Assembly: GCF_024171815.1 (NCBI RefSeq)
Contig: NZ_JAMTCJ010000003.1
Coordinates: forward strand, 1 to 64,000
Reading direction: 5' to 3'
From: Williamsia maris
GTDB lineage: Bacteria > Actinomycetota > Actinomycetes > Mycobacteriales > Mycobacteriaceae
DNA length: 64,000 bases
A model generated the notes under the pieces. It was not told the DNA's origin. It saw only the letters and a program-made list of their open reading frames with translations, and did no database searches. Below are positions 1 to 64,000 of this stretch, one piece after another. Numbering within the stretch: the stretch's first letter is position 1; every line of letters begins with the position of its first letter. A program made the translations under genes and the position numbers.

Positions 1-1752
<1,752 letters not shown>

Positions 1753-1956
1753 AACCATAGAAAAACACGCCGCACCCACAGGCACAACGCGCATTTCGAA
1801 ACAATCTTCCCAGCAGAGACAAAATCCCAACCAAAAAAACAAACAACCGACAACCACCAAACCGCTTAAAAGATCTGGCAGCATCAATCATCAAAAAAAC
1901 CACACCCCACACACCAACGCATGCAGAATGCAGCACCAAACAAAATTGGCATTAAC

Positions 1957-1996
1957 AATCCATCAACACACTATCGAGTTCTCAAAGAACACACAC
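1957..1996 (-). promoter_or_regulatory. rRNA leader antitermination / 16S processing element
   Basis: On the minus strand this reads TTCTTTGAGAACTCGATAG followed by TGTGTTGAT. It resembles the boxB/boxA-type leader element placed upstream of 16S in actinobacterial rrn operons. It also mirrors the spacer motif at 55-94: most positions can pair, which would enclose the 16S in an RNase III stem. The rest of the 1753-2150 leader is A/C-rich on the plus strand and has no credible coding frame. Confidence 0.65.
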
Positions 1997-2150
1997 CCGC
2001 AGGCTGATCTTGTTCGGATCAGGACCCGCAAGCCCCAGCGGAGCGCAGTGTAACCACTACGATCCTTGAGCCAGGATTTGCACCTCAAGCGCACGCTCTG
2101 TCACCGGAAACTCTCTCCGGCGCCTCGCTCCGCGCTGCGGTGCAAGACAT

Positions 2151-2179
2151 AAGTTACATAGGTGGAAACAGCGCGTCAA
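2151..2179 (-). promoter_or_regulatory. Candidate rrn promoter overlapping the tyrS stop
   Basis: On the minus strand TTGACG (2179-2174), a 17-base spacer and TAACTT (2156-2151) form a good housekeeping-sigma promoter pointing at the 16S gene. The leader would be about 390 nt. The -35 hexamer includes the tyrS TGA stop (2178-2176), so the rRNA promoter is embedded in the end of the upstream gene. Weaker promoters further downstream in the leader cannot be excluded. Confidence 0.6.
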
Positions 2180-3477
2180 ATCGCCTGGTCAGAGGCCTGC
2201 GCCGAGTGTACGAAGTGTGCGCCGGCGACACTCTTCTTGCCTCTACGCAGGACCAACCACCCGCCGGCGAGCTGCGCCGACGCCGAAGCAGTCCATTCGG
2301 GGTCGGTCACCTTCTCGTTGTTCACGTACGCGCCACCTTCACCGATCGCGCGACGAGCAGCCTTGTTGCTCTCGCTGAGGCCGGCCGCGACCAGCAGCTC
2401 GACGATGGTCGGTGTGGCATCGGACGGGTACTCGACCACCTGGGTCTCCGACAACGCGCCGGTGAGCGTCTGTTCGTCCAGCTCGGTCAGCTCAGCGCGT
2501 CCGAACAACGCCTGACTCGCGGTCTGCACCGAGGCAGTGTTGGCCTCCCCGTGCACGAGCGTCGTCATCTCGGCGGCCAACCTTCTCTGGGCCGCGCGCT
2601 GATGCGGGGCCTCGACGGTCTGCTTCTCGAGGTCGTCGATCTCGTCGCGGTCGAGGAAGGTGAACCACCGCAGGTAGCGCACGACGTCGGCGTCGGCGGT
2701 GTTCACGAAGTACTGGTACCAGGCGTACGGGCTGGTCATCTCCGGGTCGAGCCACAGGCTCCCTCCCCCGGTGGACTTGCCGAACTTCGTACCGTCGGCG
2801 GCCGTGACCAGGGGAACCGTGATCGCATGCAGGGAGGCGCCCTCGACACGTCGGCCCAGGTCCACGCCGGCGATGATGTTCCCCCACTGGTCTGACCCGC
2901 CGATCTGCAGCGTGCATCCGAAGCGTCGGTGCAGCTCGACGAAGTCGTTGGCCTGCAGCAACAGGTAGCTGAACTCGGTGTAGCTGATGCCGTCGCCGTC
3001 GAGTCGCCGCTTGATGGTGTCGCGGGCCAGCATCACGTTCACCGGGAAGTGTTTGCCGATGTCACGGAGGAAGTCGACCACCGACAACTCGCCGGTCCAG
3101 TCGAGGTTGTTGGCCACGACCGCGCCGGTCGCACTGTCGTCGATCGAGACGAATCGCTGCAGTTGGGCGTCGATCCTGCTCGCCCAGTCACGGACGGTGT
3201 CCGCGGTCTGCATGGTCCGCTCCCCCACGTCGCGAGGATCACCGATCATCCCCGTCGCGCCACCGGCCAGGACGACCGGACGGTGACCGGCGGCCTGGAA
3301 CCGCTTGAGCGTCAACAGTGGAACCAGGTGTCCCGCATGAAGACTCGGGCCGGTCGGGTCGAAGCCCGCATAGAGGGTGAGCACCCCGGCCGCCGCGGCG
3401 GCGCGTACCTCGTCGAGGTCGGTGGACTGCGCGATCAATCCGCGCCACTGCAGTTCGTCGATGATGTCGGTGCTCAC
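2176..3477 (-). CDS. tyrS: Tyrosyl-tRNA synthetase
   Basis: Cytoplasmic enzyme of 433 residues that charges tRNA-Tyr with tyrosine using ATP. The class I signatures are visible: the HIGH-like HAGH at residues 47-50 within a [13 protein letters not shown] context, and the KMSKS-like KFGKS at 231-235. The C-terminal ~80 residues look like the S4 RNA-binding domain. I chose the GTG start at 3477 because it overlaps the mpg stop as GTGA and gives the family's usual N-terminus. An in-frame upstream extension lies inside mpg and is low-complexity. The genes run Trm112, mpg, tyrS as a tight minus-strand unit, with the rrn promoter in the tyrS tail. Confidence 0.97.
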
Positions 3478-4175
3478 CAGTCCGATCCTTCCGCATCGGC
3501 ATCCGAGACGGCCAATCGATCGGCGGCCGCGGCCGCACGTCGGCGCAGCACCTCGGCCGAACCCGGGCGGAACGCCGACACCGCAGGTGAGTCGGTGATC
3601 CACAGCCGCCACGGGCGACCGGTCGCGACGGTCAACCCGACCCGTGGGCCGGCGCTGGTCGACGTCGTGCGACGGCGCGCGGGGCGTTCGAGCCGGATCG
3701 GCGAGTTCGGGTCGAGTACGTCGACCCCGTTGTCGTCGAGTCTGATCCCCACCGCGGAGCCGAAGTTGCCCGGGCCCATCGCCCATCGGCGCTGGTCGAC
3801 GACCGGGTGGCGTCGGCGTCGGACCACCTCGTCGCCGGTGAGCACCTCCCCCGCGCGTAACAACACCGCGGCGGCGGTTCCGGCCGCGCCGCAGGAGATG
3901 TTCACGCAGAGATGGATCCCGTAGGACCGGTAGACGTACAACCGGCCGGCCGGTCCGAACATGACCGTGTTCCGTGGCGTGATGCCGGGGTAGCTGTGTG
4001 CGGCCGGGTCCGGATGGGGTCCGTCGGGTGGTCCCCCGTAGGCCTCGACCTCGACGACGCGCAGTCGGACCTCGCCGTCGTCGCCGGTCACGACCATCTC
4101 GGATCCGAGAATCCGCGTCGCGGCACCGACCGGATCGGTGCGGAGATCGCGCGCCGACAACAGGGGTTGGGGCAT
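3474..4175 (-). CDS. mpg: 3-methyladenine DNA glycosylase (AAG/MPG family)
   Basis: Base-excision repair enzyme of 233 residues that removes alkylated purines such as 3-methyladenine. The family core is plain: VVEVEAYGG near residues 40-50 with the catalytic glutamate, then [26 protein letters not shown] and MGPGNF. The ATG at 4175 places the protein 16 nt after the Trm112-like stop and matches the usual N-terminus [16 protein letters not shown] at 4220 would overlap the upstream gene and add 15 unlikely residues. There is no strong ribosome-binding site at 4175, so coupling to the upstream gene is probable. The GTGA overlap links it to tyrS. Confidence 0.93.
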
Positions 4176-4191
4176 CAGTGGCAGGTGTGCG

Positions 4192-4422
4192 CTATCGGTC
4201 GGTGGTACCCGCGCGGGCAAGCAGAGCCGCGTGTTCGGCGTCGTCGACCGTCCGCGCCTCGCTGATGAGCAGCACCGGGATGCCCTCGTCGATGCGGTAA
4301 ACCGCGCGGAGCCGCTCGTTGTAGAGCAGTTCCTCGGTGCCCGAGTCCGAGCCGAGGTAGATCAGGGCGCCGTGGTCCTGCGGGCAGACCAGTCTCTCGC
4401 GGAGGAAGGCGTCGAGCGGCAT
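4192..4422 (-). CDS. Trm112 family small protein
   Basis: Protein of 76 residues with the Trm112/UPF0434 pattern: LRERLVCPQDHGALIYL near the N-terminus, then YRIDEGIPVLLISEAR. Classical members bind zinc through paired cysteines and activate methyltransferases. Here only one cysteine remains, CPQDH in place of CPxC, so zinc binding is doubtful. AAGGA stands seven bases before the ATG. It sits between the bifunctional lipase/ligase-like gene and mpg, as in mycobacteria (Rv1684 position). Its function in actinobacteria is not established. Confidence 0.85.
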   Translation of the reverse strand: MPLDAFLRERLVCPQDHGALIYLGSDSGTEELLYNERLRAVYRIDEGIPVLLISEARTVDDAEHAALLARAGTTDR

Positions 4423-4488
4423 GGGATGTCCTTCGGGTCGGTCACGGGTGCGGGTGGGTGATCATCCCACTCTACGAACCCGCCGAGG

Positions 4489-7476
4489 TCAGAACGACCG
4501 CACCTGCTGGGGCGACTCGGCCGAGGACAGGATCCATTCCTTCTCCGCCAGAACCGTCCTGGTCAGGCGCCGATAGCGACCGTTGTCGTCGCGGTACCAG
4601 ACGCGGGCACTGGGCTTGGGCAGTCCCTGCGCGCGGAAGCTGTCGGCCAGCGGTCGGTAGGAGTGGCTGAGCGGGATCTCGTCGACGGCCCAGATGATGT
4701 GCGGGCGTTCGGCGGCCGAGAGTCCGGCCAGGGCCACCCGCAGCGACGACACGGTCAGGGCATTCGTGCGCACCCTCGGTGACACCACTGCGACCGCGAG
4801 CTGGGAGCCGGCCGTGCCCACCGGGTAGACGACCACCTGATCGACGTCGGGGTGCAGGCTCAACGCCGCATTGATCGGCTGCGGGAAGATCGGTCCGTCG
4901 GCGGACTTGATGACGCCGTGGACGCTACCCATCAGCCAGTGATCGCCGTCGACGTCGCGGCGGACCAGCTGACCGGACGTCTCCCACCGATCGTGCTGAC
5001 CGAACACGTCGCGGAGCACCGTGGCCCCGGACTCGTACCGCTGGCGGGTCTGCGCGAGCAGCAGTCCGACCTCGTCGGATCCCGCCTCGCGCACGAAGCC
5101 CCGAGCGTCGAGTTGGAAGCGCTCCTCGGTGACGTCCCAGGCCGCGACCCGGACGCGATTGGTCTCCGGCAGGGCTCGTCCGACCGATCCGATCTTCGTG
5201 CCCGCGACGTTGGCGAGGATCGCCGCGCCGTCCGGGGTCGCGAAGAACTCGATGACACCGGCGTTGGGGAACCGCGCGTTGACGTCGGCCCAGAGGCCGG
5301 CCGGCATCCCGGAACCGATGAACTGCCGGATCGGGTTGTGTTCGGTGATCGCCAGCTCGGGGTCACGGACGATGTCGCCCATCATCGTCCAGGTGTAGGA
5401 GACGACGGTGATGCCGTAGCGGTAGACCTCGCGGGCGAAGCTCTCCGGTTCGACTCCCGACGACAGCGCGATGCGGGATCCGCCGACGACGGTCGCGCCG
5501 AGGGTGGTCAGCAGACCGGACGCGTGGTGCAGCGGGGTCAGGCAATAGACGGTGTCGTTGTCGGTCATCGCCGTGGCCGATGCGGCACCGAAGGCCGACA
5601 TCGCCCATCGGTGGTTGGTGATCGGCCACTGCTGGACGGTGCCGCCCGCGCTGGTGAACAGGATCGCGGCGAGGTCGCCGCCGAGTCCGGGGTCGCGTCG
5701 GTACCAGGACGGGACCTTCACCTGGTCGGGGTCGATCTGCTCCATGTCGATGATGCGGTCGCCGTCGGCCCCGGGGATCGACCGGACGTCACCGCCACCG
5801 AGGACCAGCACCCGCTCGGCGTGCTCGACGCACTGCTCCAGGCTCGCTGGATCCGCGATCACGACGACCACGTCGGCGAGTCGCAGCATGCGGGCCAGGT
5901 CGGCGTCCGGCGGCAGCGGCACGACCACGGCGCCCAGACGGGACAGCGCGGCGATGGCGACGAGCGCACTGGGGCGCGTCTCCATCATCACGCCGACGTG
6001 TTCTCCGGGGCGGACACCGCACTGGATGAGGCCGCGCACGACGTTGTCGATGCGACGGTTGACCTCGAAGTGGCTCAGCACCCGATCCTCGAAGAGGAAG
6101 AGCTCGCGGTGGCCGGCGCGCTCGGCGTTCTCCGACATCAACTTGCCGAGGGAGATACGGGTCCCGGCCTGGATCTGTCCGAGGCGCATGAGCCGCGGCA
6201 GCGTGCGCACGGACTCACGGATCACGGCCTGCGAGGTGCGACGGAACGATCCGGCGGCGTGGACGACCTCACGGCTCACCCCCGCGCCGGCGTCGGCGAA
6301 CGCGCCGAGTCCGTGTGTCAGACGCGACGACAGGCTGACACCGGAACCGACGGACTTCTCGGGGTTGTCGGGCATCGGGGCGATCTCGTCCGGGATCGGA
6401 CCGGTGCCCTCCTGCCAGAGGATCCACTGCGACGTGGTCGGCCAGCTGTGCGCACCCGAGGTGGAGCCGACGACGAGTCCGAAATGTCCGACCGGCAACA
6501 CACTCTCGTAGGCCTGCGCCCGCGGCGCCGCCCGCTTGATCCCGCGGACCGCCACGGGCTGACCGATGTCGTCGGCGTCGCCGACGAACGCGAGGACCGG
6601 ACAGGTGATCTCGGCGAGGGTCACCAGCGAGTCGCGGATGACGAATCCGCCCGACACCATCCGGTTGTGCACCACGAACTGGCGCAGCAACTCGGCGATG
6701 GCCGGACCCGACCAGGCGACCCACCCGTCGGCCTCGAGGAATCGGCGCTGATCCTCTCGCGGGAGCAGCGCGTCGCGATCGTGGAGCTGCAGCAGGAAGT
6801 CGATGCGGCTGCGGGCGGCCTTGACCGGGTCGAGGAGCTGGAATCCGGTGCGCGCCAACCATCCCGGGATCGCGATGCGGTTGAAGACGTTGTCGGCGAA
6901 GAGCTCGGCCAGAGGCGCCATGACGTTGGCGGGCAACCCGAGCGGCAGCGCCGCGAGCACGTCGACGGGGCTGCCGAAGGTGGTGAGGCTCGCGATCTGC
7001 TCCGAGCGCCGGAAGGCCGCGGCCTGATAGGCGAACATTCCGCCCTGGGAGTAGCCGATGAGATGGACGGGACGTCCGGTCTCCTCGTGCATCAGGTCGA
7101 TGATCTCGCTGATGGCGACGATGTGGTCGGCGAGCGTGCGCTCCATGCCGCCGGCCTCCTGGTCCGGGGACCCGAAGTCGACGACCCAGGGGTCGATGCC
7201 GTTCGCGTGCAGGATCGACACCGCACCGTTGTGCGGGGTGACGTCATAGACGTTGGCCGACACCATCATCGGCGGGATGAGCAGCGCGGGCGGACCGCCG
7301 TTGAGGTCGTCGGGGAAGTAGCGACGCAGCCGGTACATCGGCGACGTCTCCTCGACGCGGAACGGGGTCGGCTGGGTCCCGGTGTCGAGACCGCCCATCC
7401 GGATGACCTCGAGACCGTTCTGAGCCGTCGCGACGACCCGATCCAACGCCCGCCCGATGTTCGGAATGCCGACCAC
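4489..7476 (-). CDS. PHA-synthase-like alpha/beta hydrolase fused to degenerate acyl-CoA synthetase domain
   Basis: A 995-residue two-domain protein, the counterpart of the mycobacterial Rv1683-type gene at the same locus. Residues 1-360 are an alpha/beta hydrolase resembling PHA synthases. It has lipase box GYSQGG (nucleophile Ser143, where true PHA synthases have Cys), candidate acid FVGDADD (~300-303) and VGHF (His331). Residues ~440-960 have the adenylate-forming fold, but the signature motifs are altered: LFTSAGGTVQQWP (607-618) replaces the ATP loop TSGTTGxPK, FFATPDG (744-750) replaces YGxTE, and TSGQ (833-836) replaces the TGD aspartate. Triacylglycerol or lipid-droplet metabolism is plausible, but activity of the second domain is doubtful. 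GTG start after GGAGG, and a TAGAGT -10 candidate lies at 7521-7516. Confidence 0.88.
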   Translation of the reverse strand: MVGIPNIGRALDRVVATAQNGLEVIRMGGLDTGTQPTPFRVEETSPMYRLRRYFPDDLNGGPPALLIPPMMVSANVYDVTPHNGAVSILHANGIDPWVVDFGSPDQEAGGMERTLADHIVAISEIIDLMHEETGRPVHLIGYSQGGMFAYQAAAFRRSEQIASLTTFGSPVDVLAALPLGLPANVMAPLAELFADNVFNRIAIPGWLARTGFQLLDPVKAARSRIDFLLQLHDRDALLPREDQRRFLEADGWVAWSGPAIAELLRQFVVHNRMVSGGFVIRDSLVTLAEITCPVLAFVGDADDIGQPVAVRGIKRAAPRAQAYESVLPVGHFGLVVGSTSGAHSWPTTSQWILWQEGTGPIPDEIAPMPDNPEKSVGSGVSLSSRLTHGLGAFADAGAGVSREVVHAAGSFRRTSQAVIRESVRTLPRLMRLGQIQAGTRISLGKLMSENAERAGHRELFLFEDRVLSHFEVNRRIDNVVRGLIQCGVRPGEHVGVMMETRPSALVAIAALSRLGAVVVPLPPDADLARMLRLADVVVVIADPASLEQCVEHAERVLVLGGGDVRSIPGADGDRIIDMEQIDPDQVKVPSWYRRDPGLGGDLAAILFTSAGGTVQQWPITNHRWAMSAFGAASATAMTDNDTVYCLTPLHHASGLLTTLGATVVGGSRIALSSGVEPESFAREVYRYGITVVSYTWTMMGDIVRDPELAITEHNPIRQFIGSGMPAGLWADVNARFPNAGVIEFFATPDGAAILANVAGTKIGSVGRALPETNRVRVAAWDVTEERFQLDARGFVREAGSDEVGLLLAQTRQRYESGATVLRDVFGQHDRWETSGQLVRRDVDGDHWLMGSVHGVIKSADGPIFPQPINAALSLHPDVDQVVVYPVGTAGSQLAVAVVSPRVRTNALTVSSLRVALAGLSAAERPHIIWAVDEIPLSHSYRPLADSFRAQGLPKPSARVWYRDDNGRYRRLTRTVLAEKEWILSSAESPQQVRSF

Positions 7477-7584
7477 CTGAGTTACCTCCTCGCCGCGCAG
7501 TCCGTGATCGCTGTCACTCTACTCATGGCCGTGGCAGGCCGGTGTCGCGCGGCCCCGCCACATCCGCCGACCGATAGGCGCCGG

Positions 7585-10208
<2,624 letters not shown>

Positions 10209-10277
10209 GAGTTACGAGCTCCCTGCTTGTCGTTGTGATCCCGGCCGTGTGTCGACCGGGTGGTGCTGTTCCGTGGT

Positions 10278-18698
<8,421 letters not shown>

Positions 18699-18746
18699 TG
18701 TGGCTCAACTACTTTCGAGATCGAAGACTGAAGAGGAGGGACGACG

Positions 18747-19931
<1,185 letters not shown>

Positions 19932-20738
19932 TCAGCGGTGGGTCGCGCGTGCGCTCGAATAGAGGCAGACGGCGGCTGCGGCAGCGATGTTGAGACTCTC
20001 GGCCCGGCCGTGTATCGGTATCGACACCCGATGGTCGGCGGCGGCCGACAGATCAGCGGACAACCCGTGCGCCTCGTTGCCGAACAGCCAGGCGGCCCGA
20101 CCCGACAACACCGCGTCGGCGGCGTCGAGGGAGAGTTCACCGTCGGCCGCGGTCGCCAACACGACGAACCCCGCGGCCCGCAGCGCGTCGACGAGCGCAT
20201 GGGGGTCGCGTTCGCGCGCGACCGGGATGTGGAACACGCTGCCCGCACTCGCTCGGACGGCCTTGCCGTTGTGCGGATCCACCGCTGACGTTCCGGCGAG
20301 CACGACGCCGACACAGCCCATCGCGTCGGCGGTGCGGATCAGGGTGCCCGCGTTGCCGGGGTCGGCGATGTCGACACCGACCGCGACGGTCGCCGCCGGT
20401 CCGGCGGCGCCGACGATCTCCTGCAGCGATGCCTCGAGCAGGTCGCAGACCGCGAAGATGCCGGGGCTCGTGGAGGTGTCCGACAACTTGCCCGCGGCGC
20501 GTGCGGTGACGACGAGGACCTCGATGCCCGCCGCGCGCGCGAGGTCGAGCAACACGCTGTGCCGGTACTCCTCCTCGTCGCGGACCAGGACGGTCCGCGC
20601 GACACCGGTGTCGAGGGCCGAGCGGACCGCGTTGCTCCCCTCGATCAGGAACTCGCCGCGCTCGCGCCGCTCACTCGAACGGTGCAACTTGGCAAACGAA
20701 ACGACCCGCGTGGAGCGCTCGGTGAGGGCGGTGTCCAC
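19932..20738 (-). CDS. tsnR: SpoU-family RNA 2'-O-methyltransferase
   Basis: 268-residue TrmH/SpoU-type RNA methyltransferase. The knotted SAM-binding signatures are present: motif 1 DIADPGNAGTLIRTADAMG (~124-142), motif 2 WLFGNEAHGLS and motif 3 SIPIHGRAESLNIAAAAAVCLY. The N-terminal ~100 residues resemble the substrate-binding domain of rRNA methylases (KLHRSSERRERGEFLIEGSNAV). The target rRNA base is not predictable. Placed between rplT and pheS as in mycobacteria. The GTG start has no strong ribosome-binding site. Confidence 0.9.
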   Translation of the reverse strand: MDTALTERSTRVVSFAKLHRSSERRERGEFLIEGSNAVRSALDTGVARTVLVRDEEEYRHSVLLDLARAAGIEVLVVTARAAGKLSDTSTSPGIFAVCDLLEASLQEIVGAAGPAATVAVGVDIADPGNAGTLIRTADAMGCVGVVLAGTSAVDPHNGKAVRASAGSVFHIPVARERDPHALVDALRAAGFVVLATAADGELSLDAADAVLSGRAAWLFGNEAHGLSADLSAAADHRVSIPIHGRAESLNIAAAAAVCLYSSARATHR

Positions 20739-20791
20739 TGCGGGTCGTGTCGTCAGACGTCGAGATGCGTCGGGGTGCGACGAATCGTCGA

Positions 20792-21172
20792 TCAGGCTGC
20801 GGGCGCGTTGACGTCGTCGGGCAACGACTTCTTCGCGATCGCGACCAGGCCGGCGAAGGCCTCGGGGTCGCTGACGGCGATCTCGGCGAGGATCTTGCGA
20901 TCCACCTCGAGCTCGGCGATCTTCAGACCCTGGATGAAGCGGTTGTAGGTGATGTCGTTCGCCCGGGCTGCGGCGTTGATCCGCGAGATCCAGAGCTTGC
21001 GGAACTCACCCTTGCGAGCGCGACGATCGCGGTACGCGTAGTTCAGCGAGTGGAGCTGCTGCTCCTTGGCCTTGCGGTACAGCCGCGAGCGCTGTCCGCG
21101 GTAGCCCTTGGACGCCTCCAGAACTGAACGACGCTTCTTCTGGGCGTTCACTGCCCGTTTCACGCGTGCCAC
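20792..21172 (-). CDS. rplT: 50S ribosomal protein L20
   Basis: 126-residue L20, which binds 23S rRNA early in 50S assembly. The family opening [21 protein letters not shown], the [16 protein letters not shown] segment and [10 protein letters not shown] are intact. Last gene of infC-rpmI-rplT; it starts 90 nt after rpmI. In many bacteria L20 represses this operon by binding its leader, and candidate hairpins are noted upstream. Confidence 0.98.
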
Positions 21173-21262
21173 GTGGATTACCTCTAACTATGTCGAGACC
21201 GCGCTTCGCAATCGTCTTGAAACGAATGGGCGATCAGGTGGAACGATTGATTGAGCGCTGGC

Positions 21263-21457
21263 TCAGATGTTCAGGAGCCGCTTGATGCGCGGGGCATCGA
21301 CGTCGGCGACCACGGCGGTTCCGTCGAGACGACGGGTGCGCTTGGTGGGCTTGTGCTCCATCAGGTGGCGACGGTTGGCCTTCTGACGGACGATCTTGCC
21401 GCTGCCGGTCACCTTGAATCGCTTCGCGGTTCCCTTGTGCGTCTTTGCCTTCGGCAT
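21263..21457 (-). CDS. rpmI: 50S ribosomal protein L35
   Basis: 64-residue basic protein beginning [20 protein letters not shown], the invariant L35 start, with the conserved [17 protein letters not shown] set the start at 21457; twenty in-frame codons upstream do not match the family. AGAGGAAG precedes the ATG. It lies between infC and rplT. Confidence 0.98.
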
Positions 21458-21487
21458 GTGTGTACTTCCTCTGTGCTCGATGCTGCC

Positions 21488-21547
21488 GTGCGCATGCCCT
21501 TCGGCGTGCGCACGCATGTGCTGGTGCTGACCCGGGATTCCCGGGTC
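21488..21547 (-). promoter_or_regulatory. Two hairpins in the infC-rpmI intergenic region
   Basis: The 105-base gap between infC and rpmI holds two strong inverted repeats. Bases 21488-21513 form an 11-bp stem (one G-T pair) closed by a 4-base loop CTTC. Bases 21529-21547 form an 8-bp stem GACCCGGG/CCCGGGTC with a 3-base loop. Neither has a U-tract, so they look like regulatory or mRNA-stability structures rather than terminators. An L20 or processing site is possible; this is inference. Confidence 0.45.
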
Positions 21548-21562
21548 ACCGGCGAGCGGTGG

Positions 21563-22153
21563 CTATTCGGCCGGCGCGGAGTCCGCGGCGGGTGCCGACG
21601 TCCCCGGCTGCCGTGCCTCGGCCACCTTCGCCCGGGTCTTGGCTCCCTTGTGCGGGGCCAAGACCATCGTCATGTTGCGGCCGTCCTGCTTGGCCGATGT
21701 CTCGACGAAACCGAATTCACCCACGTCCGCGCCGAGGCGCTGCAGCAGGCGGTAACCGAGTTCGGGTCGCGACTGCTCGCGTCCGCGGAACATGATGGTC
21801 ACCTTGACCTTGGATCCGGCTTCCAGGAAGCGGATCACGTGGCCCTTCTTGGTCTCGTAGTCGTGGTCGTCGATCTTCGGCCGGAGCTTCTGCTCCTTGA
21901 TGACCGTCATCTGCTGGTTACGGCGGGACTCACGAAGCTTCTGGGCCGCCTCGTACTTGAACTTGCCGTAATCCATGATCTTGCACACCGGCGGACGGGC
22001 GTTGGGCGCCACTTCCACCAGGTCAAGATCGGCCTCGATGGCCAATCGCAAAGCGTCTTCAACACGCACGATGCCCACCTGCTCCGAATTCGGACCGACG
22101 AGTCGGACCTCGGGGACGCGGATGCGCTCGTTGATGCGGGTCTCTGTGCTGAT
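21563..22153 (-). CDS. infC: Translation initiation factor IF-3, ATC start codon
   Basis: 196-residue IF-3, which binds the 30S subunit and discriminates against wrong start codons. The conserved N-terminus ([19 protein letters not shown]) runs up to an ATC codon at 22153. An in-frame TAA lies twelve bases upstream of it, so no earlier start exists. AGGAGG (22163-22158) stands four bases before the ATC. The next standard start, GTG at 22078, would delete the universally conserved INERIR region. Non-canonical starts (AUU) allow IF-3 autoregulation in E. coli, so the same control is likely here. A 350-nt leader precedes the gene. Confidence 0.95.
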
Positions 22154-22188
22154 GGGGCCTCCTCGTTAAAACCAATGGGTGCCGCGGC

Positions 22189-22353
22189 TCACGCCACGGT
22201 TCGCGCCTCGTGCGGCCCGGTGAGGGACCGACGATGACCGATGCACGCGGAGGAAACACCCTGGTCAGCAGAAAGGGCCCTCGCGATGAGATCATCGACG
22301 GGGCCCGCTACTGACCGGTCGACACGCGACAGGTGTTCGTCACCTGCGTGCAT
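22189..22353 (-). CDS. Possible 54-codon leader ORF upstream of infC
   Basis: An ATG at 22353 preceded four bases earlier by GGAGG opens 54 codons (MHAGDEHLSRVDRS...) that run through the infC leader hairpin and stop 35 nt before the infC ATC. I recognise no family. It may be chance in GC-rich DNA. If translated, ribosome progress would melt the hairpin at 22275-22306. Confidence 0.2.
   Translation of the reverse strand: MHAGDEHLSRVDRSVAGPVDDLIARALSADQGVSSACIGHRRSLTGPHEARTVA
22263..22317 (-). promoter_or_regulatory. Long hairpin in the infC leader, possible attenuator
   Basis: Nested inverted repeats: an outer GGTCAG/CTGACC, then GGGCCC/GGGCCC (22301-22306 with 22275-22280), then CGATGA/TCATCG around a 2-base loop. 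On the minus-strand RNA the GGGCCC arm is followed by UUUCU, which gives it the look of a weak intrinsic terminator. It lies about 110 nt upstream of the infC start. No known riboswitch class is recognised. Confidence 0.45.
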
Positions 22354-22511
22354 GCCACCTCCAACGGGAGGCACCCGACCGGTATTCCTCGTCAGAGGAA
22401 CCTCGATCGAGCGACCGGACCGCACAACTTCCCGGCGAGGCCGGGTGTCGAGCGGTGGGAGCGGAACTCCACTTGCAAACCCCAGCTCTCACCGGGGCGG
22501 TCTGACATGGA

Positions 22512-22540
22512 AGTCTAACAGTCATGACGGAAAATCCACA
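22512..22540 (-). promoter_or_regulatory. Candidate infC operon promoter
   Basis: On the minus strand TAGACT (22517-22512) is a good actinobacterial -10, with TGTGGA 17 bases upstream as a weak -35. Transcription would start near 22505 and give a leader of about 350 nt before infC. The promoter overlaps the 5' end of the divergent DUF1844 gene. Confidence 0.45.
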
Positions 22541-22889
22541 TTCCGCAGATCCGGACGCCGACGCGGAAAACGCCGACCTGCCGATTCGCGATCTCGCCGA
22601 TGTCCCCGCCGTCGAGGTCATCACCAAGTCCATCGTGATGATCATGAGCTCGGCCGCCGAGAAACTCGGCCTCGCCGAGGACGGGGCCGACGTCGATCTC
22701 GACGAGGCACGCAGTCTGATCACCGCCCTCGCCGGACTGGTGACGGCGTCGTTGCCCGATCTTGGTCTGCACGCCGCCCCGATCCGCGACGGACTCAAGA
22801 GCCTGCAGCTGGCGTTCCGCGAGGCCAGCAGCATCCCGGACGATCCCGGCACCGGGCCCGGCGAGAAACTCACCGGACCGGTGCACTGA
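22524..22889 (+). CDS. DUF1844 family protein
   Basis: 121-residue acidic protein of the DUF1844 family, common next to infC in actinobacteria. The core reads [19 protein letters not shown], then [14 protein letters not shown] and [16 protein letters not shown], helical and without transmembrane segments. Function unknown. It is divergent from infC and convergent with uvrA, ending seven bases before the uvrA stop. The start is set by the single ATG after the shared promoter region. Confidence 0.85.
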
Positions 22890-22896
22890 CCCGGGT

Positions 22897-25872
<2,976 letters not shown>

Positions 25873-26091
25873 AGTTGTCCTCACTCCGCGTCGGCGACGA
25901 CGCGATGGTTGACGGATGGTGTCGGTGATCTCGCCGGCGACGGCGGTCACGACTGGTGGGTGGTGTCGTGCCCTGTCACTGCGACGGTCTGACAGCGGAC
26001 GGACTCGACAGCGCACCACGGGCTGCCTCCATCGTAAGTGCGACCACCGACAGTTTGATTCCGAGCCGGTCGGCGGACATCGGTCGGCCGG

Positions 26092-26104
26092 TAGCGTTGG
26101 CGCC
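26092..26104 (+). promoter_or_regulatory. Candidate leaderless promoter of the metallo-hydrolase gene
   Basis: TAGCGT (26092-26097) lies seven bases before the ATG at 26105, the spacing expected when transcription starts on the A of the start codon. There is no ribosome-binding site. No clear -35 hexamer is visible. Confidence 0.4.
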
Positions 26105-26788
26105 ATGAGTGCAGCCGAGATCACCGTGTCCGACACCTACACCGGCGACCTGTCCGAAACCGACGGTGCGCAGCGCCGATCGGTCACGGGCGCGACGATC
26201 ACCAAGATGTCGGTCGGTCCGATGGACAACAACGTGTACGTGGTGACCTGCACCGAGACAGGTGACCAACTCCTCATCGACGCCGCCAACGATGCCGACG
26301 ACATCCTCGGGCTCGTCGACGCCCTCCCCGGGACGCCGAGACTGATCTTCACCACCCACCAACACTTCGATCACTGGCAGGCCCTGGCCGCCGTCCGCGA
26401 GTCGACGGGCGTCCCGACCGCCGCGGGCCGGATCGACGCCCCGGAGATCCCGGTGACCACCGACCGCCCCGTCGACGACGGCGACACCATCGAGATCGGT
26501 TCCTTGCGTTTCTCGGCGATCCACCTCGTCGGCCACACCCCCGGGTCGATCGCCCTGGCGATGTCCGACGGCGAGCGGACGCACCTGTTCACCGGAGACA
26601 GCCTCTTCCCCGGCGGGGTCGGCAAGACCTGGCAGCCGGGCGACTTCGAGATCCTGCTGAACGACGTCAGCACCAAGCTCTTCGACCGCTTCGACGACGA
26701 CACGGCGGTCTATCCCGGTCACGGTCTGGACACGACCATCGGAACCGAACGCCCCCAGCTGGGCGAATGGCGTGAACGCGGTTGGTGA
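26105..26788 (+). CDS. Metallo-beta-lactamase fold hydrolase (glyoxalase II-like)
   Basis: 227-residue MBL-fold enzyme. The zinc motif TTHQHFDH gives His85, His87, Asp89 and His90. Further ligands are in VGHTPGS, FTGDSLF and the terminal VYPGHG. The closest known group is glyoxalase II-like thioesterases, as encoded beside uvrA in mycobacteria (Rv1637c position); the true substrate is not known. Divergent from uvrA with a 232-base shared upstream region. Confidence 0.88.
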
Positions 26789-26852
26789 TCGACGCCGCGC
26801 CGTCCACACCGGCAGGGGTCAGCCGGTAACCTCGGAACGGCCCTGTGACACA

Positions 26853-26874
26853 CCGTCGTCGTCCCCGACGACGG
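26853..26874 (+). other. Perfect inverted repeat upstream of the DoxX-repeat gene
   Basis: CCGTCGTCG and CGACGACGG flank a 4-base loop, between a TAACCT -10 candidate (26827-26832) and the ribosome-binding site of the gene at 26903. It would form a 9-bp hairpin in the 5' UTR. No U-tract follows. Role unknown. Confidence 0.4.
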
Positions 26875-26902
26875 CAGGGTCAATGACCCGAGGAGGCCAT
26901 CA

Positions 26903-28138
26903 GTGTTGATCCGCCGAATTGCCCGCCCGATGCTCGCGAGCGTGTTCGTCGCATCGGGCATCAACGCTTTGCGAAACCCCGAGCAGCTTGCCGAAACCGC
27001 GCAGCCGTTCGTCAAGAAGGCACAAGAGGTCCTGCCCGACGAGGTCGTCGAACCCATCCCGTCCGACACCGTCACGTTGGTCCGGATCAACGGAGCGATC
27101 CAGCTCGGTGGCGGCGTCCTGCTCGCCACCGGCAAGTTCCCGCGTTTCGCCGCCCTGGGGCTCGCCGGCTCGATTGTCCCGACAACGCTTGCCGGACATG
27201 ACTTCTGGACCAAGACCGATCCGCAGGAACGCCAGTACCACCAGACGCAGTTCCTCAAGAACCTGAGCCTGCTCGGCGGTCTGCTCATCACTGCGGTCGA
27301 CACCGAGGGCAAGCCCTCGGTGGCGTGGCGGTCCCGCAAGGCGGTCGAACACGCGTCCGACGCCGTGAGCGCGGCACTGCCGTTCGGCGGAGACAGCAGC
27401 AGCGACACCTTCGAGCACCTCCGGTCGGCCGCGGCCGACCGCGCGAGCCAGGTCGCCGAGATCGCCAAGGATCGCGGACCGGGCGTCCTCGAGGCAGCCA
27501 AGGATCGGGCCACCCCGCTCGCCGAGGCCGCCGTGGAGCGCGGGTCGAAGCTGGCCGAGGTCGCCAAGGACAAGGCGACCCCGTACGCCGAGGCCGCCGC
27601 CGAGCGCGGATCCGAGCTGGGCGAGAAGGCCGCGAAGGTCGCTCGCAAGCGCGCCGAGAAGGCGGGCAAGGTCGCCCGCAAGGAGGGCAACAAGGCCGCC
27701 AAGAAGGCCCGCAAGCGCGGGTCGGAGATCGCCGACCTCGCGGCCAAGCGGGGCTCGGAGTTCGCCGACACCGCCCGCGAGCGTGGGATCGAACTCGCCG
27801 AGACGGCCCGCGACCGCGGCGCCGATTACGCCGACACCGCGGCCGATCGCGGCTCCAAGCTGGCCGACAAGGCGTCCAAGCGTGGGTCCGTCTTCGCCGA
27901 CGAGGCGCAGAAGCGTGGTGCGGAGTTCCTCGAGCAGGCCCGCGAGCGGAGTCTCGAGTTCGCCGACACCGCCCGTGACCGCGCACCCGAGCTCGCCGAC
28001 ACCGCCCGTAGCCGCGCCGCGGACTGGGCGTCGACGGCCGAGGCCCGTGGCCAGAAGCTCTCGAAGCGTGCGCAGAAGCGCGCCCAGAAGGCTGCGGTCA
28101 AGCAGGCCGTGCAGGCTGCGATCAGCAACGTCAAGTAA
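26903..28138 (+). CDS. DoxX-like membrane protein with long 11-residue-repeat tail
   Basis: 411 residues. Residues 1-135 are a DoxX-type membrane domain with hydrophobic helices (MLASVFVASGINALRNP, then GAIQLGGGVLLATG, LGLAGSIVPTTLAGHDF and LSLLGGLLITAVD). From ~178 to ~405 the protein is one highly charged helical array of about twenty 11-residue units of pattern (D/E/K)-R-G-S-x-hydrophobic-A-D/E-x-A, with a +4 phase slip in the very basic centre (EKAAKVARKRAEKAGKVARK). Such hendecads form amphipathic helices in LEA proteins, synucleins and apolipoproteins. The tail may coat membrane or lipid surfaces; this is inference. GTG start, AGGAGG six bases upstream. Confidence 0.85.
   Translation: MLIRRIARPMLASVFVASGINALRNPEQLAETAQPFVKKAQEVLPDEVVEPIPSDTVTLVRINGAIQLGGGVLLATGKFPRFAALGLAGSIVPTTLAGHDFWTKTDPQERQYHQTQFLKNLSLLGGLLITAVDTEGKPSVAWRSRKAVEHASDAVSAALPFGGDSSSDTFEHLRSAAADRASQVAEIAKDRGPGVLEAAKDRATPLAEAAVERGSKLAEVAKDKATPYAEAAAERGSELGEKAAKVARKRAEKAGKVARKEGNKAAKKARKRGSEIADLAAKRGSEFADTARERGIELAETARDRGADYADTAADRGSKLADKASKRGSVFADEAQKRGAEFLEQARERSLEFADTARDRAPELADTARSRAADWASTAEARGQKLSKRAQKRAQKAAVKQAVQAAISNVK
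27434..28117 (+). repeat. Coding tandem repeats, 33-bp period (11-residue hendecads)
   Basis: About twenty degenerate 33-bp units inside the DoxX-repeat gene encode 11-mers such as RGSEFADTARE, RGIELAETARD, RGADYADTAAD and RGSKLADKASK. The units are diverged at DNA level, so the array is old rather than a recent slippage product. The phase shifts by four codons in the Lys/Arg/Ala-rich middle. Confidence 0.85.
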
Positions 28139-28149
28139 TCCCACGAGGT

Positions 28150-28180
28150 CCGTGGCGGGTGTCGAGCACGCCCGCCACGG
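28150..28180 (+). terminator. Terminator-like hairpin after the DoxX-repeat gene
   Basis: A perfect 10-bp inverted repeat CCGTGGCGGG/CCCGCCACGG with an 11-base loop starts 12 bases after the stop at 28138. There is no U-tract, as is common for actinobacterial hairpins. It separates the gene from helR. Confidence 0.5.
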
Positions 28181-28217
28181 ATCGTCGTGTCACCCACGGA
28201 AGGCTCCTGATCCACCC

Positions 28218-30548
28218 ATGACCCGGACGCGGGAGACCGCACCCCTGCCCGACCGGGACGACACCGGTCGCGACGATGAGTCCGATTCCCCCATCTCGGC
28301 CGAGCAATCCCATCTCGACGTCATCTACGCACGTCTCGATCGCATGCGACGGTCGACCTCCACCCGCCTGCAGACCGCGCTACGCGAGTCCGGCGGAACC
28401 CCACAGGCCCGCTCCGAACGTGAGTCGTACGAGCGGATGTACCACGACGATCTCACCAAATACGATGCCGCCGAACACAACCTGTACTTCGGACGTCTCG
28501 ATCTCTCCGACGGCGAGACACGCACGATCGGTCGCATCGGCATCCTCGACGACGACGAGAACGACTCCACCCTGCTGCTCGACTGGCGTGCACCGCTGTC
28601 GCGGCCGTTCTATCTCGCCACACCCGCCGCACCGGACTCGGTTGCCGTGCGTCGTCACATCCGGACGCGCAACCGTCGGGTCACCGCGGTCAACGACGAA
28701 CGCCTCGACGCCGGTGACATCGACGCGGTCTCGCGAGGCGACGTCGTCAACGAGGCCGCACTGATCGGTGCGCTGAACGCCGCCCGCACCGGCGAGATGG
28801 TCGACATCGTCGAGACCATCCAGCGCGAACAGGACCTCATCATCCGGTCCACGCACCGCGGCGTGACCGTCGTGCAGGGCGGTCCGGGTACCGGCAAGAC
28901 CGCCGTGGCCCTGCACCGTGCCGCCTATCTGCTCTACACCCACCGGGACACGCTTTCCCGCAGCGGCGTCCTGATCATCGGGCCGAACGACGACTTCCTG
29001 CGCTACATCGGGCAGGTGCTGCCCTCGCTGGGTGAGACCGGCGTCCTGTTGTCGACGGTCGGCGCGCTCTACCCGGGCGTCGTGGCCACCCGTGTCGACG
29101 ACCGCACCGGCGCAGCGGTCAAGGGTGATCTGCGCATGATCCAGGTGCTGAAGAACGCTGTCCGCGAGACGCAGTCGCTCCCGTCGGAGACGGTGACCGT
29201 GCGATTCGACGGCTACCCCCTGGAGATCGATCGCGACCTGGTCCGGCGGGCCCGCGGCCGAGCCCGGTCGAGTCGGCGGGCGCACAACCAGGCCCGACCG
29301 TTGTTCCTGCGCGCGGCGCTCGACGAACTGGCCCAGCAGCACGCGCGGCGGATCGGGTCGAGCACCATCGACGGTTCGCAGCTCCTCAGTGCCGGCGACG
29401 TGGCCGACATCCGTGACGAGATGGAATCCGACGCCGAGATCCTGACCGCCCTCGCCCGTTTCTGGCCCCAACTGACCCCGGACCGACTCCTGCACGACTT
29501 CCTCTCCGACACCGGCCGCATCCGGGCCGTCACACGCGGCTGGACGGCCACCGACCGCGAGGCGCTGCACCGCGGCGCCGGGTCCCGGGGAGGTGTCACC
29601 GAGAGCGACGTCCCACTGCTCGACGAGTTGGCCGAGATCATCGGCTACGACACCGCCGACGACGAGCGCTCCGAGCAGGCACGGTGGCGCAAGCAGTTGG
29701 CCGACGCCCAGGACGCGCTCGACATCCTGACCGGTTCGGCCCCACAGGATCTCGAGGACGAACTCGACCCCGAGATCCTGATGGCCTACGACCTCATCGA
29801 CGCCGAACAGTTGGCCGCACGACAGACGCAACGGCACAGTCAGACGACCGCTGAACGTGCCCACGGCGACCGCACCTGGGCGTTCGGCCACGTGATCGTC
29901 GACGAGGCACAGGAGATCTCGGCGATGGGATGGCGGATGATCATGCGCCGCATCCCGAATCGGTGGATGACGATCATCGGCGACACCGCCCAGACCGGTG
30001 ATCCCGCGGGTACCACGTCGTGGGGATCGGTGCTCGAGCCGTACGTCGCCCGGCGCTGGCAACAACACGACCTCACGGTCAACTACCGCACGCCGGCCGA
30101 GATCATGTCGGTCGCGGCCGATGTGCTCGCACAGATCGATCCCGACCGATCCGCACCCACATCGATCCGCCACTCCGAGGTGCCGCCGCGCGCGGTGCGT
30201 GTCAGCGGTGACGGGTTGGCCGACGCCGCGGTGTCCGCGGCGACCGGAGACGGGCAGGAGGCGGTCGACGACGGCGTCACCGCGATCATCGCCCCGGATG
30301 CCGATGTCGCGGCCATCACCGCTCGCGCCACGGAGACCGGTGGGGCCGCGGCCGGTGTGCGGGTGCTCACCGTGACGCAGTGCAAGGGACTCGAGTTCGA
30401 CCGGACCGTGGTCGTCGAACCGGCGTCAATCGTCGAACAGTCACCCCGGGGGCTCAACGACCTCTACGTGGCCCTGACGCGGGCGACGCAGCGGCTCACC
30501 GTGGTGCATTCGGCCGACCTGCCGAACGCACTCGCCGCGCTCGGCTGA
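28218..30548 (+). CDS. helR: HelR-type RNA polymerase recycling ATPase (UvrD/HelD-like)
   Basis: 776-residue superfamily 1 ATPase of the HelD/HelR group, which pulls stalled or rifamycin-bound RNA polymerase off DNA. The N-terminal ~200 residues hold the coiled-coil arm (EQSHLDVIYARLDRMRRST) typical of HelD. Walker A GGPGTGKT is at 221-228 and Walker B VIVDEAQEIS further on. Motif III GDTAQTGD, then VNYRTPAEI, VLTVTQCKGLEFD and LYVALTRATQRL complete the helicase set. ATG start chosen at 28218. HelR proteins of Streptomyces and Mycobacterium abscessus give rifamycin tolerance; that role here is inference. Confidence 0.85.
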   Translation: MTRTRETAPLPDRDDTGRDDESDSPISAEQSHLDVIYARLDRMRRSTSTRLQTALRESGGTPQARSERESYERMYHDDLTKYDAAEHNLYFGRLDLSDGETRTIGRIGILDDDENDSTLLLDWRAPLSRPFYLATPAAPDSVAVRRHIRTRNRRVTAVNDERLDAGDIDAVSRGDVVNEAALIGALNAARTGEMVDIVETIQREQDLIIRSTHRGVTVVQGGPGTGKTAVALHRAAYLLYTHRDTLSRSGVLIIGPNDDFLRYIGQVLPSLGETGVLLSTVGALYPGVVATRVDDRTGAAVKGDLRMIQVLKNAVRETQSLPSETVTVRFDGYPLEIDRDLVRRARGRARSSRRAHNQARPLFLRAALDELAQQHARRIGSSTIDGSQLLSAGDVADIRDEMESDAEILTALARFWPQLTPDRLLHDFLSDTGRIRAVTRGWTATDREALHRGAGSRGGVTESDVPLLDELAEIIGYDTADDERSEQARWRKQLADAQDALDILTGSAPQDLEDELDPEILMAYDLIDAEQLAARQTQRHSQTTAERAHGDRTWAFGHVIVDEAQEISAMGWRMIMRRIPNRWMTIIGDTAQTGDPAGTTSWGSVLEPYVARRWQQHDLTVNYRTPAEIMSVAADVLAQIDPDRSAPTSIRHSEVPPRAVRVSGDGLADAAVSAATGDGQEAVDDGVTAIIAPDADVAAITARATETGGAAAGVRVLTVTQCKGLEFDRTVVVEPASIVEQSPRGLNDLYVALTRATQRLTVVHSADLPNALAALG

Positions 30549-30592
30549 GAGCCGAACGCGGCGAGGGTGTCGTGCGGGGTGACCGCGAGGGG

Positions 30593-31045
30593 TCAGACCG
30601 TGTGGACGATCAGGACGTCGCAGGCGGATTTGCGGGCGACGTCGGCGGGGACGGATCCCAGGAGACGGCCGGCGATCGAGTTGAGGCCCTTGTTACCGAC
30701 GACCAGCAGGTCGGCCTTGGTGTCTCCGACGAGCTGGAGCAGGGCGTCGACGGGGGCACCCTTGATCGGGCGGGTGTTGACGTTGGCGGTGTTGGCGCCG
30801 GCGCGGGTTGCGCGTTCACGTGCGGTGCGCAGGATCTCGTCGGTGGGGGCCGTCCCGTGCACCTGGTAGGCCTCGTCCTTGAGGACGTCGGACACCGAGT
30901 TCACGTCGCGACCCTCGTGCGGGAAGAACGCGCAGGCGATGACCAGTTTGGCGGTGTCCCCAGCGATGGCGCCGGCACGTTCGACCGCCTTGAGTGACGA
31001 CTCCGAACCGTCCGTTCCGACGACAACTGTCTGGTACGCGCTCAT
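30593..31045 (-). CDS. Universal stress protein (Rv1636 type)
   Basis: 150-residue single-domain UspA. Nucleotide-binding residues are in VVVGTDGSESSLKA (N-terminus) and VVGNKGLNSIAGRLLGSVP (G-x2-G-x9-G-S). It aligns with mycobacterial Rv1636, which binds cAMP; that ligand is inferred. ATG at 31045 with GGAGG six bases upstream; an in-frame ATG 36 bases earlier lacks one. It sits downstream of uvrB on the same strand and is convergent with helR. Confidence 0.92.
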   Translation of the reverse strand: MSAYQTVVVGTDGSESSLKAVERAGAIAGDTAKLVIACAFFPHEGRDVNSVSDVLKDEAYQVHGTAPTDEILRTARERATRAGANTANVNTRPIKGAPVDALLQLVGDTKADLLVVGNKGLNSIAGRLLGSVPADVARKSACDVLIVHTV

Positions 31046-31290
31046 CCATTCCTCCGTTTGTGTCGACGACTTCGTCGTCATGTTTCGGTGACAACCTCAT
31101 ACCGTCGTGGGATTTCACGACGGCGTCGTCACCCGAGTTTCTCAGACAACGCTGTGGCGACGATCAACTGCGATGGACGACACCGTGTGTCACGAGGTCG
31201 CACCGTAGCTGGATTGCCGCCACTGAACTGGGACAATAGTTGCACAAATGCACTCCTGTCCGTCGATCGTGGGTATCGCCACACCGGGTG

Positions 31291-33444
<2,154 letters not shown>

Positions 33445-33497
33445 GTACCCAGAGTAGGCGCGGGGTACGACAGAGCTCGGACGAAGCCCGACCGCAC

Positions 33498-33510
33498 TAG
33501 AGTCCTGCGC
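33498..33510 (+). promoter_or_regulatory. Candidate leaderless promoter of the DUF402 gene
   Basis: TAGAGT (33498-33503) is followed by seven bases and then ATG at 33511, so transcription would begin on the start codon. No ribosome-binding site is present and the -35 region is not conserved. Confidence 0.4.
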
Positions 33511-34047
33511 ATGGCGGCGTCGGAATCACCCCCTCCCCACCCGCCCAAACGTGAGGTCTTCGACGTGCGGGCGATGATCAACACCGACAACAAGGGGTTC
33601 GTCCGACCGGTCGAGACCTACACCGAGACCGGGTTCGGCCTGTACATGTCGCGCACGGCCGACCACCCGCGGTTCCACCGCCTCGAGTCGTGGTTGCTGC
33701 CCGGGCTCGGACTGCGGGTCAGCATCTTCCATCTCGTGGCGGGCCACCACACCGGGCAGCGCCTCTACCTCGACGTGGGCGAGTTCTCCGGCCCCGACAC
33801 ACACGGGTGCTGGCACGCGGAGGACTGGTATCTCGACCTGATCGACGTTCCCGGGCGGCCACTCGAGCTCGTCGACGTCGACGAGCTCTTCGAGGCCCAC
33901 CACGCCGGCCTGCTCACCGCCGACGCGTCGGTCCGGGCCGTGGGGATCGCCACCCGCACGTTGGTGGGTGCGGCCGAGCACGGCCACGATGTGGCGGCCT
34001 GGCTGGCGTCCGCGGGGGCGCCACTGACCTGGGAGTCGGGGCGCTGA
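33511..34047 (+). CDS. DUF402 domain protein
   Basis: 178-residue protein with the DUF402/FomD-like core: [37 protein letters not shown] (~104-140). FomD-type members are metal-dependent hydrolases of nucleotide-linked substrates; what this one acts on is unknown. Divergent from uvrB and convergent with coaE, in the mycobacterial Rv1632c position. ATG set by the leaderless -10. Confidence 0.8.
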
Positions 34048-34054
34048 GCCCGAT

Positions 34055-34070
34055 CGGTACGGCCGTACCG
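34055..34070. other. 16-bp perfect palindrome between DUF402 gene and coaE
   Basis: CGGTACGGCCGTACCG lies in the 23 bases between the two convergent stop codons. It could fold as a short bidirectional hairpin but has no loop spacer or U-tract. It may be a weak terminator or simply a restriction-like palindrome. Confidence 0.35.
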
Positions 34071-35030
34071 CTAGGGGGTCGCGGCGCGACTCGATGAGTC
34101 GTCGATCTCGACGCGTACGGTCGCGGGTCGACCCGGGTCGGCGGAGGCGTACGCCGCCTCGTCGTCGGCGACTCGGGGGAAGCCGCCTGCGACCAGCGCG
34201 GCGGCGAGCGCATCGCCGGCGCCGGGGTCCCGTGCGGTGATCTGGAGGTCGATGACGTCCGGTGCGTCGCGATCCGGAACCGCGGTGGGACCGACGTGCT
34301 CGACCGCGACCGCATGCTCTGCGGCCAGTACGCGGAGTCGGTCGCGAAGCCGTCGTCCCTGACGCGCCCATGCGGGGTCGGCGGGCACGGTGTGCTGGTC
34401 GTCGCGAGCGGCGGGGGTGCCCGTTCGCACGTTGGCCTCGTAGGGAACGAGTCGTTCGTCCCACACCCGAGCGGCGAGGGCGGCGAGATCGTCGGCGGTT
34501 CCGCTGTTGTCGAGCCAGACGTCGGCCACCTCGCGACGCTGGTCCACCGTGGCCTGCGACCGGATGCGTGCGCGGGCGTCGTCGGCGTCCATGCCCCGCA
34601 GCCCGGTGAGGCGTTCGACACGTAGCTCTTCGTCGGCGTGCACGATGATCACGAGGTTGAAGAACGGGGCCATGCCGCCCTCCACGAGCAGCGGCACGTC
34701 CTGGACGACGATCGCGTCGTCGGGAGCGGCACCGAGCAGTTCCCATGTGCGGGCACCGACGCGGGGATGGGTGATGGCGTTGAGTCGTTGACGCTGTTCC
34801 TCGTCGACGAACGCCTTCGCGGCGAGCGCAGCGCGGTCCAGACTGCCGTCCTCGGCGAGGATGTCGTCACCGAAGGCCTCGACCAGCTCGGCGAGTCCGT
34901 CGGTGCCGGGCGCGACCACCTCACGTGCGATCTTGTCCGCGTCGATGAGGTAGGCGCCGCGTTCGGTGAAGGTGCGGGCGACGGTCGATTTACCGGCGCC
35001 GATTCCGCCGGACAGGCCAACTCTGATCAC
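34071..35030 (-). CDS. coaE: Dephospho-CoA kinase with shortened GrpB-like C-terminal domain
   Basis: 319 residues. The N-terminal ~200 are CoaE, which phosphorylates dephospho-CoA in the last step of CoA synthesis: P-loop GLSGGIGAGKST at 5-16, lid and DVPLLVEGGM. Residues ~205-319 begin a GrpB/UPF0157 domain (AVEHVGPTAVPDRDAPDVIDLQI), as in mycobacterial CoaE. The mycobacterial protein is about 400 residues, so this GrpB part lacks its final ~85. No remnant follows the stop, where the DUF402 gene ends. GTG start at 35030. Confidence 0.94.
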   Translation of the reverse strand: MIRVGLSGGIGAGKSTVARTFTERGAYLIDADKIAREVVAPGTDGLAELVEAFGDDILAEDGSLDRAALAAKAFVDEEQRQRLNAITHPRVGARTWELLGAAPDDAIVVQDVPLLVEGGMAPFFNLVIIVHADEELRVERLTGLRGMDADDARARIRSQATVDQRREVADVWLDNSGTADDLAALAARVWDERLVPYEANVRTGTPAARDDQHTVPADPAWARQGRRLRDRLRVLAAEHAVAVEHVGPTAVPDRDAPDVIDLQITARDPGAGDALAAALVAGGFPRVADDEAAYASADPGRPATVRVEIDDSSSRAATP

Positions 35031-35060
35031 GCCGACCAGTGTGGCAGACGCTCAGGCGCC

Positions 35061-36308
35061 CTACTTCGGGAAGACGCCCAGCAAATACGACAGCTGCGTC
35101 ACGAGCGGGTTGAGGTCGAGCTTGTCGGGGTCCTTCTTGGGCTTGGTGTCCCACGGCTGGGTGGTGGTGGGGTCGGCGTACTTCGCGTTCTGTGCGCCTC
35201 GCACCACTGTCGGGTTCCCCTGCGCGACAGCACACTCGGCCTTGGTGTTGAACGGGAAGTCGTCGTAGTTGAGGTCGAAGTCGGGGTTCTTCTTCTTGAT
35301 CGCGGCGATCTCCGCCTTCGTGCTCTCGTAGCCCACGGTGCACGACGGCGAGTTGTTCGTCTCCAGCACCACGCCGAAGTGGATCGTGCCGTCACCGGGC
35401 GCGGTGGAGTAGCTGCCGCTCGACAGCGTGGACAGATTGGCCAGCGACGGGGAGATGAGCGGGAAGGTGCCCTTGATGTTGCGGACGTCGGTGGCGAGGT
35501 TGCGCACCACGGTGGTCGCGTCGCCGCCACTGCGTGTCAGCAGTGCCGAGATCTGCGTCGCCGACGCGGTTCCGGTGGTCAGCAATCGGCGGATCGACGG
35601 GTCGCTGCTCGCGAGTTGGGTGGTGATCAACCCGAGGCTCTTCGACCAGTCCAGGATGGCGTCGGACTGGTCGGCCTGGGTGCCCAGGACGGTGTCGGCG
35701 TTGCGGATCAACGAGATCGTCGCCGGCAGGTTGTCGTTGCCCGTCTTCGCCAAATTGGACAGCGAGTCGACGAGACCCTTCAGGTTCTCGCCGTTGCCGT
35801 TGAACGCCTTGCCCAGTTCGGTGACCACGGTGTTCAGATCGTCGATCGGTACCGAGTCCGACAGACCGATCGCACTCGACAACACGTCCTCGACCGGGGT
35901 AGGGATCGACGTGTCGGAGATGACCGAGCCGTTGCGCAGGTACGGTCCGCCCACGCTCGAGGGGCGCAGATCGACGAACTGCTCGCCGATCGCCGAGCGG
36001 TTGGCCACCACCGCCTGCGCGAGGGCCGGCACCTTCGGCCCGCCGGAGTCGAGATCGAGATCCACCCGCACGCCGTCGGGGCGCAGCGACAACGCCGACA
36101 CCCGCCCCACCGCGACACCCTGGTAGGTGACCTCGGCGTTGGTGAAGATGCCGCCGGAATCGGCGAAATCGGCGTGCACCGTGTACGAACCGACGCCGAC
36201 CAGCGTATCGAGACGGGCGTACCGGACCCCGACCACCGACAGCGCGACCACGGCCACCACGACCAGCGCCACGAGCTGCCAGATCTGCAGCCGACTCACC
36301 ATGTTCAC
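35061..36308 (-). CDS. Orphan MCE (MlaD-type) family protein
   Basis: 415 residues with one N-terminal membrane segment (~LQIWQLVALVVVAVVALSVVG) and an MCE/MlaD domain (SYTVHADFADSGGIFTNAEVTYQGVAVGRVSALSLRPDGVRVDLDL). A long helical part with VVRNLATDVRNIKG follows, then a proline-poor tail. MCE proteins shuttle lipids or sterols between envelope layers, normally as six-gene sets with YrbE permeases. Here a single gene stands between coaE and rpsA. I chose the GTG at 36308 because GGGAG is eight bases upstream; an ATG two codons later is possible. Confidence 0.82.
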   Translation of the reverse strand: MNMVSRLQIWQLVALVVVAVVALSVVGVRYARLDTLVGVGSYTVHADFADSGGIFTNAEVTYQGVAVGRVSALSLRPDGVRVDLDLDSGGPKVPALAQAVVANRSAIGEQFVDLRPSSVGGPYLRNGSVISDTSIPTPVEDVLSSAIGLSDSVPIDDLNTVVTELGKAFNGNGENLKGLVDSLSNLAKTGNDNLPATISLIRNADTVLGTQADQSDAILDWSKSLGLITTQLASSDPSIRRLLTTGTASATQISALLTRSGGDATTVVRNLATDVRNIKGTFPLISPSLANLSTLSSGSYSTAPGDGTIHFGVVLETNNSPSCTVGYESTKAEIAAIKKKNPDFDLNYDDFPFNTKAECAVAQGNPTVVRGAQNAKYADPTTTQPWDTKPKKDPDKLDLNPLVTQLSYLLGVFPK

Positions 36309-36377
36309 CGCGAACGCTCCCTCTCGGGTGGCCGATGTCCCGAACGCCACCCGCGGGCGCGAACGCGCCGGTCAGAA

Positions 36378-36410
36378 CATTGCCACACGCTCGAAAACAC
36401 TTGCAATGCA
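36378..36410 (-). promoter_or_regulatory. Candidate promoter of the orphan MCE gene
   Basis: On the minus strand TTGCAA, an 18-base spacer and CAATGT lie about 70-100 bases before the MCE start. The rest of 36309-36510 holds no gene that I can support. Confidence 0.3.
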
Positions 36411-36510
36411 AAATGGTTCATTCGGCGGCGTCGCGACAGTCGCCTTCGCCACGACACCCAGCGACTATGACGTGAGTCACGACAACTGGTTTGCGACGAT
36501 CAACCACAGC

Positions 36511-36549
36511 AAAAACCGCGGGCCCCTCCCGAGTGGAAGGGGCCCGCGG
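36511..36549 (-). terminator. Intrinsic terminator of rpsA
   Basis: A perfect 12-bp stem CCGCGGGCCCCT/AGGGGCCCGCGG with a 10-base loop is followed on the minus strand by TTTTT (36515-36511). It lies about 30 bases after the rpsA stop and insulates the MCE gene. It is the best rho-independent terminator in the window. Confidence 0.88.
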
Positions 36550-36580
36550 CCGGTGGTGCGTTCTTCGACGAACTCAGCGA

Positions 36581-38068
36581 TCAGGCGTTGCCGGACAGCT
36601 TCTCGCGCAGTGCGGCGAGCTGCTCATCGCTGGCCAGCGATCCACCACGCGGTGCGGAGGCCGCACCGTCAGCGGCAGGCGCCGAACCGGACTCACTCGA
36701 CGAGGACGACGACTCCGAGGAGTAGTCGGTCGGTGCGTTTGCGGCCTCGACCGCGGCAGCAGCGAACTTCTCGATCTGAGCGGTGTGCATCTTGTGGCGA
36801 CGCTCGGCCTCGGCGTACCGCGACTCCCACGCCTCCCGCTGCTTCTCGAATCCTTCGAGCCATTCGTTGGTCTCGGAGTCGAAGCCCTCGGGGAAGATGT
36901 AGTTGCCCGCCTCGTCGTAGCTGTCGGCCATGCCGTACTTCGACGGATCGAACTCCTCGGTGTAGTCCTCGTTGGCCTGCTTGAGGCTCAGCGAGATACG
37001 ACGACGCTCGAGGTCGATGTCGATGACCTTGACCATCGCGTCGTCGTTGACCGCGACGACCTGATCCGGCACCTCGACGTGGCGCTCGGCCAGCTCCGAG
37101 ATGTGCACGAGGCCCTCGATCCCCTCTTCGACGCGAACGAACGCACCGAAGGGAACCAGCTTGGTGACCTTGCCCGGGACGATCTGGCCGATCGCGTGGG
37201 TACGGGCGAACTGACGCCACGGATCTTCCTGGGTCGCCTTGAGCGACAGCGAGACCCGCTCGCGATCGAGATCGACGTCGAGCACCTCGACGGTGACCTC
37301 GTCACCGACGGCCACGACCTCGGACGGATGGTCGATGTGCTTCCAGGAGAGCTCGGAGACGTGCACCAGACCGTCGACGCCGCCGAGATCGACGAACGCA
37401 CCGAAGTTGACGATCGAGGACACGACGCCCTTGCGGACCTGGCCCTTCTGCAGCTGGTGCAGGAACTCGCTGCGGACCTCGGACTGGGTCTGCTCGAGCC
37501 ATGCGCGACGCGACAGGACCACGTTGTTGCGGTTCTTGTCGAGCTCGATGATCTTGGCCTCGATCTCCTTGCCGATGTACGGCTGCAGATCGCGGACGCG
37601 ACGCATCTCCACCAGCGATGCCGGGAGGAAGCCACGCAGGCCGATGTCGAGGATGAGGCCGCCCTTGACGACCTCGATGACGGTGCCCTTGACGGCCTCG
37701 TCCTTCTCCTTGAGCTCCTCGATCGTTCCCCAGGCACGCTCGTACTGCGCGCGCTTCTTGGAGAGGATCAGCCGACCTTCTTTGTCCTCCTTGGTGAGGA
37801 CCAGTGCTTCCACCACGTCGCCGACGTTGACGACCTCGTTGGGGTCGACGTCGTGCTTGATGGACAGCTCACGCGAGGGGATGACACCCTCGGTCTTGTA
37901 ACCGATATCGAGCAGGACCTCGTCGCGGTCGACCTTGACGATGGTGCCCTCGACGATGTCGCCATCGTTGAAGTACTTGATCGTTGCGTCGATTGCGGCG
38001 AGGAAGTCCTCGGCAGTGCCGATGTCGTTGACGGCGACTTGCGGCGAGGTAATGGTCGTGGACGGCAT
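36581..38068 (-). CDS. rpsA: 30S ribosomal protein S1
   Basis: 495-residue S1, which helps bring mRNA to the 30S subunit. Four S1 OB-fold domains are visible, e.g. GDIVEGTIVKVDRDEVLLDIGYKTEG, KGTVIEVVKGGLILDIGLRGFLP, VRKGVVSSIVNFGAFVDLGGVDGLVH and VPGKVTKLVPFGAFVRVEEGIEGLVH. A poorly structured acidic/serine tail ends in SDEQLAALREKLSGNA, as in mycobacterial S1. ATG at 38068 with CCGGAG upstream; a long in-frame extension was rejected. Single-gene transcript ending at the strong terminator. Confidence 0.97.
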   Translation of the reverse strand: MPSTTITSPQVAVNDIGTAEDFLAAIDATIKYFNDGDIVEGTIVKVDRDEVLLDIGYKTEGVIPSRELSIKHDVDPNEVVNVGDVVEALVLTKEDKEGRLILSKKRAQYERAWGTIEELKEKDEAVKGTVIEVVKGGLILDIGLRGFLPASLVEMRRVRDLQPYIGKEIEAKIIELDKNRNNVVLSRRAWLEQTQSEVRSEFLHQLQKGQVRKGVVSSIVNFGAFVDLGGVDGLVHVSELSWKHIDHPSEVVAVGDEVTVEVLDVDLDRERVSLSLKATQEDPWRQFARTHAIGQIVPGKVTKLVPFGAFVRVEEGIEGLVHISELAERHVEVPDQVVAVNDDAMVKVIDIDLERRRISLSLKQANEDYTEEFDPSKYGMADSYDEAGNYIFPEGFDSETNEWLEGFEKQREAWESRYAEAERRHKMHTAQIEKFAAAAVEAANAPTDYSSESSSSSSESGSAPAADGAASAPRGGSLASDEQLAALREKLSGNA

Positions 38069-38252
38069 ATGTTGGGTTGCTCCGGACAGTGTTCTAGTAG
38101 GTTCGATTCGAGCGGGTTGGTGTCCATGTGGACATGACTTCCCCACGCGAGCACGGGCACGCGCGTGTGTCAGGTTACGCCAGCCCCGGTGTCCTGGGCA
38201 AATGTGTCGAGGTCGGCACGCTTCCCGCCCGTTCGACCCCCAGGAGACCCCG

Positions 38253-39062
38253 TTGCCACGCCCCACCATGCGGTTACGCCCGGATTCCGCGGTCAGCGAG
38301 GCCGCCAATCGCAGCTGGTGGGACTCCGACGCCGGCGACTACCACGACGAGCACGCCGCGTTCCTCGGCGTCGACACCGCCTCCGGCGAGTTCGTCTGGT
38401 GTCCGGAGGGGCTGCACGAGGGCGACGTCGGCCTGCTGGGCGACGTCGCCGACCGGGACGTCCTCGAGATCGGCTGCGGCTCGGCGCCGTGTGCGCGCTG
38501 GTTGCGCAGCCGGGGCGCCCGATCGGTGGGACTCGACGTCTCCGCCGGGATGCTTGCGCGCGGTCGCGTCGCCGGACGGGACGACGCCTCCCCCGTCCCG
38601 CTGGTGCAGGCGGGCGCCGAACACCTGCCCTTCGCCGACGCCTCGTTCGACATCGCGTGTTCGGCGTTCGGCGCGGTCCCCTTCGTCGCCGACTCGGCCG
38701 GGGTGATGGCCGAGGTGGCGCGGGTGTTGCGCCCGGGAGGTCGCTGGGTGTTCGCCGTGAACCACCCGATGCGGTGGATCTTCCCCGACGATCCCGGTCC
38801 GGCGGGCCTCACCGTCGCCATCCCCTACTTCGACCGCTCCCCCTACGTAGAGGTCGGCGACGACGGCACCGTCACCTACGTCGAACACCACCGCACGATC
38901 GGCGACCGGGTGCGTGAGATCCGTGCCGCCGGTCTCGTCCTCGACGACCTCGTCGAACCGGAATGGCCCGAACATCTCGACCGCGAGTGGGGACAGTGGA
39001 GCCCGCTCCGCGGTCAGTACTTCCCCGGCACCGCGATCTTCTGCTGCCGCAAACCCACCTGA
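38253..39062 (+). CDS. Class I SAM-dependent methyltransferase
   Basis: 269-residue methyltransferase with motif I LEIGCGSAPCARWL at 71-84, SVGLDVSAGML, FDIACSAFGAVPFV and the post-II VLRPGGRWVFAVNHP. The substrate cannot be read from sequence. I chose a TTG start at 38253 because AGGAG is suitably placed six bases before it; an in-frame ATG at 38268 lies too far from that site. Divergent from rpsA, then followed by the 2H phosphoesterase gene, as often seen between rpsA and polA in Mycobacteriales. Confidence 0.85.
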   Translation: MPRPTMRLRPDSAVSEAANRSWWDSDAGDYHDEHAAFLGVDTASGEFVWCPEGLHEGDVGLLGDVADRDVLEIGCGSAPCARWLRSRGARSVGLDVSAGMLARGRVAGRDDASPVPLVQAGAEHLPFADASFDIACSAFGAVPFVADSAGVMAEVARVLRPGGRWVFAVNHPMRWIFPDDPGPAGLTVAIPYFDRSPYVEVGDDGTVTYVEHHRTIGDRVREIRAAGLVLDDLVEPEWPEHLDREWGQWSPLRGQYFPGTAIFCCRKPT

Positions 39063-39114
39063 GACGTCAGCCGGTCGGGGTCATGCGCGGTCACCGTCCG
39101 GGGACAATGAACCC

Positions 39115-39657
39115 ATGGCGCATTCGATCGAACTGCTGGTGGACCCCGACACCGACGCCGCGGTGCGTCGGATGTGGACGGCACTGATGGACAGCGGGCT
39201 ACCCAGCCAGGGCAACCACCGATCGAGTTCCAACCGTCCCCACATCACCCTCGTCGCCGCCGAGGGGATCGACGCGGCGGTCGACGACGTCGCCCGGACC
39301 CTCGGATCCCGCTTGCCCCTGCGCGTCGACATCGGGGCGACCGTGGTGTTCCGGGGCGGGCGGTCGACGGTGGCCCGACTCGTGGTCGCGAGTCGGGACC
39401 TGCTCGTACTGCACCGCGAGGTGTACGAGATCGCCGGCCCGTTCGTCCGCGGCGAGGTGTTCGCGCACTGCGAGCCGGACCGGTGGACACCGCACCTGAC
39501 GGTGGCTCGACGGGTGACCGACGACCAGCTCGGGCGCGCCATCGCGGTCGCCGACGACTCGGCGCACGGGGAGTCGTTGACCGCCACCATCATCGGGATG
39601 CGCCGGTGGGACAGCGACGCCCGTGCCGACGTCGATCTCATCTCCGTGTCGGAGTGA
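39115..39657 (+). CDS. 2H phosphoesterase (2'-5' RNA ligase family) protein
   Basis: 180-residue protein with the paired H-x-T motifs of the 2H superfamily: RPHITL (His43, Thr45) and TPHLTV (His127, Thr129). Such enzymes open 2',3'-cyclic or 1'',2''-cyclic phosphates; the substrate is unknown here. It starts 53 bases after the methyltransferase gene and is convergent with polA, whose stop is 30 bases away. Confidence 0.82.
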   Translation: MAHSIELLVDPDTDAAVRRMWTALMDSGLPSQGNHRSSSNRPHITLVAAEGIDAAVDDVARTLGSRLPLRVDIGATVVFRGGRSTVARLVVASRDLLVLHREVYEIAGPFVRGEVFAHCEPDRWTPHLTVARRVTDDQLGRAIAVADDSAHGESLTATIIGMRRWDSDARADVDLISVSE

Positions 39658-39687
39658 GCGCTCCGCCCGCGGGTGAGCCAGGCGCGA

Positions 39688-42438
39688 TCAGTGCGCGGCC
39701 TCGTCCCAGGACAATCCGAAGCCGACCGAGACGTCCAGCGGCACCGACAACTCGATGGCCCCGCCCATCTCGGCACGTACCAGCGCGTCGAGCTGTTCGC
39801 GCTCACCGTCGGCGACCTCGAACACCAGCTCGTCGTGCACCTGCAGGAGCATCCGCGACCGCAACTGCGCCGCGGTCAGCGCACGCTGCACGTTGATCAT
39901 GGCGACCTTGATGATGTCGGCGGCGGTGCCCTGGATCGGGGCGTTGAGCGCGGCCCGTTCGGCGACCTCACGTCGTTGTCGGTTGTCGCTGTTGAGATCC
40001 GGCAGGTAGCGACGACGCCCGAACAGTGTCGAGGTGTACTCGTTACGGCGGGCCTCCTCGACCGTCTCCTGGAGATAGTCGCGGACACCACCGAAACGCG
40101 AGAAGTACGCCTCCATCTGTTCCTTGGCCTCACCGGTGCTGATCTTGAGCTGTGCCGAGAGCCCGAAAGCGCTGAGTCCGTAGGCGAGTCCGTACGACAT
40201 CGCCTTGACCCGGCGGCGCATGTCGGCGGTGACCTCGTCGATCGGCACACCGAACGCCCGAGAACCGACGAAGCTGTGGAGGTCCTCACCGGTGTTGAAC
40301 GCCTCGATCAGCCCGGCGTCCTCGGACAGGTGCGCCATGATCCGCATCTCGATCTGGCTGTAGTCGGCCGTCATGAGCGACTCGTACCGGGTCGCGTCCG
40401 GGCCCTGCCCGACCACGAACCCCTTGCGGATGTCGCGACCGGCGTCGGTGCGCACCGGGATGTTCTGCAGGTTCGGCTCGGTCGACGACAGGCGGCCGGT
40501 CGCCGCGATGGTCTGCGTGAACGTGGTGTGGATACGTCCGTCGTCGGCAACGGATTTGAGCAGTCCGTCCACGGTGACCTTGAGGCGCGTTGCGTCCCGG
40601 TGGTCGAGGAGGTGCGCGAGGAACGGGTGCTCGGTCTTGTCGAACAGGGTCTGCAGCGCATCGGCGTCGGTGGTGTAGCCGGTCTTGGTGCGCTTGGTCT
40701 TCGGCATCTCCAGCTTGTCGAAGAGCACCGTCTGCAACTGCTTGGGCGAACCGAGGTTGATCTGCTCGCCGATCGCCTCGAAGGCGAGGTCGGCGGCATT
40801 GCGGATCCGAGCGGCGAACTGCGACTCCAACTCGCCGAAATGGTCTGTGTCGACACCGATCCCGGACGCCTCGATGTCGGCGAGGACGATCTGCAGCGGC
40901 AGCTCCATCTCGGTGAGCAGCCCCAGCGAGTCGATGGTGGTCAGCTCGGCGTCGAGCGTCGCCGCCAACTCGTGGACCGCCTGGGCGTTGATCATCTGCG
41001 CCTCGGCGACCCGCTCGCCGTCCCCGCCCTCGTCGAGCAGCGACATCTGCCCGTCGTCCGGGGTGTCGTCGGCGACGAGCTCGCGTCGCAGGTACCGCAG
41101 GGCGAGGTCGTCGAGGTTGAACGACCGTTGCCCCGGGCGCACGAGGTAGGCGGCGAGCGCGGTGTCGCTGGTGATCCCGGCGATCGGCCACCCCCGACCC
41201 CGCAGGGCGTGGATGGCCCACTTCGCCTCGTGCACGGCCTTCGGGAACTGCGGATCGGCCAGCCACTCCGACAGTGCCGTCTCGTCGGCGGCGTCCATGA
41301 CCGCGGTGTCGAGATAGGCGGCCTCGCCGTCCTCCGCGGCGAAGGCGATGCCCTCGGTGTCGGAGCCGAAGACGAGACGCGGCCCGACCACCGACACCGC
41401 GCATCGACCGGTGCGGGCATGGGCGTCGAGCCAGTCGGCGACCGCGCCGGCGGCCAGGACCTGTCCGCGCACGTCGAACCCGGATTCCGCCTCCGGTTCT
41501 ACCGAGCTCAGGGTGGTGAACAGTCGGTCCCGCAGCACGCGGAACTCGAGGTCGTCGAACAGTTGGTGGATGCGGTCGCGATCCCACGGCGCGAGTTTGA
41601 GGTCGTCCGGTCCGAACGGCAGCTCCATGTCACGCACCAGTTCGGTGAGCTGACGGTTGAGCTGCACCGACGCGAGGTGCTCACGCAGACCGTCGCCGAC
41701 CTTGCCCTTGACCTTGTCGGCGTTGTGCACGAGATCGGCCAATGTGCCGTACTCCCGGATCCATTTGGCCGCGGTCTTCTCCCCCACGCCCGGGATGCCC
41801 GGGAGGTTGTCGCTCGGATCTCCGCGCAGCGCAGCGTAATCCGGGTACTGCGACGGGGTGAGGCCGTACTTCTTGTCGACCTCCTCGGGGGTGAAGCGGG
41901 TCAGCTCGGACACCCCCTTCTTCGGGTACAGGACCGTGGTGCCGTCGTCGACGAGCTGCAGCGAGTCCCGGTCGCCGGTGACCACGAGGACGCGATACCC
42001 CTGTGCGCGCGCCTGGGTGGTCAGGGTGGCGATGATGTCGTCGGCCTCGTAGCCCTCGATGGCCATCACCGGGATGCCCATCGCACCCAGGACGTCCTTC
42101 GTGAGGTCGACCTGACCGTTGAACTCGTCCGGCGACTTGCTGCGCTGCGCCTTGTACTCCGGGAACATCTCGGCGCGGAACGTCTGACGGGACACGTCGA
42201 ACGCCGCCGCGATGTGGGAGGGCTGCTCGTCCCGCAACAGGTTGATGAGCATCGACGTGAAGCCGTAGACAGCGTTGGTGGTCTGGCCCGACGCCGTCTT
42301 GAAGTTCTCCGCGGGCAACGCGAAGAACGCCCGGTAGGCCAGCGAGTGGCCGTCGAGCAGCATCAGCGTGCCGTTGCCCTTCCCGCCTTTCTTCTCGGAC
42401 GAGGCGGGGGCGGTGGTCGACGTTCCGGCAGGGCTCAC
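39688..42438 (-). CDS. polA: DNA polymerase I
   Basis: 916-residue Pol I that removes RNA primers and fills repair gaps. The N-terminal 5'-3' exonuclease (LLDGHSLAYRAFFALP, GYEADDIIATL, GDRDSLQLV, GDPSDNLPGIPGVGEKTA) is intact. The middle 3'-5' exonuclease region lacks the usual acidic residues, as in other actinobacteria. The polymerase has DYSQIEMRIMAHLSED, RRRVKAMSYGLAYGLS and VHDELVFEV. GTG start at 42438; a -10-like TAGACT (42451-42446) lies seven bases before it, suggesting a leaderless mRNA. Confidence 0.97.
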   Translation of the reverse strand: MSPAGTSTTAPASSEKKGGKGNGTLMLLDGHSLAYRAFFALPAENFKTASGQTTNAVYGFTSMLINLLRDEQPSHIAAAFDVSRQTFRAEMFPEYKAQRSKSPDEFNGQVDLTKDVLGAMGIPVMAIEGYEADDIIATLTTQARAQGYRVLVVTGDRDSLQLVDDGTTVLYPKKGVSELTRFTPEEVDKKYGLTPSQYPDYAALRGDPSDNLPGIPGVGEKTAAKWIREYGTLADLVHNADKVKGKVGDGLREHLASVQLNRQLTELVRDMELPFGPDDLKLAPWDRDRIHQLFDDLEFRVLRDRLFTTLSSVEPEAESGFDVRGQVLAAGAVADWLDAHARTGRCAVSVVGPRLVFGSDTEGIAFAAEDGEAAYLDTAVMDAADETALSEWLADPQFPKAVHEAKWAIHALRGRGWPIAGITSDTALAAYLVRPGQRSFNLDDLALRYLRRELVADDTPDDGQMSLLDEGGDGERVAEAQMINAQAVHELAATLDAELTTIDSLGLLTEMELPLQIVLADIEASGIGVDTDHFGELESQFAARIRNAADLAFEAIGEQINLGSPKQLQTVLFDKLEMPKTKRTKTGYTTDADALQTLFDKTEHPFLAHLLDHRDATRLKVTVDGLLKSVADDGRIHTTFTQTIAATGRLSSTEPNLQNIPVRTDAGRDIRKGFVVGQGPDATRYESLMTADYSQIEMRIMAHLSEDAGLIEAFNTGEDLHSFVGSRAFGVPIDEVTADMRRRVKAMSYGLAYGLSAFGLSAQLKISTGEAKEQMEAYFSRFGGVRDYLQETVEEARRNEYTSTLFGRRRYLPDLNSDNRQRREVAERAALNAPIQGTAADIIKVAMINVQRALTAAQLRSRMLLQVHDELVFEVADGEREQLDALVRAEMGGAIELSVPLDVSVGFGLSWDEAAH

Positions 42439-42451
42439 CGGACCGAGTCTA
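42439..42451 (-). promoter_or_regulatory. Candidate leaderless promoter of polA
   Basis: On the minus strand TAGACT is followed by CGGTCCG and then the GTG start codon, placing the transcription start on the first base of the coding region. No ribosome-binding site is seen. Confidence 0.5.
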
Positions 42452-42536
42452 GAGAGCCGCCCCGACAGCCGACACAGCCCACGAACATTGAACTCCCGGT
42501 AAACGGTTTCGCCCGGCCAACCCGACGATCGCGCAC

Positions 42537-42542
42537 TAGAGT
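42537..42542 (+). promoter_or_regulatory. Candidate -10 of the liv transporter operon
   Basis: TAGAGT lies 70 bases before the livH ATG. A leader of about 64 nt would contain the GGAGG ribosome-binding site at 42598-42602. The -35 is not clear. Confidence 0.35.
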
Positions 42543-42612
42543 CCCAAACCAGGGTCACGGCAGTAGCTGATCGGCCACATCCTGCGATCGAGCCACTGGA
42601 GGTAACTCGCCG

Positions 42613-43929
42613 ATGTCACGGCTTGTCCCGCGTTCGCCGACATTCGCCGTCCGATGGTTGGCCGCGGCGCTCCTGGGGGTGATCGGGGCACTCGTCCTGG
42701 GCGCCGCCCTCGGGCCGGCCGCCGCATCCGCCGCACCCGGCGACGAGGTCCGCATCTTCGGAAACCTACGCAACGGAACCGAGCGCGTCGCCGACGTGAA
42801 GGTCGTCGCCAGCAACGGCTCGGGTGCCGAGGTCGGGACGTCGACGTCGAGTGCCACCGGCGCGTGGTCGATCACCCTCGCCCCCGGCAACTACACCGTG
42901 GCGATCGACGAGTCGACCCTCCCCAAGGGCATCGAGGTGCAGGAGAAGACGCGCTCGATCCCGGTCGTGTTGACCGCGGGCACCGACCGCCCGGTCATCT
43001 TCTCGTTCGGGGCGCAACGGACGTCGACCGAGGTCTCGGCGGTGTCGAAGCTGACGCGTCTGGCCATCGACGGACTCCGGTTCGGCCTGATCATCGCGAT
43101 CACCGGTGTGGGACTGAGTCTGATCTTCGGCACCACCGGGCTGACCAACTTCGCCCACGGTGAGCTGGTGACCCTCGGAGCGGTGATCGCCTGGGCCATC
43201 AACGTGAAACTCGGCCTCAACCTGATCCTCGCGACCGTGATCGCCGTTGTCATCGGCGCCGGGATCGGAGTGCTCAACGAACTCGGCATCTGGCGGGTCC
43301 TACGCCGACGACGATCCGGGCTGGTCGCACAGCTCGTCGTGTCGATCGGCCTCTCGCTGGTCGCCCGGTATCTGATCCTGATCTTCTTCTCCGACCGCAA
43401 CCAGCCCTTCGCCGACTACCAGGTGCAGACACAGATCGGTTCGGGTCCGTTCGCGATCACGCCGGTCAACCTGTTCTGCATCATCGTCAGCCTGGTGGTG
43501 CTCATCGCCGTGGCGACGATGTTGCAGCGCACCCGGATCGGCAAGGCCATGCGCGCGGTCGCCGACAACCGCGACCTCGCGGCCTCGTCGGGTATCGACG
43601 TCGACCGGGTGATCCTGTTCGTCTGGGCGCTGGCCGGCGCGCTGGCCACCCTCGGTGGTGTCTTGTTCGCCCTCTCCGAACTGTCGGGGCGGGTCCAGTG
43701 GGAGATGGGATTCAAGCTGTTGCTGTTGATGTTCGCGGGCATCACGCTCGGCGGTCTCGGTACCGCCTACGGCGCACTGTTGGGCTGTGTGATCGTCGGA
43801 TTGCTCGTCCAGGTCTCCACCTACTGGGTGAATCCGGACCTCAAGTACGTCGGCGGGCTCGTGGTGTTGATCGTCATCCTGGCGATCCGCCCCCAGGGCA
43901 TTCTCGGATCACGCGCAAGGATCGGGTGA
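42613..43929 (+). CDS. livH: LivH-type ABC permease with extracytoplasmic beta-sandwich N-terminus
   Basis: 438 residues, longer than the ~300 of ordinary LivH. Residues 1-42 are a signal-peptide-like segment ending ASAA. Residues ~45-135 look like a carboxypeptidase-regulatory/Ig-like beta sandwich (VRIFGNLRNGTERVADVKVVASNG, TGAWSITLAPGNYTVAIDES). From ~150 the permease core follows: FGLIIAITGVGLSLIFGTTGLTNFAHGE, then TLGGLGTAYGALLGCVIVGLL and IRPQGILG. First of livH-M-G-F, for branched-chain or related amino-acid uptake; the exact substrate is unknown. Confidence 0.9.
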   Translation: MSRLVPRSPTFAVRWLAAALLGVIGALVLGAALGPAAASAAPGDEVRIFGNLRNGTERVADVKVVASNGSGAEVGTSTSSATGAWSITLAPGNYTVAIDESTLPKGIEVQEKTRSIPVVLTAGTDRPVIFSFGAQRTSTEVSAVSKLTRLAIDGLRFGLIIAITGVGLSLIFGTTGLTNFAHGELVTLGAVIAWAINVKLGLNLILATVIAVVIGAGIGVLNELGIWRVLRRRRSGLVAQLVVSIGLSLVARYLILIFFSDRNQPFADYQVQTQIGSGPFAITPVNLFCIIVSLVVLIAVATMLQRTRIGKAMRAVADNRDLAASSGIDVDRVILFVWALAGALATLGGVLFALSELSGRVQWEMGFKLLLLMFAGITLGGLGTAYGALLGCVIVGLLVQVSTYWVNPDLKYVGGLVVLIVILAIRPQGILGSRARIG

Positions 43930-43933
43930 GAAC

Positions 43934-44920
43934 GTGGATCTCATTTCTGCACTGCAGACATCGCTCGCCCAGCTCGTGGGCCCGTCGGCGATCTTCTACG
44001 CACTGTTGGCGATCGGCCTCAACCTGCACTTCGGGTACACCGGACTGCTGAACTTCGGTCAGATCGGCTTCGCACTGCTCGGCGGGTACGGCGTGGGCAT
44101 CATGGCCGTGAAATACGACCTGCCCATCTGGCTCGGGTCCATCATCGGCATCGCCGCGGCGGGATTGCTGGCGCTCGTGCTCGGTCTGCCGACCCTGCGC
44201 CTGAGAGCGGACTATCTGGCCATCGTCACGATCGCCGCGTCGGAGATCCTCCGGTTGATATTCCGATCCACCTCGACCGACAGCGTCACCGGATCGACCA
44301 ACGGCCTGTTCGGATACGCGGACGGTTTCTACTCGCTGAGCCCGTTCGACAACGGCAAGCAGTACTCGTTCGCCGGCGTGAAGTTCCAGGGAAGCGACCT
44401 GTGGTCGATGGTCGTGGGCTGGCTGCTGGTCGCGCTGCTGTGTCTGTTCGTGTTCCTGCTGGTGCGCAGCCCGTGGGGTCGTGTTCTCAAGGCGGTGCGC
44501 GAGGACGAGGACGCTGCCCGCTCGGTCGGCAAGAACGCCTACTTCTACAAGATGCAGGCACTGGTCATCGGCGGATGCATCGGTGGTCTCGCCGGCGTGT
44601 TCAACGCCCTGCAGACCCAGTCGATCAACCCCGACTTCTTCTCCACGGCCCAGACGTTCTTCGCCTACGGCGCCCTGATCCTCGGTGGCGCCGCCACCGT
44701 GTTCGGGCCGGTGCTGGGCGCAATGCTCTTCTGGTTCCTGTTGTCCATCCCCGATGTCCTGCTCCGACAGGCCACCGACGCCGGATACATCGATCTCACC
44801 CAGCAGCAGGTGGGCGCGGTCCGGTACGTGCTCCTCGGCCTGGCCATCGCCCTGATGATGGTGTTCCGGCCCCAGGGAATCCTCGGAAACAAGCGGGAGG
44901 TCCAGCTCGATGCCAAGTGA
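43934..44920 (+). CDS. livM: LivM-type branched-chain amino acid ABC permease
   Basis: 328-residue inner-membrane permease with FYALLAIGLNLHFGYTGLLNFGQIGF near the N-terminus and the EAA-like KNAYFYKMQALVIGGCIGGLAGV, then RPQGILGNKREV at the C-terminus. GTG start four bases after livH. It overlaps livG by 11 bases, so the four genes are one translational unit. Confidence 0.93.
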   Translation: MDLISALQTSLAQLVGPSAIFYALLAIGLNLHFGYTGLLNFGQIGFALLGGYGVGIMAVKYDLPIWLGSIIGIAAAGLLALVLGLPTLRLRADYLAIVTIAASEILRLIFRSTSTDSVTGSTNGLFGYADGFYSLSPFDNGKQYSFAGVKFQGSDLWSMVVGWLLVALLCLFVFLLVRSPWGRVLKAVREDEDAARSVGKNAYFYKMQALVIGGCIGGLAGVFNALQTQSINPDFFSTAQTFFAYGALILGGAATVFGPVLGAMLFWFLLSIPDVLLRQATDAGYIDLTQQQVGAVRYVLLGLAIALMMVFRPQGILGNKREVQLDAK

Positions 44921-45986
44921 CTCCGACACCGCCGAGCACATCCCGTCGGCCGCGAAGCTCAAGACGTTCAGCGCGGAGGAACGCGCCCGGATCTTCGCGG
45001 GCATCGAGGCGACCCCCGGCTCGGCGAAGCCCGATCCGATCATCACCGTCGACGGCATCACCCGCAGTTTCGGCGGTCTCACCGCGGTCGACGTCGACCA
45101 CCTCGAGATCCAGCGGGGCGCCATCACCGGTCTGATCGGACCCAACGGTGCGGGCAAGACCACGTTCTTCAACCTGATCACCGGGTTCGACAAGCCGAAC
45201 TCGGGCACCTGGTCGCTCAACGGCGAGCCGCTGGGAAAGCTGGTCCCCCACCAGGTCTCGCGACGCGGCATGGTGCGTACCTTCCAGCTCACCCGCGCGT
45301 TGGCCAAGCTGTCCGTGCTCGACAACGTCCGTCTCGGCGGTCGACACCAACGTGGCGAACACTTCCTGGCCGCGCTGGCCCCGTGGACCTGGCGCAAGCA
45401 GGAGGAGGAGATCACCGAGCAGGCCCATGCCCTGCTCCGTCGTTTCCGTCTGGAGGAGAAGGCGAACGACTACGCGGGGTCGCTGTCCGGTGGGCAGCGC
45501 AAGTTGCTCGAGATGGCCCGCGCACTCATGTGCGAACCCGAGGTCGTCATGCTCGACGAGCCCATGGCCGGTGTGAACCCCGCTCTGACGCAGAGCCTGC
45601 TCGAACACATCAAGTCGCTGCGCGAGGACGGCATGACCGTCGTCTTCGTCGAGCACGACATGGATGTCATCCGCGACATCAGCGACTGGGTCGTGGTGAT
45701 GGCGCAGGGTTCGGTCATCGCCGAGTCGTTGCCCGATCGCCTCGGCGACAACGAGGCCGTCGTCGACGCCTACCTCGGTGGCCACCACGACCAGGCCCTG
45801 GAGTTCGACTCCGACGGCAACCCGGTGGGCGAGACCGCAGTTCTGGCCCACGAGGTCGACGAGGCCATCGAGGAGACACTGCAGGCCGGCGGCGACCTGT
45901 CCGATCCACCGCCCAGCGGAGCCGCTCCCGGTCCGGTCCCCGGCCGCCACGCTTCCGACACCGCCCCCGGAGAGGATCCCCGGTGA
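44910..45986 (+). CDS. livG: LivG-type ABC transporter ATPase with extra tails
   Basis: 358 residues, about 100 more than a typical LivG. Walker A GPNGAGKTT, the Q-loop region TRSFQL-like VRTFQLTRALA, signature LSGGQRKLLEMARALM, Walker B VVMLDEPMAGV and switch EHDMD are intact. The extra length is a ~40-residue N-terminal extension and a ~75-residue acidic/proline C-terminal tail (after AYLGGHH). Powers LivHM. Stop overlaps livF as GTGA. Confidence 0.93.
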   Translation: MPSDSDTAEHIPSAAKLKTFSAEERARIFAGIEATPGSAKPDPIITVDGITRSFGGLTAVDVDHLEIQRGAITGLIGPNGAGKTTFFNLITGFDKPNSGTWSLNGEPLGKLVPHQVSRRGMVRTFQLTRALAKLSVLDNVRLGGRHQRGEHFLAALAPWTWRKQEEEITEQAHALLRRFRLEEKANDYAGSLSGGQRKLLEMARALMCEPEVVMLDEPMAGVNPALTQSLLEHIKSLREDGMTVVFVEHDMDVIRDISDWVVVMAQGSVIAESLPDRLGDNEAVVDAYLGGHHDQALEFDSDGNPVGETAVLAHEVDEAIEETLQAGGDLSDPPPSGAAPGPVPGRHASDTAPGEDPR

Positions 45987-46810
45987 CCGAATCACCCGAG
46001 AACGCACCCACCACGTCGTCGGAGGAACTCACGCCGGCGCAGCTCGCGGCGACGCCCGCCGAGCACCAGAAGCGGGCGGGCAACGCCCTCATCCGCGCCG
46101 ACGACATCACCGCCGGTTATCTCCCGGGCATCAACATCCTGGAGGACTGCAACTTCTACCTCAACGACGGTGAGATCGTCGGCATCATCGGCCCCAACGG
46201 CGCAGGCAAGTCGACACTGCTCAAGGCATTGTTCGGCCTGATCCCCATCCGCAAGGGAGCGGTCACCCTGCGCGACGAGGCGATCACCTCGGCCAAGGCG
46301 CATCGTCTGGTGCAACTCGGTGTCGGCTACGTGCCGCAGACCCAGAACGTGTTCCCGTCGCTGACCATCGAGGAGAACCTCGAGATGGGGATGTACCTGC
46401 GGCCCAAGAAGTTCAACGAGCGGTTCGCCGTCGTCGCCGATCTGTTCCCGCTGCTCGCCGAGCGGCGCAAGATGAAGGCCGGATCGCTCTCGGGTGGTGA
46501 ACGCCAGATGGTCGCGATGGGCCGGGCGCTGATGATGGAACCGTCGGTCCTCCTCCTCGACGAGCCGTCGGCCGGGCTGTCGCCGATGTTCCAGGACCAG
46601 GTGTTCATCCGCTGCAAGGCGATCAACGCGACCGGCGTCTCGATCGTCCTCGTGGAGCAGAACGCGCGCCGCTGTCTGCAGATCTGCGACCGCGGCTACG
46701 TGCTGGATCAGGGCCGCAACGCCTACACCGACACCGGCGAGACCCTGCGCAACGACCCGAAGATCATCGAACTGTATCTCGGCACCCTGGCGGGCAGTTC
46801 CGAGAAGTAG
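45983..46810 (+). CDS. livF: LivF-type ABC transporter ATPase
   Basis: 275-residue second ATPase of the importer. Walker A GPNGAGKST, Q-loop YVPQTQNVFPSLTIEENL, signature LSGGERQMVAMGRALM, Walker B LLLDEPSAGLSP and VEQNARRCL are intact. A ~35-residue N-terminal extension precedes the domain. GTG start overlaps the livG stop. Followed by a strong bidirectional terminator. Confidence 0.94.
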   Translation: MTESPENAPTTSSEELTPAQLAATPAEHQKRAGNALIRADDITAGYLPGINILEDCNFYLNDGEIVGIIGPNGAGKSTLLKALFGLIPIRKGAVTLRDEAITSAKAHRLVQLGVGYVPQTQNVFPSLTIEENLEMGMYLRPKKFNERFAVVADLFPLLAERRKMKAGSLSGGERQMVAMGRALMMEPSVLLLDEPSAGLSPMFQDQVFIRCKAINATGVSIVLVEQNARRCLQICDRGYVLDQGRNAYTDTGETLRNDPKIIELYLGTLAGSSEK

Positions 46811-46842
46811 TCCGCTCCGGCATCATTCGCCCTCGGATACGA

Positions 46843-46880
46843 CGAAACCCCGCACCTCCGTCCGGAGATGCGGGGTTTCG
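46843..46880. terminator. Bidirectional terminator between livF and the livK-like gene
   Basis: A perfect 12-bp stem CGAAACCCCGCA/TGCGGGGTTTCG encloses a second stem CTCCG/CGGAG with a 2-base loop. It lies between convergent genes, 32 bases after the livF stop and 16 before the next stop. T-rich arms follow the GC core in both directions. Confidence 0.8.
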
Positions 46881-46896
46881 TCAACTGCGGGTGTGC

Positions 46897-48270
46897 TTAC
46901 TTACCGGCCACCGAGACGTACTTGCGGGTCGGCTCGAGCAGCTTGTTGGATCCGTCGAACTCCAGGATCCCGTACGAACCGATGGACGGCTCGCCGGCCT
47001 CGTTGAAGTCGAGGGTTCCGGTCACACCGTCGTAGTCGATGTCCTTGCCCTGATTGACCAGGTCGAGGCACTGCTTGTACGCGGTGCACTTCTCGCCACC
47101 GGCGGTGACCGAGTTGATCTGCGATGCGATCGAACGGCCGTTGGTCGACTTCGCCTGCGCCGCAGCCAGAGCGGTGATCACCGTGGCGTCGTAGCTCTCG
47201 CCGGCGTAGTTGTAGTCGATCAGCTTGGGATCGGCTTCCTTGAGCCGAGCCTGGAACTCCGCACCGGTGTTGGTCAGCGGCGTGGTGCCCTTCATGCCCT
47301 TGAGCAGTCCACCACCGACGGCCTCACCGAGGGCGTTACCCATGTTGCCGTCGACGCCGTAGACCGACTTGCCGTCCGTCGGTCCGATGCCCACCTCGTG
47401 CATGCGGGTGATGATCTTCGCGCTCTCGTCGAAGCCGATGACCGCGACACCGTCCGGGTTGAAGTTCTTCACCTGGTCGACCTCGGCGTTGAACGACTGG
47501 GCGTTGGGGTCGTAGATGATCTTCTGGATCTGGTCGGCCGGGATTCCGGCGGCCTCCAGGTTCTTCTGCGCCTGCTCGGCCAGGCCGGTGCCGTACGGAT
47601 CGTTCAGCGCCAGCAGCGAGACACGCTGGACGCCGTCCTCGGCCATCGTCTGGGCGAGCGCCTGCCCCTGCAGGATGTCCGCGGGCGCGGTACGGAAGTA
47701 CTGGCCCTTGTCCTTGTAGCAGGTGAACTCGTCGGAGGTGTTCGCAGGCGAGAACATTACGGCGCCGGCCGTGGCGATCTTGTCGAGCACCTTCAGCGAC
47801 ACCGACGACGACGCTGCGCCGACGATGACCTGCGCACCCGAACCGAGCTCGCGGTCGACCGTGGCGCTCGCGGTGTCGGTGGTGGTGTCACCGGAGTCAC
47901 CGGTGATCTCCTGGACCGGCTGACCCAACACGCCGCCGTTGGCGTTGATGTCGGTCACCGCCAGCTTGACGCCGGCGAATTCCGGCGGCCCGAGGTAGGC
48001 GAGGCTGCCGGTGGCGGGCAACAGGGTGCCGACCTTGAGCGGCGCGGTGGTGACCGGGCCGGGGGTGGCCTTCTCGACCCCGCCGGGGCAGTTCAGCTTC
48101 TGGGACAACCCGAGACCCGAGGGGGCCGGGGTGGACTCGATGCTGACGCTCTCCGACGGAGATCCGGAACTGCCCCCGGAATCCCCACTGTCGCTACTAC
48201 TACAACCGGCCAGTGCCACCACGGACACCGCCACGACTACCGCACCACTCATGAGATGGCGACTCGACAT
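46897..48270 (-). CDS. livK: Branched-chain amino acid ABC transporter substrate-binding lipoprotein
   Basis: 457-residue periplasmic-binding-fold lipoprotein. A signal peptide (residues 1-22) ends in lipobox ALAGC with Cys23, followed by a Ser/Gly linker. The mature part has the LivK pattern: VGTLLPATGSLAYLGPPEFAGVKLAVTDINANGGV, then NDPYGTGLAEQAQKNLEAAG and GESYDATVITALA. ATG at 48270 with AGGAG seven bases upstream. It faces livHMGF and is presumably their receptor, transcribed separately so that it can be made in excess. Confidence 0.93.
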   Translation of the reverse strand: MSSRHLMSGAVVVAVSVVALAGCSSSDSGDSGGSSGSPSESVSIESTPAPSGLGLSQKLNCPGGVEKATPGPVTTAPLKVGTLLPATGSLAYLGPPEFAGVKLAVTDINANGGVLGQPVQEITGDSGDTTTDTASATVDRELGSGAQVIVGAASSSVSLKVLDKIATAGAVMFSPANTSDEFTCYKDKGQYFRTAPADILQGQALAQTMAEDGVQRVSLLALNDPYGTGLAEQAQKNLEAAGIPADQIQKIIYDPNAQSFNAEVDQVKNFNPDGVAVIGFDESAKIITRMHEVGIGPTDGKSVYGVDGNMGNALGEAVGGGLLKGMKGTTPLTNTGAEFQARLKEADPKLIDYNYAGESYDATVITALAAAQAKSTNGRSIASQINSVTAGGEKCTAYKQCLDLVNQGKDIDYDGVTGTLDFNEAGEPSIGSYGILEFDGSNKLLEPTRKYVSVAGK

Positions 48271-48425
48271 CAATGTTCTCCTCGCAGATGACATTCGAGG
48301 GCGGCGCGAACGGAAGACGCGAATTGGGAGACCGCACCTCGACCCGGTAAAGCTAGCGCGGTTGTGTTGCCCGCGAGTTACGTTCACCGAAACCCGGCGG
48401 CCATGTGGAAGACAGGTGCGAACGC

Positions 48426-48443
48426 GAGTCCCTGGCGGGACTC
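48426..48443 (-). terminator. Hairpin overlapping the pdtaR stop codon
   Basis: GAGTCCC/GGGACTC, a perfect 7-bp stem with a 4-base loop, begins inside the TGA of pdtaR. No U-tract follows. It is a possible weak terminator before livK. Confidence 0.35.
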
Positions 48444-49059
48444 ACTTCTCGTCGAGGGTCTCGATCACGACGTTGGCGACGGTCTTCATAGTGGTCCGAC
48501 GATCCATCGCGGCCCGCTGGATCCACTTGAAAGCCTCTGGCTCGCTCAATGATTGACTCGTCATTAGCAATCCTTTGGCGCGCTCGACGAGCTTGCGCGT
48601 CTCCAGGCGTTCGGTCAGGTCGACGACCTCACCCTCGAGCGTGGTCAATTCGGTGTAGCGACTGACGGCGACCTCGATGGCAGGCACCAGGTCGGCCTTG
48701 CTGAACGGCTTCACGAGGTACGCCAACGCTCCCGCGTCGCGGGCCTTCTCGACGAACTCGCGCTGCGAGAACGCGGTCAGCATGACAACCGGGGCGAGTC
48801 GCTTCTGCGCGATCTCGGCGGCCGCGTCGATGCCGTCGCGGACGGGCATCTTGATGTCCATGATCACCAGGTCGGGCTTGAGCGACTCGGTGAGATCAAC
48901 GGCCACCTGACCGTTCGCAGCCTCGCCGACGACGTCGTATCCCTCTTCACGGAGCATCTCGATGAGGTCCATGCGGATGAGTGAGTCGTCCTCGGCGACC
49001 AGCACACGGTGGGTCGTGCGGGCATCGCCCTCGGACTCTGTCGACGACGCTGATGTCAC
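48442..49059 (-). CDS. pdtaR: ANTAR-domain response regulator PdtaR
   Basis: 205-residue regulator. Residues ~17-135 are a receiver domain with acidic pocket AEDD (22-25), phospho-acceptor Asp68 in VIMDIK, Thr in VVMLTAFS and Lys in VKPF. The C-terminal ANTAR domain (RKLVERAKGLLMTSQSLSEPEAFKWIQRAAMDRR) binds paired RNA hairpins to prevent termination. It matches mycobacterial Rv1626, the partner of histidine kinase PdtaS, which is not in this window. GTG start with GGAGG upstream, preferred to an in-frame start further up. Confidence 0.94.
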   Translation of the reverse strand: MTSASSTESEGDARTTHRVLVAEDDSLIRMDLIEMLREEGYDVVGEAANGQVAVDLTESLKPDLVIMDIKMPVRDGIDAAAEIAQKRLAPVVMLTAFSQREFVEKARDAGALAYLVKPFSKADLVPAIEVAVSRYTELTTLEGEVVDLTERLETRKLVERAKGLLMTSQSLSEPEAFKWIQRAAMDRRTTMKTVANVVIETLDEK

Positions 49060-49192
49060 AGGGGTGAACCTCCACGGTGAGTAGTCCGGTGCACCCGTCG
49101 TGACGACGCTGTTCACGGTGGGCAACCGATGGAGAGCACAGTACCGGTTACCGAACGGGTGGGCCGATCATCTAATGTTGTGCTTCGCGCAC

Positions 49193-49266
49193 GCCCCCGT
49201 AGCCCAATTGGCAGAGGCAACGGATTCAAAACCCGTCCAGTGTCAGTTCGAGTCTGACCGGGGGCA
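49193..49266 (+). tRNA. tRNA with anticodon CAA (Leu), short variable loop
   Basis: 74 nt to the discriminator. Acceptor GCCCCCG pairs perfectly with CGGGGGC, the T arm is GTCAG-TTCGAGT-CTGAC, and the D loop has the GG pair. The anticodon loop TTCAAAA gives CAA at 49227-49229, reading UUG. The top of the anticodon stem has an A-C mismatch. The variable region is only five bases, whereas bacterial leucine tRNAs normally carry a long arm. The discriminator is A, as for leucine. CCA is not encoded (ACCC follows). Confidence 0.85.
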
Positions 49267-49322
49267 CCCTTCGTCCACGACGCCGATGCTCGTTCGGCGT
49301 CCGTAACCGCCCAGCCGACGGG

Positions 49323-50789
49323 TCAGTCCTTGTCCTTGCTGCGCCAACTCCGCTCGAACGGCAGTCGCCATGCGTGCGGCGCGATGAGCTGGTGGATCGC
49401 GTTCGGGCCCCACGACCACGGGCTGTAACTGCGCACCGGCGGCGGGTCGGCCAGCAGCGGCGCGGAGACCTCCCACAAACGCTCGATGCCCTCGGCGGTC
49501 GTGTACAGCGTCCGGTCGCCCTTCATGGCGTCGAGGATCAGCCGCTCGTAGGCCTCGAGGACCAGGCCGGCGTGTTCGTGCTCCCCCATCCCGAACTGCA
49601 GGCTGAGCTTGTCGAGCTTCATGCCCGGCCCGGGCCGCTTGCCGTAGAACGACAGCGACACCTTGAACACGTCGGCGAGATCGAAGGTCAGGTGGTCCGG
49701 ACCATGTTGTCCCACACCGGATCCCTGCGGGAACATGCTCTTCGGCGGCTCGCGGAACCCGATCGAGATGATGCGTTGCCCTTCGGCCAGACATTTGCCG
49801 GTGCGCAGATAGAAGGGGACGCCGGCCCACCGCCAGTTGTCGATGCCGCACTCGAGGGCGATGAACGTCTCGGTCTCCGACTCGGGCGCGACGCCCGGCT
49901 CGTCGCGGTAGCCGATGTACTGCCCGCGCACCACGTCGTGCGGGTCCAGTGGCTTCATCGACCGGAAGACCTTGTTCTTCTCCTCGCTGATCGGTCCGGG
50001 CGCCAACTCGGTCGGCGGCTCCATCGCCACGAACGCGAGGATCTGGAACAGGTGGGTGACCACCATGTCGCGGAAGGCGCCGGTCGACTCGTAGAACCCG
50101 GCGCGTCCCTCCAGCGACAATTTCTCCGGGACGTCGATCTGGATGTAGTTGATGAAGTTGCGGTTCCAGATTGGCTCGAAGAGACCGTTCGCGAATCGGA
50201 ACGCCAGGATGTTCTGGGCCGATTCCTTGCCGAGGAAATGGTCGATGCGGAAGATCTGCTCCTCGGCGAACCACCGGTGGATCGACGCGTTGAGCTTCTT
50301 CGCGCTGGCCAGGTCGGTTCCGAACGGCTTCTCCATGATCACGCGGGAGCGCTCGACGAGACCGGCCTCGCTCAGCATCTCCAGCACGGCCATCGCCGCC
50401 TTCGGCGGAACGCTGAGATAGTGCAGCACCCGCGCCGATCCGCCGATGGTGTCCGACGCCGTGTTCACCGCCTCTGCGAGTGCGGCCGGCCCGTCCCCCT
50501 GCGACACGTAGGTCAACGAGTCGACGAACTCGTCGACGGCCTCCGACGTGAGACTGCGGCTGGAGAACTCGAGGCAGGCCTTCTTGGCCGCGGCCCGGAA
50601 GTCGTCGGTGCTGATCTCGTCGAGCGACGTCCCGACAACCCGGATCGCCGGCGTCAGCTTCGACATCGACAGGTGGAACAGACCCGGCAACAGCTTGCGT
50701 TTGGCGAGGTCTCCCATCGCCCCGAACAACACGACCACGTGCGGATCTACGTCATCGGACTGCTCGAGATGATCCATGGTTTCGCTCAC
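49323..50789 (-). CDS. zwf: Glucose-6-phosphate dehydrogenase
   Basis: 488-residue entry enzyme of the oxidative pentose phosphate pathway. NADP-binding LFGAMGDLAKRKLLPGL at 21-37, active-site RIDHFLGKESAQN at 181-193, and EKPFGTDL. GTG start at 50789; an ATG four codons later is possible, and neither has a strong ribosome-binding site. It stands alone here, without tal, opcA or gnd. It supplies NADPH and pentose-phosphate intermediates. The nearby MAA operon consumes sedoheptulose 7-phosphate; whether that is meaningful is inference. Confidence 0.95.
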   Translation of the reverse strand: MSETMDHLEQSDDVDPHVVVLFGAMGDLAKRKLLPGLFHLSMSKLTPAIRVVGTSLDEISTDDFRAAAKKACLEFSSRSLTSEAVDEFVDSLTYVSQGDGPAALAEAVNTASDTIGGSARVLHYLSVPPKAAMAVLEMLSEAGLVERSRVIMEKPFGTDLASAKKLNASIHRWFAEEQIFRIDHFLGKESAQNILAFRFANGLFEPIWNRNFINYIQIDVPEKLSLEGRAGFYESTGAFRDMVVTHLFQILAFVAMEPPTELAPGPISEEKNKVFRSMKPLDPHDVVRGQYIGYRDEPGVAPESETETFIALECGIDNWRWAGVPFYLRTGKCLAEGQRIISIGFREPPKSMFPQGSGVGQHGPDHLTFDLADVFKVSLSFYGKRPGPGMKLDKLSLQFGMGEHEHAGLVLEAYERLILDAMKGDRTLYTTAEGIERLWEVSAPLLADPPPVRSYSPWSWGPNAIHQLIAPHAWRLPFERSWRSKDKD

Positions 50790-50930
50790 GCGATGATCGT
50801 CCCACCCTGACGCCCCCGCGGCACGACGAGCGAAGGCGGGGTTCGGACGCGGGGAGAGCCGATCGCGTCGTATCGTGATCCCGGCGAACGAGTCCCGATG
50901 GTCACAACGCGCGAAGAAGGACATCTCTCC

Positions 50931-52964
50931 ATGAGCGAGTCCACCACTCTCGACGCAATCGACGAGGACGGATCGCCCACGCTGTCGCGGCGGCAGATCA
51001 ACGTCATCTTCGGCACCATCATGCTGGGCATGCTGCTCGCGGCGCTCGACCAGACGATCGTGTCGACGGCGCTGCCGACCATCGTCGGCGACCTCGGCGG
51101 CTCGCAGCACCTGAGTTGGGTGGTGACGTCCTACATCCTGGCGCAAACCATCGCGTGCGTCGTCGCGGGCAAGTTCGGCGACCTCTTCGGACGCAAGCGC
51201 GTCTTCCAGGTGAGCGTCGTCATCTTCATCCTGGGTTCGCTGCTCTGCGGCCTCGCGCAGGACATGGGCTTCCTCATCGGCATGCGTGCGATCCAGGGCA
51301 TCGGCGGCGGCGGCATCACCGTCACCGCGACGGCACTGATCGGCGATGTCATCCCGCTGCGGGAGCGCGGCAAGTACCAGGGCATGCTCGGCGCGGTCTT
51401 CGGTGTCACCACGGTGATCGGCCCGCTGCTGGGCGGCTTCTTCACCGACCAGCTGTCCTGGCGATGGGCCTTCTACGTCAACGTCCCCATCGCGATCATC
51501 GTGATCATCGCCGCGGCCGCCACGATCCCGGGCCTCAAGGGCGGGGTTCGGCCCAAGATCGACTACCTCGGCGTCGTGTTCGTCGCCCTCGGCGCAAGCG
51601 GCCTGACCCTGGCCACGTCGTGGGGCGGAACCCAGTACGCCTGGGGTTCACCGATGATCATCGGACTCTTCGTCGGATCGGTGGCCGCGCTCGGGGTCTT
51701 CGTCTATGTCGAACTCCACGCCGACGAACCGATCCTCCCGATGCGTCTGTTCACCAAGAAGGTGTTCACCATCGCATCCATCCTCAGCTTCATCGTCGGC
51801 TTCGCGATGGTGGGCGCACTGACGTTCCTGCCGTCGTATCTCCAGTACGTCGCCGGTGCGTCGGCCACCAGTTCCGGGGTTCGTCTGCTCCCGATGGTGG
51901 TCGGGCTGCTGATCACGTCGCTGCTGTCCGGTCAGGTCGTCGGGAGGACCGGGAGGTACAAGATCTTCCCCATCGCCGGAACGGTGATCATGGCGGTCGC
52001 GCTCTACCTGTTGTCGACGATGGACCAGACGACCTCCACCCTCGTCCAGTCGCTGTACATGCTCATCCTCGGCGCGGGCATCGGTCTCGCGATGCAGGTC
52101 CTCACCATCGTCGTGCAGAACACGTCGGACTATCGGGACCTGGGCTCGGCGACCTCGGGCGTGACCTTCTTCCGCACCCTGGGCAGCTCGTTCGGCGCGT
52201 CGATCATGGGGACCGTCTACGCCAACCGACTCGACAGCGTCCTACCGAAAGCCCTTGCCGAGGCCGGCGTCTCACCGTCGGCGGTGTCGGATCCGACTGC
52301 ACTGCACCGACTTCCCGAGGCGCAGCAGACCCCGATCATCGCGGCGTACGCCGAGGCACTGCACACGCCGTTCCTCGCCGTGGTCCCGATCGCGGTGATC
52401 GGACTCCTGCTGGCGCTCGTGCTTCCACAGGTGAAACTGCGCGGCACCTCCGGCGACGCGGTGAAGAGCGCGGGAGAGGGATTCGCCATGCCGGTGTCGC
52501 AGACCTCTGACGAGCAGCTCGAGACCATCGTGGGACGCATCGTGGCGAACACCTCCGACGCCACCGAACAGGTGCTGGCGCGGTCGGGGACGGACATCGA
52601 CCCGGCAACCGCGTGGGGGCTCATCGGGATACGCATCCGCACACGGGTTCTGGACATTCCGGCCCGACAGGACGACGCCGAGGACCGCCTGGGGATCCCG
52701 CACGGCGTCCTCACGTCCTACTACGACGATCTCGTCGACGCGGGTCTCATCGTCCGCACCGACAACGCCTTCGCATTCACCGAGCTGGGCGCGAGAACGA
52801 TGGACGCGATCGGCGACGCCTGGCGGGACTGGCTGCTCGAGCAGCTCCGCGAATGGCTCCCCGCCGAGGACGAGGTCGAACTCGCGGCCAGGGCGCGGGG
52901 GGCCGTGCAACGGTCGGCGCGACGTGCGATGGCCGAACAGCAGAAGGAGATCGTCCGCGCCTAG
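50931..52964 (+). CDS. DHA2-family MFS drug transporter with C-terminal winged-helix-like domain
   Basis: 677 residues. Residues ~20-530 are a 14-helix DHA2 (EmrB/QacA-type) proton antiporter with motif A GKFGDLFGRKRVF and motif C-like GAVFGVTTVIGPLLGGFFTD. The final ~130 residues form a soluble domain with RLGIPHGVLTSYYDDLVDAGLIVRTDNAFAFTELG, which looks like a MarR/DtxR-type winged helix. Similar tails occur in some mycobacterial MFS pumps. ATG at 50931 with AAGGA nine bases upstream; an ATG at 50898 is less likely. Its stop shares CTAG with tetR on the other strand. Confidence 0.88.
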   Translation: MSESTTLDAIDEDGSPTLSRRQINVIFGTIMLGMLLAALDQTIVSTALPTIVGDLGGSQHLSWVVTSYILAQTIACVVAGKFGDLFGRKRVFQVSVVIFILGSLLCGLAQDMGFLIGMRAIQGIGGGGITVTATALIGDVIPLRERGKYQGMLGAVFGVTTVIGPLLGGFFTDQLSWRWAFYVNVPIAIIVIIAAAATIPGLKGGVRPKIDYLGVVFVALGASGLTLATSWGGTQYAWGSPMIIGLFVGSVAALGVFVYVELHADEPILPMRLFTKKVFTIASILSFIVGFAMVGALTFLPSYLQYVAGASATSSGVRLLPMVVGLLITSLLSGQVVGRTGRYKIFPIAGTVIMAVALYLLSTMDQTTSTLVQSLYMLILGAGIGLAMQVLTIVVQNTSDYRDLGSATSGVTFFRTLGSSFGASIMGTVYANRLDSVLPKALAEAGVSPSAVSDPTALHRLPEAQQTPIIAAYAEALHTPFLAVVPIAVIGLLLALVLPQVKLRGTSGDAVKSAGEGFAMPVSQTSDEQLETIVGRIVANTSDATEQVLARSGTDIDPATAWGLIGIRIRTRVLDIPARQDDAEDRLGIPHGVLTSYYDDLVDAGLIVRTDNAFAFTELGARTMDAIGDAWRDWLLEQLREWLPAEDEVELAARARGAVQRSARRAMAEQQKEIVRA

Positions 52965-53533
52965 CGGACGCCGAGCCCCGCGAGCAGGATGTCGATGGCG
53001 TGCTCGACGGTCGTGTCGTCGGGCGGTGAGCCGTACATCAGCGTCGGACAGACGACGACGCCCGAGAGCATCGACACCGCCGCCTCGAGGCGGACGCCCT
53101 CGGCGACCTGCGACAGCAGGCGACGCGCGACGTGTTCGCCGTCGGTGACGAGATCAATTCGGATGCGAGCGATCTCGTCGACGGTCGCGCCCCACTGGGC
53201 GAGCACCATGAGGACACGGTCGAGACCGAGGTCGTTGATCGCATCGCGGAAGGCGTGCAGTTCGGCGATGAGATCGGTGCGCAGATCACCGGTCGGAGTG
53301 TGATGAGGCAGTTCGCCCAGGGCGGCCAGGGCCATGGTCAGCAGGTCCACCCGGGAGGGCCAGTGCGTGTAGAGCGTCGTCTTCGAGTACCCCGCGAGGC
53401 GGGCGACCCTGGCGTGGGTCAGTTCGTCGAATCCGTCGCTGGTCAGCACGTCGAGCGATGCACGGGCGACGTCGGTACGGGTTCGGGCAACGCGGGCGTC
53501 TTCCGCGGTTGCGCCGGCTCGTCCGGGGCTCAT
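52961..53533 (-). CDS. TetR-family transcriptional regulator
   Basis: 190 residues. The N-terminal DNA-binding domain is VARASLDVLTSDGFDELTHARVARLAGYSKTTLYTHWPSRVDLL (~24-67), with the canonical helix-turn-helix. The C-terminal ligand domain is not assignable. ATG at 53533 with AGGAGG upstream. It is divergent from the MAA operon across a 230-base gap that holds an operator-like palindrome, and tail-to-tail with the MFS pump. Control of both itself and the operon is the simplest inference. Confidence 0.9.
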   Translation of the reverse strand: MSPGRAGATAEDARVARTRTDVARASLDVLTSDGFDELTHARVARLAGYSKTTLYTHWPSRVDLLTMALAALGELPHHTPTGDLRTDLIAELHAFRDAINDLGLDRVLMVLAQWGATVDEIARIRIDLVTDGEHVARRLLSQVAEGVRLEAAVSMLSGVVVCPTLMYGSPPDDTTVEHAIDILLAGLGVR

Positions 53534-53601
53534 CGGGGCGAGTCCTCCTCGGGGGTCGGTGGCCGCCGTCTCAGGTGATCGGTCGACGGAAAAATTACCT
53601 C

Positions 53602-53632
53602 TTGAACTGTCAGACCAGTACTGTACTGTCAA
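53602..53632 (+). promoter_or_regulatory. Divergent promoter and TetR-type operator of the MAA operon
   Basis: On the plus strand TTGAAC (53602-53607), 16 bases, then TACTGT (53624-53629) make a promoter toward the MAA operon. The odd palindrome CAGTACTGTACTG (53616-53628) covers its spacer and -10. ACTGTC occurs at 53606-53611 and again at 53625-53630. On the minus strand a perfect TTGACA (53632-53627) points toward tetR, though its -10 is poor. A TetR repressor bound here would block the operon. Confidence 0.5.
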
Positions 53633-53763
53633 AACAGCACGAAGGTGATGGCGTTGGAGACCAGCGGCGTCAACGCCCCCGTTCGAATTCTTGTGGGGCC
53701 GGTCCACTGCGACCCGGGTGTCGAGGTGTTGACCCGCCGATTCCACGCCACGAAGGGATCTTC

Positions 53764-54429
53764 ATGTCTGCCATTCTTTTCGGCTCCATCAGCACCATCG
53801 CCGACACCTCCGAGCTCCAGCGTCGCGCCTTCAACGAGGCCTTCGCCGCGCACGGCCTGGACTGGAACTGGACCCGCGCCGACTACATCTCGATGCTCGG
53901 CTCGAACGGCGGCGCCAACCGCGTCGCCGAGTACGCGAAGTCCAAGAACGCCGACGTCGACTCCGCCGCGATCCACGCCACGAAGTCCGAGATCTTCCAG
54001 AAGCTGGTGGGCGAGGCCGGCCTGACCCCGCGCCCCGGCGTCGTCGAGACCCTGGCCGCAGCGAAGAAGAGCGACGTGAAGGTCGGGTTCGTGACCACCA
54101 CGTCGGCCGACAACATCTCCGCGCTCCTCGACTCGCTCGGACCCGATGTCACCAAGGAGAGCTTCGACATCATCGTCGACTCCTCCAGCGTGTCCGAGCC
54201 CAAGCCGGACGCCGCGTCCTACACGTTCGCCCTCGACAAGCTGAGTGAGAACGCAGCCGACTGCGTCGCCATCGAGGACAACGAAGGCGGCGTCGCCGCA
54301 GCCTCCGCCGCCGGCGTCACGTGTATCGCCTTCCCGAACGAGAACACCGCCGAGGGCGACTTCAGCGCCGCCGTCGAGTCGGTCCACGCGCTCGACTCCG
54401 GTCGCGTCACCGCTCTCGCGGGCGTCTGA
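53764..54429 (+). CDS. CbbY-like HAD-fold protein lacking the catalytic aspartates
   Basis: 221 residues with the fold and cap of CbbY/phosphoglucomutase-type HAD phosphatases ([24 protein letters not shown]). Motif I should read FDVDGT but here is FGSIST: nucleophile Asp is Gly7 and acid/base Asp is Ile9. Motif II Thr (VTTTS, 110-114), motif III Lys147 (EPKPDAASY) and motif IV EDN (171-173) remain. Ordinary phosphatase chemistry is therefore unlikely. AAGGGA lies six bases before the ATG. First gene of the MAA operon, 103 bases before the cyclase gene. It may bind a sugar phosphate or scaffold the pathway; this is inference. Confidence 0.8.
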
Positions 54430-54532
54430 CCCTCCCGTACGACCCGATCGGTGCCGGTCGGCCCGATCCACCCCCCACACTTCATCGCCATTCGCGCTGC
54501 CGCATCGACGCGGCGGTCAGAGGAGAATCACG

Positions 54533-55759
54533 TTGAGCAACCTTCAAGCACAGGTAACCGCCACCGACAGGGCATTTCACGTCGAGGGCTACGAGAAGAT
54601 CGAATACGACCTGATCTACGTCGACGGCGTGTTCGACATCGCCAACACCGAACTCGCCGACAGCTACCGGCCCTACGGTCGGGCGCTGATGGTCGTCGAC
54701 GAGTCGGTCCACGAGATCTACGGCGAGAAGATCCGCGCCTACTTCGCCCATCACGACCTCACCCTGCACGTCGTGCCGGTGCAGATCCGCGAGACCGCGA
54801 AGTCCCTGGAGACATTCGAGCGGATCGTCGGTGAGTTCGACTCGTTCGGGCTCGTCCGCACCGAACCCGTGCTCGTCGTCGGTGGCGGTCTCACCACCGA
54901 TGTCGCGGGCTACGCGTGCGCGAGTTACCGCCGCAACACCCCGTACATCCGCATCCCCACCACGCTGATCGGGCTGATCGACGCCAGCGTGTCGATCAAG
55001 GTCGCGGTCAACTACGGCAAGCACAAGAACCGCCTCGGCGCCTACCACGCGTCGCAGAAGGTACTGCTCGACTTCTCTTTCCTCGCAACGCTTCCCGAGG
55101 ATCAGGTGCGCAACGGCATGGCCGAGCTCATCAAGATCTCGGTGGTCGGCAACTCCGAGATCTTCGACATGCTCGACGAGCACGGCCCCGATCTTCTCCG
55201 CACCCGCTTCGGTCACCTCGACGGCACCCCGGAGCTGCGTGAGATCGGCGACCGCCTCACCTACCAGGCGATCGCCACCATGCTCGAGCTCGAGGCGCCC
55301 AACCTGCACGAGATCGACCTCGACCGGGTCATCGCCTTCGGTCACACCTGGAGTCCCACATTGGAACTCACTCCCCCGGCCCCGTTCTTCCACGGACACG
55401 CGATCAACATCGACATGGCACTGTCGACGACCCTGGCCGCACAGCGTGGGCACCTCTCGGCAAGCGATCGCGACCGCGTGCTCGGCGTGATGAGTGACCT
55501 GGGGCTGTCGCTCGACAGCGAGTACCTGACCGCCGAGCTGCTCACCGAGGCGACCAACTCGATCCTCAAGACCCGTGACGGAATGCTGCGCGCGGCGATC
55601 CCCGACCCGATCGGTTCGTGCCGCTTCCTCAACGACGTCACGACCGACGAACTGGCCGACGCATTGGAGATCCACAAGAAGATCTGCATCGCCTACGACC
55701 GCGAGGGCGCCGGGATCGACATGTTCACCGCCTCCGTGTCGGCGGGCGCGCATGCCTGA
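54533..55759 (+). CDS. mysA: Sedoheptulose-7-phosphate cyclase, probable demethyl-4-deoxygadusol synthase
   Basis: 408-residue sugar phosphate cyclase of the dehydroquinate-synthase fold. NAD-binding [22 protein letters not shown] (113-134), metal ligands Glu198 (NGMAELIK), His271 ([10 protein letters not shown]) and a His of FFHGHA (287/289). GHTWSP rather than GHTxGH marks the sedoheptulose cyclases. Neighbouring mysB- and mysC-type genes favour DDG synthase over valiolone synthases. TTG start with AGGAG eight bases upstream; the protein begins MSNLQAQ. Its stop overlaps the methyltransferase ATG by eight bases. Confidence 0.88.
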
Positions 55760-56576
55760 TGGGGTCGTGGCGCCGCCCCGCCCGGTGACGCCGTCCACCA
55801 TCCTCGCCGACGAGCTCACCGAGATCTGTCGGCAACTCGAGTTCGCCGCCGACGCCGATCCCGCTCTGGTCGACCGCCTGCGCCGATCCCGCGATCTCGC
55901 GGCGGGGATGGACCCCTACCTCGACGTCTGCACGACGCGGGAGTCGCCGGCCCTGGCCGAACTGGCTCGGCGCACCCGCTCGGCGGACTGGTCCACGTCG
56001 ACCGCGGGTACGGGTCTCGAGCAGGAGATGTTGTCGGGTCACGTCGAGGGTCAGGTCCTGAAGTTCCTGGTGCATCTGTCCGGGGCCACTCGGGTGCTGG
56101 AAATCGGCATGTTCACCGGTTACTCGGCGCTGGCCATGGCCGAGGCGCTCCCCGAGAACGGTGAGGTGCTGGCCTGCGAGATGGATCCCGAGGTCGCCCA
56201 CTTCGCCCAGGAGTGCTTCGAGCAGTCCGAGGTGGGGCGTCGGATCGCGGTGGCGGTCGGACCCGCGTCGGAGACCCTCGAGCGTCTGGCGGCGGCAGAC
56301 CGGCAGTTCGATCTCGTCTTCATCGACGCCGACAAGCCGGGATACACCGGCTACCTGCAGCAGCTGCTCGACAGCGAGCTGTTGGCGCCGGGCGGGGTGA
56401 TCGCCGTGGACAACACGCTCATGCAGGGGCAGCCGTGGCTCGACGACGCAGAGGTGACCGCGAACGGTTCGGCGATCGCCGCCTTCAACGCGGCGCTCAC
56501 CTACGACGACCGCATCGAGCAGGTCCTGATCCCGCTCCGCGACGGTCTCACCCTGATCCGTCGAGTGGATCGATGA
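55752..56576 (+). CDS. mysB: O-methyltransferase of MAA synthesis (MysB type)
   Basis: 274-residue class I methyltransferase of the caffeoyl-CoA OMT-like group. SAM motif [21 protein letters not shown] begins at 114, [18 protein letters not shown] contains the metal-binding aspartates, and [13 protein letters not shown] follows. In MAA pathways this enzyme methylates demethyl-4-deoxygadusol to 4-deoxygadusol. ATG lies inside the end of the cyclase gene, and the stop overlaps the ATP-grasp gene (ATGA). Confidence 0.87.
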
Positions 56577-57916
56577 CCACGACCGAGGACAGGTCCACCT
56601 TGACCGCTCCGGCCGGGCCGGGTACCGCCGGCGTCGGTCGGACCGTGGCCGCGCTCGCCGCGCTGGTGGCCACCCTGCCGCTGGACCTCGCGCTGGTCTC
56701 GGCGGCCCTGCTGCGGCCGCGGCCGACGCCGGCTCCCGCAACGGATCGCCGGACGGTTCTCATCACCGGCGGCAAGATGACCAAGTCGTTGTCGCTGGCC
56801 CGGGCGTTCCACGACGCCGGGCACCGGGTCGTGTTGGTCGAGGCACCGAAGTATCGGTTCACCGGCCACCGGTTCTCGCGTGCGGTCGACGCGTTCCACA
56901 CCGTCCCCGAGCCGACGGCCCCCGGGTTCGCCGAGGCCCTGCGTGACGTCGTGGTCGCCGAGGGTGTCGACATCGTCATCCCGGTGTCGTCGCCCGCCTC
57001 GAGCATCCACGAAGCGCGGGCGCGCGCACTGCTCGACGAGCACTGCGAGGTCATCCACGCCGACCTGGACACGGTGACGATGCTCGACGACAAGGACGCG
57101 TTCTCCGCGACGGCAGAGTCGTTCGGCCTCCGGGTCCCCGACCACGCACGGATCACCGACCCGCGCCAGATCGACGACTTCGACTTCCCCGCGGGTCGCG
57201 AGTACATCCTCAAGCGGATCGCCTACAACCCGGTCGGCCGGATGGACCTCACCCGCCTGACCCGCGAGACCCCTGCTCGCAACGCCGAGTTCGCGCGCAG
57301 CCTGTCCATCTCGGAATCCGACCCGTGGATCCTCCAGGAGTTCATCGCCGGCCGCGAGTACTGCACGCACGGCACCGTCCGCAACGGCGCGCTGACCGTC
57401 TACGGCTGTTGCGAGTCGTCGGCCTTCCAGGTGAACTACGCGATGGTGGACAAGCCCGAGATCCGTTCGTGGGTCGAGCATTTCGTCAGTTCCCTCGGGG
57501 CGACGGGTCAGATGTCGTTCGACTTCATCGAGGGCGCCGACGGTCACGCCTACGCCATCGAGTGCAATCCGCGGACCCATTCCGCGATCACCATGTTCTA
57601 CGACCACCCCGATGTCGCGGCGGCCTACCTCGAGGACGAGCACGCGGTGATCACCCCCAGATCGACTGCGCGACCGACGTACTGGATCTACCACGAGCTG
57701 TGGCGACTGCTCACCGAGTCGGGACGTCGCAGGGACCGGCTGCGGACCATCGCCGCGGGGACCGATGCCATCTTCGCGTGGTCGGACCCGCTGCCCTACC
57801 TGCTGGTGCACCATCTGCAGATCCCGTCGTTGCTGTGGAACAACGTGCGGCGTGGGAGTGGATGGACGCGTATCGATTTCAACATCGGCAAGCTCGTCGA
57901 GACGGGCGGCGACTAG
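56573..57916 (+). CDS. mysC: ATP-grasp mycosporine-glycine synthase (MysC type)
   Basis: 447-residue ATP-grasp ligase. A hydrophobic stretch at ~24-47 precedes a Rossmann-like opening VLITGGKMTKSLSLARAF (62-79). The grasp core includes EYILKRIAYNPVGRMDL, WILQEFIAGREYCTHGTV and the metal-binding MSFDFIEGADGHAYAIECNPRTHS. MysC enzymes activate 4-deoxygadusol by phosphorylation and attach glycine to give mycosporine-glycine. The hydrophobic N-terminus could tether it to the membrane. Overlaps mysB by four bases; the mysD-type ATG follows its TAG directly. Confidence 0.88.
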   Translation: MTTTEDRSTLTAPAGPGTAGVGRTVAALAALVATLPLDLALVSAALLRPRPTPAPATDRRTVLITGGKMTKSLSLARAFHDAGHRVVLVEAPKYRFTGHRFSRAVDAFHTVPEPTAPGFAEALRDVVVAEGVDIVIPVSSPASSIHEARARALLDEHCEVIHADLDTVTMLDDKDAFSATAESFGLRVPDHARITDPRQIDDFDFPAGREYILKRIAYNPVGRMDLTRLTRETPARNAEFARSLSISESDPWILQEFIAGREYCTHGTVRNGALTVYGCCESSAFQVNYAMVDKPEIRSWVEHFVSSLGATGQMSFDFIEGADGHAYAIECNPRTHSAITMFYDHPDVAAAYLEDEHAVITPRSTARPTYWIYHELWRLLTESGRRRDRLRTIAAGTDAIFAWSDPLPYLLVHHLQIPSLLWNNVRRGSGWTRIDFNIGKLVETGGD

Positions 57917-58972
57917 ATGGATGGGCAGCGTACCGTGTTGCAGCTCGTCGGCTCCGCCGTCGACGAGTTCCACGCCGATCTGTCCCGCCTGTACGCAGGC
58001 GGTTGCGTCGACGCGGTCGACGACCCGGCCCTCTACGACACCCACCTCGCCTACGTCGGCCCGGACGGCTCGTGGCGCTTCCCGACCGACCTGTCCGAGG
58101 CCTCGCTGACCCGGGCGCCCGCCATGGGTTTGCCTGCGGCGCTGGCGTACATCGAGACATTGCACGTCGACGTGATGGTCCCGCAGATGTTCTGCCTGCC
58201 CGGCATGACCGCCTACCGGGCGCTGTTCGACGCGTTGCGCATCCCGTACGTCGGCAACACCCCCGACCTGATGGCGATCGCCGCGGACAAGGCGAAGACC
58301 CGGGCGATCGTCGCGGCCGCCGGGGTCGCCGTTCCCGCCGGGATCGTGGCCCGCGCCGGCGAACACCCCGAGGTCGACCTGCCGGTCGTCGTCAAACCGG
58401 TCGACGCCGACAACTCGGCCGGTGTCACCCTGGTCCGCGAACCGGTCGATCTCGACCCCGCCATCACGCACGCCCTCGAGCACTCCGAGTCGGCCCTGAT
58501 CGAGTCGTACATCGAGCTGGGCCGAGAGGTGCGCTGCGGCATCATCGTTCGCGACGGCGAACTGGTCTGCCTACCGCTCGAGGAATATGCAGTCGACGCG
58601 CGGTCCAAGCCGATCCGCCGGGCGGACGACAAGCTCGCCCGCTCCGAGGACGGCGATCTGTACCTCGTCGCCAAGGACGACGCGCACGCCTGGATCGTCG
58701 ATGTCGACGACCCGATCACCGAGCGGGTGTGGGAGGCGGCCCGCCGTTGCCACGTCGCCCTCGGCGCACGTCACTACAGTCTCTTCGATTTCCGCATCGA
58801 CCCGAACGGCGATCCCTGGTTCCTCGAGGCCGGGCTGTACTGCTCCTTCTCCCGCGGCAGCGTGGTCGCGGTCATGGCCGCCGCCGCCGGGATCGACGTC
58901 ACCGAACTGTTCGCGACCACGCTTCGTGAGCTCACCCGCGAGAGGACATCGTCATCGACCACACAGCACTGA
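57917..58972 (+). CDS. mysD: D-Ala-D-Ala ligase-like MAA synthetase (MysD type)
   Basis: 351-residue ATP-grasp ligase of the Ddl family. The features are CLPGMTAYRALFDALRIPYVGN, DKAKTRAIVAAAGVAVPAG, VVVKPVDADNSAGVTLV, the ESYIELGREVRCGII segment and metal-binding LFDFRIDPNGDPWFLEAG. MysD homologues condense mycosporine-glycine with a second amino acid (serine, threonine or alanine) to form iminomycosporines such as shinorine; which amino acid is not predictable. The gene order rules out a cell-wall Ddl. Its end overlaps the oxygenase gene. Confidence 0.87.
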   Translation: MDGQRTVLQLVGSAVDEFHADLSRLYAGGCVDAVDDPALYDTHLAYVGPDGSWRFPTDLSEASLTRAPAMGLPAALAYIETLHVDVMVPQMFCLPGMTAYRALFDALRIPYVGNTPDLMAIAADKAKTRAIVAAAGVAVPAGIVARAGEHPEVDLPVVVKPVDADNSAGVTLVREPVDLDPAITHALEHSESALIESYIELGREVRCGIIVRDGELVCLPLEEYAVDARSKPIRRADDKLARSEDGDLYLVAKDDAHAWIVDVDDPITERVWEAARRCHVALGARHYSLFDFRIDPNGDPWFLEAGLYCSFSRGSVVAVMAAAAGIDVTELFATTLRELTRERTSSSTTQH

Positions 58973-59724
58973 ACCCGGTCGGCGCCCGCGTCACCGGCAT
59001 CCGGGTCGAGGCCCTGACCGACGCGCAGACCGACCTGCTGCGCAACCTGTTGGCCCACCACGGCGTGATCATCCTGCCCGATCAGCACATCGACGACGAT
59101 CAGTTCCGGCTGTTCCTGCGGAGCTTCGGCGAGACCGTGTTCACCGAGGGTGAGACCCCGGTCCCGGGGCACCCCGACCTCAACGTCATCAGCAACGTCG
59201 GCCGGACGACTCCCCCACGCTCGCAGTTCCACGTCGACACCAGCTACGTGCGCCACCCACCCGCCTACACCGCCCTGCGTGCGGTCGACGTCCCCGAGCA
59301 GGGTGGACAGACGTTGTTCAGCAACCAGTTCCGCGCGTTCGAGACCCTGCCCGCCGACGTGCGGGAGAACCTGCAGGACCGCACGGTCACGCATGTGATG
59401 ACCGGACTCGATCTCGACGAGGACGCCGAGACCTCCGCCGAGCATCCGCTGTGTCGGGTGCACCCGGTGTCCAAGCGCACCGCGCTGTACCTCTCGACGC
59501 CGCAACGCTGCGCCGCCGTGAGCGGTCTCAGTCCGGAGGAGGCCGAGTACACCGTCGCGTCGCTGCTCGAACACAGCACGCGTGAGGACAACGTCCTGCG
59601 GCACAACTGGTCTCCCGGCGACGTGGTCATGTGGGACAACCGCGCCGTGATGCACCGCGCCGACCACTCCGGTGTCGTCGGTGACCGCGTCATGCACCGC
59701 GGCATGGTCGCCGAGGCCGTCTGA
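58954..59724 (+). CDS. TauD-family Fe(II)/2-oxoglutarate oxygenase, non-canonical start
   Basis: About 256 residues. The facial triad is FHVD (His93, Asp95) and VMH (His234), with 2OG-binding Arg249 in VMHRG (numbered from the codon at 58954). The TauD N-terminus NPVGARVTGIRVEALTDAQ is present, but its frame has no ATG, GTG or TTG between the stop at 58927 and residue 33. AGAGGA (58941-58946) sits seven bases before ATC at 58954, which I take as start; CTG at 58969 (CTGA overlap with the mysD-type stop) is the alternative. A sequencing error is possible. Likely tailors the MAA product; substrate unknown. Confidence 0.78.
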   Translation: MDHTALNPVGARVTGIRVEALTDAQTDLLRNLLAHHGVIILPDQHIDDDQFRLFLRSFGETVFTEGETPVPGHPDLNVISNVGRTTPPRSQFHVDTSYVRHPPAYTALRAVDVPEQGGQTLFSNQFRAFETLPADVRENLQDRTVTHVMTGLDLDEDAETSAEHPLCRVHPVSKRTALYLSTPQRCAAVSGLSPEEAEYTVASLLEHSTREDNVLRHNWSPGDVVMWDNRAVMHRADHSGVVGDRVMHRGMVAEAV

Positions 59725-59739
59725 CGGTGCCGTCGGGAC

Positions 59740-60621
59740 TCAGTCCTTGGGCGGGAAGTACTTGATCAACGCCTCCTGCGCGACCGTGGTCGCGAGGACG
59801 CCCTCGCGCGTGAAGAACCGGCCCGAGGCCAGTCCGCGCGATCCCGCGGCGACCGGGGACTCGGTCGCGTAGAGCATCCACTCGTCGAACCGGAAGTCGC
59901 GGTGGAACCACATCGAGTGGTTGACCGTGGCGGCGAACAACCGGTCGATACCCCACGACAGTCCGTGGGTGGTGATGATCGAGTCCAGCACGGTGGTGTC
60001 GGAGGCGTAACACATCGTCGCCACGTGCAGCAGCGGGTTCTCCGGCAGTCGACCGTCGGCCTTCATCCACACCCGGTTGTCCCGGAGTCGTTCGCCGGAC
60101 TCACGCGCCTTCCAGGTGGGGTCGTTGGCGAACCGGATGTCGATCGGGTGGATGGCGTCGACGAACGCCGCGATGCGGTCCTCGTACCCCTTGAAATGCT
60201 CGCCCAATGGCGGCAGATCCTCCGGGTACGGGACCTCCGGCGTCGAGACCGTGTGTTCGAGGCCCGCGGTGCTGTCCTGGAACGCGACGAGCATCGTGAA
60301 GATCTCGGACTCGCCCTGCATCGCCGTGACCTGACGGTTGGCGAAGCTCCGCGCGTCCCGGGAGCGGTGCACGTGGTACTCCAGCGGCTGCGTCACGTCG
60401 CCACCACGGATGAAGTGCGCGTGCAGCGCGTGCACCGGGGGGTTCCCCTTGACGATGGTGCGGCCGGCCGCGATCACGCCCTGCGCGAGCAGTTGCCCAC
60501 CGAACGTCCGCGCGGTCACCTGCTCGGGATGACGTCCGATGAAGACGTCGTCACCGGTGTCGGTCAGCTCGAACAGGTCGAGGAGTTTGTCGAGATCACT
60601 CTGCACAATCACGTCCGTCAT
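59740..60621 (-). CDS. tesB: Acyl-CoA thioesterase II
   Basis: 293-residue double-hotdog thioesterase that hydrolyses medium- and long-chain acyl-CoA. The pattern includes RTFGGQLLAQGVIAAGRTI, HALHAHFIRGGD, then C-terminal DRLFAATVNHSMWFHRDFRFDEWMLY and the catalytic-triad Asp/Thr/Gln region (FFTREGVLATTVAQEALIKY). It follows pyk by 84 bases on the minus strand, as tesB1 follows pykA in mycobacteria. Convergent with the oxygenase gene, with 15 bases between and no visible terminator. Confidence 0.95.
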   Translation of the reverse strand: MTDVIVQSDLDKLLDLFELTDTGDDVFIGRHPEQVTARTFGGQLLAQGVIAAGRTIVKGNPPVHALHAHFIRGGDVTQPLEYHVHRSRDARSFANRQVTAMQGESEIFTMLVAFQDSTAGLEHTVSTPEVPYPEDLPPLGEHFKGYEDRIAAFVDAIHPIDIRFANDPTWKARESGERLRDNRVWMKADGRLPENPLLHVATMCYASDTTVLDSIITTHGLSWGIDRLFAATVNHSMWFHRDFRFDEWMLYATESPVAAGSRGLASGRFFTREGVLATTVAQEALIKYFPPKD

Positions 60622-60705
60622 CGTCTGCCCCCTGCGTCAAGTCACCCGGCTCACCGCCGACTCGACGTCGGCCGCGACTCCCCCCGGGTGGAGTTCGTGA
60701 AGAAC

Positions 60706-62124
60706 TCAGTGATCCTCTTCACCGATGCGGTGCACATGGATCAGGTTGGTCGACCCCACCGTTCCGGGAGGGGCACCGGCGACGATGACCACCTGATCGC
60801 CCACGTTGAGACGACCGATCTTGAGCAGCGAGTTGTCCACCTGGCGGATCATCGCGTCGGTGCTGTCGACGTTGTCGACCAGGAACGTCTCCGTTCCCCA
60901 GCTCATCGCCAGCTGGCTGCGCACCTCCGGTAGCGGCGTGAACGCCAGCAGCGGGAGGCGCGTGTGCAGTCGCGCGAGTCGGCGCACCGTGTCACCGGAC
61001 TGGGTGAAGGCCACCAACGCCTTGGCGTCGAGTCGCTCACCGATGTCGCGTGCGGCGTAGGAGATGATCCCGCGCTTGGTGCGGGGGACGTGGCTGAGCG
61101 GCGGCACGTCCCGCGTGCCGTTCTCCACGGCGTTGACGATCCGCGCCATGGTGCGGACGGTCTCCATCACGTACTTGCCCACCGAGGTCTCCCCGGACAG
61201 CATGACCGCGTCGGCTCCGTCGAGCACGGCGTTGGCGACGTCGGAGGCCTCGGCCCGGGTGGGACGCGAGTTCTCGATCATCGACTCGAGCATCTGGGTG
61301 GCCACGATGACCGGCTTGGCGTTCTCGCGGGCGATCTGGATCGCGCGCTTCTGGACCAGCGGGACCTCTTCGAGCGGGAGTTCCACGCCGAGGTCGCCGC
61401 GGGCGACCATGACGGCGTCGAAGGCCAGGACCACGGCCTCGAGGTTGTCGATGGCCTCGGGCTTCTCCAGCTTGGCGATCACCGGCACGCGGCGACCGAC
61501 ACGGTCCATCACCTCGTGGACGAGTTCGATGTCGGCGGGTGAGCGGACGAACGACAGGGCGATCAGGTCGACACCCAGCGACAATGCGAACTCGAGGTCA
61601 GCGGTGTCCTTGTCGGACATCGCGGGAACGGAGACGTTCATGCCCGGAAGCGAGACGCCCTTGTTGTTGCTGACCGGGCCACCCTCGGTGACGCGGCAGA
61701 CCACGTCGTTGCCGTCGACGTCGATGACCGTCAGACCCACCTTGCCGTCATCGACGAGCAGTCGGTCGCCCGGCTGGGCGTCGAGCGCGAGTTCCTTGTA
61801 GGTGGTCGAGACGCGGTCGTGGGTGCCCTCGATGTCGTCGACGGTGATGCGGACCTGCTCGCCGGTGGCCCACTCGGTGCGTCCCTGGGCGAAGCGGCCC
61901 AGCCGGATCTTGGGGCCCTGCAGGTCGGCGAGGATGCCGACCGCGCGGCCGGTGACATCGGAGGCCGCACGTACACGCTCGTACATCGCCTGGTGATCGG
62001 CGTGGGTGCCGTGGCTGAAGTTCAGCCGCGCGACGTCCATCCCGCTCTCGACGAGTTCGCGGACTCCTTCGGCCGAATCGGTAGCAGGGCCGAGGGTGCA
62101 GACAATCTTTGTACGGCGATTCAC
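60706..62124 (-). CDS. pyk: Pyruvate kinase
   Basis: 472-residue glycolytic enzyme that makes pyruvate and ATP from phosphoenolpyruvate. RRTKIVCTLGPAT opens the barrel, with ARLNFSHG, VIAKLEKPEAIDN (catalytic Lys) and MVARGDLGVELP. The C-terminal effector domain is complete. GTG start at 62124. A -10-like TAGGCT (62137-62132) seven bases upstream and no ribosome-binding site suggest a leaderless message. It is 94 bases downstream of gltD. Confidence 0.97.
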   Translation of the reverse strand: MNRRTKIVCTLGPATDSAEGVRELVESGMDVARLNFSHGTHADHQAMYERVRAASDVTGRAVGILADLQGPKIRLGRFAQGRTEWATGEQVRITVDDIEGTHDRVSTTYKELALDAQPGDRLLVDDGKVGLTVIDVDGNDVVCRVTEGGPVSNNKGVSLPGMNVSVPAMSDKDTADLEFALSLGVDLIALSFVRSPADIELVHEVMDRVGRRVPVIAKLEKPEAIDNLEAVVLAFDAVMVARGDLGVELPLEEVPLVQKRAIQIARENAKPVIVATQMLESMIENSRPTRAEASDVANAVLDGADAVMLSGETSVGKYVMETVRTMARIVNAVENGTRDVPPLSHVPRTKRGIISYAARDIGERLDAKALVAFTQSGDTVRRLARLHTRLPLLAFTPLPEVRSQLAMSWGTETFLVDNVDSTDAMIRQVDNSLLKIGRLNVGDQVVIVAGAPPGTVGSTNLIHVHRIGEEDH

Positions 62125-62137
62125 CGTTGCGAGCCTA
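62125..62137 (-). promoter_or_regulatory. Candidate leaderless promoter of pyk
   Basis: On the minus strand TAGGCT, then CGCAACG, then the GTG start. Transcription would begin at the start codon. The -35 is weak (TGGAGA 17 bases further upstream). Confidence 0.45.
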
Positions 62138-62218
62138 GTCGTCCGTCGCGGGCATCTCCATCACTCCACCGAGTTGTCACCGCGTGTGCACATCCGCGAA
62201 CCCACCGATGGCCCGTTC

Positions 62219-63721
62219 TCATCGCACCGACAGCGGCACCGCGTCGGGGTGGACCGGCGCGGGCAGATCGGAGGCGCCCATGAGGAAGACGTCGACACCC
62301 CGCGCGGCGGCCCGGCCCTCGGCGATGGCCCACACCACCAGCGAGGCACCGCGATGGGCGTCGCCGCAGACGAACACGCCGTCCGCCGCGGTCCCCCAGT
62401 CGTCGCCACACGGCACGGTGTGCCTGCGGTCGAGTTCGACCCCGAGGTCGGTGAGCAGAGCCGAGTGCTCGACGCCGGTGAAACCGATCGCGAACAACGC
62501 CATGTCGCAGGGGATCTCGAACTCGTCGGCCACCGGGACGATCGATCGTTTCCCGGTGTCGTCGCGGCGGACCTCGACCTCGGCCAGCACCAGATGGGTG
62601 ACGTGACCGGAGCTGTCGCCGCGGAACCGTTGCACCGCAACCTGATATCGACGCTCGCCGCCCTCGGCGTGCGATGACGAGGTCCGCATCACCAGCGGCC
62701 AGGTCGGCCACGGGGACACCCCGTCGTCCCGATTGGCGGGTAGTTCGGGGTTGTAGTCGAGTTGGGTGACCGACCGTGCGCCCTGACGGTGCGCGGTGCC
62801 CAGGCAGTCGGCGCCGGTGTCGCCGCCGCCGATGATCACGACGTTCTTGCCGTGCGCCGAGACGGTGGTCGGTCCGTCACCCTCGCATTCACGGTTGGCG
62901 GGCACGAGATGTTCCATCGCGAGGTGGACCCCCGTCAGCTCCCGGCCGGGCACGGGGTTGTCGCGGGCATCCAGGGCCCCCACCGCGAGCACGACCGCGT
63001 CGTGGCGGTCGCGCAGTTCGCTGACACTCAGATCGACGCCCACCTCGCATCCGGTCTGGAATTCTGTTCCCTCGGCCCGCATCTGCGCCAGCCGGCGGTC
63101 GATGTCGGACTTCTGCAGCTTGTACTCCGGGATGCCGTAGCGCAGCAGTCCACCCAGCCGGTCGTCACGTTCGTAGACGGTGACGTCGTGCCCGGCACGG
63201 GTCAGCTGTTGCGCGGCGGCGAGGCCGGCCGGTCCCGATCCGACGACACCGACCGAACGGCCTGATCGGACCGCGGGGATCTTGGGTTCGACGCCACCGT
63301 CGCGCCAGGCGGTCTCGGCGATCGTCTTCTCGATCCGCTTGATCGTGACGCTGCCGCCGGTGGTCTTCTCCGAGATCGACAGCACGCAGGCCGACTCGCA
63401 GGGCGCCGGACAGATCTTGCCGGTGAACTCCGGGAAGTTGTTCGTCGCGTGCAGCCGTTCGCTCGCGGCGTCCCACCGGTCGCGACGGACGAGGTCGTTC
63501 CATTCCGGGATGAGATTGCCCAGTGGGCAGCCCGCGGTCCCCGAGTGACAGAACGGGATCCCGCAGTCCATGCACCGGCGCGCCTGACCGGCGACCTCGA
63601 TCCGCAGTTGCAGCGGGTCGTGGTCGATGTAGACGTCGTCCCAGTCCCGGACGCGGTCCGCGGCCGGGCGCGCCCGGTCCTCGACCTTGTCGACGTTGAG
63701 AAATCCACGCGGGTCAGCCAC
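62219..63721 (-). CDS. gltD: Glutamate synthase (NADPH) small subunit
   Basis: 500-residue electron-input subunit of glutamate synthase. The N-terminal cysteine clusters RRCMDCGIPFCHSGTAGCPLGN and KICPAPCESACVL bind iron-sulfur centres. FAD motif VVGSGPAGLAAAQQL and NADPH motif VIIGGGDTGADCLGTA follow, then the final FAD contact VFVCGDAHRG. GTG start overlaps the end of gltB by eight bases. Confidence 0.97.
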   Translation of the reverse strand: MADPRGFLNVDKVEDRARPAADRVRDWDDVYIDHDPLQLRIEVAGQARRCMDCGIPFCHSGTAGCPLGNLIPEWNDLVRRDRWDAASERLHATNNFPEFTGKICPAPCESACVLSISEKTTGGSVTIKRIEKTIAETAWRDGGVEPKIPAVRSGRSVGVVGSGPAGLAAAQQLTRAGHDVTVYERDDRLGGLLRYGIPEYKLQKSDIDRRLAQMRAEGTEFQTGCEVGVDLSVSELRDRHDAVVLAVGALDARDNPVPGRELTGVHLAMEHLVPANRECEGDGPTTVSAHGKNVVIIGGGDTGADCLGTAHRQGARSVTQLDYNPELPANRDDGVSPWPTWPLVMRTSSSHAEGGERRYQVAVQRFRGDSSGHVTHLVLAEVEVRRDDTGKRSIVPVADEFEIPCDMALFAIGFTGVEHSALLTDLGVELDRRHTVPCGDDWGTAADGVFVCGDAHRGASLVVWAIAEGRAAARGVDVFLMGASDLPAPVHPDAVPLSVR

Positions 63722-64000
63722 GAGCCGCCTCCATGATCGCCGAGTCGACGTCGCGCCCTTCGGCCCTGGCCATCCGGGCGGCGTCGAGCACTCGTTGGTA
63801 GTCGGTCGGCATCACCTTGGTGAAGGCCAGGCACCGGCGTGGCCAGTCGGCCAGAATCGACGCCCCGACCGCGGAACCGGTCAGGTCGGTGTGTTCGGTG
63901 ATCCGCTCCCGCAGCCACGTCAGGTCGTCGGGATCGGGACGCTGCAGGTCGACCATCGCGTGGTTGACCTTCGACGGATCGAGGTCGTACACGTAGGCGA
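63714..64000 (-). CDS. gltB: Glutamate synthase large subunit, C-terminal end (partial)
   Basis: The last ~94 codons of GltB; the rest lies beyond the right edge. The segment YDLDPSKVNHAMVDLQ, LTGSAVGASILADW and FTKVMPTDYQRVL matches the conserved C-terminus of the beta-helix domain and tail. Coupled to gltD by overlap. Confidence 0.93.
   Translation of the reverse strand, partial: AYVYDLDPSKVNHAMVDLQRPDPDDLTWLRERITEHTDLTGSAVGASILADWPRRCLAFTKVMPTDYQRVLDAARMARAEGRDVDSAIMEAARG

What the first reader, a model, noticed from the sequence alone, without database searches (positions are those of the whole stretch)
53764..54429. HAD motif I replaced (FDVDGT to FGSIST) while all other motifs are kept
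Gly7 and Ile9 stand where the nucleophile and acid/base aspartates belong, yet the motif II Thr, motif III Lys and motif IV Glu-Asp-Asn are intact and the cap is well conserved. This looks like a retained, repurposed fold rather than decay. As first gene of a pathway that uses a seven-carbon sugar phosphate, it could bind such a substrate or regulate the cyclase.
Basis: partly seen in the sequence, partly recalled or inferred. Interest (0 to 1): 0.62.

Follow-up and report, generated by a model that had tools for sequence, protein, structure and literature searches.

The report
Dead phosphatase in bacterial sunscreen operon
In the gene set with which many actinobacteria seem to make small UV-absorbing sunscreen molecules, a sugar-phosphatase-like protein has kept its fold and binding residues but lost the acids needed for phosphatase chemistry, and it is inherited with the pathway so faithfully that it very probably has a new, still unknown job there.

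Summary
The 221-aa protein at 53764-54429 is a CbbY-like HAD protein with motif I FGSIST. G7 and S8 are invariant in 102 distinct pathway-type homologues, I9 in 101. CbbY Glu17 and His20 changed too (Ser, Gln). Motif II Thr, motif III Lys, motif IV Glu-Asp and the CbbY cap residues are unchanged. These proteins form one clade apart from the DxD relatives sampled. In the window's family the gene and the cyclase gene (DDGS) occur in exactly the same 55 of 401 genomes. It lies directly 5' of DDGS in 73 of 80 named loci (median gap 29 nt).

The operon is a mycosporine-like amino acid (MAA) cluster in Williamsia. A 2025 preprint already reports conserved HAD and TauD genes in such clusters; the passages I read do not mention the missing DxD and say both are absent from Cyanobacteriota, where I find them.

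Best reading: a non-hydrolytic, ligand-binding pseudo-phosphatase serving the MAA pathway. Whether its partner is the cyclase or the TauD oxygenase is unresolved: co-evolution leans to TauD, yet the gene survives without it. Ligand and mechanism are inferred.

The parts
53764..54429 (+). CbbY-like HAD protein (221 aa) with motif I FGSIST instead of FDxDGT; first gene of the operon
53779..53796 (+). codons of residues 6-11, FGSIST (degenerate motif I)
   Evidence: G7 and S8 in 102 of 102, I9 in 101 of 102 pathway-type rows
54533..55759 (+). DHQ-synthase-family sugar-phosphate cyclase, read as demethyl-4-deoxygadusol synthase (DDGS, MysA-type)
   Evidence: Pfam DHQ_synthase 1e-29; 61-66% identical to cyanobacterial cyclases, the fetched ones lying beside OMT and ATP-grasp genes; 39% to Streptomyces clavuligerus genes annotated sedoheptulose 7-phosphate cyclase
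55758..56576 (+). O-methyltransferase (MysB-type)
   Evidence: Pfam Methyltransf_3 1.4e-51
56573..57916 (+). ATP-grasp ligase (MysC-type)
   Evidence: NCBIfam PRK06849 5.7e-124, above its cut-off
57917..58972 (+). D-Ala-D-Ala-ligase-like ATP-grasp enzyme (MysD-type)
   Evidence: Pfam Dala_Dala_lig_C 1.6e-16
58954..59724 (+). TauD/TfdA-type Fe/2-oxoglutarate oxygenase. First ATG/GTG/TTG is TTG 59050; conserved N-terminal sequence in frame suggests a start near ATC 58954
   Evidence: Pfam TauD 1.8e-48; upstream frame compared with six relatives; ortholog at E 1e-60 in 54 of the 55 HAD+ genomes of the family
52961..53563 (-). divergent TetR-type regulator, likely regulator of the operon (inferred from position)
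   Evidence: Pfam TetR_N 4.2e-8; a TetR match lies divergently upstream of the HAD in 35 of the 80 loci
50898..52964 (+). DHA2-type MFS efflux transporter with a C-terminal extension; link to the pathway not shown
   Evidence: NCBIfam TIGR00711 1.1e-81; Pfam MFS_1 covers residues 41-434 of 688

Best explanation
SHOWN: the gene is a member of a monophyletic, strongly conserved CbbY-derived family in which the catalytic floor of the HAD site (both motif I aspartates, plus the positions of CbbY Glu17 and His20) has been neutralised, while the phosphate-binding Thr and Lys, the motif IV acids and the CbbY cap residues are kept; it is a regular gene of actinobacterial MAA-type clusters. INFERRED: it is not a phosphatase. 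It most likely binds, without hydrolysing it, a phosphorylated sugar or pathway intermediate in the old CbbY pocket (sedoheptulose 7-phosphate is the obvious candidate) and acts as an accessory protein of the MAA enzymes, co-transcribed with the cyclase and probably in contact with or controlling a pathway enzyme. I put about 0.9 on 'dedicated MAA pseudo-phosphatase', and about 0.35 on 'sugar-phosphate-binding helper or regulator of the cyclase step' as the exact role.
For: Same 55 of 401 family genomes hold the HAD and DDGS at the cut-offs used, the other 346 hold neither. DDGS found in 58 of 58 HAD+ genomes tested, including four whose HAD lies in cyanobacterial loci; in G262 it is split over two contigs. 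In 73 of 80 named loci the HAD is directly 5' of DDGS on the same strand, median gap 29 nt, 11 with overlapping ends (DDGS starts extrapolated from the alignment). FGSI clade 98/90, pathway-type subclade 100/98. N24, W36, Y41, G49, G50, R53, K74, R90, T111, K147, Y153, E171, D172 invariant in 102 of 102 rows, H71 in 101; conserved CbbY positions that switched are 7, 8, 9, 16, 19, 75, 110 and 173. dN/dS 0.08 against 0.12-0.16 for OMT, ATP-grasp, DDL and TauD. Fold match to CbbY 4uat and 4uau, D10N mutants solved with xylulose bisphosphate bound, so loss of Asp10 alone does not prevent binding.
Against: No ligand, activity or interaction has been tested. Most cyanobacterial DDGS genomes lack the HAD (0 of 16 DDGS-first genomes), so the cyclase does not need it in general; on the DDGS tree the HAD-in-cis label changes at least 3 times. 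HAD distances track TauD (partial correlation 0.42) and OMT (0.31) better than the adjacent DDGS (0.19). In two Calothrix genomes HAD plus TauD lie apart from a DDGS of the classical HAD-less clade (about 140 kb apart in G782; on another contig in the G791 MAG). A Roseobacter plasmid homologue with FGSIGT has no annotated MAA genes within 8 kb, so the altered motif may predate the MAA role.
Confidence: 0.5

Rival explanations
1. Oxygenase partner: the HAD is an accessory or stabilising subunit of the TauD oxygenase (or handles its unstable product) in the step that trims the amino acid of a shinorine-type MAA to give palythines; any old sugar-phosphate pocket is a relic or has a new ligand.
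For: In 37 DDGS+ genomes each of the 11 with a full TauD ortholog, and both with a TauD remnant at the cluster, has the HAD; none of the 18 HAD-less genomes has the ortholog, though five of them have weaker TauD-family matches (1e-20 to 1e-30) away from the cluster. TauD in 54 of 55 HAD+ family genomes. HAD-TauD is the strongest partial correlation of the HAD (0.42 [0.31-0.49], 64 loci; above HAD-DDGS in 99.7% of 300 resamples, 96% without cyanobacteria, 93% in the 49 closest loci). In six of seven cyanobacterial loci TauD follows the HAD (starts about 0.8 kb apart): divergent from DDGS in L107, L111, L118, without DDGS nearby in L113 and L119, in line and 5' of DDGS in L102. Preprint PMC11888242 also notes HAD-TauD co-localisation and cites unpublished palythine production (passages read).
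Against: The HAD is kept where TauD is absent or broken: G609, G788/L100, G1077, G1110, G1133, G1185, L063, L105, L114 (L114 is in a 1.9-Mb genome that may be incomplete), L091 and the truncated TauD matches of L110 and L115. Several of these clusters show no alternative oxygenase nearby by my reading of ORF starts (not scanned with family models). HADs of such clusters keep the binding residues but deviate slightly more at 66 conserved positions (mean 1.42 in 12 rows against 0.90 in the rest; not tested).
Confidence: 0.27
2. New enzyme: the remodelled site (S8, S16, Q19, N173 plus FGSI-only F190-P191-N194) catalyses a different, non-phospho-aspartate reaction in the pathway.
For: New invariant residues go with the loss of the acids (S16, Q19, N173, F190, N194 in 102 of 102, P191 in 101; also 47 of 47 in rows found without sequence patterns), which looks like remodelling rather than plain loss.
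Against: I know of no HAD reaction that uses such a site (recalled; only one paper search, touched it and found nothing). HAD-less clusters in the literature make the same core compounds (recalled). New invariant residues can equally serve an interface.
Confidence: 0.13
3. It is still a phosphatase, with a Ser/Thr or a water replacing the aspartate nucleophile.
For: Motif II, III and IV kept.
Against: Both aspartates and the positions of Glu17 and His20 are replaced in 102 of 102 rows. HAD phosphoryl transfer through an aspartyl phosphate is established knowledge.
Confidence: 0.05
4. A decaying phosphatase carried along by the operon.
For: Loss of catalytic residues alone would fit.
Against: Conserved in Actinomycetota and Cyanobacteriota, dN/dS 0.08, other motifs invariant, and kept while TauD is reduced in L110 and L115.
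Confidence: 0.03

Closest known systems
CbbY, xylulose-1,5-bisphosphate phosphatase (PDB 4uat, 4uau, 4uar; plant CbbYA 4uav)
   Same: Fold (TM 0.88-0.90, 36-37% identity to the R. sphaeroides chains), cap residues, motif II Thr, motif III Lys, motif IV Glu-Asp
   Different: Motif I DxD, Glu17 and His20 replaced; here it lies in an MAA-type operon, whereas several plasmid CbbY relatives lie beside RuBisCO, cbbX, rpe or tkt genes
HAD gene of MAA clusters reported by GATOR-GC (PMC11888242, 2025; abstract and passages read)
   Same: Almost certainly the same gene: HAD and TauD called well conserved (>60%) and co-occurring in a survey of 131 unique MAA windows, in Actinomycetota, Pseudomonadota and Bacillota
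   Different: The passages found do not mention the lost DxD, say HAD and TauD are not in Cyanobacteriota, and leave the HAD role unvalidated; here the motif loss, the clade, cyanobacterial copies and HAD-without-TauD clusters are added
MysI TauD/TfdA dioxygenase of Nostoc sp. UHCC 0926 (PMC10510106; passages read) and MysH
   Same: The TauD gene of this operon belongs to the same broad oxygenase class proposed for palythine formation
   Different: The passages found report no HAD gene with mysI; direct homology of the two TauD proteins was not tested
Roseobacter litoralis plasmid pROLI81 HAD (WP_187432052.1)
   Same: FGSIGT motif I, sister to the pathway-type clade
   Different: 39-40% identical; no annotated MAA genes within 8 kb

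Membership tests
HAD subfamily IA, CbbY-like | Rossmannoid core with C1 cap, CbbY signature residues | tested here: met
Catalytically active HAD phosphatase | motif I DxD (nucleophile and acid/base) | tested here: not met
   G7 and I9; 102 of 102 pathway-type rows without DxD
Catalytically active HAD phosphatase | motif II Thr/Ser, motif III Lys, motif IV acids | tested here: met
   T111, K147, E171, D172 in 102 of 102
Catalytically active HAD phosphatase | phosphate release | not testable with these tools
   needs the purified protein
MAA (mys) gene cluster | cyclase, O-methyltransferase, ATP-grasp and D-Ala-D-Ala-ligase-like genes in a row | tested here: met
MAA (mys) gene cluster | cyclase is a DDGS rather than EEVS or DHQS | tested here: inconclusive
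   61-66% to cyclases in cyanobacterial mys-like loci, 39-42% to other cyclases; no characterised DDGS was compared directly
MAA (mys) gene cluster | MAA product | not testable with these tools
   needs chemistry
Dedicated MAA-HAD clade | monophyly of FGSI proteins | tested here: met
   98/90, 97% of 200 bootstrap trees, 80 rows
Dedicated MAA-HAD clade | members co-occur with DDGS | tested here: met
   55 of 55 in the family, 58 of 58, 78 of 80 named loci within the locus and the other two elsewhere in the genome; the Roseobacter sister lies outside the clade and its chromosome was not searched
TauD partner subunit | strict co-presence with TauD | tested here: not met
   HAD without a TauD ortholog in 6 of 19 HAD+ DDGS genomes, or 8 of 19 counting the two TauD remnants

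The most novel reading that the evidence does not exclude
The family is not just a dead phosphatase but a HAD protein rebuilt for a reaction without an aspartyl nucleophile, or a sugar-phosphate-gated switch, in sunscreen biosynthesis, with a set of new invariant residues (S8, S16, Q19, N173, F190-P191-N194) that arose with the loss of the catalytic acids; it can move between phyla together with a TauD oxygenase as a tailoring module.
Probability: 0.18. Interest if true: 0.75.

Novelty: new variant of a known kind. Interest (0 to 1): 0.55.

Why it matters
MAAs are natural sunscreens of commercial interest, and their actinobacterial route carries one conserved gene without a role. Knowing that it is very unlikely to be a phosphatase changes the experiment: look for binding, partners and regulation rather than phosphate release. 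It also offers a clean case of a HAD enzyme that lost its nucleophile early, kept its binding residues, and was then fixed in a pathway and apparently transferred between phyla. Heterologous producers that leave the gene out because it looks like a stray hydrolase may lose yield.

Tried and rejected
Local mutation or sequencing error: rejected, 8 of 8 genus genomes and 102 of 102 rows share the change. Decay: rejected. HAD-TauD fusion suggested by an 844-aa open frame in G018: looked at; TauD lies just upstream but the two matches are not in one frame, by my count from the coordinates. Simple TauD accessory: weakened by HAD+ TauD- clusters. Simple cyclase accessory: weakened by HAD-less DDGS genomes and the Calothrix arrangement. 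Viral or phage relatives: none found with the queries used. Literature: the listings gave one paper, PMC11888242, that links a HAD gene to MAA clusters; PMC9385824 (an algal transcriptome) also holds both words and was not opened. No listing names a nucleophile-less HAD there. These searches cover open-licence PMC text only; subscription papers may hold it.

Limits: E-value cut-offs define presence; genome draws are samples; the shared-55 result compares two searches that the tool describes as the same even draw (401 genomes each; I compared the matching handles by eye). The genome scan needed one of two patterns, over residues 13-21 or 187-194; pattern-free rows agree. DxD rows are those for which a locus was fetched; weak HAD matches without a locus, and the own-genome paralogues L002-L005, were not in the residue table or tree. 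dN/dS by Nei-Gojobori on GC-rich genes is rough and used only as a comparison. Partial correlations treat non-independent pairs, so resampled intervals are too narrow. The HAD tree used 59 of 102 pathway-type rows (rows at least 80% identical to a kept row dropped), L039 and 20 DxD rows. In the DDGS tree the row L212 is a second copy of the L102 genome and carries the wrong phylum tag, which does not change the HAD label. G782 and G786 were centres brought in through the HAD, and G788 had also been reached through it; without these three, 16 of 34 DDGS+ genomes have the HAD. Most of the cyanobacterial HAD loci are MAGs or short contigs and could hold binning errors; L119 lies in a nearly complete 8.95-Mb Calothrix chromosome.

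Full report
WHAT WAS CHECKED. The ORF at 53764-54429 is real and reads [27 protein letters not shown].... Pfam gives HAD_2 and Hydrolase above their cut-offs. Of the 25 NCBIfam matches shown (26 in all), only HAD-IA variant 3 is above its cut-off; the best-scoring are beta-phosphoglucomutase models far below theirs. The best solved relatives are R. sphaeroides CbbY (8.8e-39) and plant CbbYA. The genome holds four further weak HAD relatives at 24-31% identity.

NEIGHBOURHOOD. Downstream on the same strand are a DHQ-synthase-family cyclase, an O-methyltransferase, an ATP-grasp enzyme, a D-Ala-D-Ala-ligase-like enzyme and a TauD oxygenase; upstream are a divergent TetR gene and an MFS efflux gene. 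This is the layout of an MAA (mycosporine-like amino acid) cluster. The closest named relative is a Williamsia MAG (97%).

NOT A LOCAL MUTATION. All 8 genomes of the genus carry FGSIST. In 401 genomes of the family, 55 have a relative at 53-100% identity; the next matches are at 31-33%. A scan of named genomes kept the best 80 of 105 confirmed loci, from Rhodococcus, Williamsia, Mycolicibacterium, Aeromicrobium, Nocardioides, Pseudonocardia, Actinomycetospora, Solirubrobacter and others, and from cyanobacteria (Chamaesiphon, Drouetiella, Leptolyngbyaceae, Calothrix). All 80 read [FL]GSI[SG][ST]: FGSIST 66, LGSIST 4, FGSIGT 4, FGSISS 3, FGSIGS 2, LGSISS 1. The scan patterns cover residues 13-21 and 187-194, not motif I.

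RESIDUES. Of 155 collected proteins, 123 are distinct: 103 have G7 and I/L9, 20 have DxD, none is intermediate. Against 16 CbbY rows, the conserved positions that switched are CbbY D8, V9, D10, E17, H20, the Ser after motif IV Asp, and two mild ones (A to V at 110, T to S at 75). Kept: N24, W36, Y41, G49, G50, R53, H71, K74, R90, T111, T112, K147, P148, Y153, E171, D172, G176. New invariants include S16, Q19, N173, F190 and N194, also 47 of 47 in the distinct rows found without patterns. Which of these touch ligand is recalled or inferred, as no coordinates were on hand. So the catalytic floor was changed while the walls stayed.

PHYLOGENY. FGSI rows are one side of a branch at 98/90 (97% of bootstrap trees), with the Roseobacter plasmid protein sister to the pathway-type clade (100/98). 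Cyanobacterial copies nest inside actinobacterial ones, as by transfer. That Roseobacter gene has no annotated MAA genes within 8 kb.

LINK TO THE PATHWAY. DDGS lies within the fetched locus in 78 of 80; the two exceptions, L113 and L119, are both Calothrix, and their genomes (G791, G782) carry DDGS elsewhere. In 73 of 80 the HAD is directly 5' of DDGS within 400 nt, median gap 29 nt, 11 with overlapping ends (starts extrapolated from the alignment); in the window the gap is 103 nt. In the family, DDGS and the HAD occur in the same 55 of 401 genomes. Searching by DDGS: 5 of 396 phylum genomes (G000 and one more from the family, three from outside), 16 of 220 in the family sampled around a Pseudonocardia genome, 17 of 244 in the phylum of Calothrix G782. 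Of the 37 tested (G000 left out), 19 have the HAD: 4 of 4 phylum, 14 of 16 of the Pseudonocardia-centred family, 1 of 17 cyanobacteria, that one being the centre. In 20 DDGS loci without the HAD nearby (L184-L203, from 19 genomes, one of them G782) no HAD relative was found within the 11-17 kb fetched at E 1e-6.

TAUD OR CYCLASE? TauD orthologs: 11 of 37 DDGS+ genomes, plus two remnants at the cluster, all HAD+; no ortholog in 18 HAD- genomes; 54 of 55 in the family. HAD without TauD: G609, G788, G1077, G1110, G1133, G1185, L063, L105, L114, L091. In L110 and L115 the TauD match is truncated while the HAD is intact. Five of the six DDGS-first cases come from one clade of the DDGS tree, so the number of independent losses is smaller than the count. 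The Calothrix DDGS genes belong to the classical HAD-less cyanobacterial clade (100/100), while their HAD sits beside TauD, in G782 about 140 kb from DDGS and in the G791 MAG on another contig. On the DDGS tree the HAD-in-cis label needs 4 changes, at least 3 of them forced by starred branches. Distance partial correlations of the HAD: TauD 0.42, OMT 0.31, DDGS 0.19, ATP-grasp 0.10, DDL -0.03 (64 loci). So the gene belongs to the pathway as a whole more firmly than to either partner.

SELECTION AND FOLD. Median dN/dS over 63 pairs: HAD 0.08, DDGS 0.037, ATP-grasp 0.121, TauD 0.127, OMT 0.146, DDL 0.157. The AlphaFold model from 44 aligned sequences has pLDDT 95.6 and pTM 0.91; Foldseek's best hits are CbbY D10N with XuBP, TM 0.88 and 0.90.

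READING. The evidence is strong for a conserved MAA-dedicated pseudo-phosphatase, weak for any one mechanism. Retained phosphate and cap residues argue that a phosphorylated ligand is still bound. S7P is the phosphorylated sugar that enters this pathway (established knowledge), and the HAD is in one operon with the enzyme that uses it; hence my preferred role, with the TauD-partner role close behind.

LITERATURE. PMC11888242 (abstract and passages read; [quoted passage not shown] PMC10510106 (passages) names a TauD-type MysI. PMC10212915 (passages) gives background on CbbY.

Noticed in passing
window 58954-59050: The TauD reading frame runs 96 bases upstream of its first TTG with conserved N-terminal sequence and no ATG/GTG/TTG; five other relatives have ATG or GTG at about the place where this genome and L041 have ATC, so an ATC start is possible.
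   Followed up: partly
L102, L106, L107, L111, L113, L118, L119: Cyanobacterial records with the FGSI HAD, with TauD beside it in six of the seven (L106 ends just after the HAD, and its 2.7-Mb genome shows no TauD), contrary to the published statement that these genes are absent from Cyanobacteriota. Most are MAGs or short contigs; L119 is in a nearly complete chromosome.
   Followed up: yes
L039 7992-8663 (Roseobacter litoralis plasmid pROLI81): A HAD with FGSIGT and no annotated MAA gene within 8 kb; a possible older, pathway-independent FGSI family in alphaproteobacteria.
   Followed up: partly
window 50898-52964: MFS efflux protein with a C-terminal extension of about 150-250 residues beyond the transporter domain that reads like a winged-helix region; not searched on its own.
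   Followed up: no
L094: Mycobacterium MAG cluster in which the ATP-grasp match follows DDGS directly and no O-methyltransferase match was found in the locus.
   Followed up: no
L110, L115, L209, L210: Actinomycetospora-type clusters with only a truncated, diverged TauD match (42-44%) while HAD and the four mys-type genes match without stops.
   Followed up: partly
G139, G255, G266, G286, G313, G318, G333: Second cyclase relatives at 40-42% identity in seven HAD+ genomes, perhaps EEVS-like and from another pathway.
   Followed up: no
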